The position numbers and the translations under genes were made by a program. Positions 1 through 64,000 of a DNA stretch of 64,000 nucleotides are shown here, piece after piece. The stretch is from Chitinophaga sedimenti. GTDB lineage: Bacteria; Bacteroidota; Bacteroidia; Chitinophagales; Chitinophagaceae. The stretch is taken from the NCBI RefSeq assembly GCF_023156195.1, contig NZ_JAKUKA010000001.1, positions 434,001 to 498,000 on the forward strand. The letters run 5' to 3'. Position 1 is the first letter of the stretch. Each line of letters starts with the position of its first letter. The notes below the pieces were generated by a model, which was given only the letters and a program-made list of their open reading frames with translations, made no database searches and was not told the origin of the DNA.

Positions 1-1533
1 GGCGAATGCAGATCTGAAATCGGCGTGTTCTGCACAGCGTCCTGATCAGCGAAGCCGAGCATCTCCATGCCTGCTTTGTTAATGTAGGTGTTTTTGCCGT
101 TCAGTCCCAGGATGGCCATCATGTCCACACTATTATCCACCAGCTTACGCAGTTTCTGTTGCTCCTGTTTGGATTCTATCTGCTGGCTGATGTCTTCGGA
201 AATAACGATAATATGGGCTGGCTGGCCTTTTTCATCATATAATAACGAAACATTATTGCGGGCCCAAACCTGGTGGCCGTTTTTATGCGTATATCTTTTC
301 TCAATTTCGAATTCTGCCCGCTGTCCGCCGAACAGCAGGTCCAGCATAGCTTTCTTACGTTCCCAGTCGTCGGGATGACTGATTTCGCGCATGCTCAGTG
401 CTTTCAGCTCCTGCTCACTGTAACCGACGATTCGCTCATACGCCGGGTTTACCAGTGTATGACAACCATTCAGGTCGGTAAGTGCGATGCCCAGCGACGC
501 GTGTTTAAAGCGACTGCAAGCGGCTTTGGAGTGCCTGCATCTCCGCATTTTTTAACTTCTCGTTGGTGATGTCGGATACGGTGCCGGATAGTGTTACGGC
601 CCTTCCTTGCTGGTCATATTGATAGGCGCCGACGACTTTAACCCAGTGAATGGTGCCATCGTTCCAGATAAAGCGGGCCTCGTATGCCAGGTGACCGGTC
701 TGCACCGCATCCCGGTAAGCTGCTTCCCGGATGTGGGCGTCTTCCGGATGCACATGTTTGACGAAAAGGTCGCGGTTGTGCGTATGGAGTATATCGCCGG
801 TAAGGATGCTGGAGAGTAACCGGGAAAACTGGATGGTGTTGGTGGCCAGGTCTACCAGGAAGGTGCCTGTTCGCGACGCTTCAGCGGCCAGTTCGGCCAG
901 GTGTTCGGCAGAAGCCGCCTTTTGCTCCGCTGCCTGTTGCAGGTTGAGCAGGCGCTTTCGTTCCTGGTCGGCCAATATATATTCTATGGCCAGTACGGTA
1001 GTGCTGCTCAGCATGCGTACCAGTTCCCGGTCACGGGCCGAGGGCGCCATAGGTTGCTTATAGTAAAGTGCGAAAGTGCCTAACAGTTTGCCGGAGCGCG
1101 ATAACAGGGGCGTGCTCCAGCAGGCGAGCAGGCCAAAGCGCTGTGCGACTTCGCGGAAGGCGGCGGTGCGTGCGTCCGTTAAAGTGTTTTCAATAACGAC
1201 CGGTGTTTTCAGGAAGGCAGCGGTGCCGCAACAGCCATTGCCATCTTTAATGGGCAAACCGTCGATCAATCGATTATAAACTTCCGGAAGGGCAGGTGCT
1301 GCGCCGTGTAAGAGATGTTCACCATCAGGTGCGGCCAGCAGGATGGAGGCGTGTAGATCATTGTCACTGTGCTGCTCAACCAGGGAAGTAATAGTGCCCA
1401 GAACATGGTGCAATTCGTCCCCGCTCGTAATCATCGCAATAATATCCGACTGTCCTTTTGTGATGGCGGTAGACCACGCTGCCGCTTGATTTAGACGGTA
1501 GGTATCAGGATCGGACTTCCCGGGAATAATCAT
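1..1533 (-). CDS. GAF/PAS sensor histidine kinase, N-terminal part, frameshifted and cut by window edge
   Basis: This is the N-terminal part of a multi-domain signalling protein, probably a cytosolic hybrid or PAS-type histidine kinase. From the start at 1533 a GAF domain covers about residues 25-180, with the motif DGNGCCGTAAF. A coiled linker follows, then a PAS/PAC domain at about 215-335 containing GTIHWVKVVGAYQ. The frame breaks at about 505-515. Downstream in another frame a second PAS domain continues (ASLGIALTDLNG, then YTHKNGHQVWARNNVSLLY) and a third begins before the window edge. No kinase core is visible, so the output domain is inferred. No transmembrane segment was seen. The upstream 190 bases hold no other gene. 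Confidence 0.75.
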
Positions 1534-1725
1534 ACATGTTTTTTGAAAGTATACGGCTCAGGGCCGACGTACTAAGATAGCGAAATATTAGCACGGATAC
1601 ACCTGAGCCTGTTGATACGCACAAAAAGCAGGCCCCGCGCGCGAAAGCGCTGGATGGCACGCTGCGGCTGCATCGCTAAAAATGGTTAGCAATAAGAGTG
1701 TGGTGATTTTTCCCCGTTTGCGCTT

Positions 1726-2780
1726 TTATTTCGCCAATTCGAGTTCCCGTGCGGGAAACAGCGGCAGTGTCACCTTAAACTCATTGTCGGGCAGGTTTTC
1801 CTGGACCTTCACGCCGTCCATCGACATTAACGCGAACCGTTTACGCAGGTGTTGTAAACCTTTGCCGCTGGGCACCACCGTAGCCTTGCGTTGCAGGTTA
1901 TTCGTGACGGTAATCTGGTGTTTGCCCGGCTGCATGCCAATACGGATGCGCAGCGGGCGGTTGCGGGTGATGATGTTGTGTTTGATGGCATTTTCGAGCA
2001 GCAGTTGCAGGCTCAGTGGCGGAATACGGTAGTTCTCAATGTGCGGGATCTCGTCTATCTCCGGTATAAACCGCTGTCGAACCGGGTTTGGAGAAGATAG
2101 AAATACGTACGGGCGAAATGGAGTTCTTCTTCCAGAGAAATCATTTCGCGTTCGCTGGCTTCGAGAAAATAGCGGTAGGTGCTGCTCAACTTCTCGGTAA
2201 ATACCTTGGCTCTCGGCGGATCTACCGTAATCAGGCTGATAAGGGTGCTGAAAGTGTTGAACAGGAAATGCGGTTGGATCTGGAGTTTCAGGGCATCGAA
2301 CTGCATCTGGAAGTGCAGTCTTTTCAGTACCTCGGCCTCTTTGCGGGCTTTATTCCATTCGTGGAAAAAATAGATGCCTTCGTACACGGCGATCTGTAAC
2401 AGCACAAACAGCAGGCTGATGCCCGAAGATACCGAGTAATTGGTGATGCTGCCTACGCGCACGCCCCAAAGGTCGCTGCGGTCTTCGATCCAGATGCGGA
2501 TCACGCCCACGAAAATAGCGTAGGGTACGAGGATAAGTACAGCAGTGAGGGTGCGTTTCTTTATCAGTTTCAGGCTGCGGTAACGTTTACGGAGGGAAAG
2601 AATCGCGAATCGCGTCACTTCCCAGATGGCCAGGCTCCAAAGAACGGTGATACCGGTGGTTTTCAGTAGCATGTTTTCATCATGCCAGGAAAAAAACATC
2701 TCCAGCATAAAAAATAAAAAGAAGGTGCAGGCCACGATAAAATATCCTGCCACCCGGATGCGGTGCTCTCTTACGGCCAT
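1726..2780 (-). CDS. LytS/YehU-type sensor histidine kinase (His_kinase family), frameshifted
   Basis: This membrane-bound histidine kinase belongs to the His_kinase (PF06580) type, which usually signals to LytTR regulators. Four hydrophobic segments lie in roughly the first 140 residues. A linker leads to the phosphoacceptor box LKLQIQPHFLFNTFSTLI at about 165-185. The frame is lost at about 2083 (one base missing). It resumes with FIPEIDEIPHIENY, the ATP-lid N-box LLLENAIKHN, the G-box GKGLQHLRKRF and the C-terminus at 1726. The reconstructed length of about 350 residues is normal for the family. No LytTR partner gene is adjacent, so the partner is unknown. Confidence 0.85.
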
Positions 2781-2960
2781 TTCTCAAGCAGATTTTGGGG
2801 AAGGAAAGGTAGGAAGTCCGCCCGGCAGGCAGGTTCATGCTTAGCTGAAATGTCATATTTCCGGTTTGAAATGTCTTTTTCATCACCAGCCTGAACAATT
2901 GGGTGGTTTCTGCGGTTATATAGCTGTGTACCCCTTTCATTAACCTCTAAACCGTACCTT

Positions 2961-3140
2961 ATGAACGTGTTAACTGTATGTACGTTATTGGCTGCTATTG
3001 CCTCGGGCGTGTTGGGCCGGATTGCCTGGTTCACGAAGGAGCAGTCGGTTTTTTTCAACTTCACCGGCGCACTGCTGCTGTCTACCGCAGTAGCCTTTTA
3101 CCTGCTCACGCTTTGGTACAAGCGGGCTAAAGAAAGTTAA
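2961..3140 (+). CDS. small membrane protein of 59 residues
   Basis: An ATG at 2961 opens a 59-codon frame ending TAA at 3140. It encodes two hydrophobic helices: residues 1-20, starting MNVLTVCTLLAAIASG, and about 33-52, containing GALLLSTAVAFYLLTLWY. A charged KRAKES tail follows. A convincing bidirectional terminator comes immediately after, which supports a real transcript ending here. I do not recognise the family. It lies divergently from the upstream sensor kinase. Confidence 0.5.
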   Translation: MNVLTVCTLLAAIASGVLGRIAWFTKEQSVFFNFTGALLLSTAVAFYLLTLWYKRAKES

Positions 3141-3155
3141 GGATCATATCAAAAT

Positions 3156-3185
3156 GAAAAACCGCCCTGTGAAAGGCGGTTTTTT
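3156..3185. terminator. bidirectional Rho-independent terminator
   Basis: A CCGCC/GGCGG stem extended by A-T pairs has an 8-nt loop and is followed by T7. On the opposite strand it is flanked by a T-run as well. It sits between the small plus-strand gene and the convergent msrA, and can serve both. Confidence 0.8.
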
Positions 3186-3187
3186 AA

Positions 3188-3839
3188 CTATTCGTGTTTC
3201 AGTTTCTCCTTAAACACCTTTTTGAATTTTTCCAGTTTCGGCCGGATGACATAGTAACAGTAAGGCTGTGAGCCGTTCTGGTTAAAGTAATCCTGGTGAT
3301 AGTTCTCCGCCTTGTAAAAGGCGCTTTCTTTGCTATCTCCGTTACGATCGGGTCTTTATAGGAGCCCGACTCCCCGAGTTTCTTTTTATAGAATTCGGCT
3401 TCTTCGTGTTGTTTTTTATTGTGATAGAAGATCACGGAGCGGTATTGTGTGCCCACATCGTTGCCCTGGCGGTTGAGGGTGGTAGGATCGTGGCTGATCC
3501 AGAACGCCTCCAGCAGGGTAGGGTAATCGATTTTACGAGGATCGTAGGTAACCCGGATCACTTCGGCATGGCCGGTGTTGCCGGTGCATACGTCTTCGTA
3601 GGTGGGGTTGGCTACATGGCCGCCCATATAACCGGATTCTACCTTCAGCACGCCTTCCAGGTATTGAAACTGCGCTTCCGTACACCAGAAGCATCCGCCG
3701 CCGAACGTGGCGACAGCCGTTGAGTCTGTGTCTTTAACTTCCATGTCTGCCGGTACTTTTTCTTTTTTTGATTCTTTTTCTGTGCGCAGGCGGTGAGCGA
3801 AATGGCCCATAAACAGCCTAACAATAAGTATTTTTTCAT
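3188..3839 (-). CDS. msrA: peptide-methionine (S)-S-oxide reductase MsrA, lipoprotein-type, two frameshifts
   Basis: MsrA reduces methionine-S-sulfoxide in proteins and free methionine. The catalytic cysteine motif [12 protein letters not shown] and the conserved [16 protein letters not shown] and [12 protein letters not shown] segments are clear. The N-terminus ([19 protein letters not shown]) is an SPII lipoprotein signal, so the enzyme is predicted to act in the envelope. The frame breaks at an A7 run near 3772, where A8 restores it, and again near 3333, after which [15 protein letters not shown] through KEKLKHE completes the fold. The start at 3839 is chosen because of an unusually strong AAGGAGGAG site just upstream. 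Both breaks look like homopolymer errors. Confidence 0.9.
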
Positions 3840-3856
3840 ATCTCCTCCTTTATTGT

Positions 3857-3900
3857 ATGGCGGGATTTTAAAGGTACGATACAATAAATTAACCCGCCAT
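3857..3900 (-). promoter_or_regulatory. 8-bp inverted repeat flanking the msrA promoter region
   Basis: The arms ATGGCGGG (3857-3864) and CCCGCCAT (3893-3900) are perfectly complementary and separated by 28 nt. On the minus strand that spacer holds TACCTTTA (3869-3876), one base off the TAnnTTTG box. This may be an operator pair or a 5'-UTR structure. Confidence 0.4.
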
Positions 3901-4043
3901 TTACTCAAATTACGGGATATGTGGTGGTTTAGATGAGGAAGTTAAGTAACTTTAACATTCTTTTTGGCGGCCCCTGGGACGGATGGTGCGCCCGTAACCC
4001 GGCCGCAAAGACATGGTATTAAGCTTAAAAACAGACAGAAAAA

Positions 4044-6162
4044 TTGAAATACTTTCCAGATTCGGCGCTGGTGCAACTGGAGTTCGATAAGATCCGGAAT
4101 TTGTTGGAAGAACATTGTAAAACGGAGCTGGGCAAACAGATGGCCGGCGAGTTAAGATTGCATACTCACATCGACTACGTTAAAACCGCACTTCAACAAG
4201 CACACGAATACAAACAACTTATACTGCTTCAGGAGCATTTCCCGAACGATTATGTACTTAATCTCCGGAACGAACTGCGCCTCCTGAACATCCGGGCGCT
4301 GTGCTCAGCGGCGATCAGTTTATGCAACTGCGTAAGCTGGCCGAAAGCATGCACAGCATCGTACGCTTTTTGACCACGACCGCCGGGTGACCTACATTGC
4401 CCTGTACGAGGTGATCCAGGAAACGCATTACGAGAAGAAAATTACTGCCCTCATCGATGAAATTCTCGACGAAAACGGGCAGGTGCGCGATAATGCCACA
4501 CCCGAACTGGCCCGCGCATCCGCATGTCGCTTTACCGTAAGCGGAACGAGGTGCGCCGTGCGTTCGACCGCATCCTCCAAAAACTGACGAAGCTGGGGTA
4601 CCTGGCAGACATTGAGGAGGCATTCCTCAATGGACGCAGGGTAGTGGCCATCTTCGCGGAAAATAAGCGCATGGTGAAAGGTATCCTGCACGGGGAGAGC
4701 GATACGCGTCGTACTTCCTTCCCGGAGCCGGAAGAGACCATTGAGCTGAACAACGATGTATTTGCGCTGGAGCGGGAGGAGAGCAAGGAGGTGTACAAGA
4801 TCCTCCGTACCCTCACCGCAGATGTGGCTAAATTTTCGCCACTGCTTGAAACGTATCACAACATCCTCGGTACTTACGACTTTATCCGCGCGAAGGCCCG
4901 GCTGGCGCTCGACATCAACGGTAACTTCCCGATGCTCGTGCCGCACGCCATGTTACACCTCGTAGAGGCTTATCATCCTTTACTATTATTATACAACCGT
5001 AAAAACAGCAAACCCACCATACCCATCAGTGTAACGCTGGATAAGAATAGCCACATCCTGGTGATTTCCGGTCCTAACGCCGGTGGTAAAACGGTAACGC
5101 TCAAAACGGTTGGGTTGATACAGTTGATGCTGCAGGCAGGTTTGCTTGTACCGGTGCATCCTACTTCGCAACTGGGCATTTTTAAGCAGCTGATGATCCA
5201 CATTGGTGACACGCAGTCGCTGGAATTTGAACTGAGTACCTACAGCTCGCACCTCAAAAACATGAAGTTTTTCATGGAAGAGGCGAACGGTAAAACCCTG
5301 TTTTTCATCGATGAACTGGGCAGCGGCTCTGATCCCAACCTCGGCGGCGCTTTTGCAGAAGTGATCATGGAGGAGCTGGCGCGTAAACATGCATTCGGCA
5401 TTGTGACCACGCACTACCTCAACCTGAAAATCATGGCCAATAAGGTAAAAGGGATCATGAATGCCGCAATGGGCTTCGATGAAGAAACCCTGATGCCTTT
5501 GTATAAACTGCTGATCGGTAAACCCGGCAGTTCCTACACGTTCGCTATTGCGCAGCGTATTGGTCTGCCTAAGAACCTCATTGATCGTGCCCGCAAACTG
5601 GTAGACGAAGATCATTTCCGCCTGGATAAATTGCTGAACAAAGCCGAGCAGGATTTGCAGAAAGTAGAGGCCAAGGAAAAAGAACTTCAGAAACTGCTCC
5701 GCGAGAACGAGCGACTGAAGCGGGAATACGAGCATTTGTCTGATAAGGAGCGTAAGAACCAGCAATTTGCTTTACAGAAGTTGCAGAATAAAATCCGGGA
5801 AGATGAGATCAATTATCTGAAGGATATGGAGCGTAAGATGAAGCAGATCGTGATTGAATGGAAACGTACCGACGATAAACAAAAAGTGGTGAAGCAGGCG
5901 GAAGCCCTTCTCTTTAAAAAAGAAAGAGAAAGCCATTAATGAGAAGATGGAAAAGAAGGTGCAGGATAAATTCCAGGAAATTGGCGGACAGGCAAAAGTA
6001 GGCGACCAGGTAAAAATCTTAAGTAACGGACAGGTAGGTAAACTCACCGAAATAAGAGATAAAAGAGCGATCGTGTTATTGGGCAGAATGCCTTTTGATG
6101 TGAAGCTGAACGATCTGGTTGTAGTAAAAGAAAAGCCGAAAGAAAAGGCGGCAACGAAATAA
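4044..6162 (+). CDS. mutS2: MutS2-family DNA-binding ATPase, no Smr domain, several frameshifts
   Basis: This is a MutS2-type ATPase (suppression of recombination or ribosome rescue in other bacteria). It begins with TTG at 4044 (LKYFPDSALVQLEFDK). The core and clamp follow, then Walker A SGPNAGGKTVTLKTVG, Walker B TLFFIDELGSGSDP and the switch TTHYLNLK. A long coiled coil (RKLVDEDHFR to KMKQIVIEW) ends in a KOW-like segment (KVGDQVKILSNGQVG). The C-terminal Smr nuclease of classical MutS2 is absent. The total of about 706 residues suggests a natural short form. Frame breaks occur near 4292 (CC for CCC), 4365 (T5 for T6), 4515 and 5922 (A6 for A5). Confidence 0.88.
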
Positions 6163-6173
6163 ATTGTATTTTT

Positions 6174-6198
6174 ACAGGGCCGGATAATCCGGCCCTGT
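6174..6198. terminator. strong stem-loop after mutS2
   Basis: A perfect 11-bp stem (ACAGGGCCGGA/TCCGGCCCTGT) with a TAA loop starts 11 nt after the mutS2 stop and ends 20 nt before the AraC gene. There is no T-tract on the plus strand, so it may be an inefficient terminator or an mRNA-stabilising hairpin. Confidence 0.6.
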
Positions 6199-6217
6199 GT
6201 CTTAAAAAGTACAATCC

Positions 6218-7114
6218 ATGCAAAACATCGCGATAGGAGAGAAAAAAGAGCAGAGAATGCTCTCCAAGGAGAAAATAGCCGTTTGCAAAGCCGATACTGA
6301 CTTCTATATCAAGCGTTTGAGTGGCGAGGCGCTGACCAATATCACCAGCGAGGTGCCCTACCGTCACCGGGGCTTCTGTATATCGATCCTCACCAGCGGA
6401 GATATGGAGCAGTACGTGGATTTCGACCGCCAGATGGTGACAGGGCCTGCGATTACCATGCTGGAGAAGGGGCAGATCCACCAGCAGATTTTCGGGGAAG
6501 GTTGTGAATTAATCCATATATACTTTACTCCGGAATTCCTGATGACGGAAACCCAGTGTCTCCTGAATTGTTGGGGGTGTATGTTCCGCTCGTCGGTGAT
6601 CCGGATGGACGAGGATCAGCTGAAGGAGGTACTGATGTATTGCCGCATGCTAATCAATGAGTTCCGTCAGGACCGCCCGCGTAAAGATGCGGTGTTAAGA
6701 AGCCTGTTGAGCGCTTTAATTATCAGCTGCGGGCGTATTGCTTCGCCGGAGCCGGTGCACCTCAAAAACGAGGAAACCCAGCCCCAAAGCATGGTGTTGC
6801 AGTTTAAAATGCTGGTAGACAAACACTTCAGCGATAAGGTGCACGTAGCCGATTATGCCGAAATGCTGTATATCACCGCCGGGCACCTGAACGATTCGGT
6901 AAAGGCCGTGTTCGGGCGTAATGCGAAAAACCTGATCGACGAGAAGCGGATTATGGAGGCGAAACGCTTGCTGTACCTGCGAAATCACTCTGTTAAAGAG
7001 ATCGCGTACGAACTGAGTTTTGAAGACGACGCCTATTTTAACCGCTTCTTTAAAAAGCATACGGGCATGACGCCAGTATTCTTTCAAAAGCAAATCCGTG
7101 AAAAGTACAATTAA
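6218..7114 (+). CDS. AraC-family transcriptional regulator
   Basis: This 298-residue regulator has an N-terminal cupin-like sensing region (about 20-150) and a C-terminal double helix-turn-helix (about 200-295). The latter carries VHVADYAEMLYITAGHLNDS and the family signature KEIAYELSFEDDAYFNRFFKKHTGMTPVFF, split across the second HTH. It lies immediately upstream of, and co-directional with, a complete RND efflux operon. I infer that it controls that operon and responds to a small toxic ligand, but the sequence does not show the ligand. The frame is intact. Confidence 0.9.
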   Translation: MQNIAIGEKKEQRMLSKEKIAVCKADTDFYIKRLSGEALTNITSEVPYRHRGFCISILTSGDMEQYVDFDRQMVTGPAITMLEKGQIHQQIFGEGCELIHIYFTPEFLMTETQCLLNCWGCMFRSSVIRMDEDQLKEVLMYCRMLINEFRQDRPRKDAVLRSLLSALIISCGRIASPEPVHLKNEETQPQSMVLQFKMLVDKHFSDKVHVADYAEMLYITAGHLNDSVKAVFGRNAKNLIDEKRIMEAKRLLYLRNHSVKEIAYELSFEDDAYFNRFFKKHTGMTPVFFQKQIREKYN

Positions 7115-7459
7115 ACCCTCAATAATGTACATGCTCGTTTGAGCATTTCGTCTTTACTTTGCATTTGTAATTATGCATCAAACTAACAACCGATGAAGCT
7201 CATTTAATTTACACGCACTCGTTTCACTTTAGCAATTTCTCTCTCAGGAAGAGTATATACACAATTTATTGAAACGGCTGCCCAAGGGTATGCGCCGCCG
7301 CCCAAAATGCGGGCATGACCCCTCATGCAATTATTTTTTCTCAGATCCATGTTGTGAGATACAGACTAACTATGCGCTAAAGCCGCTGATGGCCGCGTGC
7401 GCGGGGTTGTGTCCGTAACTCGCCAGGGGATCGTCTAACCGCTTAAAAACGCCTTATTA
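7115..7459 (+). promoter_or_regulatory. 345-bp regulatory gap before the efflux operon
   Basis: No gene is visible. A perfect 6-bp inverted repeat ATGCTC-GTTT-GAGCAT (7131-7146) sits 17 nt after the AraC stop and is followed by TACTTTG (7155-7161), close to the TAnnTTTG box. This could be an AraC-controlled promoter with an operator, giving a roughly 300-nt leader. Nothing else in the gap is recognisable. Confidence 0.35.
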
Positions 7460-8644
7460 ATGGAACCATTCGTATCTATTCAAAACAAAACGAAGTTGTC
7501 TGCAGCGTTCATCGCCGTAGCACTCACCATCATAGCCTATAGTTGCGGTACCACGTCTGCAGATGCGCCCATGGCTGGCGGAGATGCGCCGGTACTGCCT
7601 GTTGTGCAGCTGAAAGCATTACCTGCAAAGAGTTTCCGCGAGTACACCGCCGCAGTGGAAGGGAAAGTAAACGTAGAAATCAGACCGCAGGTGGATGGTT
7701 ATCTCGACAAGATTTATGTGGATGAAGGCGCTTATGTAAAACAGGGCCAGCCTTTATTCCGCATCAATGACCGCCCTTACCAGGAACAATTCAGCAACGC
7801 AAAAGCCTCGCTGGAAGCCGCAAAGGCAAACCTGGAAAAAGCCAAACTGGAAGTAGACCGCCTTTCGCCGCTGGTAGCGAACAACGTGGTGAGCGATGTG
7901 CAGCTGAAAACCGCGCAGGCGCAATATTCCGCCGCAAAGGCAGCGGTAGCACAGGCGCAGAGCAGCGTGGGTAACGCTGGCATCAACGTCGGTTATACGC
8001 TGATCAGTGCACCGGTAAGCGGCTACATTGGCCGTATTCCTTTAAAGATCGGTAGCCTGGTGGGCAGGGGAGAAGCGCAGGCGCTCACCGTGATATCAGA
8101 TGTAAAAGAAGTATACGCTTACTTCTCGATGAGTGAAGTGGATTTTCTGCACTTTAAAAATGATATCGCCGGTGAAACCATCGCGGATAAAATTAAGAAC
8201 CTGCCGCCGGTAGAACTCGTACTGGCCGACGGTTCCATCTATACTGGTAAAGGAAAGATCGAAACCGTTGAAGGACAGTTCGATAAAACCATGGGCGCAA
8301 TCAGCTTCCGTGCTGCGTTTCCGAATGCGCAAGGTTTGCTGCGCTCAGGATCTACCGGTAAGGTGCGTATTCCGCAAGACTTCCCGTCGACCATCGTAGT
8401 GCCGCAGGAGGCGACCTTTGAACTGCAGGACAAAGTGTTTGTATTCGCCGTGGGCGATAGCAATAAAGTAGTAAGCAAACCCCTGTCCATTGCGGGTAAA
8501 ACAACAGGTTATTATTTCGTGGGCAACAGCCTGAAAGACGGCGAGCGTATCGTGTACAGCGGATTGGGCCGCCTGCGCGATGGCGCCGTGATTCAGCCGC
8601 AGCCTGTGCAAATCGACAGCCTGTTGAGATCCAGGCCGCTCTAA
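7460..8644 (+). CDS. RND efflux periplasmic adaptor (membrane fusion protein)
   Basis: This is the adaptor of a tripartite RND pump, linking the inner-membrane transporter to the outer-membrane channel. An N-terminal SPII-type signal (IIAYSCG) anchors it as a lipoprotein. The biotinyl-lipoyl half motifs (VEIRPQVDGYLDKIYVDEG and YTLISAPVSGYIGRIPLKIG) flank an alpha-helical hairpin rich in Ala/Lys (about 105-165). Beta-barrel and membrane-proximal domains follow. The length of 394 residues is typical of AcrA/MexA. The frame is intact, and the pump gene starts 75 bases downstream. Confidence 0.93.
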   Translation: MEPFVSIQNKTKLSAAFIAVALTIIAYSCGTTSADAPMAGGDAPVLPVVQLKALPAKSFREYTAAVEGKVNVEIRPQVDGYLDKIYVDEGAYVKQGQPLFRINDRPYQEQFSNAKASLEAAKANLEKAKLEVDRLSPLVANNVVSDVQLKTAQAQYSAAKAAVAQAQSSVGNAGINVGYTLISAPVSGYIGRIPLKIGSLVGRGEAQALTVISDVKEVYAYFSMSEVDFLHFKNDIAGETIADKIKNLPPVELVLADGSIYTGKGKIETVEGQFDKTMGAISFRAAFPNAQGLLRSGSTGKVRIPQDFPSTIVVPQEATFELQDKVFVFAVGDSNKVVSKPLSIAGKTTGYYFVGNSLKDGERIVYSGLGRLRDGAVIQPQPVQIDSLLRSRPL

Positions 8645-8719
8645 TAAGCACGCCATCATTTACTATTTGCCGTACACCGGCTGCCATCGCGGCGGCCGGC
8701 CTTAAAAACCATTGCCAAA

Positions 8720-11700
8720 ATGTTAAGAAAATTCATAGAACGACCGGTACTTGCAACGGTAGTATCCATTATCCCTGGTACTGCTGGGCACCCTGTCTCT
8801 CGTATCCTTGCCGGTAGCGCAGTTCCCGGATATTGCGCCGCCCAGTGTACAGGTAACAGCATTGTATCCCGGCGCCAACGCGGAAGTAGTGGCCCGCTCG
8901 GTAGCCACGCCGCTGGAAGAAGCCGTGAACGGTGTGGAGAACATGACATACATGACCTCCACGTCAAACAACGACGGTACCATGGCACTCAACGTATATT
9001 TTAAGCTCGGAACCGATCCCGACCTGGCCGCCGTAAACGTTCAGAACCGTGTAGCCAAGGCCACTAACCTGTTGCCAACAGAAGTAGTGTCCGCCGGTAT
9101 TGCCACGCAGAAGCAGCAGAACTCCATGATCATGGTAGTGAACCTGATGGCGAAAGATACCAGCTACAACGAAACGTTTTTGCAGAACTACGCCAAAATC
9201 AACATCATCCCTGAACTGCAACGTGTACCGGGTGTAGGACAGGTAATGGTGTTCGGCGGAAAGGATTACTCCATGCGCATCTGGCTGAACCCTGACCGCC
9301 TGGCGGCGAATGGCATGTCGCCCCAGGAAGTGTTGGGCGCTATCCGCGACCAGAACCTGGAAGCGGCGCCTGGCCGCTTTGGTGAAAGCAGTAACGAGTC
9401 GTTCGAGTATGTAATCAAATACAAAGGAAAACTCAATAAGAACGAGCAATACGAAAATATCATCCTGAAAGCGAATGCAGACGGATCGGTATTACGCCTG
9501 AAAGATGTGGCGCGCGTGGAACTGGGCGCATTCAGCTACAGCACGCAAACACACATCAACCAGAAAGAAGGTATCGGTATCGCGATTTTCCAGACGGCTG
9601 GCTCCAATGCGAACGACATCCAGACGGAAATCAACCGACTGATGAAAAAAGCGGAATCGCAATTGCCAAGTGGAGTGGAGCAAACCGTGATCTACAGCAC
9701 CAAAGAATACCTCGATCAATCTATTGACCAGGTAAAACATACGCTGATAGAGGCTTTCATCCTGGTATTTATCGTGGTGTTCATCTTCCTGCAGGACTTC
9801 CGTTCCACGCTGATACCCGCGATTGCAGTGCCGGTGGCGATTATTGGTACGTTCTTCTTCATGCAGTTGTTTGGATTCTCCATCAACCTGCTTACCCTGT
9901 TCGCGCTCGTGTTAGCGATCGGTATTGTGGTGGATGATGCGATCGTGGTCGTGGAGGCGGTCCATTCTAAAATGGAGCGCGTGAATATGAATGCAAAAGA
10001 TGCCACCGTTGAATCGATGAGCGAAATATCCGGCGCGATCATTTCCATTACACTGGTGATGTCTGCCGTGTTTTTACCGGTTGGTTTTATGCAGGGGCCT
10101 GTGGGCGTGTTCTACCGCCAGTTTGCCTTTACACTGGCTATCGCGATCCTGATCTCGGCGCTGAACGCATTGACGCTGAGTCCTGCACTGTGTGCGCTGT
10201 TCCTGAAGAACCCGCATCACGAGGAAGAACATCATGAAGGCGCGAAACCAGCTAAAAAGAAACTGGTACTGCAAGGCTTTGGATCAAGGTTCTTCGCAGC
10301 ATTCAATACCGCGTTTAACGCGATGACGAATAAATACCTGCGCAGCGTACAGTTCCTGGTAAGGAGAAAATGGATCGCTATTGCGGGTCTGCTGGTAATT
10401 ACCGGCGCTACCGTATGGATGGTGAAGAAAACGCCTACCGGCTTTATTCCGTCTGAAGACCAGAGCTTCTTCGTATACGCAGTAAACATGCCGGCCGGAA
10501 CTTCCCTGCAACGGACCAAAGAAGTAGTACACCAGATCGATTCTATCGTACAGAAAAAAAAGAAGGCGTGTACCGGACCTGAGCGTCGCCGGTTTGAATA
10601 TCATTACGAACTCCAACAGTTCCTCGTACGCGGTAGGTTTCGCCAAAATGAAACCACATGCGGAACGCGGTGAGATCAAAGACATGAACGCCATCCTGGC
10701 GCACATGAACGGAGAGTTGTCTAAAATAACCGCAGCAAATGTATTTCTCTTTACCATGCCAACCGTACCAGGGTTCAGTAACGTAGACGGCTTTGAGGTG
10801 ATCCTTCAGGACCGTACCGCAGGTGAACTGGGTAAACTGGGCGAAACAGCGTATGGATTTATAGGAGAATTGATGAAACGTAAAGAGATTGCATTTGCTT
10901 TTACCACATTTAACACGGGCAACCCGCAGTACTCTGTGGAGATTGACGAGCAAAAGGCAAAACAGCTGGGCGTTTCCATCAGCGATCTGCTTTCCACCAT
11001 GCAGGTGTATTACGGCAGCACGTTCGCTTCTGACTTTAACCGCTTCGGTAAATACTATCGCGTGATCATGCAGGCAGACGTACCGTTCCGTGCAGAGCCA
11101 TCTTCCTTAAATAATATTTTTGTGAAGAACAATCTCAATGAAATGGTGCCCGTAAACGCCCTGGTAACGCTTAAAAAGGTATACGGCCCGGAAACCGTGA
11201 CGCGCAACAACCTGTTTAACGCCGTTACGATCAACGGTCAGCCTAAGCCTGGTTACAGCACCGGCGATGCGATCCGCGCGGTAAACGAAGTGGCGGCGCA
11301 ATACCTGCCCCGTGGTTATACCCACGAATGGGTAGGTATGACCAAGGAAGAAATTGACGCGGGTGGCCAGTCGACCGTGATCTTCCTGCTCTGTCTCATT
11401 TTCGTGTACTTCCTGCTGGCGGCACAGTACGAAAGCTACATCCTGCCTTTCTCGGTGATCTTAACCATTCCTACCGGCATCTTTGGTGCGTTTGCATTCA
11501 TTAACCTGGCAGGCATCGAAAACAATATTTATGTGCAGGTAGGTTTAATTATGTTGATAGGATTGCTCGCTAAAAACGCCATCCTGATCGTGGAATATGC
11601 CGTGCAAAGGCGTCGTAATGGGATGGGATTGTTGAACGCGGCGTTGCAGGCAGCACAACTGCGTTTGCGCCCGATCATCATGACATCGCTTGCCTTTATC

Positions 11701-11901
11701 GCGGGTCTTATTCCTTTGATGCGTGCTACCGGCGCTTCGGCGAAAGGAAACCAGAGCATCAGTATCGGCGCGGCCGGCGGTATGCTGTCCGGCGTAGTAC
11801 TCGGCCTGTTCATCATCCCGGTATTGTACATCATATTCCAGTATTTACAGGAGAAAGTGAGCGGTAAAAAACCTGTTCCCGTTAATCTCCAAAATGTTTA
11901 A
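8720..11901 (+). CDS. RND multidrug efflux inner-membrane transporter (AcrB/HAE1 family), three frameshifts
   Basis: This is a proton-driven drug exporter of the HAE1 family. The hallmark N-terminus (MLRKFIERPVLATVVSI), the porter-domain motif PVAQFPDIAPPSVQVTALYP and the TM4 motif with paired aspartates (ALVLAIGIVVDDAIVVVE) are present. The C-terminal helices (LLAKNAILIVEYAVQ) are also seen. The reconstructed length is about 1060 residues, as in AcrB. Breaks occur near 8776 (extra C), at the A8 run at 10554-10561 (A9 expected) and near 10578 (CC for CCC). These are consistent with homopolymer miscalls in one intact gene. Confidence 0.92.
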
Positions 11902-11912
11902 ACGAACGACAG

Positions 11913-13313
11913 ATGACTAAGTATATTCATTTTATATTCCTGGCAGCGGTGCTTTCTGCCTGTACTGTAGGTCGCAACTACCAGCGGCCGGAGGTAGCGC
12001 TGCCAGCTACTTTCAATCAGCAGCCGGCCGCAGATAGCAGCATTGGCAACGCCGCCTGGAAGGAGTTTTTCCGCGATCCCGCGCTGCAACAACTGCTGGA
12101 AGAAGCCGTACGCGGTAACTTCGATCTGCAGCTCGCGCTAACGAGAATCGATGAGGCACAGGCGTATTTAAAACAGTCGAAAGCGGCCTTTTTTCCATCT
12201 GTTGGCCTCAATGCCACTGCTAATACGTCCATTCCCTCCAAGAATAGTTTGAACGGCGTAAGCCTCGAAAACTTCCTGAAAACGACGCATATTGAAGACT
12301 TCACGCTGGGCGCAAGTCTTAGTTGGGAGATTGATGTATGGGGTAAACTGAGAAGGCAGAAAGAGTCCGCACTGGCCACTTACCTGCAGTCGTACGAAGG
12401 CGCCAAAGCCGTGCAAACCGGTCTGATCGCCAGTGTAGCCAATGGTTATTTTAACCTGCTGATGCTGGATGCGCAGCTGCGTGTAGCGCAAAGGAACGTA
12501 TCGCTCAGCGATACGATCGTGCAGATGATCAGCATGCAGAAGACGGCGGGTGAGGTAACAGACCTCGCCGTGCAGCAGGCCATCTCGCAGCAGCAAACGG
12601 CGGAATCGCTGGTGCCGCAGTTGCAGCAGGCGATTACGATCCAGGAGAATGCCCTGCGCATACTCACGGGTAACCTGCCTGGCAACATCGCGCGCAGTGC
12701 GTCGTTGGAAACAGTGCCCTTGTGGGATAGTTTGTATACGGGCATTCCCGCTAGCGTGACGGCAAACCGTCCCGATGTGAAGGCGTCGGAGCTGGCTTTA
12801 CAGGCGGCGAACGCCAATGTGGGCGTGGCACAGGCAAGCATGTACCCGGCATTGAGCATTACCGCTTCAGGTGGACTCAATGCCCTGAAAGCGAGCGACT
12901 GGTTCAGTATTCCAAATTCGCTGTTTGGTACCGTTGCCGGAAATATTGCCCAGCCTATTTTTCAGCAGCGCCGTTTAAAAACGCAGCTGGAAGTAGCAAA
13001 GGTGCAGCGTGAGCAGGCTGTGATCGGTTTTCGCCAATCGGTGGTTAATGCAGTGCGTGAAGTGAGTGATGCGTTGGTGAGTGCGGAGAAGTTGAAAGAG
13101 CAGCAGCGTATCGCGGATGCACAGGTGCAGACCACGAACAAATCGGTAAGCCAGGCCAGGATGCTCTTCCAGAGCGGGTTGGCGAACTACCTTGAAGTAA
13201 TTACCGCACAGGGCAACACCCTGCAGGCCGAGCTGAACCAGGCGGCCGTGAAACGCAGTCAGCTGGCTGCCACGGTAGACCTGTACCGCGCGCTCGGCGG
13301 CGGTTGGAAATAG
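11913..13313 (+). CDS. RND efflux outer-membrane channel (NodT/OprM family lipoprotein)
   Basis: This TolC-like trimeric exit duct completes the pump. The lipoprotein signal (FIFLAAVLSACTVGRNY) is followed by the usual N-terminal YQRPEVALP motif. The two structural repeats of the OEP family follow, with long amphipathic helices (about 70-250 and 290-460) and the conserved PxxYLEVITAQ-like segment ANYLEVITAQGN near the C-terminus. It has 466 residues and an intact frame. It starts 11 bases after the transporter stop, so the three genes form one operon, closed by the terminator at 13381. Confidence 0.93.
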   Translation: MTKYIHFIFLAAVLSACTVGRNYQRPEVALPATFNQQPAADSSIGNAAWKEFFRDPALQQLLEEAVRGNFDLQLALTRIDEAQAYLKQSKAAFFPSVGLNATANTSIPSKNSLNGVSLENFLKTTHIEDFTLGASLSWEIDVWGKLRRQKESALATYLQSYEGAKAVQTGLIASVANGYFNLLMLDAQLRVAQRNVSLSDTIVQMISMQKTAGEVTDLAVQQAISQQQTAESLVPQLQQAITIQENALRILTGNLPGNIARSASLETVPLWDSLYTGIPASVTANRPDVKASELALQAANANVGVAQASMYPALSITASGGLNALKASDWFSIPNSLFGTVAGNIAQPIFQQRRLKTQLEVAKVQREQAVIGFRQSVVNAVREVSDALVSAEKLKEQQRIADAQVQTTNKSVSQARMLFQSGLANYLEVITAQGNTLQAELNQAAVKRSQLAATVDLYRALGGGWK

Positions 13314-13380
13314 TTGACGGTCCGCAATACACACGTGTAGCGGATTGTTAATAGTGTAACAGTTGTAGGTTAACTATATA

Positions 13381-13408
13381 GCCGGGATAGTCTTATCCCG
13401 GCTTTTTT
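13381..13408 (+). terminator. Rho-independent terminator of the efflux operon
   Basis: GCCGGGATA pairs with TATCCCGGC around a short loop and is followed by T6. It lies 67 nt after the outer-membrane channel gene. Confidence 0.85.
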
Positions 13409-13438
13409 AATTTAGATTTGATATCAAAATGAAGAAAG

Positions 13439-14019
13439 ATGAAAAGAATAACTGTCTTTTGCGCGTCCAGTCCGGGTTTTAAAGCGGTGTACATGGAAGC
13501 AGCCGCTGAAACCGGCCGGGTGCTGGCGGAGAAGGGGATAGGGCTGGTGTACGGCGGCGCAAAAGTGGGATTGATGGGCGCCGTTGCCGATGGAGCATTA
13601 ACGGCCGGCGGAGAAGTGATCGGTGTGCTGCCTGATTTTTGCGCAGCAAAGAAATTGCACATACCGGGTTAACGGAACTGATTACGGTAGAAAGCATGCA
13701 CGCCCGCAAAACGAAGATGAATGACCTGTGTAATGGGATCATTGCTTTACCGGGTGGCTTCGGTACGCTGGAGGAATTATTTGAAATACTTACCTGGGGA
13801 CAGTTGGGGCTGCATCAAAAGCCGGTGGGCCTCCTGAATATCGACGGATTTTACGATCATCTTATAGCATTGTTGGATCATATGACTGCGGAGGGACTGC
13901 TGAAAAAGGAGAACCGCGACATGCTGCTGGTGAGTGATACGGTGACCGGTTTGCTGGCAAAAATGGATGCCTACACGCCGCCAACGACCGGAAAATGGAT
14001 CACAAAAGAAGAGGTATAA
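13439..14019 (+). CDS. LOG family protein (TIGR00730), one frameshift
   Basis: This is a lysine-decarboxylase-like nucleoside-monophosphate phosphoribohydrolase. Family members release cytokinin bases or nucleobases from 5'-monophosphates. The start MKRITVFCASSPG, the loop VYGGAKVGLMG and the active-site signature ALPGGFGTLEELFE are all conserved. The frame breaks at about 13640, where T5 should be T6, and continues as LRSKEIAHTGLTELI. The reconstructed 193 residues match the family. It is cytosolic and monocistronic. Confidence 0.9.
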
Positions 14020-14036
14020 AAATTTTTATCGCCTGT

Positions 14037-14059
14037 AACCCTTTGTAGTAAAGGTTTTT
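14037..14059 (+). terminator. probable terminator after the LOG gene
   Basis: CCTTT/AAAGG forms a short stem, extended by AA/TT with a bulge and followed by T5. It contains part of a 15-nt sequence that recurs in the terminator before the second tRNA-Ser(TGA). Confidence 0.45.
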
Positions 14060-14115
14060 AACGCATCGTTGAACTTTTTGTTAAATAAATTTTTTCTGAA
14101 GTTGAATCCGTTTTA

Positions 14116-14123
14116 TACTTTTG
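14116..14123 (+). promoter_or_regulatory. -7 box TACTTTTG of tRNA-Ser
   Basis: It matches the Bacteroidota consensus TAnnTTTG and ends 4 nt before the mature tRNA 5' end, as is common for leader-poor tRNA promoters. The -33 element is weak. Confidence 0.65.
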
Positions 14124-14127
14124 CCGC

Positions 14128-14211
14128 GGAGGAATGGCAGAGCGGTCGATTGCGGCAGTCTTGAAAACTGTTGACTGTAACAGGTCCGGGGTTCGAATCC
14201 CTCTTCCTCCG
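14128..14211 (+). tRNA. tRNA-Ser (anticodon TGA)
   Basis: The acceptor stem GGAGGAA/TTCCTCC closes the molecule. The anticodon stem CAGT-CTTGAAA-ACTG carries TGA, a long variable arm (TTGACTGTAACA) marks a class II tRNA, and the T-arm contains GGTTCGAATCC. It is identical to the copy at 21775-21858. CCA is not encoded. Confidence 0.95.
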
Positions 14212-14219
14212 CTGAAAAT

Positions 14220-14246
14220 GTCTGGTGTTGAGCATCGGACTTTTTG
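14220..14246 (+). terminator. terminator after tRNA-Ser(TGA)
   Basis: An 8-bp stem GTCTGGTG/CATCGGAC with two G-U pairs, loop TTGAG, is followed by T5. The same element, with one base changed, recurs at 14340. Confidence 0.7.
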
Positions 14247-14258
14247 TTTTAATGAGGC

Positions 14259-14331
14259 TAGTTTGGCGGCAGTCTTTTATGTAACGATTTTGACTGTAAC
14301 AGGTCCGGGGGTTCGAATCCCTCTTCCTCCG
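14259..14331 (+). pseudogene. degraded tRNA-Ser copy (3' half intact)
   Basis: From GCGGCAGTCTT onward this segment resembles the tRNA-Ser at 14128. After a scrambled anticodon arm (TTATGTAACGATT), the variable arm, T-arm (with one extra G) and 3' acceptor strand TTCCTCC are exact. The 5' acceptor strand GGAGGAA is missing, so it cannot fold into a working tRNA. It is followed by a copy of the same terminator. This is either a decayed tandem duplicate or the attachment-site scar of an element lost from the tRNA. Confidence 0.75.
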
Positions 14332-14339
14332 CTGAAAAT

Positions 14340-14366
14340 GTCTGATGTTGAGCATCGGACTTTTTT
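14340..14366 (+). terminator. second copy of the tRNA-Ser terminator
   Basis: An 8-bp stem GTCTGATG/CATCGGAC with loop TTGAG is followed by T6. It duplicates the element at 14220-14246 together with the tRNA fragment before it. Confidence 0.7.
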
Positions 14367-14424
14367 GTTTTTAGGGGGCTAGGGTGCCTGGCTTATAGCC
14401 GGGCGTTTTCATTTTAATACGATC

Positions 14425-14823
14425 ATGGAAGAGCATCTCATCTACTTAAACCGTTGTCTTGAACTGGCAAAGCAAGCCGCTGCGGCAGGCGAAAGCCCGG
14501 TCGGCAGCGTGATCGTAAAGGATGGCGCCATTATCGGCGAAGGCACGGAGCAAAGCCGCCGGCTGAAAGATGTAACCCGCCATGCCGAAGTGGTAGCCGT
14601 TCTGGATGCGGTACAGCATCACGGTTCCTGTGAGGGAGCAACGTTGTATTCCAATATGGAGCCTTGCATTCTTTGCGCCTACGTGATTAGGCATTACCGG
14701 ATTGCGCAGGTGGTGTTCAGCAATTACTGCGGAGAATTAGGCGGTACGGCGCAACCTTTCAACTTACTTACTACAGATTTAATAGCGAAATGGGGCGCTG
14801 CACCGACGATTACTGTTTTGTAA
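14425..14823 (+). CDS. nucleoside deaminase (CMP/dCMP deaminase fold)
   Basis: This zinc-dependent deaminase has 132 residues. The zinc site is visible as HAEV (about 53-56) and EPCILC (about 80-85), and the ESPVGSVIVKDG strand is typical of the TadA/guanine deaminase group. The substrate (guanine, cytosine or another base) cannot be fixed from sequence. It is probably not the essential tRNA deaminase, because it lacks the usual TadA C-terminal extension. The end overlaps the convergent monooxygenase by 14 nt. Confidence 0.85.
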   Translation: MEEHLIYLNRCLELAKQAAAAGESPVGSVIVKDGAIIGEGTEQSRRLKDVTRHAEVVAVLDAVQHHGSCEGATLYSNMEPCILCAYVIRHYRIAQVVFSNYCGELGGTAQPFNLLTTDLIAKWGAAPTITVL

Positions 14824-16279
14824 ACCACTGTTCCATCGCACTTTGAAGTCCGTCAACGCCTACCCAGGCAACAATTCCGTCAGGCCTTATCAGTACGGTA
14901 CCCACATTTGCATCACCGGGTATGTGCTTTATGCCATAATCGTCGGCCAGGTGTTTAAGCGAAGCATCACCGAGCAATATCGCCGCCCCGTCATGCATCA
15001 AATCACCCATAACGTCACCATTTTCAAAAGTGAAATTGGGCACACTGCGGCCGACCAGCGGATGATTTGCTCCGAAATCATATTGTGTGAACATTCCCCA
15101 TATCCTGCCCGCAATATATGTGGCGCCATCGCGTGTGTCGATAAGGTCGCGCATAATGGTGTTCAGCGCACGGGCTTCCGGCGTAGGTTTCATGATGGCT
15201 ACCTGTGCACGTGACCAGTCAAGTACCTGTGCACCTAACGGATGCCTTTCGTTGTAATAGCTGTCCAACAGGCCTTCCGGGGCTTTGTTATGAATAGTCG
15301 CTGCGAGTTTCCAGCCAAGGTTCATCGCGTCACCGATACCCAGATTAAGTCCCTGCCCACCGAGCGGGGAGTGGATGTGCGCGGCATCGCCGGCTAATAG
15401 CACACGGCCGTTGCGGTAAGCAGTGGCTTGGCGGGAGTGGTCGGTCCAGGTAGTAGCCATGTGGACGTTGGTGATGGTTGCGTCCGTGTCGGAAATGCGG
15501 CGGATTACTTCCTGCATATGTGCTAATGTTGGTGCGTGCTGCGATTGATGAAACGCGCCGCCGTCGAAGTCCTGTATCAGCAGGTAACCAGGCTGCGATT
15601 GCAGGTACATGCCGGTTGCGGTCATATTCCTGCCCGGCTTCAATACTTCTGGATTGGCGATATCAACCTTTGCCGAATAGCCCGTAAACGTCGGCTCCGT
15701 GCCATCAAATGCGAATCCACCCAGCTTGCGGACAATACTGCGACTACCATCACAGCCGACCAGCCATTGCGCGGTAAAAGTACGGTCATCCGAATGGACC
15801 GTTACGTGATCGTTTGCCTGATGAAAACCGGTAACCGCCAACCCGCGACGGATCACGACACCCAGTGCTTCCGCGCGGCGCATCAATACGGATTCTAATT
15901 CCGCCATTTCTGACATGATATTGGGAGGCGTATCGCCGGGCAGGCGATAAGGCCATAGCGACGGATCAATTTTATCTTCATAAATAGAAATACCGGCAAA
16001 GTGCCCTACCTGGCGGCGCGTGGCTTTAGCAGGCGTGCTATGTGGCGTTTTAAAATGCTTATGTATTTCCAAGTCGTGCAGTAACCCACGCCGGTGCAGG
16101 GCTTCAATTGAAGGAGAGGTGAGGCCGCGCACGCCGAAAGGCATTTGTTTCAACGGAGAACTGGCGTTTTCCGACTTTTCTAATATTAGTACCGCACATT
16201 GTGCGAGTGCCAGCTCGCAGGCGAGAAACAAGCCAACAGGGCCTGCGCCGGCAATAATAACATCGTAAGTTGATTTCAT
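14810..16279 (-). CDS. FAD-dependent aromatic-ring monooxygenase
   Basis: This class A flavoprotein hydroxylase (PheA/TfdB group, with drug-inactivating relatives) has the N-terminal dinucleotide fold YDVIIAGAGPVGLFLACELA, the DG motif LVGCDGSRSIVRK and the FAD ribityl motif VLLAGDAAHIHSPLGGQG. A C-terminal thioredoxin-like domain follows (about 390-489). I placed the start at 16279 (MKSTYDV). A frame six codons longer exists but adds no homology. The adjacent AraC gene ends 28 bases upstream, so they may be co-transcribed. The substrate is unknown. Confidence 0.88.
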   Translation of the reverse strand: MKSTYDVIIAGAGPVGLFLACELALAQCAVLILEKSENASSPLKQMPFGVRGLTSPSIEALHRRGLLHDLEIHKHFKTPHSTPAKATRRQVGHFAGISIYEDKIDPSLWPYRLPGDTPPNIMSEMAELESVLMRRAEALGVVIRRGLAVTGFHQANDHVTVHSDDRTFTAQWLVGCDGSRSIVRKLGGFAFDGTEPTFTGYSAKVDIANPEVLKPGRNMTATGMYLQSQPGYLLIQDFDGGAFHQSQHAPTLAHMQEVIRRISDTDATITNVHMATTWTDHSRQATAYRNGRVLLAGDAAHIHSPLGGQGLNLGIGDAMNLGWKLAATIHNKAPEGLLDSYYNERHPLGAQVLDWSRAQVAIMKPTPEARALNTIMRDLIDTRDGATYIAGRIWGMFTQYDFGANHPLVGRSVPNFTFENGDVMGDLMHDGAAILLGDASLKHLADDYGIKHIPGDANVGTVLIRPDGIVAWVGVDGLQSAMEQWFTKQ

Positions 16280-16306
16280 GCGGCAAAGTTCCGCCACGGC
16301 TTGATG

Positions 16307-17110
16307 TCAGGCTTGTATAAACGCGACAAAATCATCTTTCGCGGATTTTTGCGCTTGCTTCGCTTTGCGGGCAAAAGCTGCAGGTGTAGCGCCGCTATAT
16401 CTTTTGAATTCCCTGCTTAAATGCGATTGATCGGCGTAGCCCAACTCTATCGCGAGCCCCGCAATGTTTACATCAGGCTCCCACCATAGGCGATTGCGCA
16501 CCTGCTCAAAGCGCATCAATCCCGTTACGTCTTTCACGGTATGTCCGGATGATTGTTTGAATTTTCTCTCCAGTGTACGCACGGTTGCATGCGCCGCCGC
16601 GGCTATCTGGCTTACCGGTATAGCGCCGTTTGCCTTTCGCATGGCTACTCCGGCCTTATACAGCATCGTGTCGGCCGGCACCTGCGCCCTCGTTTCTAAA
16701 AAATATTGCTGTACATGGCGAATAGCGGCTGCTATTTTATCTGCCTGGATTAGATTTTGTAAGATAGGCTGCAAGTGTGCAACAGGATGTTCGAATATAC
16801 GCACACCTTTTCCCGATGGCAATCCCAGCAGATCGGCAACCGTCCAGGGAAAACATCTGACCCCAATAATTTCCAACCGGTTTTCGATATGAAAAGTAAC
16901 CGGCTGATTGAGTAGTCCCATCAAAAAGGGAGAGGGAAGTGGCGTCGTATTATAGGAAAGATGGCTGAAATGGAAAATGATCTCCGCATACCCATCCGGC
17001 TCCACCTGGAAGCTGGATGGCGCGTGCTCAAATTCCCGGCGCTCATACCAGAAACATTGAATGGTATCGCGAAGGGCTTCGGGCGGCTCATATTCCTGGT
17101 GATGTCGCAT
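16307..17110 (-). CDS. AraC-family transcriptional regulator (DUF6597-type N-terminus)
   Basis: The N-terminal domain (YEPPEALRDTIQCFWYERRE, then VEPDGYAEIIFHF) is the pattern seen in AraC proteins of the DUF6597 type. The C-terminal AraC DNA-binding region carries AAAAHATVRTLERKFKQSSG and LAIELGYADQSHLSREFKR. It sits just upstream of the monooxygenase on the same strand and probably regulates it. I chose ATG 17110. A TTG three codons upstream abuts the stop of the preceding hydrolase gene, hinting at co-transcription. Confidence 0.85.
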   Translation of the reverse strand: MRHHQEYEPPEALRDTIQCFWYERREFEHAPSSFQVEPDGYAEIIFHFSHLSYNTTPLPSPFLMGLLNQPVTFHIENRLEIIGVRCFPWTVADLLGLPSGKGVRIFEHPVAHLQPILQNLIQADKIAAAIRHVQQYFLETRAQVPADTMLYKAGVAMRKANGAIPVSQIAAAAHATVRTLERKFKQSSGHTVKDVTGLMRFEQVRNRLWWEPDVNIAGLAIELGYADQSHLSREFKRYSGATPAAFARKAKQAQKSAKDDFVAFIQA

Positions 17111-17119
17111 GGTTATCAA

Positions 17120-18470
17120 TTAATCCTCAATATCGTCATTCTCCGGTTCATCACTTACATTACTCAATCGCAGCGCCGACACAATAGCCTGCAGCGCGGC
17201 ATTATCCTTTCCGCCTGTCCAGTAGTCAGTATGGCCGGATGGGAAAAGCAGTGCAGACTTACGTGCTATGGGAATGTCTTTCACCCCTTTGCCGAACACG
17301 CGTTGCATGTTACCGCCCACGAAATCGGAGGTGAAATAGATATTTGTCCACCGCGTAAGTGCAAAAGGAGCGGCGTTGTGCGGTGCGTTATAACCCTTTC
17401 TCTTCGCATCTGTCGGATGTTCGCGTCTGTATGCACGGAAATAAATTTTATCGTCTTTATCGTCCGGTACGGGCGGACAAACGGGTAATTCCCTTTGTTC
17501 AATTAATTTGTTGACGGTACCTTGCTCACCATAAAGTAATCCAGTGAATTGACGGCTGCGCCCAGCGTAATGAAATCCGTAATCAGCCAGGGATTGCCCA
17601 TAGCATTACATTCCTGCCAGCAGTCGTGTTGCGCGTCGGCAAAGGCTTCGTAATTGCCAGTTATCGTGTCGGGGGCTTGGGCGAAAACATTTACGCGGTC
17701 CAGCGCTTCCTGTTTTTCTTTGGGCAGCGATTTGTAAACCGGTCCGTATTCGGCCCACAACAACCTGATGAAATCATATGCCACGGCCGATCCCAGGCTA
17801 TGCGCCACCACGATGATGCGGTCTGGTTTAGTAATATTGCTAATGTCGTGCAGCTTTTTCAGAAAAGCAATGCCCTGCTGTCGGATGTTGCTCCGCTCGC
17901 CGATATTATCCGGATCGGGCGTAAAGTAGCGGGCCACATCGCCGAGCGAATTCAGAAAAGAGCTCTTGACAAAAGAACCCATCAGCCCCATGATGAACGA
18001 TACCAAAGCGCCGCTGCTGATCGCGATTACTGTTTTAACCAGTGGTGTGGTTTGGAAAAAGAAGGAGATGGCCAGTGCGGTTAAACCGGCAATAATGAAG
18101 ATGGTCCATACCTTCCACCACAGGTGTCTTAGGTGCGGCGGTATTTGCCCGGGCCATTTAAATACCACATGTTTCAGCCAGGTGGATGCTGTGCCGAAAG
18201 TATTGCCGCGCATGTTATGCGCCCAGTAAAATTCATAAAAGTCAGTGATGGGCCGCCGCGATTTAAAATTGCTTTCCATACTCAATCGCACTGTTTCATA
18301 AATGTCGCCGACACTATCGGCTTTGCTGCGGACTTTTACCTTTTTCTCCGTGGGATCCAGTTGCTCCATCTGCCATTTCACACCATCTACAAATTCGCGG
18401 AGCGTGTTCATGGGGCGTTGTTCGCCCATACCGTGAATGACCACAACGGCCTGGCGATTGATCTTTTCAT
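17120..18470 (-). CDS. membrane-anchored alpha/beta hydrolase, two frameshifts
   Basis: A lipase-like serine hydrolase is suggested by the N-terminal oxyanion-type motif VVVIHGMGEQRPMNTL and the nucleophile elbow IIVVAHSLGSAVAYDF. Between them lie two hydrophobic helices (IFIIAGLTALAISFFF and VIAISSGALVSFIMGLMGS), so it is membrane-bound. The start MKKINRQAVVVIHG requires A5 instead of A4 near 18462. A second break near 17510 leads into KLIEQRELPVCPPV and the C-terminus at 17120. The total is about 450 residues and the substrate is unknown. Confidence 0.75.
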
Positions 18471-18530
18471 ACGTTCAGGGTTAAAGTTTTTGGGATGGAT
18501 GATGTCGACTCGTTCCTGAAAATACGCAAA

Positions 18531-18569
18531 AAAGCCCATGCAGAAACGGCTGCATGGGCTTTTTTTTAT
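18531..18569. terminator. strong terminator between two minus-strand genes
   Basis: An 11-bp perfect stem AGCCCATGCAG/CTGCATGGGCT with loop AAACGG is flanked by A-runs and T8, so it can act on both strands. On the minus strand it terminates the secreted protein gene at 18584-20642. Confidence 0.85.
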
Positions 18570-18583
18570 TTAGGTTGATGTGC

Positions 18584-20642
18584 TTATCTGATATAGAAAG
18601 TCTGGCTGAACGCGCCGTTCACCGCTACATCCCAGGCCTCCACGCGTACCCATTTGCGGCCGCGCAGCGGGCTGTTAAAAGTAAAAGTGTCGCGGCCAAA
18701 TGCGGTGGTTTGCTGCAACGTATGTTTTTCACGGTATACTTTTTCGCCGTCACCCGAAATGACTTCCACAAACTGTAATGGGAAGGTCCAGTCGAGCGTG
18801 AGTTTAATTTCCGCGGTGCCGTTGGCTTTCAGCTGCAGGGTGTTGCCGGACGTTTTACCGTTAACGGTTAACGAGGGCATCAGCACTTCGCCCGTAGAGC
18901 CAAAGAAGCGGCCATGCTGCATCGCGGAAAGGATCGGCTGCCAGCTGTCCCGGTACTTCGGTAACTTGTCCAGCATCAGGTAGTTTACGTTCATGTGGGC
19001 GTACATTTCATTTGCGGGGTGATGGTAAACAGGTCGGCTTCGCAGATCACTGTTTTTTTCAATCCCCAATTATTCATGTCATCCATCAGGTCGAGCACAC
19101 GTAAGCCGAGTCGCGGCTTGGAGAGGTCGGCGGGCATTGCTTTCAGGCGGCGCCCATGAACCGGTCCGATAAAAAGAAGGGTTCGTGATTATAGATGTCG
19201 GGTGTATTTACAGAACCTTTTGTGCGCGGGTGCGCCGTCCATGCCAGTCCCTGCTCATCTTCCAGCAGGCGCAACATTTCTTCTTTATTTCCCACATGGT
19301 ATACCTTGCCGTAGCCGGGCTTATCTTCTACATACGGCACGCCCTGTTTGCGCGACATTACCCAATACACCGGTTTGGGAAATATGTCGAGCCAGTGACC
19401 GCCGAAGAACTCGTTGGGCTCTTCGCCGGGCAATAACAGGAAGTCTTTGTCCGACTGCGTTTCACACAATTCAAACAGCGCTTTCAGCTGTGGTAAACGT
19501 TTTTCATCCGGCCTTTCGGGTCTGCTGTATAGTGGAATTCCGCGAGGTGGACGATGTCGACCCCCATCTTTTTAAATACGTTGACGAAGGACGGCGGATC
19601 TTTTTGCCGGGCATCATCACATTCATCACATATTCATTATGAAAGTGGCTCGACATGGTTTTGAACCCGGGCAGTTTTACATATTGATCGTCATGCGTGA
19701 ATTTCTTTACGGCTGTAAAAGCTGCTTCCGCGTTCCGGTTGTCGATGAGGCAAAAGAAGTTCAGGCGCTGTTTGCTGCCGGGGGCGCATTAAACCAGGGC
19801 ACAAAACGCTTGTCGCCTTCCAGTTCCTGTCGGATACCGATGCCGTAACCTTTCAGCAGGTGACGGTATTGATCGCCATACCAGGTAAAGCGCAGGTTGA
19901 ACGCTTCATCCAACGGATAAAAATATTGATGCGGAGGTGGAAAAACCGCCAGGGCACCTTGCGCGCCGGAAGCTGCAATGCTGCGATACTTAACGGCCAG
20001 GTGCTGTGCGGTGTCGCCTGCGCGCACCGGTTGCTGCATCAGGCTGTCACCCGTATTGATCCAGGAAACCTTTTGCCAGGAAGCATCCTGACTGATCAGT
20101 CCCGCGTCGAACACGATGGCTTTGGCATCTTTGGGAGAAGCAATAACGGCGGCCACATTGAACATTGGACTGCCGTTATAAAAGGTTACTTCCAGCGACC
20201 CCTCAAAAGTTTCAGCTCTTAGCTGACCGATGGTAACGATCGTTCTGCTGCCTTCGCTTTTTACCGCCGCCGCCGTTTTCCGGAAGGCGAGGGGATAGGT
20301 GTCGAATGGCCGTGTGGGTACCTTATCGAAAAAGATGTTCCAACCGTTTTGCGATAGCAGGTCGCGTTTGCCTACCGTGAGCAGGAAGGCGGGATCGATA
20401 TTAGTGGCGATGGGTTGCCCGTCCAGTGAAACACGCTTAAACAATGGCTTGGCGGGACTAAGATCGAAGGTTACTTTGCCCGTGGCGGATGTTCCCGCGG
20501 GCCAGGTAATGTCCAGCAGGGAACCTTGCTGGCGTACAGTCACGCCGTTACCGGCAACGAATCCTTTAAGGTCCGCCTTGGGTTGTGCGGTGGACATAAC
20601 GGTGACGAATATGGGAAGAATGGATAACAGGGGAAGTTTCAT
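18584..20642 (-). CDS. secreted PHP-like (CehA/McbA-type) metallohydrolase-like protein, at least five frameshifts
   Basis: This secreted protein of about 685 residues starts MKLPLLSILPIFVTVMSTAQ, a signal peptide. The first 290 residues look like beta-sandwich modules. After a break near 19785 (C5 for C6) come histidine- and acid-rich motifs suggesting a PHP-type metal site: MSSHFHNEYVMNVMMPGK, IVHLAEFHYTADP, LLLPGEEPNEFFGGHW and WTAHPRTKGS. A beta-rich C-terminal domain follows, ending TFYIR. Further breaks lie near 19610 (A5 for A6), 19515, 19128 and 19010, mostly single-base contractions. The metal-site assignment is inferred from motifs; substrate and exact family are uncertain. Confidence 0.6.
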
Positions 20643-20718
20643 GACGCGCTTTTAGTGAAACCGAAATATACTGCAATCACATGGCAAAGGCGAAACGCTC
20701 ATCACAAAAATCAACCTA

Positions 20719-20744
20719 TTTGGTATTTAAAAATATTGTATTTG
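20719..20744 (+). promoter_or_regulatory. putative promoter of the 20808 lipoprotein
   Basis: TTTG (20719-20722) is followed after 16 nt by TATTTG (20739-20744), which resembles the Bacteroidota -33/-7 pair with a shortened -7 box. The TSS would lie about 55-60 nt before the ATG. Confidence 0.4.
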
Positions 20745-20807
20745 TACAGCCGTAACGGAAACCCATCAACTCTGAGTTATTTTCATTATCTATAACCAAT
20801 AACACCT

Positions 20808-21677
20808 ATGAAATCCTTCTATGCCTTAGCAATAGCGGCTTTAGTATGCCTTGCCGCCTGTTCTAAAGATGACAGTCCCAAAACGGACACTCCTGCCAAT
20901 GTGCTTTATAACAAAGTTTTAGGTAAATGGTCTTTCGGCAGCCTCGTACTCGAAGCCCGCAGGCAGCCGGTAGAAAAAGGGAGTCCGCTGTACCGCAAAC
21001 TCTCTTCGGGCCTTGCTAAAGAAGCCGATATGGGCAATGGCTTTATCGAGTTCCTGAGCGACAGTTCTTATTACATTTCTGATGCGCTGGGCAATGTGTT
21101 CAGCGGTCAATTCTCCGCGAAAGACAGTACCAGCATATCTTTGGGTGCATTCGGCTCCATCAGCAACATCAGCTTTGCCGATAAGAATATCGGCTTTCTG
21201 CTTACTTATAACGGTGGCAAAACACTTACTATCGAAGCGAACAAAGCAGCGCCGATTGTGATGGATGATCGTTCCAAACTGTTGTGCCGCAGCTGGTACG
21301 TAACGAAGGAAGAAGCCGGTGAAACCCTGTTCGGCTGGGAATTTGAATACAATGATAATGGACATGTAGATTCTACATACATTGACAGCGTTGCTATTCA
21401 GCTGACCGGATCGGGTACCTATATTGTGCAGACGTTCAGCAGAAACGTGGTGAAGTCAGCTGAGATGGCCAACTGGAAATGGGATGCCACCAAGACCGAT
21501 CGCTTCCTGTACTGGTGGGGTAACGAAGCACCCAATCCCGATACGGACTTTGTAACGGTACGCGAACTGACGGGCAGCGTGCTTAAAACAGCAGAACTGA
21601 TGGACCTTAACAGTGACGGAATCACGCGTCCGGACGAGCTCCTGATGTATACACTGAAGCCGGCCGTCAAAAAATAA
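20808..21677 (+). CDS. lipoprotein of unknown function with EF-hand-like C-terminus
   Basis: An SPII signal (ALVCLAACSKDD) leads into a 289-residue beta-rich protein. Short lipocalin-like strand patterns (LGKWSFGSLVL) start the mature part. A calcium-loop-like motif MDLNSDGITRPDELL lies near the C-terminus. It is predicted to be in the outer membrane or on the surface. I do not recognise a named family. The gene stands alone, with its own promoter-like sequence and terminator. A small out-of-context frame at 41501 ends with a similar EF-hand-like motif. Confidence 0.8.
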   Translation: MKSFYALAIAALVCLAACSKDDSPKTDTPANVLYNKVLGKWSFGSLVLEARRQPVEKGSPLYRKLSSGLAKEADMGNGFIEFLSDSSYYISDALGNVFSGQFSAKDSTSISLGAFGSISNISFADKNIGFLLTYNGGKTLTIEANKAAPIVMDDRSKLLCRSWYVTKEEAGETLFGWEFEYNDNGHVDSTYIDSVAIQLTGSGTYIVQTFSRNVVKSAEMANWKWDATKTDRFLYWWGNEAPNPDTDFVTVRELTGSVLKTAELMDLNSDGITRPDELLMYTLKPAVKK

Positions 21678-21686
21678 CGATATGGA

Positions 21687-21723
21687 AAAGTCCCTGTAAC
21701 CCTTTGTTGCAGGGACTTTTCAA
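21687..21723 (+). terminator. terminator of the lipoprotein gene
   Basis: An 11-bp stem AAAAGTCCCTG/CAGGGACTTTT has a 13-nt loop. Its T4 tail is part of the stem. The loop contains the 15-nt sequence shared with the region before the first tRNA-Ser(TGA). Confidence 0.8.
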
Positions 21724-21774
21724 CTTTATTAAGAAATTTTTTGAAAAGTCCTTCGGTTTTATCACCTTTGCGCC

Positions 21775-21858
21775 GGAGGAATGGCAGAGCGGTCGATTGC
21801 GGCAGTCTTGAAAACTGTTGACTGTAACAGGTCCGGGGTTCGAATCCCTCTTCCTCCG
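21775..21858 (+). tRNA. tRNA-Ser (anticodon TGA), second copy
   Basis: All 84 nt are identical to 14128-14211: acceptor GGAGGAA/TTCCTCC, anticodon TGA and a long variable arm. Upstream, CACCTTTG partially matches the -7 box. Confidence 0.95.
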
Positions 21859-21867
21859 CTGAAATTT

Positions 21868-21893
21868 GCCTGGCTTGTTGGCCGGGCTTTTTT
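21868..21893 (+). terminator. terminator after tRNA-Ser copy 2
   Basis: A 7-bp stem GCCTGGC/GCCGGGC (one G-U pair) is followed by T6. It is unrelated in sequence to the terminators of the first copy. Confidence 0.7.
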
Positions 21894-21905
21894 GTTTAGT
21901 GCGGG

Positions 21906-22145
21906 TTATAACAATTTGACTGTAAAAGGCCCGGAGCTGAATCGCTTTATGAGGAGCGCTCGACCACGGTAGTCCCCTGCGCCTTGTCTGCGTCGTACCA
22001 CGCCACCGTTTTCCAAGTATTTATCTTTCTCAAACAATATCTGATCGATGATTACAGCGCCCAAGACCGACATCATGAAAGCCAAAAGGGCTCCTCCCAG
22101 TCCCGCGAATTGCTGATAATTATGGGCGTCGTCGAAAGTTGTCAT
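21906..22145 (-). CDS. hypothetical small membrane protein
   Basis: From the ATG at 22145 (MTTFDDAHNYQQFAG) a 79-residue frame encodes one clear hydrophobic helix (LGGALLAFMMSVLGAVIID), then a basic tail. The last 30 codons run through the tRNA-like fragment, so the true C-terminus may be earlier if a base is missing. No family is recognised. Confidence 0.4.
   Translation of the reverse strand: MTTFDDAHNYQQFAGLGGALLAFMMSVLGAVIIDQILFEKDKYLENGGVVRRRQGAGDYRGRALLIKRFSSGPFTVKLL
21908..21950 (+). pseudogene. possible decayed tRNA-Ser 3' fragment
   Basis: TTTGACTGTAAAAGGCCCGG resembles the variable arm and T-arm of the adjacent tRNA-Ser (GTTGACTGTAACAGGTCCGG), followed by a degraded T-loop GAGCTGAATC. 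The similarity is imperfect, so this is weaker than the fragment at 14259-14331. Confidence 0.35.
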
Positions 22146-22167
22146 AATTACACAGGTAGGTTGTTTA

Positions 22168-22473
22168 CTAAATCTTATCGGCAAGTTTATCGTTCCCACT
22201 TGCAAAGTGTTCTTTCCATTTTTTTGCTTCCTCAATAGGTATGCGGATTAGCCGGTGTGTACATGTATTTAGTCCCCGGCAGTCCGGCCTGTAGTGGTAT
22301 CTGTATGCCTGTCTGCTATCGCAGATATACACGGTAATGCTATTGCAGCTGATGTGACATGTAAGCAGGCAGACACATAGAATTAGTGTTCTGGTAAAGT
22401 GATTTGGGTGATGCCGGGACAAATTAATGCGGTTAGCTCGTGTGGCACGGTTTGGAGCAATAGACGCAGCCAT
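22168..22473 (-). CDS. small secreted Cys-containing protein (YIC...YH...CRGL...C family)
   Basis: The mature region matches a pattern I know from many small Bacteroidota proteins of unknown function: VYICDSRQAYRYHYRPDC, then RGLNTCTH, then a helical tail. Before it lies a signal-like hydrophobic stretch (LILCVCLLTCHISC). The start is uncertain: the ATG at 22473 overlaps the next gene upstream, and an internal TTG near 22425-22410 fits the signal peptide better. It probably belongs with the upstream small gene. Confidence 0.5.
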   Translation of the reverse strand: MAASIAPNRATRANRINLSRHHPNHFTRTLILCVCLLTCHISCNSITVYICDSRQAYRYHYRPDCRGLNTCTHRLIRIPIEEAKKWKEHFASGNDKLADKI

Positions 22474-22642
22474 TCACCTTTGTATAATACTTTTTTGCTT
22501 CGCGAACAGCGCTTCCGCAGGACTCGAATTCGCCCAGGTACGTTCGGTTGCTGCTATCCGGCGCGTAACGACAGTCGGATACATGTACTTCATGATCGCC
22601 ATTGGTCTGCGCATTTTTGTTTACATAGTAATATTGCTTCAT
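22433..22642 (-). CDS. conserved small protein, MKQYYYVNKNAQTNGDHEVH family
   Basis: This 69-residue protein starts MKQYYYVNKNAQTNGDHEVH and ends CVYCSKPCHTS, with five cysteines and three histidines. I recognise it as a short conserved Bacteroidota protein of unknown function. Its HEVH, DC, ESC, CVYC and CH residues suggest metal binding, but this is inference. Its promoter carries a palindrome at exactly the position also seen before the Ter operon. The response regulator and kinase lie immediately upstream on the same strand. Confidence 0.65.
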   Translation of the reverse strand: MKQYYYVNKNAQTNGDHEVHVSDCRYAPDSSNRTYLGEFESCGSAVREAKKYYTKVNGCVYCSKPCHTS

Positions 22643-22661
22643 GGAATTTGTATTTATGAAA

Positions 22662-22706
22662 CAAATGTAAAGCTCAAAAAAGTGCAATTTTTATGGGAAC
22701 CCGTAA
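22662..22706 (-). promoter_or_regulatory. palindrome plus TAnnTTTG promoter before the 22642 gene
   Basis: On the minus strand the near-palindrome TTACGGGTTCCCATAAAA (22706-22689) is followed after exactly 19 nt by TACATTTG (22669-22662), a perfect TAnnTTTG -7 box. The palindrome's A/T-rich end takes the place of the -33 element. The layout is the same as at 39708-39752. Confidence 0.6.
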
Positions 22707-22715
22707 TCCTGGGTT

Positions 22716-23381
22716 CTATATGGCGCCAAGGTCCTTGCAGTATGCAACCAGTTGTTCATTCTTGGAAAAGCCCAGCGCCTCTTTCATTTGATTGAGCCGT
22801 TTTTCAATACTGCTAAGGCCGGAGGGCTTTATAGCCTTCCGTTGAAGGTAAGCGGGAATATCCTTTTGAAGCATTCCCTGTGCAAGCAGTTTAACAATCG
22901 TAATGTCGAATTCAGAGAATGCAAAAGTGTTTTTTTGTTCTATCATTTGCCGGATGGTACGCGGGAGATATCGGCGGTGTTGTTCTATTTCGCTAATTGC
23001 CTCCTTCAACTCCCGCGCATCATGCCTGGCTTTACGAACAAAACCATCAATTTCCAGCTGCTTGTAAAGCTGGTCAATGACAGCAGGTTTGTTTTCTGCG
23101 GAGAATACCAGTATTTTAAGATCAGGTTGAAAGGTTCTGGCAGCTGCAATGAGTTCGTGCCCTCCGGGTATTTTCTGTTTGTTGATGTCCGGTTCGAAAT
23201 AAAGGTCTGTAATTAGCAGATCGAAAGAATCATTAGCAGTAACGGCTCTCATGATCTTGTTCATAGCATCGTCACAGTAATAAACGTGTTCTGTGTTTGT
23301 AATGGCCAGGTCATCCAGCGTCTTCCGCACAGAAATATTAGCGCTTTCGTGATCTTCAGCTATCAGTACTTTCTTAATCAT
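22716..23381 (-). CDS. response regulator (REC plus LuxR-like HTH)
   Basis: The receiver domain has acidic residues in LIAEDHE and the phosphoacceptor aspartate in FDLLITDLYFEP (about residue 58), with the lysine in GFVRKAR. The output domain (about 150-215) is a divergent LuxR/NarL-like helix-turn-helix (FDITIVKLLAQGMLQKDIPAYL). The gene overlaps its cognate kinase by 4 nt (ATGA), so the two are translationally coupled. Its targets may be genes carrying the palindrome described at 22662 and 39708, which is an inference. Confidence 0.88.
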   Translation of the reverse strand: MIKKVLIAEDHESANISVRKTLDDLAITNTEHVYYCDDAMNKIMRAVTANDSFDLLITDLYFEPDINKQKIPGGHELIAAARTFQPDLKILVFSAENKPAVIDQLYKQLEIDGFVRKARHDARELKEAISEIEQHRRYLPRTIRQMIEQKNTFAFSEFDITIVKLLAQGMLQKDIPAYLQRKAIKPSGLSSIEKRLNQMKEALGFSKNEQLVAYCKDLGAI

Positions 23382-25093
23382 GATGAATGGGCTGTTGGGA
23401 AATAAATGTGAATCTTCAATCCTCTGTTTGAATGCTCAAATGTAGAATGTCCCCCAATTTTTTCAATACGGTTTCCCGTATTCAGTAGTCCATTGCCATA
23501 TTTAACTTGCGGTGAAATTCCTACGCCGTCATCGGAATAGTGGATGTGCACCTGGTTATTTCTATGCTCAAATTTGATCAATACATTCTGCGCCTGGCTA
23601 TGTTTTTTCATGTTGATCATTAGTTCCTGAAGGATATGTTCAACTTCGGGCTGCGCCTGGGGGTGCACATGGTCCCATATCGGCGCTGCGTTTCCCACAA
23701 TGCCTACCCTGGTTTGCTCGGATGCGAAAGACTGCATCAACAGATCGATCTTTTCATGAAAAGGGGTAAGGGATATTGCTGGCGTTTCATAGGAAATATC
23801 GCGCGATCGTTCATACAAATCCTCAATTTTATCGATCAGTAGTTCTTTATCTATCGCCTCATTATGTTCAATGTGGGTCATGATGCGGTAAAGTCCGTTC
23901 GCCACGACATCATGTACTTTTTGGGAGGTAGCCAGTTGGTGTTCCTGTATGGCTTGCCGCGACGCGGCTTCTATTTGCCGACGCCTTTTCCGGTACCAGT
24001 AGATAGCCAGGACTAAAAGCAGTATGCTCGCCGCCAATGCAAGTCTCTGCATGATCAGTTGCAGCTCTTTTTGTGCATTGTCCTTCTGCAACTGCAGGTT
24101 GTCGGATTTATTCTTTTCAGCTTCATACCGGATTAGGGCGAACTGGTTCTTGGCGGCGTTCCTGGCAGACTGGATACTGTCCGTCAGGTATTCGTAACGC
24201 ATAAAGTTGGTTTTGAACTCTTGCGGGGGACTGAGGGCAATGAGCTTGGAGAGAGCCTCCACTTCATCATCCGCGTTATTAAGCTCGCGGGTAGTAGTAT
24301 ACCACTGCTTGGCATAATAAAGTGCGGAGTCCGGACGGGAGGTGGAGTAGTAGTCCGTAAGATGCGCATAACTTGCGTTCAGTCCCCTGGTGTCGTTTGA
24401 ATCCTTGCGGATTTTTAAGGCATGGTTCAACTCCGATGAAGCCGGGTATTTCGGATCTTTTAACCATTTGGTTTTGGCGTAATTGGACAGCAGCCGGGCA
24501 TATTCTGTTTTCTTTTCAGTACTTTTAGCAAGCAGCGACTGGTATAATTTAATGGCTTTGTCGTAGTCGCCTTTCTTCTGATAAGTGAGTGCAATGCTAT
24601 TTAAGGCAACCGATTTATAGTTTGGATCAGATATATATTGGAGAGTTTTCTGGTAATAATTGAGGGCAGCGTCGTAGTTCTTTAAATTCAGGCAAATATT
24701 ACCCAGCTCGTGGTAATTGGCCATCATACTCTCGGGATCATCTTTCCCCTGTAGGTAAGTAAGGGATTTCAGCAGGCTTTCCTGTCCGCCATATTGATCG
24801 CCGCCGTATACTTGTATGATGCCCATGTACGAGTAGGCCAGGGCTATCTCCAAGCTATCGGTGGCAGTGGTAGTGAAAAGGTTAAAATAGTAAAAGGCCG
24901 AGTCATTGTCGACATTGAAAAGAGCCTTTCCCCTTTTTAATATGGGATCGGAAATCGGGGGCGGCGTACCGTGTTTTGGTTGGCAGGCTAAAAGACCCGC
25001 AAAGAGAATGGACAGTACAATTTTGGAGGCTCGCACGGCAGGATGATTTCTCTTAAAAATATCGAAACTTGATCGATATAAAAAAGGGGGCAA
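23378..25093 (-). CDS. TPR-containing sensor histidine kinase
   Basis: An N-terminal lipoprotein-like signal (SILFAGLLACQPK) leads into a periplasmic TPR array (about 45-320; for example ANYHELGNICLNLKNYDAAL). One transmembrane helix (LALAASILLLVLAIYWY), a HisKA_3-like dimerisation helix with the candidate histidine in QKVHDVVANGLYRIM, and a HATPase domain follow. The HATPase carries N-box ELMINMKKHSQA, G1 DDGVGIS and G2 GNGLLNTGNRI. The total is 571 residues in an intact frame. It forms an operon with the response regulator at its 3' end. Confidence 0.9.
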   Translation of the reverse strand: MPPFLYRSSFDIFKRNHPAVRASKIVLSILFAGLLACQPKHGTPPPISDPILKRGKALFNVDNDSAFYYFNLFTTTATDSLEIALAYSYMGIIQVYGGDQYGGQESLLKSLTYLQGKDDPESMMANYHELGNICLNLKNYDAALNYYQKTLQYISDPNYKSVALNSIALTYQKKGDYDKAIKLYQSLLAKSTEKKTEYARLLSNYAKTKWLKDPKYPASSELNHALKIRKDSNDTRGLNASYAHLTDYYSTSRPDSALYYAKQWYTTTRELNNADDEVEALSKLIALSPPQEFKTNFMRYEYLTDSIQSARNAAKNQFALIRYEAEKNKSDNLQLQKDNAQKELQLIMQRLALAASILLLVLAIYWYRKRRRQIEAASRQAIQEHQLATSQKVHDVVANGLYRIMTHIEHNEAIDKELLIDKIEDLYERSRDISYETPAISLTPFHEKIDLLMQSFASEQTRVGIVGNAAPIWDHVHPQAQPEVEHILQELMINMKKHSQAQNVLIKFEHRNNQVHIHYSDDGVGISPQVKYGNGLLNTGNRIEKIGGHSTFEHSNRGLKIHIYFPTAHSS

Positions 25094-25107
25094 GAAAATC
25101 TTGCCCC
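25086..25107 (-). terminator. terminator of the 25121 small gene
   Basis: GGGGCAAG/CTTGCCCC is a perfect 8-bp stem. On the minus strand it is followed by C and T6. It separates the 47-codon gene from the kinase gene. Confidence 0.75.
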
Positions 25108-25120
25108 ATCAGATATAATA

Positions 25121-25264
25121 TTACGGCTTCCTCGGAGGGAGGGTGCCGGTTTCACCACTGGTGTCGCCGTAAGTGGTAACCTGACCGCTGTTATTATGAT
25201 TGCCGTTCTCGGAATGGCCATTGCCAAAGCATGCCATGATGAAGCTAAAAATGAAATAAAACAT
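25121..25264 (-). CDS. 47-residue secreted or lipoprotein-like peptide
   Basis: From ATG 25264 the frame reads MFYFIFSFIMACFGNGHSEN, a short hydrophobic signal with a possible lipobox (IMAC). A polar Asn/Gly/Thr-rich tail ending LPPRKP follows. It has its own -7 box about 235 nt upstream and a strong terminator just after the stop, which supports expression. The family is unknown. Confidence 0.5.
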   Translation of the reverse strand: MFYFIFSFIMACFGNGHSENGNHNNSGQVTTYGDTSGETGTLPPRKP

Positions 25265-25498
25265 AAGGCTGTTTTTTGTAATGTGTTTAGAAATAAGCCG
25301 CCAGTTGCCGGGCAACCGGCAGCGGTTTGTTGAATGCGGGAAGAAGCGCTTCTTGATTTTTTGGGAAGGATGGGCGCAGAAGACGGAAGCTGTTTTTCGC
25401 TTCCCAAGCCGATAACCGACTTCCGCTTTCTTTGCCCGGTGCGAATCAGGTCTGTACAGAAAACCCCTTAGCTATGGAGGTATTACCCGATTGCAGAA

Positions 25499-25506
25499 CA
25501 AAGGTA
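25499..25506 (-). promoter_or_regulatory. -7 box TACCTTTG upstream of the small peptide gene
   Basis: A perfect TAnnTTTG match on the minus strand. A TTG on the same strand (25531-25529) is 22 nt away, slightly too far for a standard -33. It would give a leader of about 230 nt before 25264. Confidence 0.4.
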
Positions 25507-25534
25507 GGGTGGTTAATAGGTTGATTTACAAGCG

Positions 25535-25608
25535 ATTCCAATAATTCCGGTGATTCCGGGTATTCCATTCGTAATTCCGAAAATGCGGGTGTAATTCCGA
25601 TAATTCCG
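25535..25608 (+). repeat. phased ATTCC(G/A) array before the 25624 gene
   Basis: Seven ATTCC(G/A) units start at 25535, 25544, 25553, 25562, 25574, 25594 and 25603. The first four, and the last two, are spaced exactly 9 nt. The array ends 15 nt before the ATG at 25624. The rest of 25265-25623 holds only the divergent -7 box at 25499. Confidence 0.7.
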
Positions 25609-25623
25609 ATTATAAATTCAACT

Positions 25624-26515
25624 ATGACGAAGGTTTTTATTGATTATCAGCAGGCAGTTTGGGCCTATTACCTGAAAAAAAAGGAGGGTAATTCCCTTTC
25701 CTATGGATTAGCGTTTCTTACGCCGGCAAAACTCAAAAAGGACTGCGAAATGAGATGCAAGAAAGGGTTGAATAAGAGAGATGAAAAGGTAATAAGGCTA
25801 TTTTGTGGGGAGTTAGATGTTTCGAAGTCCTGTGAAACTATTATTAAAAGGTGTGATACAGATAGGTTCCGGCCGTTGGTGAATTTTTTGAAAGAAGGAA
25901 CGAATAAACCTGAAGAGAAAAATGTTGAACTCCCGGCATTGTTGCTGGAGTTTCCCGGCAGACCGTGGGATCTATGGAAAGATAATCCTACGCTGGAAGA
26001 GCAGGCAGACAAACCTTTTCTTGATGAAGGCGTTCAATCGGAAGAGAAGGGGGTGTTACCGGAGAAAAAGAGGAATTTCCGGAACATCCGGTAATGTCCC
26101 TACTGGGGCCTACAAAAAAGCGAAGCTGATTCCCGTCAAAACATTGGCTACTATTACATTGGCATTAGCAATGGGAGCTGGTGCTATGTTGTGGTGGCGC
26201 GATACTCCTCCGTCCGGCAGCTGTATGTACTGGGCGCAAGATCATTACGAACCAATTCCCTGCGGCCAGAAAATTCCCGGCGCAAGAATAATAGCATTAG
26301 ATAGTATAAGGTTAAAAAATTTCAGAAGGATCACCCGGCCGGATACTATCAGCTATCAGTCAAAAGGAAAAGTCTGGTACTCAAAAATCAGCGGCAAGGT
26401 GGAATTCTATACCTGGGGCGGTGAGCACCCGGTTGTTTTTGACTACCGGTTGAAGCCGGTCACGAAATATATAATTGACACCTACATTCTTTCGCAGGTA
26501 ATAACCAGTGAATAA
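25624..26515 (+). CDS. conserved Bacteroidota single-pass membrane protein, frameshifted
   Basis: The N-terminal cytosolic part begins MTKVFIDYQQAVWAYYLKKK and includes CDTDRFRPLVNFLKEG. One helix (TLALAMGAGAMLWW) separates it from a C-terminal domain with CMYWAQDHYEPIPCGQK, FRRITRPDTISY, GKVWYSKISGKVEFYTWGG and LKPVTKYIIDTYI. I know this architecture from Chitinophaga-like genomes as a family of unknown function. The frame breaks between 26040 and 26094, in the variable linker. The phased ATTCC array upstream suggests dedicated regulation. Confidence 0.7.
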
Positions 26516-26597
26516 GTTTTGGGATCCAATGCGTTATTCCTATACAGCCGTACTTGCGTCACTCACTTCACTGTAAATATTTTACTATCTTCTCCCT

Positions 26598-27465
26598 ATG
26601 AAAAAGCTGCTCTTACTATTACTTCTCCTCGCCACCTCGCATCTTCACGCCCAATCCATCCCCCATCCACCAAACGCATCCTCTTCCTCGGCAACAGTAT
26701 CACGTACGCCGGCGGATATATCAACTATATTGAAACCTATTGGCTCCAACATCACGCCAGTCAGCAAATGGAGTTCATCAACATGGGCCTTCCCAGCGAA
26801 ACCGTCAGCGGCCTGTCCGAACTTAACCACGCTGATGGCAAGTTCCCGCGCCCCGATCTGCACGAACGCCTGTCCCGCATCATCCGGCTCGTTAAGCCAG
26901 ATCTTGTATTCGCCTGTTACGGCATGAACGACGGTATTTACCTGCCATTCGACACGGCGCGCTTCAACCGTTTTAAAGAAGGTATACAGTGGCTGCACCA
27001 GCAATATGTATCGCAGGGGATTCCGATTATTCATGTAACACCTCCGGTGTATGATGAAGAAAGGGGCGGGGCGAAAGGATATGCCACGGTACTCGACCGT
27101 TACACAGATTGGCTGCTATCGCTTCGCGACAGCTCTGGCAAATTGCCGACGTGCATTATCCGATGAAAAACAGCAATATGCAACTCGCTGCGGATGGCGT
27201 GCATCCCGGCGACGAAGGGCATCGTATCATGGCGAAATCGATCCTTGCCGCCGTAGGCGAAGGTCTGGAATACATAGATACCGACCTGTTGCAACTGGTC
27301 GCACAACGACAGGCAATTATGAAAGATGCCTGGCTCACTGCGGCCGGCCATCAACGACCCATGCAACCCGGGTTACCACTGCCGGAAGCCCGCAGTAAAA
27401 CGGCGCCCATCGACATCAAAATAAAAGCCAGGCTAAAGGAGATGCTAATTTTTACCTCCCATTAA
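26598..27465 (+). CDS. SGNH/GDSL-family hydrolase, two frameshifts
   Basis: This is a secreted esterase-type hydrolase. The signal peptide MKKLLLLLLLLATSHLHAQ starts at 26598. Block I is KRILFLGNSITYAGGY with the catalytic serine, block III is CYGMNDGIY, and block V is DGVHPGDEGH with the Asp/His pair. The frame breaks near 26655 (C-run) and near 27130, after which WQIADVHYPMKNSN continues. The reconstructed 290 residues fit the family. Possible substrates are acetylated glycans; this is not determined by sequence. Confidence 0.85.
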
Positions 27466-27543
27466 ATAGTTTGTTATTAGTCGTTTAACTCCCGTTTTCG
27501 TCCGAAACCGGCAGTACTCGTTTCGCCCTTAATAAAGGTTGTC

Positions 27544-27866
27544 ATGAGAAAACTGCGGGTCGTATATCTGGTCCTCGTAGTAGCATCTCATTGGGCCGCT
27601 ATTTGGGCGGCAGGGTATTCGCCAGCAATAATAAGGATACGGTTTTGAGGGCGGGTATCTATGACGGACTGTGGCCCTACCGCCAGGAATTAGCGGTGGC
27701 GGCCATTGCAGGCACCATGCCCGGATTGGATGACGCATTGTTATTGCTCCCCGCTGGTACGCGGGTACGGCCAGTATTGCCGTCCCGGATGTCTTACGGG
27801 GCGGCGGGGAACAGTATGCTTCCGCCTTATACGCCGTTGATGTTCGACCTGTACATCTTGCAATAA
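27544..27866 (+). pseudogene. truncated FKBP-type peptidyl-prolyl isomerase
   Basis: The 3' part encodes the C-terminal half of an FKBP domain: GRYLGGRVFASNN, GTMPGLDDALLLLPAGTRV and LPPYTPLMFDLYIL. The 5' part, from ATG 27544, is a hydrophobic signal-like stretch (MRKLRVVYLVLVVA) in a different frame. Roughly 60 or more residues normally present before GRYL are missing, so a simple base-calling slip does not explain it. It is most likely an internally deleted gene. The stop is 26 nt before a tRNA gene. Confidence 0.65.
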
Positions 27867-27880
27867 TATGTTGAAAACTG

Positions 27881-27888
27881 TATTTTTG
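27881..27888 (+). promoter_or_regulatory. -7 box TATTTTTG of tRNA-Ser(CGA)
   Basis: A perfect TAnnTTTG match ending 4 nt before the tRNA. CTTG at 27857-27860 lies 20 nt upstream as a plausible -33. Confidence 0.7.
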
Positions 27889-27892
27889 CGTC

Positions 27893-27976
27893 GGAGGAAT
27901 GGCAGAGCGGTTGATTGTGGCAGTCTCGAAAACTGTTGACTGTAACAGGTCCGGGGTTCGAATCCCCCTTCCTCCG
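27893..27976 (+). tRNA. tRNA-Ser (anticodon CGA)
   Basis: It has the same acceptor stem GGAGGAA/TTCCTCC and variable arm as the TGA isoacceptors. The anticodon stem-loop reads CAGT-CTCGAAA-ACTG, so the anticodon is CGA. A few D-arm and T-arm bases differ (GGTTGATTGTGG, CCCCC). Confidence 0.93.
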
Positions 27977-27982
27977 CTGGAG

Positions 27983-28008
27983 GCCTGCGAGTGATTGTGG
28001 GCTTTTTT
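27983..28008 (+). terminator. weak terminator after tRNA-Ser(CGA)
   Basis: GCCTGC/GTGGGC pairs with two G-U pairs around an 8-nt loop and is followed by T6. Confidence 0.4.
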
Positions 28009-28171
28009 ATGAGTTGGTCTCTGCGTAAACGACGCATTTCCTGAAATGCACACTATGTGCTAAAAAAGGCGAATAAAATATTGAGAAGTTTTTTTAATTT
28101 AAAACACGGAATTACTCCACTTCCCCATTTTAACCACCATCAGTTGAATACCTTGTAAAATTTAGCTTACT

Positions 28172-29173
28172 ATGCCCCATTGCAAGCAACTATGGCGGGT
28201 CACTTACCTGTCTGCGCTGATGTACTTATGCGCCACGCCGGTAACGGTCGGGCAGAAAAATTTTCGCACCATAAATGATGCTAATGGTTCCCAAATTGGC
28301 TATGGCATTAAACTAATTGTCGACTATTCGAAGCTGGAAGCGGTCAACTTTCGGTTTGGACTATCGGCCGGTGCAGGCACCAGCTTGGGGGAGACTGGCT
28401 ATACCCATCGGCTAACGTTGATTTTATGCTATACAGCGGTGGCTTTGGCAGTAATCGGCCAGGGGTGGTAAAGTTCGCAAATAGCATCGAGGCGGATGTT
28501 ATCTTTTCCTATACGCTTACATTAGGCACCAGTTACAGGATGCTTCAAAGCGGTAAATACCGGCCCGGCGAGCGGAACTATCCTTTATATTATTTTCAGA
28601 ACTACACCCAACCTCCGCTTCAGAATCCTTACCGCTGGTCGGTTTCTGGCGGGGGCAACTATGTAGTGTTCCTTACCCGGAAACTAAATAACAGGCAAGC
28701 CGTAGGCTTTTTAAACGTGCATGCGGACAGGTTGCAGATCAGTTATATTAACGACGGACCGCCCTTTATTAAACCTATTGGAGACCGCAAAGACCGATAC
28801 TTCACCGGTGGCGCACTTATTACCTATCATATGAACGATGACGCGCCCTTTAACCTTTTTGAAGTCAGTTATGGCAAATTTACGGGGTATTCGCCCAGTG
28901 CTTATGAGTTGAGCAACAAGCTGGGGCATTCCTACATCTATTATAAAGACGTGGAAGAAAACTATTATAACAAGTCGTCCCTGACCTTTAGCGCGTCCAA
29001 CACTGCCAGGGTACGGTGCGTACGCAATCTTATACAATTATCCCTCTACGGATTTTCAGCATACTATTCACAATAACATGTACTATTCCCTGCATTTAGT
29101 ACCCTACGAAGGCAGCACTGCCGGAGGGATTGCAGGGTATTACCAGTGGTCTAAAATCGGACTTAAAAAATGA
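28172..29173 (+). CDS. secreted, probably beta-barrel protein of unknown function, two frameshifts
   Basis: A signal peptide (VTYLSALMYLCATPVTVGQ) is followed by alternating hydrophobic and polar strands rich in Tyr and Gly (GGGNYVVFLTRKL, FEVSYGKFTGYS). This is suggestive of an outer-membrane barrel of about 330 residues. Breaks occur near 28430 and near 29010. After the second the frame reads YNYPSTDFQHTIHN and ends GYYQWSKIGLKK. Its stop overlaps the ATG of the next gene (ATGA), implying translational coupling. No family was recognised. Confidence 0.6.
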
Positions 29174-31341
29174 AATACTTTTTATTGCTCGCAACCTGCT
29201 GCCTGACAGTGGAATGCCAGGCACAAAACAACTGGTTCATTCCCAGAGTTTGGCGTTGGTTTACCGGCGGCCCTTCTTACTACACCGTAAACCAATTGCC
29301 AGCTGGGTTTGACAGACTGGATGTCACTGAGCTTGACGACACTTTTGATACTTACGTAAGGATGATCTGTAAGGAGCAGAAAAATGTTGGTGATGGTAAT
29401 TTTTCCGCTCCCTGTAATTGCAGCGACTCGTTGTTGCCGGGAAGGAAACGTGATACGGTGGAAACAGAGATCATGCTGGTGTCGGATACATACAACCAGG
29501 TGATTGTGATCAACTATCTGAAGAATAAGAGAGAGAAAGTCTATACAGATGCCATCAGGCCACGTATAGGTCCGGGACTTGGCCCAAAGTCGTACGCGAA
29601 TGTAAACATCTTTAAGCTGAACCAGATCCGCTTCGGCACCTTAAAAGGTAGTATGGGCGATACACTTTACTTCCGGGTGAACTCTAAAGACGGGCGTGAA
29701 GAATACTGGGATTTACGTCGGAAGGAAATTCACCCGAGGAGGTGGTGGCGGTACGCACCGCGGAAATTGACGGGTTTGAATACAAAGCCACGCAGGCTGC
29801 TATGGTGATGCCACCGTTTTACGAACGGCATGGCGGGGCCAATATCTGTTTTCAACGGGTACGGCTGCGCGATAACAAGGCGTTGGGAGATAGCATGTTA
29901 TTAAAAGATAACAAGATTTACGTAGACAAACGAGACAAATCTGTGTACTTCGTATTTCAACACCCGGATGGTAAAGAGCAGGTGATAAAGTTTAAATCGA
30001 ACCGCCTGTATTCTTACTACCAACTATTGCCCGGATGCCAGGAGTGTTCGCCCAACTTCCTTTGCACAGGATTTTTATATGACCGTTTTTCATTGGAAAA
30101 AAGAAAAATCATTAGTGACAACTGGTACGAGTTTGCAGGTGAAAACCTAGAAGCGCCCTTCCCATGCGGTGAGGCATCGGTTAAAAGCATGGCGTTGCGG
30201 CTGGACGGCGTGGGCTGCGTGTACCCGGCTAAGGTGAATAATAACAACCTGCAATCTCTGTTTCTGGATGACCGTGTTAGCCGAAAAAATGTGCGCGCAC
30301 GAACGTTCTATTCCCTGATGCGGAATCACAATGGTGCTCTTGACTTCCGGAACGACTCGTCCTTTTACAGCGACCTGAAGGGAAATATAGAACCTTACGC
30401 CCGGCGGCCGCTGCGCTCATCGGACACTTTTTGCTGAAGTTCCGCCAACAGTGGAATCACCGCTACCTTACGCAGTTTGCAGATGAAATGAAAAAAACTA
30501 TTGAAGATAACAAGATCCGACGGGTGGTTTTCTTTATCCACGGTTACAATGTACCTAACAGCATTGCTCATTTACAGGGTAATGACCTGATACGCGACTT
30601 TATGGCTGAGTGTCGTCAAAACGGATTTGAAGAAAAAGTGCTTTTCGTACGGGTGTTTTGGCCCTGCAACGATGCCAAAACCCTACGTTTTAAAAAGAAC
30701 GGGTGTAGCATCAACGACGATATGGAACCGATGACGGGGCAGGTTTACAACTATATTACGAATACAGCTTACCTTACTTCCTTGTCGATCCGGGAACTGA
30801 TGCGTGGTATGGATACCTCGCTGCAGGTAAATATTATTTCACATTCCTTTGGCGCTGCAGTAGCCGCGGGTACCGTGCTACACCCCGTACAGAAGATGAA
30901 AGATACCTGTTCTCATCTTAATAAGTTTTTCCTGAGAGCCTTTACAGAAATTCCACCACTGCCGCAAAAAACTACTTTTTTATGAACGCACCCGGCATGC
31001 CAGGTGTTACCACCTTCAACACTATTTCACCTGCGCTAAACACCCGGCATTACTTTTACGTAGGTTATAACGAAAAGGATCGCGTGCAGCGCAAAAGGCT
31101 AATTGGCCCTTTTGGAATCAAACCTTATAAAAACAACTCTACTACGCTGGGCTGTAATTATAAGAACGAAGTTGGCAAAACAACCGACAGTGTGAAGACA
31201 CGTGCTATGGACGGACACTTCCTACCCTTTCGCACCAGTACACGTACGGTACATGATTATTTCTGTTACCGGCAGCAGGAGGGATTTAAGAAAGCTTTTC
31301 ACGAGTATGTGAAGAAAAGTTATTCAGCTGGTATTCATTAG
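29170..31341 (+). CDS. secreted protein with C-terminal alpha/beta-hydrolase domain, three frameshifts
   Basis: This reconstructs to about 720 residues. A signal peptide (MKYFLLLATCCLTVECQAQ) is followed by a large novel region: CKEQKNVGDGNFSAPCNCSD, then YYQLLPGCQECSPNF. The C-terminal third has an alpha/beta-hydrolase core, with RRVVFFIHGYNVPNSIAH (strand and oxyanion motif) and the elbow VNIISHSFGAAVAAG with serine. A late histidine, in RAMDGHF or RTVHDYF, could complete a triad. Frame breaks lie near 29740, 30405 and 30960. If these are real, there would be four separate genes, which the continuous domain argues against. The function is unknown. Confidence 0.6.
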
Positions 31342-31645
31342 TTGTTTGATCTTATATTGTTATAAGGCCGCATAGTTCTGAAACTGATACGGTCTTATGG
31401 ACTCCTCTCATGTATACCGCCGTCTATAAGCAGAAGCCCTCCGCGATGGACCCGGTAAAAGATAAACTGATAACAATGGTAAATCTGCTGATTCTTCGTA
31501 GTGCCCAACGCCTCCTGGTAAAGATCCGTAGGGTTGTGGGAAAACGAAAGGAAGACTTCGTGACCTCGCCGAATTTTGTGCATTTACCGGTTTTATAGAG
31601 CAGGAGATATTTAAGATATTGAATAATCTGTAAGCAACGCGATCA
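31342..31645. other. intergenic stretch, nothing convincing
   Basis: A short inverted repeat CTTATA-TTGT-TATAAG (31350-31365) without a T-tract lies just after the hydrolase gene. Short frames on both strands show no signal peptide, motif or start site worth annotating. Confidence 0.5.
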
Positions 31646-32667
31646 CTATTCATGCACAACCTCCCGCTCACGAAATACGAGCGATACCAGTACCGACAAT
31701 ACCAGCACCCCAACTACCACGCCTAATGACACCGGTGACGGTATATGAAACCAGGGAGAAATAACCATCTTCAAACCAATAAAGGTTAAAATGATGGATA
31801 GGCCGTAAGGCAGTTTGCTGAACATATGAATGAAATTAGATAGCAGGAAATAAAGGGAACGTAATCCCAGTATCGCGAAAATATTGGAAGTGTAGAGAAT
31901 GAACGGGTCTTTTGAAATGGCGAAAATTGCGGGAATAGAATCTACCGCGAACAACACGTCTGTGAATTCGATAACAGCGACCACCACCAGCAGCGGTGTC
32001 GCTACCTTCATTCCATTTTTTATGGTGAAAAATTTTCCACCGTCGTAGTTGTCGCTCACTTTATAAAGCCGGTGTACGAGCCTGGCGCCTGCTGATTTGC
32101 TGAAGTCGTCATCTTCGTCTTCGTCTCCTTTGCCCCAGGATTTAATACCTGCATATACGAGGAAAAGCCCGAATGCCGTCAATACAAGGTTAATGTCCCA
32201 TAGGAGCGGCTGGGCACCAGCAAGCTCCAGCAGGGGATTAAGGTAGGTGACGTTAATAAGCCCGACACCCGCAAATATGAATATGGCGCGAAATAACAGG
32301 GCGCCCAGGATGCCCCAGAATAACACGCGGTGGTGCAGTTCCCGGGGAACTTTAAAATAGGAAAATACGAGAATGAATACGAAAAGGTTGTCTACAGACA
32401 AGGCCTTCTCGATCCAGTAAGCCGTCTGGAACTGTGTAAACTTTTCCAGGGCCATGCTGCCGCTGTCCTGTCTAAATACCCAGTATACAACACCGGAGAA
32501 GATCATAGCCAGGCTGATCCAGACGATAGACCAAGTCAGCGCTTCTTTCGATGATACAACATGGCTTTTTTGTGAAAAAGGCCGAGGTCCAGCATCAGCA
32601 TAATGAAAATCGTTGCTGCAAAAATCCATGCAAGGCCAGGATGCAGTTGTAAAATAGTTTGTTCCAT
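31646..32667 (-). CDS. terC: TerC family integral membrane protein, frameshifted
   Basis: TerC proteins are multi-pass membrane proteins of Ter stress modules, proposed to sense or export metals or to act in metalation of exported proteins. Conserved acidic motifs lie in membrane segments: EKALSVDNLFVFILVF and AVIEFTDVLFAVDSIPAIFA, then SNIFAILGLRSLYFLL. About eight to nine helices are visible. The start MEQTILQLHPGLAWIFAA at 32667 requires A7 rather than A6 near 32572. This is the last gene of the Ter operon, 9 nt after the kinase stop. Confidence 0.92.
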
Positions 32668-32676
32668 TTTATTTGA

Positions 32677-34186
32677 TTATTGATTGGTAATAGTGATGTA
32701 CAGCAATCTTCCGCCTTCTTCATCCGATAGTAAAATCTGGCCTCCGCTGGTCAGTTCCAACATGGCGTTGCGGGGAATTTCCTGGCGGGTAACGAGGTCT
32801 TTCATACCGTCTAGCGTCAGGTTAACCAGTACCCATTTATTTTGATGAAAGGCGAAATAGCCTACCGGCTTTTTGTCTTCTGGCCCCGTGCTTTCGTTCC
32901 TGACCACCTTCCTGGAAACATGCCATTTAAACAGGTATTGATGGTGGTAAATCATCAGGCGATGCCCTTCGGGCTTCCAGACATCGTCTTTGAACTTGTA
33001 GTAGAGGTCAACTATGGGAAGGCTGCCTTTGTTCGGGGTGCCGCAGAATGGGCAGGCAGGCTTGGATGTGTTGTCAAATACGTACCATTTTTCTTCGCAG
33101 GAAGGGTTGCTGCAAGGTTGTACCAGGTCTACGGTTTTCAGTAGGGCTGTTTCCCACTCGTTGGCGATCGGGCGTAGCATAGGGTTATGAAGACCGTCGA
33201 TAAACGCGCGCCGGAACAAGTCTGATAAATATGGGCCGGTAATGGTATAGGGGATTTTATCGGGGTTGCCCCAGAACGTGTCCCATTTGCGCAACTGATC
33301 TGTTTTTACTTTATTTGTTTTATCACCGGGATGTTCTACAAATAGTGCTTTTTCTCCCATGGCCATCAGCTCGTCTTTTTCCGCATCCATATCCCATATT
33401 TTGCCCCCACGCAACGGATGCCGCCGTAAGAGGTACATATAAATCAGTACGGCCAGCGCATGCAGGTCGGTCCGTTGATTGGGCAGGATACGACCGGGGT
33501 CAGACAGGTTCAGGTGTTTGGTGCGCAGCACCTCGGGGGCAATAAAATCGGCCGTGCCAATTACTTCCGGGGGAAACAGGCCGGGAACAACGAGGCCGTC
33601 CAGGTCTATGATGTTGGCAGATTTGGTTACCGGGTCTACCAGCACATTATTGTACGAAAGATCGGAGTGGGCCAGCCCCATCTGGTGCATTTTTTTACGC
33701 CCCTGCAAATGCTGATAGCAATCTGGAAGTAACTGAGCCAGTCGCCCAGCTCCGTACTGTCGAGCGACAGCGGGTATTGCCGGTTTCTGAAAGAGGGCGC
33801 TGTAAACCATTTACCCACTTTTTCGCCACCCCTGATATTATCATTGGCGCCGTAACCTTTCCGGAAGAAAAACCGGGAATCATAAACGGGAACGATCACC
33901 CCTGTTTTCCCATCGCGCTCCACGGCATCATATGGCCACCGGTAAATGTCCTGCAGGAAGTAATCAGCGGCATTCCCTTTTTGATATTATCCAGGTAAAG
34001 GGTAACGATGCGCCTGATCCGGTCCTTCTGGTTAAAATCCAGTGGCGTTCTGAAAAAGGCGACCACGTACTTCCTGTCGGGCGAAAAGTACACGTCTTTC
34101 ACGCCTCCCTGTTTGGGAACGCCATTGTCCACGTACTCGTAACACCGGGAAGCATCAATAATAGAGGTAACTTTTACTGTTGGCAT
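32677..34186 (-). CDS. Ter-associated protein kinase with zinc ribbon, two frameshifts
   Basis: This eukaryote-like Ser/Thr kinase is probably the kinase of a TerY-P type triad. The catalytic loop GLAHSDLSYNNVLVD, the metal motif NIIDLDGLV (in place of DFG) and the APE motif DFIAPEVL are present. A zinc ribbon follows (CSNPSC and CPFC, about 16 residues apart). The N-lobe begins MPTVKVTSIIDASRC. Frame breaks lie near 33958 and at an A7 run near 33690, where A8 gives GVKKMHQMGLAHSD. The gene starts 3 nt after the PP2C stop. Its substrates are presumably the vWA or TerD partners. Confidence 0.87.
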
Positions 34187-34189
34187 AGG

Positions 34190-35584
34190 TTAGTAAATTA
34201 TAGCAAGCGTTCTGTCATCATGATTGCCTTTGCTCCAGAAGTTTAGCCACGACAATAGCCGGTCTTCAATACCTTCATGCCTTGAAAAGTCAACATTGAT
34301 GTTGTCTTCGTTCCCACCGCCGAGGTCGGCAAAGAAGGTATCCCATGCTGACTTGTCCTCCAGTTTATTTTCCGTCACGAACTTTGGATCGTAGATGCCA
34401 TCGGTCATTAATACGAGCTGGGAGAAGTCTGTAAACCTGTTGATGGCGAAGCGGCCGGCGATGTCATTGGTGAAAATTTCGGGCATGGTGATAAACCGGG
34501 TGCCGCCACCAAATTCGCCAATGTCAAGCTGGTTAAGCAGTTTTACTTCGTCGGGGCTGTCGGTGATGATGTTAACCGGGCAGTCACCAACGCCGAATGT
34601 GAGTACAACATACCCGCTATCGAATTTCCTGACCAGCGCGAAAATCAGGGTGGTATTAAGGTCTTTCAGCTGTATGGCCTCCTGGCGGGCGAAGTCGTTC
34701 AGCACCGCATGCAGGTTCCTGACGGATTTGTATAGGATATTGATGATGGCCGATTTATGCTTTAATACCGCTTCTTCCGGCGTGGGATCTTTTTCCGGTA
34801 TGGTGCTGAAGTAATCGGTGCAGCGGTCGCACAGCTCTTTCATAAGCGTTTCCTCATTAAAGCTGTCGGCAATAAATGTGGTGGCTATTTTGGAGCCTTG
34901 CCGGGAGAACTTTGCAGATCCAGCGCCATCCGCCACGGCAATAATTTCCCAGTCCAGTGGCAGCTTACGAGTGTAAAAATGATCGTCCCGGAACGAACCT
35001 TCGTGCGCATGCGACCGTCCGCGCTGGGAGGCTACTACAACATGTTTGTCTAGGAATGCCCCGGCGTATTTATCACTGTCTTCTTTCGCAAAAAGGTCAT
35101 TTTTGTTGCTTGGTTTATTCAGCCACAGGTCTTTGGGGTCGGCATTCACAATAAAGGGAATGACTTTAATATCTTCTATCTGCGCCTCGCCCTGCCCGCA
35201 GGTAAATGCCAGTTGCAAATCAAGCGTAAGAGCGGAAGTAGGCACGCCGGAGATGGCAGCGGAAGCGGGATCAAACGACAGTCCTGATTTATCGAGTTGC
35301 CGGATCTTTTTAACGTTAATATTGGGGAAAAGGGATAAATCGAACAGGTGTTCATACTGCTTCCCGGAAACAGCATTTGGCAGTACGATAGCGGCATCTT
35401 TAAATTCTTCCGTTTCTTTATACAAATGAAAAATGTCGATTGCCTGCTTCTTTGCCGCCGCAACAGCTTTGGTCAGTTCATTGATTTTCGCATTGTGCAA
35501 CAGGCGGGCAATAGTATTGTCCGTGAATTTGCCGGATACGATGTTAAATTCCGTCAGCAGTTGTTTTAAGAATAGTTCTACCAT
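34190..35584 (-). CDS. PP2C-family protein phosphatase with N-terminal Ig-like segment
   Basis: This phosphatase is the partner of the Ter kinase. The PP2C core contains SHAHEGSFRDDHFY, IIAVADGAGSAKFSRQGSKI (metal-binding Asp), VLTFGVGDCPVNII and LVLMTDGIYDP. A DD near the end (GNHDDRTLAIIY) completes the metal site. The N-terminal 150 residues include LSFDPASAAISGVPTSALTL, which matches the He_PIG/cadherin-like Ig pattern. That is unusual in a cytosolic phosphatase and suggests a docking module. The 464-residue frame is intact. Confidence 0.88.
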   Translation of the reverse strand: MVELFLKQLLTEFNIVSGKFTDNTIARLLHNAKINELTKAVAAAKKQAIDIFHLYKETEEFKDAAIVLPNAVSGKQYEHLFDLSLFPNINVKKIRQLDKSGLSFDPASAAISGVPTSALTLDLQLAFTCGQGEAQIEDIKVIPFIVNADPKDLWLNKPSNKNDLFAKEDSDKYAGAFLDKHVVVASQRGRSHAHEGSFRDDHFYTRKLPLDWEIIAVADGAGSAKFSRQGSKIATTFIADSFNEETLMKELCDRCTDYFSTIPEKDPTPEEAVLKHKSAIINILYKSVRNLHAVLNDFARQEAIQLKDLNTTLIFALVRKFDSGYVVLTFGVGDCPVNIITDSPDEVKLLNQLDIGEFGGGTRFITMPEIFTNDIAGRFAINRFTDFSQLVLMTDGIYDPKFVTENKLEDKSAWDTFFADLGGGNEDNINVDFSRHEGIEDRLLSWLNFWSKGNHDDRTLAIIY

Positions 35585-35679
35585 GGTCCTGGTCTTAATT
35601 AGAATATTACCTTTTTTTAAGGAGCAGCCTTAACAGCCGAACCAGCAGATATACGGGGAATCGTTTCATAGTTATTTTT

Positions 35680-36318
35680 TTATACCACGATGATTACCTC
35701 ACCGGGTAGGGGAGGCAGTACGGCTACTTCACCGGTGCCCTTCGATTTGCTTCCCATTTCAATAGAGGAACTTACCCATTTGAAAAAGGTAGTCAGCGTA
35801 TTGGCGTCGGTAGTATCCAGCCTCACCACTTCGTTGGTCAGCTCTTTGAGGAAGCTGGTTTCCGCTTTGGGACCGGCAGCGCAGCCCACGATCAGCCCGA
35901 AGTCCAGTGCCTTAACTTTAGTTATAGCGCTGCGGTACAACTGCAAGTCCGAAGGTTTACCATCGGTGAATACAAAAAGGAGCGGCCGCCAGTCACCCTT
36001 TCGCTCCGCAGATCCCTTTACTAGTTCCCGTTGTACGAGGCCGCAAAGCATTTCCAGCGCCTGCCCCGTATGAGTAGGGCCGCTTTCGGGGCATTTGATT
36101 TCAAGCGGCTGAAAACTGGCCAGGTCGGTAAGCGGAACAATGTTTTTAACGTCTTTGTCGAACGTGACGACCGATAAGTGCAGGGAGTCCATGGCCTGCG
36201 GATCGCCCCTCAGCATACTGATCAGGCCATTAAATCCGTTGTTCAGCGCTTGTATAGGCTCCCCGTGCATAGAGCCGGACGTATCCAGCAGGAAGTAAAC
36301 GAGTAATCTTCTGGTCAT
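35680..36318 (-). CDS. terY: TerY-like vWA domain protein
   Basis: A von Willebrand A domain carries the MIDAS motif FLLDTSGSMHGEPI at the N-terminus, a downstream threonine in GPTHTGQAL and an aspartate in LFVFTDGKPSD. The 212 residues match TerY. The C-terminus is hydrophobic and proline-rich (LPPLPGEVIIVV), a feature shared with the paralogue encoded just upstream. In Ter systems these proteins scaffold the kinase, phosphatase and TerD partners in a metal-dependent way. Confidence 0.9.
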   Translation of the reverse strand: MTRRLLVYFLLDTSGSMHGEPIQALNNGFNGLISMLRGDPQAMDSLHLSVVTFDKDVKNIVPLTDLASFQPLEIKCPESGPTHTGQALEMLCGLVQRELVKGSAERKGDWRPLLFVFTDGKPSDLQLYRSAITKVKALDFGLIVGCAAGPKAETSFLKELTNEVVRLDTTDANTLTTFFKWVSSSIEMGSKSKGTGEVAVLPPLPGEVIIVV

Positions 36319-36320
36319 GG

Positions 36321-36958
36321 CTAAGCGATTATGACTAACTCCGATGGAGGAGGAGGCAGCTGTTCAAGGCCGGTCACTTCTTTTCCGGATTCTTCCACCT
36401 TGGTAGAGGAAGTAGATATAGAAGCGGTTACCCATTGGAAGAATTTGGAGATGCTTTCTGAATCGGCATTGTCCAGCCTTACCACGGAGGAGGTGATCTG
36501 TTTCAGCACAGTGTCGTCGGCGCCATGACCGGCGGCACAACCTACGATCAGTCCGTTGTTCACGGTCTTAAGTTTGTTGTATCCCGGTTTCCAATCGTCT
36601 GTAGGTATGCCATCTGTCATGATAAATACCAGTGGTTTCCAGTCGCCTTTCTGTTCCGGGGTTGTCTGGCTACTTCCTGTTGGAGTTTGTCGGCCAGCAG
36701 GTCCAATGCTCCGCCCATGGCGGTTACACCAGTGGCTTTCAGGTCCACCATCTGGAAAGAGGCCAGGTCTGTCAGCGGAATCACCTGCCTGGCGGAGCTG
36801 TCAAATGTGATGATGCTGACAAAGGCGGTTTCAAGGGCTTGTGGGTTTTGGCGGAGTGAGTGTATCATCATCTGCACGCCGTTTTTTACCGCTTCAATTG
36901 GTTCCCCGGTCATGGAGCCGGAGGTGTCTAACAGCAGGTATACTGGGAGTCTTCTCAT
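36321..36958 (-). CDS. terY: TerY-like vWA domain protein, second copy, frameshifted
   Basis: MIDAS motif LLLDTSGSMTGEPIEAVKNG, threonine in GVTAMGGALD and aspartate in VFIMTDGIPTDDW. The frame breaks near 36665, within ARTTPEQKGDWK. It is clearly paralogous to the downstream copy, sharing GLIVGCAAG and a proline-rich C-terminus LPPPPSELVII. The two genes are separated by 2 nt, a recent-looking tandem arrangement. The intact length would be about 212 residues. Confidence 0.9.
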
Positions 36959-36972
36959 ATTACAGCAGTTTT

Positions 36973-37527
36973 TTAGTTGAATTTGTTCAGGTAATCCTGC
37001 AGGCCGCCTTTCATGCCGGAGCCTACTGCTTCAAACTTCCATTCGCCATTTTTTTTGTAGATCCGGCCGAATTCTACAGCGGTTTCGATGGAGAAGTCCT
37101 CTTCCAGCTCATATTTAAGCAGTTCTTCCCGGGTGTTTGAATCGAAGATGCGGATGAATGAATTTCTTACCTGTCCAAAATTCTGGTTGCGGGAGGCTGC
37201 GTCGTGAATGGTGATCACAATACATATTTCGCTGGCATTCGAGTCGATTTTGGACAGGTCTACGATGAGTTGCTCGTCGTCCCCTTCCGCGTCGCCAAAG
37301 AGGTTGTCACCTGTATGTACGATGGAATCGTTGGGAGAATGCAGGTTGTTGTAAAACACGAAGTGCCGTTCAGATAACAGTTTGCCATTCTCTCCTAAAA
37401 TAAAAGCGGAAGCGTCGAGGTCGAATGCGTTGCCGGTAGCAGAACTGTTTGCGTCCCAACCAAGTCCTACGGTAAACGCGGGGGCCTGCAGGCTTTGTCT
37501 TTGGCCTTTGATCAGATTAATTGACAT
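36973..37527 (-). CDS. terD: TerD family protein
   Basis: TerD proteins are calcium-binding beta-sandwich proteins of Ter modules. Signature residues are MSINLIKGQRQSL, VGLGWDANSS, FDLDASAFIL, VHTGDNLFGDAEGDDEQ and FSIETAVEFGRIYKKNGEWK. At 184 residues it is complete. The acidic clusters are the expected Ca2+ sites. It lies 13-14 nt from each neighbour, so it is firmly within the operon. Confidence 0.95.
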   Translation of the reverse strand: MSINLIKGQRQSLQAPAFTVGLGWDANSSATGNAFDLDASAFILGENGKLLSERHFVFYNNLHSPNDSIVHTGDNLFGDAEGDDEQLIVDLSKIDSNASEICIVITIHDAASRNQNFGQVRNSFIRIFDSNTREELLKYELEEDFSIETAVEFGRIYKKNGEWKFEAVGSGMKGGLQDYLNKFN

Positions 37528-37540
37528 GATTTTTCTGTTT

Positions 37541-38334
37541 TTAATAGTGAAATGTTTTGCTGATAGTTTTTATTTGATGGTAGTTGTTGCTGATCGCAAG
37601 ATCCAGCAGCTCGCTGCGTTTTCTCCGGCTGATGTTGGTTATTACTCCGGTAAATGCCGCCGTGTCCAGCAGCAGTATGTATTTCACGATGCGTGTATTG
37701 AACCGGAAGCTCCCGCTGTTCATGATGCGAATAATGTCGCGTGTTGTTTTTACGTCGAAGTAGTTATAGTAATTTTCTATACGGGGATGAATGGCAGGGT
37801 TTATGAGTTCTGCGAAATACAGAAAAAAAAATTGCCCGCTTACATCGTATTGCGACAGTATCTTTTTGACCGTGTACTCATGGCTGCCGGTGATTTTAAT
37901 ATCGTCCAGGAAAATGCAAAGTTTGCCGGAAATGAAGTGTCGGTCTAGGTAGTAGGTGTCGTTGGAAATTAACTGTACCCGCTGCGCATAGTCCATATTG
38001 CCATAGTCCTCTACATAGGTCTGCTGCCGGTATATTTTATTCTCTTTGCACGCCGGTCGTTGCTGCGCAAACAGGAACTTGTTCAGGTGCTTTTGAAGTA
38101 TGCGCAAAGAAAATTAGATGCGGTAGGAATAGCGTAATACGGGCTGGGGAGCAGCACTATATCCTGGTGCGAGAGGATAAGGTCTGCATGCTTTTCGATA
38201 AATCCATCAAATAATTCCTTTGCAAACTTCTCCGCATAACACGTCTGCCCGAATTTAAAGCGGCTGTATTCCAGCGCGGAAAATGGAGCATTGTATGCGT
38301 TATCGATTTTGTGAAGACTATATTTTAGGTGCAT
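37541..38334 (-). CDS. Ter-associated phosphoribosyltransferase-like protein, frameshifted
   Basis: The PRPP-binding loop LCIFLDDIKITGSHE is diagnostic of type I PRTases. The N-terminal part (MHLKYSLHKIDNAYNAPFSA to NFLCAYFKK) joins it after an A4-to-A5 correction near 38095. PRTases of this type occur in Ter loci described as making a nucleoside-like metabolite. Here the only companion of that pathway is the adjacent HAD phosphatase. The substrate is unknown; the reconstructed length is about 264 residues. Confidence 0.78.
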
Positions 38335-38340
38335 ATTTCT

Positions 38341-39009
38341 TTATATTAACATAGCCTTAAATCCATAATTGATGGCGCCCCGGTAATCTGCCGCAGGATT
38401 GTCACCTATATGGAGAATAGCTGATTTGCTCAACGGGCGGATGGCGGCAGCATGCCGGAATACAAGATGGAATGCGGCAAAATCCGGTTTGGCGAAGCCG
38501 GTTTCGTCGGAATACAGCTGAAAGGAAAAGAAAGTGGACAATTCGTGGTGCTCGAGCAGTTGCCTCAGCACTGCACCGCTGATAAAAGCTGTATTACTCA
38601 GGATGCTGATCGTTTTTCCCTGGTTTTTTATTGCCTTGAAAAAGCGGTGAATGTCGCTATCTATGAGTACGGGTTTGTATTTCATGAACAGTTCATCCGC
38701 TTCCGCCTGAAACTCGTTTAGCTTTTGCTGTGTGAGCTCTGCAACGTTGATGCCCAGGTCGTGCAACGCCAGACAATACAACTGATTTGCGTAAACATGA
38801 CGCCCGGTGATTTCGCTGGTTTTATTGGCAAACAGGTCATGTTGCCGTATTACCTGCGCTACTTTTTCAACAGGTTCCCGGATCGCAAAGAAAGATTTGA
38901 ACAATGCATCTCTTTTAGGCTTGAACAAGGGGTTGGAGCGGATCAGGGTCAGCCACATATCAAACGAAAAATGGCAGACGGTGTCGTCTATTTCGAACCC
39001 GCTCCCCAT
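38341..39009 (-). CDS. HAD-superfamily hydrolase of the Ter operon
   Basis: HAD motifs are present: CHFSFDMWLTLIRS (nucleophile Asp), ISILSNTAF (motif II), GFAKPDF (Lys) and LHIGDNPAADYRGAINYG (motif IV). It is likely a phosphatase acting on a phosphorylated product of the PRTase. The start is uncertain between ATG 39009 and in-frame ATGs up to 39039. 39009 is preferred because it limits the overlap with the upstream terD-like gene to 22 nt. Confidence 0.87.
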   Translation of the reverse strand: MGSGFEIDDTVCHFSFDMWLTLIRSNPLFKPKRDALFKSFFAIREPVEKVAQVIRQHDLFANKTSEITGRHVYANQLYCLALHDLGINVAELTQQKLNEFQAEADELFMKYKPVLIDSDIHRFFKAIKNQGKTISILSNTAFISGAVLRQLLEHHELSTFFSFQLYSDETGFAKPDFAAFHLVFRHAAAIRPLSKSAILHIGDNPAADYRGAINYGFKAMLI

Positions 39010-39644
39010 GTAAACCCCCATTTGTAGGCTTTGTCGCATTCGGCGTGGCTGCGGTGGAAGGACACCAGTTTTCTCACATCGATAGTGTTGCCGGAGAAGC
39101 GTATTTCGGCAATGGCGCAGAAATTATAGATACTGGACTGTTTGCCCATTTGTACTTCAATTTCGGCGCTGCCGGGCACGCTAACGGTCACCGTTGCGTT
39201 AGATTCGTGCCAGTTGGCAGCACCTTGATAGATAAAGCAATAAACAACGATGCGTTTCAACTCCTGCAAGCCTTTTGGATTTACGATAATATTTTCGCCC
39301 GACCCGGCGGCTGCGCCCCGGTCGTCGCCCGTGTGCCATATCCATGGCGTACCGGTATAGCGGCCTTGTTTGGTGTGTCGGTCCCTGGCGCCTCCGCGGC
39401 CCTGGGCAAATTGCAGTCCGTCGATTACATTCTTTTCTCCATTATTCAGTTCGTAAAAACAGCCGAGGTCAAGGTCAATGTCGCTTCCTCCGAAAATAGT
39501 GCCGAATAGTCCTTTCTTAGTGCCCTTCGACCAGTTCAGGTTAATGTTGATTTCCTGCGTGATGCTATCGGTTTTTTTGGAGAGATCGATAACGTGGGAG
39601 TCGCCTGTTTTTTCCAGGGTGACTTTTTGTAAGTTGATTGCCAT
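38988..39644 (-). CDS. TerD-superfamily protein, first gene of the Ter operon
   Basis: From ATG 39644 (MAINLQKVTLEKTGD) this 218-residue protein carries the TerD fold: INLNWSKGTK, DIDLDLGCFYELNNGEK, HTGDDRGAAAGSGENIIV and CAIAEIRFSGNTIDVRKLVS. The acidic sites are Ca2+-binding in the family. A frame extending to 39710 is likely untranslated, because the -7 box of the operon lies at 39708-39715. The C-terminus overlaps the HAD gene. Confidence 0.9.
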   Translation of the reverse strand: MAINLQKVTLEKTGDSHVIDLSKKTDSITQEININLNWSKGTKKGLFGTIFGGSDIDLDLGCFYELNNGEKNVIDGLQFAQGRGGARDRHTKQGRYTGTPWIWHTGDDRGAAAGSGENIIVNPKGLQELKRIVVYCFIYQGAANWHESNATVTVSVPGSAEIEVQMGKQSSIYNFCAIAEIRFSGNTIDVRKLVSFHRSHAECDKAYKWGFTWGAGSK

Positions 39645-39707
39645 ACTTATTTTTGGGTTTAAGGTTCTTTGCTTTATCGCCGTATAGGTTGAGGTGATAT
39701 TGCGATT

Positions 39708-39753
39708 CAAAAATAGCGCTGCGGTTTGGTGCTATTTTACGGGAATCCGTAAA
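39708..39753 (-). promoter_or_regulatory. Ter operon promoter: perfect inverted repeat plus TAnnTTTG
   Basis: The inverted repeat TTTACGG-GAAT-CCGTAAA (39736-39753) has perfect 7-bp arms. On the minus strand its proximal edge is exactly 19 nt from TATTTTTG (39715-39708), a perfect -7 box, and it occupies the -33 position. The 5' leader would be about 60 nt. The same arrangement occurs at 22662-22706. Confidence 0.65.
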
Positions 39754-39893
39754 CGCCGGGCTTTTTATACCTGCATAACTATTATGAAAAATATCAAACT
39801 AATTTCCCTATCTTATTCCCTCAGTTAACTCAATTCCAAACCCCGTTACAATTCCCACCCACGTCAGTGAATTGTAGCACCTTAAACTCCGTT

Positions 39894-41432
39894 ATGAAAA
39901 ACACTTTATTCATCGCCATCCTGTCGCTGATGGCCATTTCCTGTAAAAAGGAAACAAAGGAAAAATTAAAACTGGATGATGTAAACCTTGCCGCCGCCCC
40001 ACCGTTCGGCACCCTGATCGATGGCGCCACGTACCGCATCCGCGGCGTCACCTCATCCGCACCCGCCGGTCCGGTGGTCGAAGTCACCGGTAACTCTACG
40101 GCAGAGAACCAGAAGATCCAGCAATGGTGGTGGTTTCCGAACAACGGCCAAAGATGGCGCCTGGTAAAGATCGACGCCACGTATTACAAACTGATCAACG
40201 TGACCAGCAACAAATGCACGGAATCGCCTTCGGCCGTGTCGGGGGATATTCTGCAACAGGCAACAGACGATGGCAGCGATGACCAGGCCTGGGCGATCAC
40301 GTATTCGGGCAGTAACAACGTGTTTTCGCTCACCAACAAAGCCACGGGCATGAAGATGGCCCTGGACCCGCAAAGTACCACGCCGGGTGCTAAAATACGG
40401 CAGAAAGACACCGTTACCGGCAACCAGCATCTCTTCAACTTCCACAACCTCAATTTCCAGAATCCGCTGATCAATGCGAGCAGACCGGATCCCTTTGTGG
40501 CGCAGAAGGATGGTTACTACTATTTTATGTACACCAGGGGGAACAACATCGGCCTGCGGAAAACGACTTCTATGTCTTTGTTAGCCAACGCGCCGGAGTC
40601 GGTGATCTGGACGCCGCCTGCGGGTACGGCGTATTCGTCCAACATCTGGGCGCCGGAGCTGCACTTCCTGGCCGGTAAATGGTACATCTACTTTGCGGCC
40701 AACGATGGTACCGGCGATTCACACCGCATGTTCGTACTGGAAAATCCCAATGCCGATCCGATGACCGGCACGTGGACGTTCAAAGGCAAGATCTTCGACT
40801 CCAGCGATCAGTGGGCGATCGACGGATCGATACTCACCGTCGGCAGCAACATGTATTTCATCTGGTCGGGATGGGAGAGTACCGCCAGCAGGTACAAACA
40901 GTACATTTACCTGGCTACCATGTCCGATCCATGGACGATCAGCGGCCCGAGGGTGAAGATTTCTTCTCCCACTAACACCTGGGAAAAGCACGAACCGAAC
41001 TCGATCGGCGCGGGTGTGAACGAAGGACCGATCATGTTACAGAAAGATGCGAGCAGCCCGGTGTTCATCATCTATTCGGCCAGCCGGTATACGAGTGATA
41101 ACTACTGCCTGGCGCAAATTCAACTGAAAGCCGGCGGCGATCCTACCGTGCCGGCAGATTGGATCAACAAGAAACAAGTGTTTGTCAGGAATGACAGCAA
41201 CGGGGTATATGGCCCCGGGCACAACGGCTTCTTTACCAGTTCGTACACAGATCCCAATGGGGTCGTGAAAAATGAAAACTGGTTTATCTATCATGCGCGC
41301 AGCGTGGCGGCAACGACCAATGGTCAGCGTGCGCCGAGGATGCAGAAGCTCACCTGGAACACCGACGGCTCGCCCAATTTTGGCGTGGCTTCGGCAACCG
41401 GTGTGGATATGCCGATTCCTATAGGAGAATAA
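39894..41432 (+). CDS. GH43-like glycoside hydrolase with ricin-type carbohydrate-binding domain, lipoprotein
   Basis: The SPII signal MKNTLFIAILSLMAISCKK is followed by a ricin-B/CBM13-like domain (about 45-190; QQWWWFPNNGQRWRLV and the QAWAIT repeats). A five-bladed beta-propeller resembling GH43 follows. Candidate catalytic residues are the Asp in INASRPDPFVAQKDG, the Asp in WAIDGSIL and the Glu in VNEGPIMLQ. It probably cleaves arabinan or other hemicellulose side chains at the cell surface. I placed the start at ATG 39894. The frame is intact and the gene has its own terminator-like hairpin. Confidence 0.87.
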   Translation: MKNTLFIAILSLMAISCKKETKEKLKLDDVNLAAAPPFGTLIDGATYRIRGVTSSAPAGPVVEVTGNSTAENQKIQQWWWFPNNGQRWRLVKIDATYYKLINVTSNKCTESPSAVSGDILQQATDDGSDDQAWAITYSGSNNVFSLTNKATGMKMALDPQSTTPGAKIRQKDTVTGNQHLFNFHNLNFQNPLINASRPDPFVAQKDGYYYFMYTRGNNIGLRKTTSMSLLANAPESVIWTPPAGTAYSSNIWAPELHFLAGKWYIYFAANDGTGDSHRMFVLENPNADPMTGTWTFKGKIFDSSDQWAIDGSILTVGSNMYFIWSGWESTASRYKQYIYLATMSDPWTISGPRVKISSPTNTWEKHEPNSIGAGVNEGPIMLQKDASSPVFIIYSASRYTSDNYCLAQIQLKAGGDPTVPADWINKKQVFVRNDSNGVYGPGHNGFFTSSYTDPNGVVKNENWFIYHARSVAATTNGQRAPRMQKLTWNTDGSPNFGVASATGVDMPIPIGE

Positions 41433-41439
41433 CGATAGT

Positions 41440-41467
41440 AACGGGGAGTCGTGGCTCCCCGTTATTT
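41440..41467 (+). terminator. terminator of the GH43-like gene
   Basis: AACGGGGAG/CTCCCCGTT is a perfect 9-bp stem with loop TCGTGG. A weak ATTTAAT tail follows. Confidence 0.6.
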
Positions 41468-41500
41468 AATCTAATCAAATACCTTAACTCCCCTTGGTAC

Positions 41501-41620
41501 ATGCGAATGGAAATAGCTTCAAGCCAGACAGCATCATTTGAATCAGAGGATTTAAATGGAGACGGCATGATTACGGAAAATGAGATCAGCAGGTGGAAGC
41601 TGATAGCGGTGGGTAAATAG
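41501..41620 (+). pseudogene. 39-codon frame with EF-hand-like loop, likely gene remnant
   Basis: The frame ends with EDLNGDGMITENEISRWK, a good calcium-loop pattern, close to the C-terminus of the lipoprotein at 20808 (MDLNSDGITRPDELL). No signal peptide or body of a gene precedes it, so it looks like the surviving 3' end of a related gene. The rest of 41433-41745 shows nothing else. Confidence 0.35.
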
Positions 41621-41745
41621 TCGCAGGCGCTCCGACGGCCTCATTAAAAGCATCCATGTAACACTTCATCGTGGCCAGGCGACATTCCAGTTGCGTTATC
41701 ACAATATAACTCCACCAGGATATGTTACTGTTTAAATTCATAAGC

Positions 41746-42036
41746 ATGGCTGTATACTATATTATCAGTTACAATATCCACAACATGGAGATGTGGCAGC
41801 AATACCCGCCGCTCGCGGTACCGCTTATTAATGAACACGGTGGCGAAGTACTGGCCGCCGATTTGTCGGCCACACCCATTGAAGGCACGCCGAAACAGAT
41901 GAACGCCATCGTGAAATTTCCTTCCGCCGAAGCCGCCCTGGCCTGTTATAACGACCCGCGGTATAAAGAAGTCATGAAGTTAAGAATAGACGCTTCCGAC
42001 AATCGCCTGCTGGTGTTGGCGAAAGGCGTTTCCTAA
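41746..42036 (+). CDS. DUF1330 family protein
   Basis: This small dimeric alpha/beta-barrel-fold protein of unknown function has 96 residues from ATG 41746 (MAVYYIISYNIHN). The pattern ADLSATPIEGTPKQMNAIVKF, then AALACYNDPRYKEVMKLR, is characteristic of DUF1330. An in-frame upstream start (41722) would add eight residues without support. Confidence 0.8.
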   Translation: MAVYYIISYNIHNMEMWQQYPPLAVPLINEHGGEVLAADLSATPIEGTPKQMNAIVKFPSAEAALACYNDPRYKEVMKLRIDASDNRLLVLAKGVS

Positions 42037-42150
42037 AAATGTTGTTTGTCTATGGTAAAAGCCGGATCCGCTCATGTGGTGGGTCCCATTTGTTGTTTAT
42101 GGAAAAACAGGCGTGCCGCATCTTGTTCCTGTTCATCAAAAAATACTGCC

Positions 42151-43173
42151 ATGGAACAAGTAAAATATTCAAAGAAGCTCCTGGTTTCCCTGCTTACAGG
42201 CTTAATGGGCGCCGCTACCATTCATCGCGTACTGGCCCGTCACGCCCAGGGATTACTGCCTGCCGCCGCGATAATCGGTATTGCGCTCTTGTTCCTCGTG
42301 GGCTGTTTGGTCTGCTCTCGTCGTACACGCCTCTCCGTGTTTCACGGGCTGCTCCTGTACTTGCTCGCCTTCGATTTCTCTTTATTTGGATGGCAGAAGA
42401 TCTTTCACCTGCAAATGGTAGTACCGCTCGGCGAACTGGACCGCCCTTTTAACAGCCTCGATAGTGAAACGCTCACCTGGGCTTATTTCAGAAGATCTTA
42501 TCCCTTTACGGTGGCCATAGCGCTTTCGCAGATGGCCAGCGCGTGGATGCTGTTGTTCGTCCGCACAAGGCTGCTCGGCCTTGTGATTATGGTGCCGGTG
42601 CTGCTCAATATCATGCTCATCGATACGTTTTACCACCTGCACCCCGCTGTGCTGGTGCATGCGATCCTCCTTTTTATCTGCGTGATTTACTTGCTGCTGC
42701 AGTCGTACGATCAGCTGGTGCAATTCTTCTTTAAAACGGTGCACGTGGTGGCCGGTCAGTCTAAAGTGGCGATGCTTGTGGTGGTATTGCTGCCTTTGTT
42801 GCTGCTGGCCAGTTACCGCTTCCCGGACAGGCATCCGCAGTTCTCCGGTAAGTACCGCGTGCACGATCTCATCATCAATGATATGCCCACAGCTGCCCGA
42901 AGTGTAAAAGATAGTGTGCTCACCACGCTGTACATGGATTTACAGGACGATCTGGTGCTGGTGTTTAACCACCATGATAGCCGTTACATCGGTACTTATT
43001 ATTTTGATGAAAAGACGGATAGTCTTTCTGTAAAATGGCGCTATCCCGCGGGATTCAACGCGCCTTTCGCCGGGAAATTCGTGGCGGGGGAGCAGCCGGG
43101 GAGTTATACTTTTTCGGGTGTGTTGAAAGGGGACCGTATTGCGATGCAGCTAGAGAGGGTGCCGGAACCTTAG
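42151..43173 (+). CDS. multi-pass membrane protein, DoxX-like
   Basis: From ATG 42151 (MEQVKYSKKLLVSLLTGL) about seven hydrophobic helices are followed by a C-terminal soluble domain of about 95 residues (FSGKYRVHDLIIND, YIGTYYFDEKTDSLSV). The FSLFGWQKIFHLQMVVPLG segment resembles DoxX-type proteins. The function is unknown. A 105-nt in-frame extension upstream lacks any membrane or signal feature and was left out. Confidence 0.7.
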   Translation: MEQVKYSKKLLVSLLTGLMGAATIHRVLARHAQGLLPAAAIIGIALLFLVGCLVCSRRTRLSVFHGLLLYLLAFDFSLFGWQKIFHLQMVVPLGELDRPFNSLDSETLTWAYFRRSYPFTVAIALSQMASAWMLLFVRTRLLGLVIMVPVLLNIMLIDTFYHLHPAVLVHAILLFICVIYLLLQSYDQLVQFFFKTVHVVAGQSKVAMLVVVLLPLLLLASYRFPDRHPQFSGKYRVHDLIINDMPTAARSVKDSVLTTLYMDLQDDLVLVFNHHDSRYIGTYYFDEKTDSLSVKWRYPAGFNAPFAGKFVAGEQPGSYTFSGVLKGDRIAMQLERVPEP

Positions 43174-43204
43174 ATGTTTCATCAATATGATGTACCTTAT
43201 GGGC

Positions 43205-43759
43205 ATGAAGAAGGAAGATATTTTTGATTGGCTGACGACTGCTTTCTCGGAACCACTACATAGTCTCACCGAGTCTTTTTATTATGATAAAAGAGATCGT
43301 GAGTTCTACAGTTTGCATTTTGCTGATTATTTACTGATAAACGAAGACCTGACCATTAACGAATCGGTAGAGTCATCGTACAATGATAGTCTCGCCAGGG
43401 TAATCGTGGATAGGATTGTCCGGCAGGAAAAAGGAGATAGCGATATTATACCGGTGCCCCGTTTGGAAGTGGCAGAACGGAAAAGAATCATGGAGGCATT
43501 TTCCCAAAGGATAAATGATGAGCGCCTGTTGTCGATCGTACAACAGCGGATAAAAAACCAGGATGGCTCCCAACGGTTCGATTTCTATTTCGGCGACGAA
43601 GCATGGGAGGACCTGAAGCAGCAATGGATCGATTTGAAATATGTTTCCATTGCTGGCCCCATCGGTGATTTCCTCAACGCCCATGGCATCGACCTCGATC
43701 AATGTACAATTATGGATGCTGGCGGAGATTTTTCTATAACGGTATCATTGGAAGATTAG
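43205..43759 (+). CDS. hypothetical protein (UPF0158-like)
   Basis: This acidic cytosolic protein of 184 residues starts MKKEDIFDWLTTAFSEP. Segments such as RLEVAERKRIMEAFSQRIND and FYFGDEAWEDLKQQWID recall UPF0158-type proteins, but the match is by eye only. The stop lies 2 nt from the convergent proline dehydrogenase gene. Confidence 0.6.
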   Translation: MKKEDIFDWLTTAFSEPLHSLTESFYYDKRDREFYSLHFADYLLINEDLTINESVESSYNDSLARVIVDRIVRQEKGDSDIIPVPRLEVAERKRIMEAFSQRINDERLLSIVQQRIKNQDGSQRFDFYFGDEAWEDLKQQWIDLKYVSIAGPIGDFLNAHGIDLDQCTIMDAGGDFSITVSLED

Positions 43760-43761
43760 GC

Positions 43762-44703
43762 TCACCCGCCAACAATATCATTCATCGCCACCAGCAAATT
43801 CAACGGATGCTCCGCAATCCGGTTACACACATACAAATACCACTCCTTCCCATACACGAAATACACTTTCGCAGGATGCCCTTCGTCCCGCAATTGCGCC
43901 AGCTGCCCGCCCTGTATGCCATACAGGCTCTCGAACTCATAACGGCTTTTATCTGCCTGATGCTGTCGCACCAGCTGCTTCGCCTGCTGCTGTATATAAT
44001 CGTGATGCGTGGCAATGGCGCACAAATGCTGCTCGCGCAGCAGCGTATCAACATACCCCAGGTATACTTCGTCCAACGCACTGCCCCGCGGCATAGACAA
44101 TCCCGGCGCCGTTTCAAAAGCTCCCTTCACCATGCGGATGCGGCCCGGACTTTTGAGAACCTCCTTAAAATCGTCTGCCGTGCGGTACAGGTAGGCCTGC
44201 AACGTGATGGATACGTTAGAGAATGTTTTAGCGGCCTCCTGGTACACATGTAATATGTCGTCCGTTTTATCCGTGCCCTCAGCACTGATAATCACTTCAA
44301 TGTTATATTTCGCGGCCCGCGCACAGATCGCATGTAGGTTCTCCTGGCAAAAGCCGCGCGATAACGCCAGGCCGATGTGCGACAGGTCGAGCGATACGGT
44401 GCAGCGTAGCAGGTTGTCATGAATGCTGTCTACAATGCACAGGAATTCTGCCGTAGCTGCCTGTACTTCCGCGACTGTAGCAGTGTTTTCGCCCATGAAC
44501 TCGATGGAGCATTTGAACCCCTGGCTGTTTTGAACGATGGCCTTATCTATGTTCTCTGCCAGTGTTTCGCCACCAATATAGCGGTCGGCGGCTTTCTTCA
44601 GGGTATAAAAAAGCGGTTTGTTGAAAAGGATGTATTGTTTGGCTTCCTCGTTTAATGCCGCTTTGCGGAGCGCTGCGGCGGTGATGGTGAGTAGATGTTC
44701 CAT
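43762..44703 (-). CDS. proline dehydrogenase family protein
   Basis: This FAD-dependent enzyme oxidises proline to pyrroline-5-carboxylate. The 313-residue TIM barrel carries VSLDLSHIGLALS, EVIISAEGTDKTDDIL, ITLQAYLYRT, RMVKGAFE and IATHHDYI. The C-terminal motif ESLYGIQGGQLAQL, then VYFVYGKEWYLYVCNRIAEHP, is equivalent to the conserved substrate-contacting YLxRRxxE region, with tyrosines and NRxAEHP. It is monofunctional, without the aldehyde dehydrogenase domain. Confidence 0.87.
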   Translation of the reverse strand: MEHLLTITAAALRKAALNEEAKQYILFNKPLFYTLKKAADRYIGGETLAENIDKAIVQNSQGFKCSIEFMGENTATVAEVQAATAEFLCIVDSIHDNLLRCTVSLDLSHIGLALSRGFCQENLHAICARAAKYNIEVIISAEGTDKTDDILHVYQEAAKTFSNVSITLQAYLYRTADDFKEVLKSPGRIRMVKGAFETAPGLSMPRGSALDEVYLGYVDTLLREQHLCAIATHHDYIQQQAKQLVRQHQADKSRYEFESLYGIQGGQLAQLRDEGHPAKVYFVYGKEWYLYVCNRIAEHPLNLLVAMNDIVGG

Positions 44704-44872
44704 GCTGTAAAGGTAGGGAGCGGGCAGGGGCGGAGTGGTACGGGAGGCGGATTATTTTATATTGGGGAACCCATCATGCCGGCCATTTGATGAAGTTTTT
44801 CCATAACCCATTGCTCCCGCCCGCTTTTAATTCTCCCCATCTTCGCTACTTTCGTTCAACCAACCGCAGTGA

Positions 44873-45430
44873 ATGGCTAATCTAATCGACTACAGCGACC
44901 AGGAACTACTCCTACTCATCCGGCAGCACAACAGGGCTGCCTTCGAGGAGCTGTACCGTCGATACGCAGAAAGTCTCTACAATTTTGCCTTCAATGTTCT
45001 TAAAAATGAGGATGAATGCGCCGATGCCATCCAGGAAATCTTCGTGTGGTGCTGGACGAACCGCGAACGCCTGGAAATGTCCGAACCGGGGCCTTACCTG
45101 CGCATGGCGGTCAAATACCGGCTTACCCGCTACATTCAGAACAGCCGCCGCCGCGCCGAAATCCTGGCGCAACGTGTACCCGATGGGGAATTTACAGACG
45201 ACAGCACGGAGGTAAAGCAACTCCGGGAAGCCATTAGCGCCGTCATTGCCAACCTGCCCGAAAAGGCAGCCCGTATCTTTAATTTAAGCCGTAACGAATA
45301 CCTTACCAACCGCGAAATTGCCCTTAAACTGGGCATCAGCGAAAAAACAGTAGAGAACCAGATGACCATCGTACTACGGAAACTACGCATGGCCCTGGGC
45401 AAAATGCATTTCTGGTCTACCCTCCTCTAA
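44873..45430 (+). CDS. ECF RNA polymerase sigma factor (FecI-like)
   Basis: Region 2 (FEELYRRYAESLYNFAFNVL, DAIQEIFVWCWTNRE) and region 4 (NLPEKAARIFNLSRNEYLTN, then LKLGISEKTVENQM) are intact in 185 residues. It precedes a FecR anti-sigma gene and a SusC/SusD pair, the standard trans-envelope signalling layout for sugar-uptake loci. It is cytosolic and likely activates the downstream locus when its anti-sigma factor is relieved. Confidence 0.93.
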   Translation: MANLIDYSDQELLLLIRQHNRAAFEELYRRYAESLYNFAFNVLKNEDECADAIQEIFVWCWTNRERLEMSEPGPYLRMAVKYRLTRYIQNSRRRAEILAQRVPDGEFTDDSTEVKQLREAISAVIANLPEKAARIFNLSRNEYLTNREIALKLGISEKTVENQMTIVLRKLRMALGKMHFWSTLL

Positions 45431-45490
45431 AAAAATATTTTTTCCTGCTTTGGGGGTAGGGCCTTTTCATGTCCCTTATAATGTAAATAG

Positions 45491-46604
45491 ATGAAGTCTG
45501 TGAACCAGGATGAACTGTTGGCACTAATAGCACGTGTGGAAATTGGCGAGGCTTCGGACGAAGATCTGTCGCGTTACAACGCCTGGTGCAACTCTTTCCA
45601 GGAAGATGCGCAGCCTGTAGCGGATTTTGACCGGATCAGCGCACGTATGCTGGCCGAGATCAATCGCCAGATCGAACCGAAGCGTTCGTACAAATTGTTA
45701 TATCGCACCGCCGCCGCGGCAGCTGTATTGCTGCTGCTGGGTACGGGCGTATGGTACTGGCGGCAGGAGTCGCCGGCGAAGTCGGTGGCGAAAGCGCAGC
45801 AAATAACGCCTGGTACTGAAAAAGCCACGCTCATATTAGGCGATGGCAGTGAAATTTCGCTGGAAGATGCGGAAGACGGGCAGCTCGCCAACAGGGCAGG
45901 AGCAAAGGTGGTGAAGCTGAAAGGCAACCAGCTGGCTTATCAGCAGGAGAATAACCGGCCTGCATCCATTGAATATAATACCCTGCAAACGCCCCGCGGT
46001 GGCAAATATCGCATTACGCTGCCGGATGGCACCCGGGTATGGCTAAACGCGGCCACCATGTTACGCTTCCCCACCCGCTTCGAGGGTAAGGAAAGACTGG
46101 TGCAGCTTAGCGGCGAGGCCTACTTCGAAGTGGCCGCCAACACGCAGCAGCCGTTTAAGGTGGCTACCGGTGATATGCAGGTGCAGGTATTGGGTACCTC
46201 GTTTAATATCATGTCCTATTCCGACGAACCGGCCATCCGCTCCACGTTGCTGGATGGCGCCGTTAAGCTGGTTAATGCCGGGGACGAAGTGGTGTTAAAA
46301 CCAGGACAACAGGGCGTGTATAATGGTACATCTCCCGCCTTCCGTATAGCGCAAGTGAATACTGCCGCCGTGGTAGCCTGGAAAGACGGGCAGTTCATCT
46401 TCGAAAATGAAGATATCAAAACGATCATGCGCCGCGTGGCGCGGTGGTACGATGCGGAGATCGAGTTTGCGCCGGGATTGGAGGATAAACATTTTGGAGC
46501 GACTATTTCACAACAAGGATATAAAGCTGGTATTGAAAGCGCTTGAAACAACCGGCTCCGTTCATTTTAAAATTCAGGGTAAGAAAATTCTGGTTATGCC
46601 ATAA
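45491..46604 (+). CDS. FecR-family anti-sigma factor, frameshifted at 3' end
   Basis: This inner-membrane anti-sigma protein has a cytosolic N-terminal part (about 1-80), one helix (AAAAVLLLLGTGVWYW) and a periplasmic FecR domain. The FecR domain carries NTLQTPRGGKYRITLPDGTR, VWLNAATMLRFPTRF and RLVQLSGEAYFEVAAN. The DUF4974 C-terminus breaks near 46520 and continues as NKDIKLVLKALETTG, ending KKILVMP. It is predicted to bind the sigma factor at 44873 and to receive a signal from the STN domain of the SusC protein. Confidence 0.92.
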
Positions 46605-46734
46605 CGCACAAATTCCGCTATCAAAACGCAAGATACAAATGACACGGAGAGATGCCGCGAACAAATGAATGTTCCGTTCGGGGAAGCTGCGTACATCCTC
46701 CGGATTTCTTCTAATTAATAATCAAGTCAGCCAA

Positions 46735-49700
46735 ATGAGTGACAAAAATTTCCGTATGAAAAGGTTGCTGTTGCGCCTCAAGCTGTTGTCCGCGCTGCTG
46801 TTGCTATCGCTCCTGCAAGTAAGCGCCCGGGCATTTTCCCAGCCGGTAAGCCTCCACGTAAAAAATGCTTCGTTGCAGGAGGTGTTTAAAAAGTTACACG
46901 ATCAGTACAAACTCGATTTTGTGTACGATGTGAAAATGCTCGGCAACGCCCGCAGAATCAGCATTTCTGTAGATCAACAACCCCTTCCCGCTGTGCTCGA
47001 CAAATGTTTTGAGCAACAACCGCTCACCTACGAACTGTTCGAAAATACGGTCGTGGTAAAAGCCCTCGCTGCTCCCGCCGCGCCCCGCCAGTCTGCTGCC
47101 TTCACCGTAAATGGTAAGGTAAGCGACAGTAAAGGTGCTGCATTAATCGGTGTAAGCATCCAGCTGAAAGGCACCATGACCGCCACCATGTCTGCCGAAG
47201 ACGGCAGCTACTCGTTAAAGCTGCCCGCCGATACGGGCACACTGGTGTTTACGTTCATGGGGTTCATCCCGCAGGAAGTGCCCGTGCTGAAACGTAAACA
47301 GATCAACGTAACGTTGCAGGACCGCTCCACGGACCTGAACGATGTAGTGATCGTGGGTTACGGCCAGCAGAAAAAATCAGTATGATCGGTGCGCAAAGCA
47401 GCATCCGTGCCGAAGAACTGAAACAACCCGTAGCCAACCTCACCAACCTGATCGCGGGCCGCGTGGCCGGTATGATCGGTGTACAACGTAGCGGCGAGCC
47501 GGGTTACGATAACGCGGAAATCTATATCCGCGGTATCTCTACATTTACCAACAGCTCTCCGCTGGTACTGGTAGATGGGGTGGAAAGAAGTTTTTCTAAC
47601 GTAGACCCGGAAGATATCGCCAGCTTCAGCATCCTGAAAGATGCTTCGGCTACCGCGGTATACGGTGTGCGCGGTGCGAACGGTGTTATCCTCATTACCA
47701 CCAAGCAGGGTAAACCCGGCAAGGTGCTGATCAATGCGCAGTACGACCAGGGTATTACGCAGTTCACGAAAATTCCCAAGTTCGCGGACGGCGTTACGTA
47801 TATGAAAATGGCCAACGAAGCCTACCTGAGCAGCAACCCCAATGAAACACTGCCCAAGTACTCCGATGAGCGCATCAAGTTAACACAGGATGGAACCGAT
47901 CCGGAACTGTATCCAAATGTAGACTGGATCAACACCCTCTTTAATAAGAGCGGACAAAACCGCCGTGCACGCGTAAACGCAAACGGTGGATCTGAGAAAG
48001 CAAATTATTACCTCTCCGTGGGTTACTACGACGAGAGCGGCATGTATAAAAGTGATAAGCTGGCCGATTATGACAACTCGGTGAAATTCACCCGTTACAA
48101 TTTTACTTCTAACCTCGGCCTGAACCTGACACCTACTACCAAGGTAGATTTCGGCGCCTCCGGCTGGATCAGCAATGGTAACTTCCCCGGTAACTCGGCT
48201 ACGTCCATCTGGTCGTCGGCCTACACACTGCCCCCGATCCTGATCCCGGTGAAGTACTCCAACGGTTTGCACTCGCAGATCCGCACCGCGGACGTATCCA
48301 ACCCTTACACCCTGCTTACGCAAACGGGTTATGTAAGCGAGTTTAAGAGCCAGTTGTGGAGCAATATCCGCCTGTCGCAGGACCTCGGCTTTTGGGTAAA
48401 AGGCCTGAACGTGACGGGTATGTTCAGCTTCGATAACTACAACAGCCACACCATCAGCCGTACGAAAACGGTAGACGGCTACCTGGCTACCGGCCGCGAT
48501 GCGGACGGCAACCTGCAGCTGGAACAAACAACGATCGGTACCGCCTATCTCGGGTACAACCGCTCCAACGGCGGAACCCGCCAGTTTTATACGGAAGCTG
48601 CGATCAATTACAGCAATAAATTCGGTAACCACGCGGTAAGCGGCATGGTGCTCTTTAACCAGTCCGACCGCGAAGACGCTTTCGCCGGCGACTTCATCGG
48701 TTCCATTCCCTATCGTTACATGGGCCTCGCCGGCAGGGCCACTTACGGTTATGCCGATCGTTACCTGGCGGAAGTGAACTTCGGTTACAACGGTTCTGAA
48801 ACGTTTGCGCCCGGCGCCCGCTTCGGTTTCTTCCCGTCTTATGGTGTAGGATGGGTAATGTCGGAAGAAAATTTCTTTGAGCCGGTAAAATCCGCGATAC
48901 AGTTTTTTAAACTGCGCTTCTCTTACGGCCTGGTAGGTAACAGTAACATCGGTGGCCGTCGTTTCGCCTACATTTCTACAGTAGGAGGCGGCAACGGCGG
49001 TTATTCCTACGGAGCCAACGGCATCGACAACAACATCGGCGGCCTGGATATCGGCGATTACGCGGTAGATGTAACCTGGGAAAAAGCCAAGAAATCCAAC
49101 CTGGGCATCGAAGCGCGTTTCTGGGATAACAATATTTCCCTTGTGGCCGACCTGTTTAACGAACGGCGTACCGGCATTTTCCGCCAGCGTGGCGATGTGC
49201 CGAACTACGCCGGTGTGCGCACTTTGCCCTGGGCTAACCTGGGTGAAATTCACAACCGTGGTGTAGATGCAACATTGGAGGTAAACAAGAAAGTAGGAAA
49301 AGACGTGATGATCGGCTTCCGCGGTAACTTTACCGGAACCGCGCCATGATCATCAACGACGCCAACGCGCCATGGCCTTATCCCTGGCAACAACGCATCG
49401 GCCGTAAACTGGGGCAACGGTTCGGTTACGAAGCCCTCGGCCTGTTTACGTCGCAGCATGAAATCGACAACTCCGCTTACCAGACCGGTGTAAACCGTCC
49501 CGGTGACATCCGCTATAAAGACTTTAACGGCGATGGCAAGATTGATACCTACGACCAGGGCCCTATCGGCTTCGGCAGCATCCCGGAGATCGTGTACGGT
49601 TTCGGGCCTACCATCAGCTGGAAAGGCTGGTCGCTCGCGGGTTGGTTCAAAGGTATTTCCAATGTAGATATCCAGTTGAACGGCGATGGCCTGCAGCCTT

Positions 49701-50070
49701 TCAGCCGTGGTGGCGAAAGAGGCAACCTGCTCTCTGTGATCACCGATCGCTGGACGCCTGAAAACAAGGCAGAGCGGCCTTTCTATCCAAGGTTGACCTA
49801 TGGTAATGACAACATGAACTACGTGAACAGTAACTGGTGGACGAAGAACGGTTCCTTCCTGCGGTTGCAGACGTTGCAGCTGAGCTACAATGTACGCGAT
49901 AACTGGATGAAACACCGGGCATGTCTGACCTCAACATCTATTTTATTGGGTACAACCTGATGACCGCCAGCAAATTTGATTTGTGGGACGTAGAACTGGG
50001 CGATGGCCGCGGCGCTTCTTATCCGCTGACCAAAACCTTCAACTTCGGGATTAAATGCACCTTCAAGTAA
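46735..50070 (+). CDS. susC: SusC/RagA-type TonB-dependent receptor with STN domain, three frameshifts
   Basis: This outer-membrane importer reconstructs to about 1110 residues. Domains in order are a signal peptide (LLLSLLQVSARAFSQ), an STN signalling domain (LHVKNASLQEVFKKLHD), a carboxypeptidase-like beta-sandwich (VNGKVSDSKGAALIGVSIQL), the plug (RISTFTNSSPLVLVDGVERS region) and the barrel ending NFGIKCTFK. Frame breaks lie near 47377, 49338 and 49908. The STN domain fits regulation through the adjacent FecR/ECF pair. It imports the glycan bound by the following SusD. Confidence 0.93.
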
Positions 50071-50081
50071 AACGGAACAAC

Positions 50082-51862
50082 ATGAAAAAATCACTCATCA
50101 TATCAGCATTTGCAGCGGCCATGGCACTTGGAGGTTGTAAAGATTACCTGGACCAGGTACCCAACGACCGCATCACTATAGAAGAAGTTTTTAAAAAGAA
50201 ACAAGGCTCCGAGGAGTACCTCGCGAACATTTATAGCTACGTTCCCGATCTTTCCATGCAATGGGATGGCTTTCCCTGGGTGAGCAACAGCGATGAAATG
50301 AACGTGACCGGAGCCAGTACCCTACATACGGCCTCGCACTGGGCAACCAGAGCGCCGGCACGGTATTGTTCGATAAGTGGGGTGGTTACTATACCGCTAT
50401 CCGTTCTGCAACTTATTTTATCAATCATATTGATGGAAATACGGAGATACTGGCCATCAATGGTCAGCAGCGCATCGATCAGTATAAAGCAGAAGCCCGC
50501 TTCCTGCGTGCTTACTACTATTTCCTGGTGATGCAGCAGTTTGGTCCCGCGGTGTTGGTGGGCGAAACGGAACTGGCCCCCGATGCTCCCGGAAGTGCTA
50601 TGCAGCTGCCGAGAAGTCATTTCGATACCTGCGTCGCCTATGTAGCCTCTGAACTTGATAAAGCAGCGGCGGTACTGCCTTTACGTCCGTCTAACAACGG
50701 TGTGGTAAGTGATGCGGAATATGGCCGCGCTACCAAAGGCATGGCCCTTTCTGTAAAATCGCGCCTGCTGCTGTATGCTGCCAGCGACCAGTACAACGGT
50801 AATACCGATATGGCGGGTTTTGTAGATAAAGATGGTAAACCGTTTATTTCGCAAACATACGATCCGGAGAAATGGCGTTTGGCCGCGGAGGCCGCCAAAC
50901 AGGTGATCGATCTGGGTATTTACAGCCTGTACGAAGATCCGGGCGGCGATCCGATCAAATCATTGCAGGGAATTTTCCTGCAAGCCTGGAACAATGAACA
51001 GATTTTTGTGAGAAAGGCCAACAATCTCTGGAACTTCGACGTACACGCTATGCCCCGGCAGGCCGGTGGCTGGTGCGGACTTGGCCCCACACAGGAAATG
51101 GTGGACGCTTATTTTATGAGCGATGGTCTGAGCATACAGGAGTCGCCGAACTACCGCGAAACTGGTTTTACAGATGTAGGCGGCCGCCAGGTATACAACA
51201 TGTACATGAACCGCGAGCCACGTTTTTATGCCTCTATCACGTACAACAACAGCCGCTTCCAGGGAGGTAATATGCAGTCGGAGGGTACCGTAACGTTCTT
51301 CGTGTCCGGGCCTAACGGTAAAAATGGTCACCCGACAGACTATACGAAAACAGGTTACCTGGTACGTAAAAACGTGGGTACGCAAACGAACAGTGGCTCC
51401 GGTGGCAACGGTGCGCGACAGAACCGCCCGCTGGCTATTTTCCGCCTGGGAGAAATCTACCTGAATTATGTAGAAGCATTGAACGAATATAATCCCGGCG
51501 ATCCGGACATCGCCAAATACCTGAACCTGATCCGCAAAAGAGCCGGTGTGCCTATGTATGGCGAAGGCGCTAATGCACTACCGGTTCCGGTGGGTAAAGA
51601 AGCGATGCGTGCTAAAATCCGCGCCGAACGCCGGGTGGAACTGGCCTTTGAAAGCCATCGCTGGTTCGATATCCGTCGCTGGAAAATCGTGGGTAGCGTA
51701 ATGGGGCAACTGCATGGTATGAACGTAAACAAGGACGGAAATGAGTTCTATCAGCGCGTGCCCGCGGTAGTACATGTGTATCGCCCCGAGTTCCAGTGGT
51801 TTCCTATCAGCCAGTACGAAATGGACCGGGGCAAACTGCTGATCCAAAACCCGGGCTGGTAA
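50082..51862 (+). CDS. susD: SusD/RagB-type glycan-binding lipoprotein, frameshifted
   Basis: This surface lipoprotein caps the SusC channel. SPII signal AAMALGGCKDYLD; SusD N-terminal motif DQVPNDRITIEEVFKK; TPR-like helices including QYKAEARFLRAYYYFLVMQQ; C-terminal motif RAERRVELAFESHRWFDIRR. The frame is lost near 50330 (TGAST, then LGNQSAGTVLFDKWGGYY). The total of about 593 residues is normal. It starts 11 nt after susC. Confidence 0.93.
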
Positions 51863-51893
51863 ACAACATCGTTCACATTAAGCAACATTCATC

Positions 51894-52853
51894 ATGTTTA
51901 TAAAAAGATTATTTCTGCTGACAGGTGTACTGGCCACCCTGGCTGCCTGTAAAGACGAATACGACCTGCCCGAGCAGCCGTTGGAAAACTACATCAGCGT
52001 GTACATGCCGCAGGCTGTAAACAGCCCGGTGAGCAAAACCCCGGATATAGCGGACACGCTGCAATACATTATTTACGGCGCCAACTATGGCGGGCAGGAC
52101 TATCCCGGCAAAGACATCAACATCAGCTTTAAGGTAGATCCGCTGCTGGCAGATAGTTTTAACACGGCAAACAACACCAGCTACGAGCTGCTGCCCACGA
52201 AAGGTTATGACCTGGAAACGCTGGAATCTACCATCGGTAAGGGCAAGTTGAACACCGCACCGCTGAAGGTCAGCGTGCGCACAAAAGGTGTTAATTCCAT
52301 CGATGCGCTTAAAACCTACATCCTGCCGGTGTCTATCGCCACTTCTTCAGAAAAAGTAAACGAGAAACTGCGCACTACTTTTTACATCATCAAAGCGCAG
52401 CCGAAGCTGGCCGACTATCCCGATTACGACCGTGCCGGTTGGGCCATTGCCGGTTTCTCTTCTGAGGAAGCCAATGGCGAAGGTGCGAATAACGGGCATG
52501 CCAAACATACGCTGGACGGCGATAAGGGCACCTTCTGGCACTCACAGTGGCAGGGCGCATCACCTGGTCCTCCCCACTATATAATCTACGACATGGGAGC
52601 GGAGAAAGAAGTGCACGGCATTTCACTGCTTGCCCGGCAGAATACCGGCAGCGGCAAGCCTTCTGTAGTAGTGGTGGAAACCAGCCTGGATAATATAAGC
52701 TGGACAAATGGCGGTACGCTTGAACTGCAAAACACGCAGGACCTGCAACGCAGGTTCCTGAACGGGTTTAAGCAGGCGCGCTACGTGAAAATTACCATCA
52801 CGGCTGCGTTCAGTGCTTCTTATTCCAGCCTGGCGGAGTTCTACGCATTCTAA
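51894..52853 (+). CDS. DUF1735 plus CBM32 (F5/8 type C) surface lipoprotein
   Basis: Lipoprotein signal GVLATLAACKDEYD. The N-terminal half (residues 35-165) matches DUF1735-type domains (NISFKVDPLLADSFN, LKTYILPVSIAT). The C-terminal half is a discoidin/CBM32 fold: HTLDGDKGTFWHSQWQG, YIIYDMGAEKEVHGISLL, FKQARYVKITIT. It probably contributes carbohydrate binding next to SusD. It is intact, with 319 residues, between susD and the GH2 enzyme. Confidence 0.9.
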   Translation: MFIKRLFLLTGVLATLAACKDEYDLPEQPLENYISVYMPQAVNSPVSKTPDIADTLQYIIYGANYGGQDYPGKDINISFKVDPLLADSFNTANNTSYELLPTKGYDLETLESTIGKGKLNTAPLKVSVRTKGVNSIDALKTYILPVSIATSSEKVNEKLRTTFYIIKAQPKLADYPDYDRAGWAIAGFSSEEANGEGANNGHAKHTLDGDKGTFWHSQWQGASPGPPHYIIYDMGAEKEVHGISLLARQNTGSGKPSVVVVETSLDNISWTNGGTLELQNTQDLQRRFLNGFKQARYVKITITAAFSASYSSLAEFYAF

Positions 52854-52870
52854 ATAAAAGACGAAATACA

Positions 52871-55997
<3,127 letters not shown>

Positions 55998-56028
55998 CGT
56001 TATTATCATTATCATATCACGATGTATT

Positions 56029-56057
56029 GGCCATGCAACTTTTTGCGTGGCCTTTTT
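56029..56057 (+). terminator. terminator of the SusC/SusD/GH2 operon
   Basis: A 10-bp stem GGCCATGCAA/TTGCGTGGCC (one G-U pair) with loop CTTT is followed by T5. It lies between the GH2 gene and the convergent MFS gene. Confidence 0.75.
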
Positions 56058-56084
56058 AATTGCCAATGCTTATTGCTGGACAAG

Positions 56085-57289
56085 TTACAGTGCCTTGTGA
56101 CGATCCGTTAACACAAGACTTAAAGCGATGAGGCCGATTCCTGCAAACCCGATGACCATGGGCATCACACTGTGCGCCAGCAATGCCGATATAATGGAGC
56201 CCAGGGAGGCGCCGACGAAGAAGAAGCAGGTGCCGTACAGCGAAGCGGCAATACCGGCCATATCGCCCATGGGCTCCATGGCCAGCGCGCTGCTATTAGG
56301 CTCGATGGCCAGGTTGGCGCCCATCAAAAGACCAATGCAGGTAAAGAAAAAGGGGAGTGGCGGCTGCGGCCGGAATAAAAGACTGCCGGCTAATAAAACC
56401 ATGGCTACAACGACGTAGATGATCAGTAATCCTTTTATGGCGCGGCGGGTGCCAAACCGTGCAGAGATGGCCGCGTTAGACAAGGCGCCCAGCGCCATGG
56501 TGAGTCCGATGGCCCCGAATATGATGGCAAACAACGTGGGTTGTCCGTAAAGGTCGCTGATGATATGTTCGGAACTGGCTACATAAGTACTGATGCCTGT
56601 AAACAAAATGGTGGTGAGGGTGGTATAACGAAGAAAGGTGGTGTTGCGGAGTGCATGCCCGATAGCGCGCAGCACTGCCCCGGGATGAATAACACTGCGG
56701 CGCTCCGGTGGTAATGATTCTTCCAGGCGGAAAGACCAGAGTGCAACCACCACGGCGAAAGCGGGGGCGTCAGGAAAACGGCCTGCCAGGAAGCAACGGA
56801 GAGAATGACCAGTCCCAGGAAAGGTGCTACCACCGGCGTAAACAGGAAAATGGTCAGGATGAATGAAAGCGTCCGCGCCATCGCATCGCCGGAAAAGCGA
56901 TCGCGTACGCCTGCTATCGTGGTCATAAATACCGCGGATGCGCCCATACCCGCCACGAAACGTGCGGCGAACAGGATGGACAGGCTGGGGGCAAAAGCAG
57001 CTACGATGCCGCCGGCGATGTACAGTGGAAACCCGATGCGCAGGATGGCCAGCCGCCCGTACCGGTCGGATAAAGTGCCGAACAGCAGTTGCGCTACTTG
57101 TCCCCAGAAGAAGAAGGTTACTACTTTGGAAGTGTCGGCCGAATGTGGCCCCAGGCCGAAGTGACGCCGCAGTTCGCCGAATACGGGCAGCATGATGTCG
57201 ATCCCTACAGCAGTAAGCATCATGCTGCAGGCCGAAAAGGCGATGAATTCAGAAGTAGACATCCGCATAGCGGGAGGATTGCTGATCAT
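56085..57289 (-). CDS. MFS drug-resistance transporter (Bcr/CflA type), frameshifted
   Basis: This 12-helix exporter carries GIDIMLPVFGELRRHFGL at the first helix and WGQVAQLLFGTLSDRYGRLAI (motif A) after helix 2. The frame breaks near 56775, where C5 should be C6, and resumes AFAVVVALWSFRLEESLPPE into the C-terminal six helices. The reconstructed length is about 400 residues. The adjacent TetR gene upstream on the same strand, with a palindromic operator, suggests ligand-induced efflux. Confidence 0.9.
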
Positions 57290-57340
57290 ATCATAAAACT
57301 AATGGCTTTATTTCCGGCTAAAGGGGGCAAATGAGACAAA

Positions 57341-57946
57341 TTACAGGGTGATTTTAGCCGCATGCCGTGCAGACAAGTACGGATAAAACATCGCCTCCAT
57401 CTGCCGGGTAAACGCCGTTGCGGCCTTTTCGCCCCGCAACTGATCGGTTAGCTCGTTACTCGACAGCCAGAAATCTGCCACAATAAAAATCTGCCGTACC
57501 AGTGCTTTCCACACCTTGGGGGGAACATCTTTCTGAAATATACCTCCCTGTACCAGCTTTTTAAAGATTCCTTTAAACTCCTTTTCCCGCCGTTGCATCA
57601 TACCGGCATACTGCTCCCGGATTTTGGGAAGGCGGGCGCCAATGGCCACGAAGTGCAGGAAGATAAAACGATACTTATATTCGATGTCGAACGACTGGCG
57701 GTAAAACGAACGCAGCGTATCCAGCCCGATGTGTTTTACTTTATCCAGGTTGATGACGAGCACGCTGAATTCCGCCACCAGCCGGTCCCACAATGCCATG
57801 ATCACATCATCTGTCTGTTTAAAATGATAATGGAGGTTGCCGGGACTGATGTCCATCGCGGCCGCAATGTGGCGTGTCGTAGCATCGATGCCTTTTTCAT
57901 TATACAACTCCAGGGCGGCGGCAAGTATGCGTGATTTGGTGTCCAT
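57341..57946 (-). CDS. TetR-family transcriptional repressor
   Basis: The N-terminal HTH (RILAAALELYNEKGIDATTR, HIAAAMDISPGNLHYHF) and an all-helical ligand-binding domain make 201 residues. The C-terminal part resembles the TetR group with DUF5122-like PYLSARH ends. A perfect 18-bp inverted repeat directly upstream is the obvious operator, giving autorepression and control of the divergent small gene. The MFS gene 51 nt downstream is probably in the same transcript. Confidence 0.9.
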   Translation of the reverse strand: MDTKSRILAAALELYNEKGIDATTRHIAAAMDISPGNLHYHFKQTDDVIMALWDRLVAEFSVLVINLDKVKHIGLDTLRSFYRQSFDIEYKYRFIFLHFVAIGARLPKIREQYAGMMQRREKEFKGIFKKLVQGGIFQKDVPPKVWKALVRQIFIVADFWLSSNELTDQLRGEKAATAFTRQMEAMFYPYLSARHAAKITL

Positions 57947-57956
57947 TCCTCAAAAA

Positions 57957-58001
57957 TAGAACAAATGTACTAATCCGGAATAAATTAGTACATTTGTTCT
58001 A
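57957..58001. promoter_or_regulatory. TetR operator with divergent TAnnTTTG promoters
   Basis: The arms TAGAACAAATGTACTAAT (57957-57974) and ATTAGTACATTTGTTCTA (57984-58001) are perfect 18-bp inverted repeats around a 9-nt spacer. Each arm contains TACATTTG on the strand reading outward, a perfect -7 box, so repressor binding would block both promoters. Confidence 0.85.
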
Positions 58002-58006
58002 AATTG

Positions 58007-58201
58007 ATGTGCATGGAAACGCCAACGGAGTCAAAAGAGGAAAAGTCGTTATGGAAAACGATCAGGCAGTCTGTACTTCCCGTAAAAGACACGGATCATC
58101 AACTGGTTAAAGTCAGTAAGAATACCGGTTTTGCTATCTTTTTAATATTGTTCTCATGCGTATCGCTGGCATTAGTATCGGCCATTGCATTCGTACTCTG
58201 A
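58007..58201 (+). CDS. small membrane protein under TetR operator
   Basis: A 64-residue protein (MCMETPTESKEEKSLWKTIR) with one C-terminal helix (FAIFLILFSCVSLALVSAIAF). The mRNA would start at most a few nucleotides before the ATG, given the -7 box at 57989-57996, so ATG 58013 may be the true start with a near-leaderless transcript. The family is unknown. Confidence 0.55.
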   Translation: MCMETPTESKEEKSLWKTIRQSVLPVKDTDHQLVKVSKNTGFAIFLILFSCVSLALVSAIAFVL

Positions 58202-58551
58202 AGTCGCTGTCCGATCCGCTATTTTGCGGTTATTTCGCGGCCTGGCTGCTGATTCATATTTGCAGGTGGGCACATTATCCTATTCCCTTGCTTAACAACT
58301 GGCTCACGGATTTTCTGTTTGTTCCCGCAGTGGCGCATATCGCGTTAACGCTTACCCAACAACTATTTCTTCGCAATCCGGCTTATCGATACCCGCTACA
58401 TTTCCTGTTGCTGGCCGCATTATACGTGTCCATTGTTTTCGAGATCGTGTTACCACGCTATTATTCCTTTACCACAGGCGATCCTGTGGACGTGATCTGT
58501 TACTTCGCCGGCGCCTTCTTCTATTTTGGCGTGCATCAGCGAATCAAGTAA
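58156..58551 (+). CDS. small polytopic membrane protein
   Basis: About four helices: PLFCGYFAAWLLIHICRW, LFVPAVAHIALTLTQQLF, FLLLAALYVSIVFEIVLP and DVICYFAGAFFYFGV. Similar short proteins in Bacteroidota carry an unverified transporter name, so I give none. It overlaps the preceding gene by 46 nt in another frame. The start may be later or the overlap may reflect a missed base. Confidence 0.55.
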   Translation: MRIAGISIGHCIRTLKSLSDPLFCGYFAAWLLIHICRWAHYPIPLLNNWLTDFLFVPAVAHIALTLTQQLFLRNPAYRYPLHFLLLAALYVSIVFEIVLPRYYSFTTGDPVDVICYFAGAFFYFGVHQRIK

Positions 58552-58560
58552 TTTTGATAG

Positions 58561-59078
58561 ATGAAGGACATTATCATCACCAAAGCAAATGTGCGGGACG
58601 TAGCCACTATTCAATTAATAGGGAGGGGCACTTTTTTGAAACCTTCGCACAACACAATACCGCTGAAGATATGCAAAAATACCTCGATGAAAGCTTCAGT
58701 GAAGCCAAAGTACAGGCCGAACTGGTAAACCCCCAATCGTTTTTCTTTATCGCCTGGGAAGATAATAATCCCGTTGGTTACCTAAAACTGAATGTAGGCG
58801 GCGCGCAAACCGAACCACAAAATACCTCCGCCATGGAAATCGAACGCATTTATGTACAGGCTGCCTGGCATGGTAAAAAGGTAGGGCAACTCCTGTACGA
58901 CAAAGCACTCGCCACTGCGCAGGAGCAGGGTAAAGCCTATCTCTGGTTAGGGGTGTGGGAGGAGAATGTACGGGCGATCCGCTTTTATGAAAAGAACGGG
59001 TTTGTGGCGTTTGATAAGCATATTTTCAGGATTGGTCAGGACGAGCAGACGGATATTATGATGAAGAAAATGTTATAA
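58561..59078 (+). CDS. GNAT-family N-acetyltransferase, frameshifted
   Basis: An acetyl-CoA-dependent acetyltransferase. From ATG 58561 (MKDIIITKANVRDVATIQLI) a T6 run near 58636 should be T7, restoring FETFAQHNTAEDMQKYL. The core motif IERIYVQAAWHGKKVGQLLYD binds the CoA pyrophosphate, and ENVRAIRFYEKNGFVAFD is motif B. The 172-residue reconstruction fits GNAT. The substrate is unknown. Confidence 0.87.
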
Positions 59079-59117
59079 GTACAGTACAGTTGGTATGCAT
59101 TTCGTAGTGGTTTTTAT

Positions 59118-59864
59118 ATGAAACACCTGAGAAACGCCTTTCTGCTGATCGCCTGCCTGCCCCTGGCAGTATACGCTCAAAGTGATAAAATCAACACAGA
59201 CCAGCCGGATCAATCTACCGGTGCATCCGTTATTCATCCACGGAGTTTCCAACTGGAAACCTCTTTTTATGTGAATCATTTCCCGGGCGAAGGTACAGCC
59301 GCCGTTTCTTCCAACCTGCTCCGATACGGTTTGTTTAAACCGCTGGAGGTGAGGGTAGTGGCGGAACAGGGGTATCACCGGGACCTGTACATAACGGAAT
59401 CGGCCCACGGTTCCACGCCGCTGGCTATCGGGGCTAAGTGGTCGGTCCTGGAAGAAGACGAAACGCGGCCGGCCGTATCTGTGATGGCCCAGTTACAGCT
59501 GCCTTTCACCAATGGAGATCAGCTGCATTTATGGTCACCGGCGTTCACGTTCATTGCTGAAAAACAGTTGAACGACTTCACCCTCACCGTAAATGCTGGA
59601 CCTAAGCAGGCAGCCTACGAGCGGGTGTGGGATTTTCAATCTACCGCGGACGTGAAATATGAAATCACCAAAGCCGTGTCTGTATTTGGGGAGTACTTTG
59701 GACAGTTTGAAGCACACCAGGAGCCGCATCACAATATTGACGGCGGATTGTTGTACACGCCGGGAAGCCGCCTGCAATTACATATAAGCGGCGGAAGCAG
59801 CGTTCAGCATCATCCTTCCAATTACTTTGTTACCACCGGACTGGCTTATCATTTTGGTAAATGA
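59118..59864 (+). CDS. outer-membrane transporter-like protein (Phenol_MetA_deg type)
   Basis: The signal peptide FLLIACLPLAVYAQ is followed by KINTDQPDQSTGASVIHPRS, typical of the MetA-pathway/transporter beta-barrel family in Bacteroidota (NTDRPDQTES variants). Alternating strands run to the terminal YFVTTGLAYHFGK. It has 248 residues and an intact frame. The role is not known beyond a presumed outer-membrane barrel. Confidence 0.8.
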   Translation: MKHLRNAFLLIACLPLAVYAQSDKINTDQPDQSTGASVIHPRSFQLETSFYVNHFPGEGTAAVSSNLLRYGLFKPLEVRVVAEQGYHRDLYITESAHGSTPLAIGAKWSVLEEDETRPAVSVMAQLQLPFTNGDQLHLWSPAFTFIAEKQLNDFTLTVNAGPKQAAYERVWDFQSTADVKYEITKAVSVFGEYFGQFEAHQEPHHNIDGGLLYTPGSRLQLHISGGSSVQHHPSNYFVTTGLAYHFGK

Positions 59865-60059
59865 TTAGGATACCTGACGGATGTTCCTTTCCTGCAGCCA
59901 GCTGTGGAAGCCAGCTACATCGCTGGGATAAAAGCGGCGGATTTCGCGGTTGTGTAAACAGAGTACGAACAGGTCGGTGCCGGCCCAATGATAGGCCGAA
60001 ATAGCATCGCATGAGCAGGGGAGTTCTTCAAAGTAGGTTTCGTTATATGTAGATTGCAT
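59865..60059 (-). CDS. hypothetical protein of 64 residues
   Basis: From ATG 60059 the frame reads MQSTYNETYFEELPCSCDAI and ends FHSWLQERNIRQVS. The FYPSDVAGFHSWLQER segment recalls short Bacteroidota proteins ending in a Phe-Trp-Leu helix. The stop is directly adjacent to the convergent barrel gene. No function is recognised. Confidence 0.5.
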   Translation of the reverse strand: MQSTYNETYFEELPCSCDAISAYHWAGTDLFVLCLHNREIRRFYPSDVAGFHSWLQERNIRQVS

Positions 60060-60156
60060 GGTCAGTTTAGATTTTTGTGCCGTAATTATTATCAAATTCT
60101 GTTCCCATTGGCTGGAACAGGTTTTGCACCGATTAAACGGACTAATTTTTTGACCC

Positions 60157-60588
60157 ATGAAAATCTCCAAAAGCATCCTGGAAGGCGCCGCGGGAACGAC
60201 CGCAATGACCATATTCAGTCAGTATTTATCAGATAAAAAGCACAAGAATTATAGTGAGCCGGACCTGCTGGCTAAGTTTGTACATCGTTCCTTTCCTGCG
60301 CTGGGCGACCGGCAGGCGCGACTGGCAGGCTGGGCATTGCATTATGGCATCGGTGCCGCCATGATGGTTGCTTTCCGGGCCGTGGCAAAACGTGGAGGTA
60401 TTGCCAAACCACTCGTGTATGGCGTCATCGGCGGCCTGGTGGGTGTGGCGGTGTGGCAACAGTTGTTCCGCAAGTCTTCCGCACCACCGCGTACAGATCT
60501 AGCAGGGTTCCTGACACAACTGGTGCCGGCACATGTCATTTTCAGTTTACCATTGTTGTTCGATCGATCCGATCGTGAACAGCAATAA
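60157..60588 (+). CDS. hypothetical membrane protein with two to three helices
   Basis: This 143-residue protein starts MKISKSILEGAAGTTAMTIF, then has ARLAGWALHYGIGAAMMVAF and LVYGVIGGLVGVAVW as hydrophobic segments. The gene-start GAAGTTAMT helix is like DUF1440-type inner-membrane proteins. No function can be assigned. The plus-strand gap 60589-60676 holds nothing. Confidence 0.65.
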   Translation: MKISKSILEGAAGTTAMTIFSQYLSDKKHKNYSEPDLLAKFVHRSFPALGDRQARLAGWALHYGIGAAMMVAFRAVAKRGGIAKPLVYGVIGGLVGVAVWQQLFRKSSAPPRTDLAGFLTQLVPAHVIFSLPLLFDRSDREQQ

Positions 60589-60676
60589 GGTAGCGAAGGT
60601 CTTGCCCCCGCCGGTATGCGCATGACGACGCGGATCATGTGGGGACATGTTCCTGCTTTTCGCCAGTGATCGCTCT

Positions 60677-60862
60677 TTACCGGCTTTTCTCCAGGTGAGC
60701 AATGATGTCCGCCCTGATGGGTCCTGCTTCCTGGATCGCCAGTTTAATTTCCTCGTGACTTTTCCGCGGATACTGCTGATGCAGGTATTCCACTTCAGAA
60801 GGGTCGTTAAGGTCTACCCTGATATCGTCCTGTTTGCCGGTGTTTTCTTTGTTGTCTGACAT
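60677..60862 (-). CDS. DUF3606 family protein
   Basis: From ATG 60862 (MSDNKENTGKQDDIRVDLND) this 61-residue protein shows the DUF3606 pattern: DIRVDLNDPSEVEYLHQQY, then RKSHEEIKLAIQE, then AGPIRADIIAHLEK. It is small, charged, helical and cytosolic. The family's function is unknown. Confidence 0.85.
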   Translation of the reverse strand: MSDNKENTGKQDDIRVDLNDPSEVEYLHQQYPRKSHEEIKLAIQEAGPIRADIIAHLEKSR

Positions 60863-60904
60863 AACTTGTTTTTCGTAGAGAAGCACAAGCATTGTACCGG
60901 TTTG

Positions 60905-61648
60905 TTATCTTCCTCCCGCTAAATCTATGATGGCACCTGCGGCATAGGAAGATTTTTCGGAAGCGAGCCATAAGATCGCCTCGGCTACCTCTGCCGCAGT
61001 TCCGCCTCTTTGCATGGGGATGCTGTTTTTCAGGCGGTCGATCCGTCCGGGTTCGCCGCCATCTGCATGAATGTCGGTATCAATAAATCCCGGCCGTACA
61101 CCATTTACACGAATACCTTCGGCGGCTACTTCTTTGGCCAGACCAATGGTAAAGGCGTCGATCGCTCCTTTGGACGCCGCGTAATCTACATATTCGCCAG
61201 GCGAGCCGGTCCTGGCTGCTACAGACGAAACGTTTACGATGGTGCCGCCCTGTCCGCCCGACCGAAGCGACATTCTTTTTACGGCCTCCCTTGCGCAGAG
61301 CAGCGGTCCGATCACGTTGGCGGTCAAAATCCTTTGCATCCGGGCGGCAGTCATCTGTTCCAGCCGCATCTGTGTTTCCAGGATGCCGGCATTGTTCACG
61401 AAGGATGTAAGTACGCCGGGCAATTGTGCGGCCGCATCAAACAGGCGGGCTATTTCTTCTTCACTGGATGCATCTGCCTGTACGGCTATCGCGTTGCCGC
61501 CACCGGCGATGATCGTAGATACGATGTCGTCCGCCGCCGCCCGGCGATGGCGGTAATTCACAACGACAGCAAACCCATTTTGGGCGGCCAGTAATGCGGT
61601 GGCGGCGCCAATACCGCGACTGGCGCCTGTAATGATCATGGTTTTCAT
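60905..61648 (-). CDS. short-chain dehydrogenase/reductase (SDR)
   Basis: This classical SDR has 247 residues. TITGASRGIGAATAL-like cofactor motif (MIITGASRGIGAATAL), NNAGILE, catalytic Ser in VNVSSVAA and YVDYAASKGA with the Tyr/Lys pair. It ends with a typical GAIIDLAGGR. NADPH preference is suggested by the NYRHRR segment after strand 2. It overlaps the upstream panE-like gene by 4 nt, so it is co-transcribed. The substrate is unknown. Confidence 0.9.
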   Translation of the reverse strand: MKTMIITGASRGIGAATALLAAQNGFAVVVNYRHRRAAADDIVSTIIAGGGNAIAVQADASSEEEIARLFDAAAQLPGVLTSFVNNAGILETQMRLEQMTAARMQRILTANVIGPLLCAREAVKRMSLRSGGQGGTIVNVSSVAARTGSPGEYVDYAASKGAIDAFTIGLAKEVAAEGIRVNGVRPGFIDTDIHADGGEPGRIDRLKNSIPMQRGGTAAEVAEAILWLASEKSSYAAGAIIDLAGGR

Positions 61649-62547
61649 AAACGTGTAAGGGTAGATTTTAATTTAGTAAGTGCTCCCAGCAAGTTCGTGA
61701 CCACTACCGGGTGAGTGGCCATGCGGGCTATTGCGAGATTGAGGGTATCGATCTCCGTTTCACGGTGTGCGCGAATGTCCTGCAGGGTGGAGATGAGTTG
61801 CCCGTCTGATAAACGGCTGATCTGTAACAGGCTTTGTTCCACACTGTGCGCATCCAGCTCTATTCCCTGGAGGGCGGCCACGGAAAGGCATTCTGCGATG
61901 ACCGTTCTCGCAATGTCCAGGGCTGCCTCGTTCCGGTGAAAAATGCCGTTATCCGTTTCGAGTAACGGACAAACAGAATTAAACACACTATTGATTATGG
62001 CCTTTTTCCAGATGATGGGCTGAATGTTTTGCTCGGTTACAAACCGGAAGTGGGGCGTGGTCAGCGCGGCCACGATGCGGTCGCGCTCCTGCGGCAAGCC
62101 CGTGATCGTCCCCACCGGGCAATCCGCGACCGGTCTAAAACGAACGGTGTGCGTGTTTTCGGACTGGCTGGTCACAAATAATACACAGCGATAGATCGCA
62201 TTAAATTCCTGGTCGATGAAAGGTTGCTCCACCCCAAGACCATTTTGCAACAGTACGATCGGGGAGCTGCCGCACTTTGCGCGCAACGAATGGGACAGTC
62301 GTGCGTTTCCGAATGACTTGTTGGTAAGCACCACGATGCCATCCAGGGTCGAAAAGGCGGAAAGCGTCTGCATCTCTACCGGCGCCTCAATGATGGATTC
62401 GTCCGGCAGCAGTACACGAATGGACATTTGTTCGGCTACGCCGTTATCTACGCTGCCCCGTATCAATGTTACGCTGCGCCCTTCAGTGTGCAGCACCACG
62501 GCGAGAGCTTTACCGATGGCGCCGGCGCCAATAATGTAAATATGCAT
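61645..62547 (-). CDS. ketopantoate reductase family protein (ApbA/PanE)
   Basis: The NADP-binding motif IYIIGAGAIGKALAVVLH, the LLQNGLG loop and the catalytic lysine in IIWKKAIINSVFNSVCPL are present in 300 residues. In this family 2-dehydropantoate is reduced to pantoate for CoA synthesis. Paralogues with other 2-ketoacid substrates exist, and pairing with an SDR gene rather than pan genes leaves the substrate open. Confidence 0.87.
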   Translation of the reverse strand: MHIYIIGAGAIGKALAVVLHTEGRSVTLIRGSVDNGVAEQMSIRVLLPDESIIEAPVEMQTLSAFSTLDGIVVLTNKSFGNARLSHSLRAKCGSSPIVLLQNGLGVEQPFIDQEFNAIYRCVLFVTSQSENTHTVRFRPVADCPVGTITGLPQERDRIVAALTTPHFRFVTEQNIQPIIWKKAIINSVFNSVCPLLETDNGIFHRNEAALDIARTVIAECLSVAALQGIELDAHSVEQSLLQISRLSDGQLISTLQDIRAHRETEIDTLNLAIARMATHPVVVTNLLGALTKLKSTLTRL

Positions 62548-62638
62548 CGTTATAAGCCGCGGTTAGCGCGACAAATAAAGTTCAGCAAAAAGTAATTGCG
62601 ATAACAGAGGCAGTTTTGAAAAAAATGACCATATCAGA

Positions 62639-63255
62639 TTACAGGAAGCGCGGGGTTTGCATGTCCAGTATACCCGTTGCCGGCCAGGGTCCATCGCTTA
62701 TTTTCAGGGCGACGTGCGGCCAGGCAACCCAGGCGCTGCTGTTCATCGACGCGGCCGTTACTAAGTTCTTCAATACAATGACCAGGTCGTCTATGCGCCA
62801 TACATCTTCGTTAGGATTATCCACTACCTCCCGGGACGCGTTAATGGCTTCCTGTGCAACCCGCGACAATACCAGCGAGGAGCAGGGAGGACTCCAGCAG
62901 CCCAACCCGGAAAATGCGGCATGTATCCTTGCTGCTACTTCAATACCGCCCACAGCGTCCATCGTTACCGCGCAGGCCACCGGTTTACCAAAAAGGCGGG
63001 CGAGTTTTCGAAGGCAGTGGCTACTTCCGGGAACCGCTGCAGCGGAGAGCCCCAGTTATTCCAATACACACCTGTTACAATAAGAAACGCATCATGCGCC
63101 AGCAACAGCTCATATACCGCTTTGATAGTGGCGGGAGGCGCGGTGAGGTCGAGCAGGGAAGCGCCGGGTAATTGTTGCAATGCGGCATTGGCCAGTGCGC
63201 CGGAATTGCCGGCGGCACCGCGAATAGCGCCATTGATGATGAGTACTTTTTTCAT
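62639..63255 (-). CDS. NADPH-dependent FMN reductase-like flavoprotein, frameshifted
   Basis: This flavodoxin-like oxidoreductase starts MKKVLIINGAIRGAAGNSGA. Phosphate-loop and flavin-binding features include FLIVTGVYWNNWGSPLQRF. A T5 run near 62997 should be T6; the frame then reads GKPVACAVTMDAVGGIEVAAR to the C-terminus. The total is about 205 residues. It is next to SDR and PanE-like genes on the same strand but separated by 91 nt. Confidence 0.82.
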
Positions 63256-63378
63256 TTCGATAAGCCTGGTTGGATGTAAATGTAATATATGCGAACACAA
63301 ACATTATTAAATTCCGTCGAAACGCCGTAACTTACTTGCATCATCCATCCGCCCTTTTTTATCAACCAACTAAAGAGC

Positions 63379-63995
63379 ATGAACGGGAATTTGCACACGC
63401 AGGAATATTGGCGCCAGCTCCGGGACGGAAATACGGATGCTTTGTCCGCACTTTACCAGCTGCATTACGTAGGCCTCATTAATTATGGTGTGAAACTCGC
63501 TGGCGACCGCGACCTTGCCAACGACTGTTTTACCGCGGTACTGCTGGAGTTATGGGAAAAACGGCATAAGCTGCCGGAAGTGACCAACGTGCGTTCTTAT
63601 CTTATTACCTGTCTGCATCGCCGCATGCTGCACGAAATCGAATCCGGTAAAGGCGTACCCACAGCCATCTGCAGGTGGCCGGCGGGCAGGAACGGGAGTG
63701 GTCGCACGAGGAATATCTATCTGCTATTGAGGGCAATGATGAGCTTACAGAAGCTTTTGCCCGGGCATTCCGCCAGCTGACACAGCGCCAGCAACAATTG
63801 CTGCGCATGAAGTTTTTCGATAACCTGGATTACGACCATATCGCACAAACCTGCGGCATCACGAAACGAACGGCCTATAATATTATACACGATGCACTCA
63901 AACAGCTGAAACAGGAATTAAAAGGACATGAGCAGTCAACCGGACTGCCCATCGAAACCCTGCTATCGCTCTCCCTGCTACTCATTTTCCAGTAG
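63379..63995 (+). CDS. ECF RNA polymerase sigma factor, frameshifted
   Basis: Region 2 (ALYQLHYVGLINYGVKLAGD, DCFTAVLLELWEKRHKLPE) and region 4 (QLTQRQQQLLRMKFFDNLDY, HIAQTCGITKRTAYNIIHDA) are recognisable. The frame breaks near 63660, then SHLQVAGGQEREWSHEEYL continues. The C-terminus LPIETLLSLSLLLIFQ is hydrophobic. It is a SusC/D-associated type, and its anti-sigma gene probably lies just beyond the window. Confidence 0.87.
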
Positions 63996-64000
63996 CGAAA

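Follow-up and report, generated by a model that had tools for sequence, protein, structure and literature searches.

The 64,000-nucleotide stretch of the Chitinophaga sedimenti genome analysed here (the window) contains, between a tetR gene and a divergent gene for a small membrane protein, a perfect inverted repeat, and the question that this locus raises is which protein acts on the repeat and which genes are thereby placed under common control. Comparative analysis of the sequences makes it, in our judgment, highly probable that the repeat is the operator pair of the adjacent TetR and controls both tetR itself and the divergent operon that consists of the small gene and a gene for a lipocone-like membrane protein.

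The inverted repeat and the genes around it

The repeat stands as originally described, with arms that are complementary in 18 of 18 positions and a spacer of 9 nt (Table 1). Among the perfect inverted repeats of the window with arms of at least 12 bp and spacers of at most 30 nt, it is the longest, and the arms found in 20 dinucleotide shuffles of the window did not exceed 13 bp; the exact repeat is present in a single copy in the 6.42-Mb genome, with spacers of 5-13 nt allowed. Each arm is by itself a quasi-palindrome with an 8-2-8 layout (TTAGWACA-WW-TGTWCTAA) and, therefore, the segment comprises two sites, 29 bp apart, which most likely are adjacent operators for the neighbouring TetR-type repressor. 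Next in length among the perfect inverted repeats of the window is one at 18528-18565, with 16-bp arms and a 6-nt spacer.

Table 1. Features of the locus, in coordinates of the window
Feature	Coordinates	Strand	Remarks
Putative operator 1, TTAGTACATTTGTTCTAA	57985..58002	+	0 mismatches to the consensus; covers the predicted -7 box of the small-gene/lipocone operon
Putative operator 2, ATAGAACAAATGTACTAA	57956..57973	none	1 mismatch; overlaps the predicted promoter of tetR; distance to operator 1, 29 bp
18-9-18 inverted repeat	57957..58001	none	arms 57957-57974 and 57984-58001; supported by arm complementarity and the shuffle control
Predicted -7 box of the small gene, TACATTTG	57989..57996	+	predicted +1 at ~58001
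Predicted -7 box of tetR, TATTTTTG	57951..57958	-	4 nt 5' of the ATG; predicted +1 is the A of the ATG (57946)
Mirror box, TACATTTG	57962..57969	-	alternative tetR -7 box; leader ~11 nt
tetR	57341..57946	-	201 aa; TetR_N PF00440 and PF13972
Small protein	58013..58201	+	62 aa, revised start; single TM (from sequence)
Lipocone/VanZ-like membrane protein	58156..58551	+	131 aa if counted from the first ATG (start uncertain); immediately preceded by the small gene
Bcr/CflA-type MFS gene	56085..57289	-	two ORFs (56085-56753, 56579-57289) in this assembly; adjoins tetR

The tetR product scores 39.2 bits against PF00440 (cut-off 24) and 63.6 bits against PF13972 (cut-off 25), and the small protein has no match in Pfam, NCBIfam or PHROGs. 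The lipocone-like protein, for which PHROGs likewise holds nothing and which presumably is the one that goes under the name 'magnesium citrate secondary transporter', gives a confident five-helix AlphaFold2 model (pLDDT 90.8); Foldseek yielded no significant match to it, VIA-align reached a best Z of 4.6 among the Foldseek candidates, and a profile search of solved structures returned a chance-level match alone. Pfam VanZ does not match the window protein or 19 homologues at E up to 1. In a comparison of profiles, VanZ (PF04892) and the lipocone-like family align over the conserved E...D..D stretch with an hhalign probability of 31.7 and an E of 5e-4, a weak similarity for which the controls gave at most 0.62 (20 column-shuffled profiles) and 0.23 (reversed profile). 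By eye, a GH2-like gene (52885-55997), the MFS gene and the start of a GNAT gene (58554-59078) appear to be split over two frames; the genome consists of 3 contigs and is rated 80% complete, and the assembly may be indel-prone.

Promoters and start codons

In F. johnsoniae, the -7 box spans positions -12 to -5 and the -33 box is hardly visible (PMC6847099, in part); in the window, there is no TTG at the usual -33 spacing. The TACATTTG box is found on the coding strand of the small gene in 29 of 30 homologues and lies 16-18 nt 5' of the start codon in 26 of the 30, the exceptions being the window (10 or 16 nt, depending on the start codon), L036 (32 nt), L058 (22 nt) and L052 (22 nt, with TACCTTTG). 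The open reading frame for a divergent protein of 64 residues, as first read, does exist, but because the box-to-start spacing of the homologues fits the ATG at 58013, we revised the start to that codon, which leaves 62 residues. The leader of the small gene is then predicted to be about 12 nt long, with +1 near 58001.

On the opposite strand, a TAnnTTTG box precedes the tetR ATG by 3-4 nt in 14 of the 15 linked Chitinophaga loci and in 66 of the 80 loci of the TetR set described below; among all 15,919 ATGs of these 80 loci, 99 have such a box, the 66 of tetR included. The tetR mRNA is predicted to be leaderless, starting at its own AUG, and the original assignment of nearly leaderless transcripts to the plus strand is, accordingly, turned around. 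The original prediction also placed a -7 box in each arm of the repeat and read the two as mirror-image promoters. The TACATTTG box indeed occurs on both strands, but none of the other 14 linked Chitinophaga loci has the tetR-strand mirror copy, nor does any of the 80 loci of the TetR set within 40 nt 5' of tetR (0/80), and the reading as mirror-image promoters is not supported; in this strain, the mirror box could possibly serve as a second tetR promoter. At L021, L025-L028 and L031, a TACATTTG box ends 5 nt before the ATG.

Leaderless mRNAs or mRNAs with very short leaders account for 5.5% of the total in F. psychrophilum (PMC9723704, in part), and ~3.7% of the 5' UTRs in B. thetaiotaomicron are shorter than 10 nt (PMC7366714, in part). 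The retention, across families, of a predicted leaderless mRNA for one regulator would be unusual, such leaders being a minority in Bacteroidota.

Conservation across Chitinophaga and other Bacteroidota

Within the genus, the comparison covered 30 tetR loci, namely, that of the window and those of 29 same-genus relatives (L002-L031), and 29 small-gene loci (L032-L060). A site with at most 3 mismatches is present before tetR in all 30 of the former (L017 was read with a shorter flank) and before the small gene in 28 of the 29 latter; the exception, G001, carries the pair of small and lipocone-like genes but neither a tetR orthologue nor an operator. In 14 genomes where the small gene is unlinked from tetR, the site is still found before it, with 0 mismatches in five genomes, 1 in one, 2 in three and 3 in five; the last five sites rest on their position because three-mismatch sites are at the background level genome-wide, the window genome containing 27 matches at 3 or fewer mismatches compared to 23 in the control.

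The joint distribution of the genes points in the same direction. Across 99 genomes, a tetR orthologue (E better than 1e-40) and the pair occur together in 29 (G025 counted, the small gene being seen in its neighbourhood), tetR alone in 2 (G053 and G012, both of which keep the site), the pair alone in 1 (G001), and neither in 67, a co-occurrence for which the Fisher p-value, uncorrected for phylogeny, is 1.5e-21. A second search, with the alignment of the lipocone-like family as query, recovered these 30 genomes with the pair (29 at E of 1e-40 or better; the locus of G015 is cut by a contig end). It also detected more distant homologues (E from 1e-7 to 1e-23) in G007, G033, G048, G049, G086 and G098, none of which has a tetR match better than 1e-40.

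Beyond the genus, a TetR set was assembled from the best 80 of 335 relatives recovered by a TetR alignment search. It spans Chitinophaga, Niabella, Filimonas, Pedobacter, Sphingobacterium, Flavobacterium, Neptunitalea, many Chryseobacterium and a few others; 18 of the 80 loci are titled Chitinophaga, several of these being shared with the same-genus set, and 62 bear other names. With up to 2 mismatches allowed, 97 sites fall within the 9,600 nt upstream of tetR (120 nt per locus, 77 of the 80 loci) as against 2 in the 430,025 nt elsewhere, and these 2 precede same-strand small-gene/lipocone/tetR operons of two Pedobacter loci. Conservation thus indicates, for this PF13972-type TetR, a palindromic operator beside its own gene, either within 120 nt or, in those two loci, at the operon start. 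One such site is found before tetR in 59 loci, two in 16, three in 2 and none in 3. By the rule that we applied, 72 of the 80 loci have a divergent lipocone-like gene next to tetR, a number that rises to 75 if L195, L224 and L230 are counted, where the stop-to-stop frame of that gene runs just past the cut of the rule; L185 and L232 have the site with no lipocone match, and L238 is the only locus of the set that lacks both. All these loci are related by descent, and the counts do not represent independent events.

In the family-wide tally, tetR lies beside the lipocone-like gene in 8 genomes, all with the site (7 of them new; G043 is L114, already in the first set), and no site with 3 or fewer mismatches is present at the 11 loci whose 1.5-kb flanks contain no tetR; the tally leaves out L117 (decayed), L133 (a second copy in the L124 genome) and L115 (the window itself). 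In the phylum and family searches, at most 14 candidates per genome were scored, so that members may be missed. The TetR-small-gene/lipocone layout is, as judged by these comparisons, found in many soil and water Bacteroidota. L117 resembles a natural deletion, with a tetR remnant, a truncated small gene, no operator and the lipocone-like gene kept.

Where two operators are present, their distance varies. Among 30 pairs in the Chitinophaga loci, some of which are duplicated, the spacing is 21-23 bp in 14 and 29-31 bp in 16, whereas spacings of 19, 20, 27, 28 and 32 bp also occur in the 80-locus TetR set. A strict helical phasing of neighbouring operators, confined to 21-23 or 29-31 bp, is thus not supported, and the phasing is loose.

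Alternative explanations, related systems and the proposed switch

The original prediction had the repeat control a tetR-MFS efflux operon, with the small protein as an accessory, and looked to syntenic tetR-MFS loci for the small gene. The MFS ORF starts 51 nt past tetR on the same strand and may be co-transcribed with it; its product resembles Bcr/CflA drug exporters, and weak MFS-superfamily matches (21-25% identity) occur in the wider neighbourhood of several relatives, beyond the lipocone-like gene in L056 and L101 and ~2.7 kb upstream of tetR in L094. However, a match to the window MFS directly follows tetR in none of the 29 other Chitinophaga tetR loci (1.5-kb flanks), and there is none anywhere in the 80 loci of the TetR set. 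The MFS gene is thus, by this comparison, outside the conserved unit, and the conserved partner of the small gene is the lipocone-like gene, which lies downstream of it in all 29 small-gene loci, also away from tetR; an efflux operon with a small accessory is, therefore, an improbable reading. Far less probable still is an RNA hairpin, a terminator or the end of a mobile element: the perfect 18-bp stem could fold, but the repeat is A+T-rich and flanked by divergent starts, and what persists in relatives is the single 18-bp site at its position, as in the 59 single-site loci of the TetR set.

It is conceivable, too, that the sites are bound mainly by another regulator, for example, a TetR paralogue with a like half-site, at any rate in genomes where the pair and tetR lie apart. 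Other TetR clades do carry closely similar sites and adjoin genes that we take, by eye, to be flavin-monooxygenase-like or release-factor-like. The half-site in these clades is mostly TTAGTACA or TTAGGTCA, as opposed to TTAGAACA in the linked clade, and the recognition helix is mostly SHGNLQYHY, as opposed to S[PA]GNLHYHF; that half-site and helix mostly vary together between the linked clade and the paralogues supports the pairing of the linked TetR with these sites. Furthermore, only one TetR matches at E <= 0.001 in the window genome, and linked loci retain the repressor and the site together, which argues against a paralogue as the main binder and leaves it with little probability. Points that weigh against the operator reading itself include the missing TTG at -33, the sites kept without the pair in G053 and G012 or without a lipocone match in L185 and L232, the six genomes with distant lipocone-like genes and no tetR orthologue, and operator-like sites with no visible link to the system, at L063, L064 and L076. 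L063 and L064 are, apart from the two window sites, the closest matches of a pattern search in the same genome, a 1-mismatch site at C2:16060 (L063) and a 2-mismatch site at C1:6284023 (L064); both were rejected as regulon members, the former locus appearing decayed and the latter site lying within an ORF. L076 is a 0-mismatch site in G065 (C62:4544-4561), upstream of a gene for a large subtilisin-like secreted protein (named by eye), and neither tetR nor a lipocone gene is present among the ORFs of the 3 kb around it.

Similar sites accompany other TetRs as well. In L094, L097, L098 and L100, second-clade TetRs are divergent to a flavin-dependent monooxygenase-like gene (by eye, from the N-terminus), with operator-like sites between them; in L095, L096 and L099, the site is directly before the tetR of another clade, and the gene beside it is, presumably, release-factor-like. 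TTAGAACATTTGTTCTAA-like sites are found in L092 (2848-2865) and L093 (2871-2888), at distant TetRs from other families of the order (27-28% identity) that lie upstream of apparent acyl-CoA carboxylase genes (by eye).

Returning to the preferred reading, an operator pair for the adjacent TetR, comparison of the loci establishes the conservation of the operators, of their association with both tetR and the small-gene/lipocone pair, and of the promoter spacing. At the level of sequence, this upholds the original notion of a TetR-type operator overlapping the divergent -7 boxes and coupling the small gene to tetR. From this arrangement, we infer TetR binding, repression and release by a ligand. 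A TetR dimer on 57985-58002 would cover the -7 box of the divergent small-gene/lipocone operon, and one on 57956-57973 would cover the tetR promoter, resulting in autoregulation; with one dimer per operator, neither -7 box would be accessible to RNA polymerase. Both sides would be induced once a ligand frees the repressor; plausible candidates are lipid intermediates and compounds that act on the membrane or the envelope. The lipocone-like protein, by analogy with its superfamily, might perform lipid head-group chemistry.

This design has a classical counterpart. In the Tn10-type tet operon, tetA and tetR are divergent, and the operators tetO1 and tetO2, of ~19 bp each, are ~30 bp apart. As in that operon, where two operators of one TetR-type repressor overlap the tetR and target promoters and provide for autoregulation (PMC3037858, in part), two putative operators in the window overlap the predicted divergent promoters of tetR and its target. 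The target here, however, would be the small-TM/lipocone-like pair, not an efflux pump, -7 boxes of the Bacteroidota type form part of the operators, and relatives have one to three operators.

The pair, in turn, is reminiscent of the Skillet-2 system, a lipocone with a single-TM zinc-ribbon protein (PMC12419801, eLife 2025, in part), in that a conserved single-TM protein precedes a lipocone-like membrane protein. In other Bacteroidota families, the lipocone-like gene follows that of a longer single-TM protein with CxxC..CxxC in 7 of 20 TetR-free loci, and the stretch of this protein that follows the ribbon aligns with residues 6-40 of the small protein (in hhalign, at a probability of 91.6 and an E of 8e-7; maximum of 9.3 in 20 column-shuffled controls). 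Unlike in Skillet-2, the partner in the window carries neither a zinc ribbon nor an HTH in its cytoplasmic part, CxxC..CxxC is absent from all 80 TetR-linked loci (0/80), and there is a separate TetR with its operator; in the Skillet-2 paper (PMC12419801), the string 'tetr' occurs only within tetratricopeptide. The aspartates of Skillet-2 have counterparts in D109/D112 (three residues before the helix-4 Asp) and D52 (helix 2), invariant in 20 sequences, and the AlphaFold2 model has helices at 49-72 and 110-130. In place of the helix-3 ExxQ motif, which is 'largely' conserved in Skillet-2 (PMC12419801, in part), there is FExxxP with E96 and P100 invariant, and the helix 1-2 linker (39-48), where the helical handle of Skillet-2 was sought, is a coil in the model. 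Because two defining features, the ribbon and ExxQ, are lacking, we refer to the pair as Skillet-2-like and not as a member.

A broader scenario, which we offer tentatively and consider rather unlikely to hold in full, is that, in several families of Bacteroidota, an old pair of a zinc-ribbon single-TM protein and a lipocone-like protein lost the ribbon, presumably a regulatory element, and was placed in a very narrow TetR regulon of its own, with a leaderless repressor mRNA and a -7 box that adjoins or overlaps the operator. The repressor would sense membrane-lipid or envelope stress and set the lipocone activity accordingly; the direction of the change, a loss of the ribbon and not a gain, is presumed.

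TetR switches with two operators are classical, and a lipocone/single-TM pair has been published; a small-TM/lipocone pair under a conserved TetR operator with a predicted leaderless tetR mRNA was not found in the literature searched, mostly by title. Taken together, the findings predict an operator, a promoter pair and a regulon of nearly a single operon for a Bacteroidota TetR of the PF13972 type, and make an uncharacterised lipocone-like membrane protein accessible to genetics. Identification of the ligand to which the repressor responds would hint at what the small-gene/lipocone pair works on.
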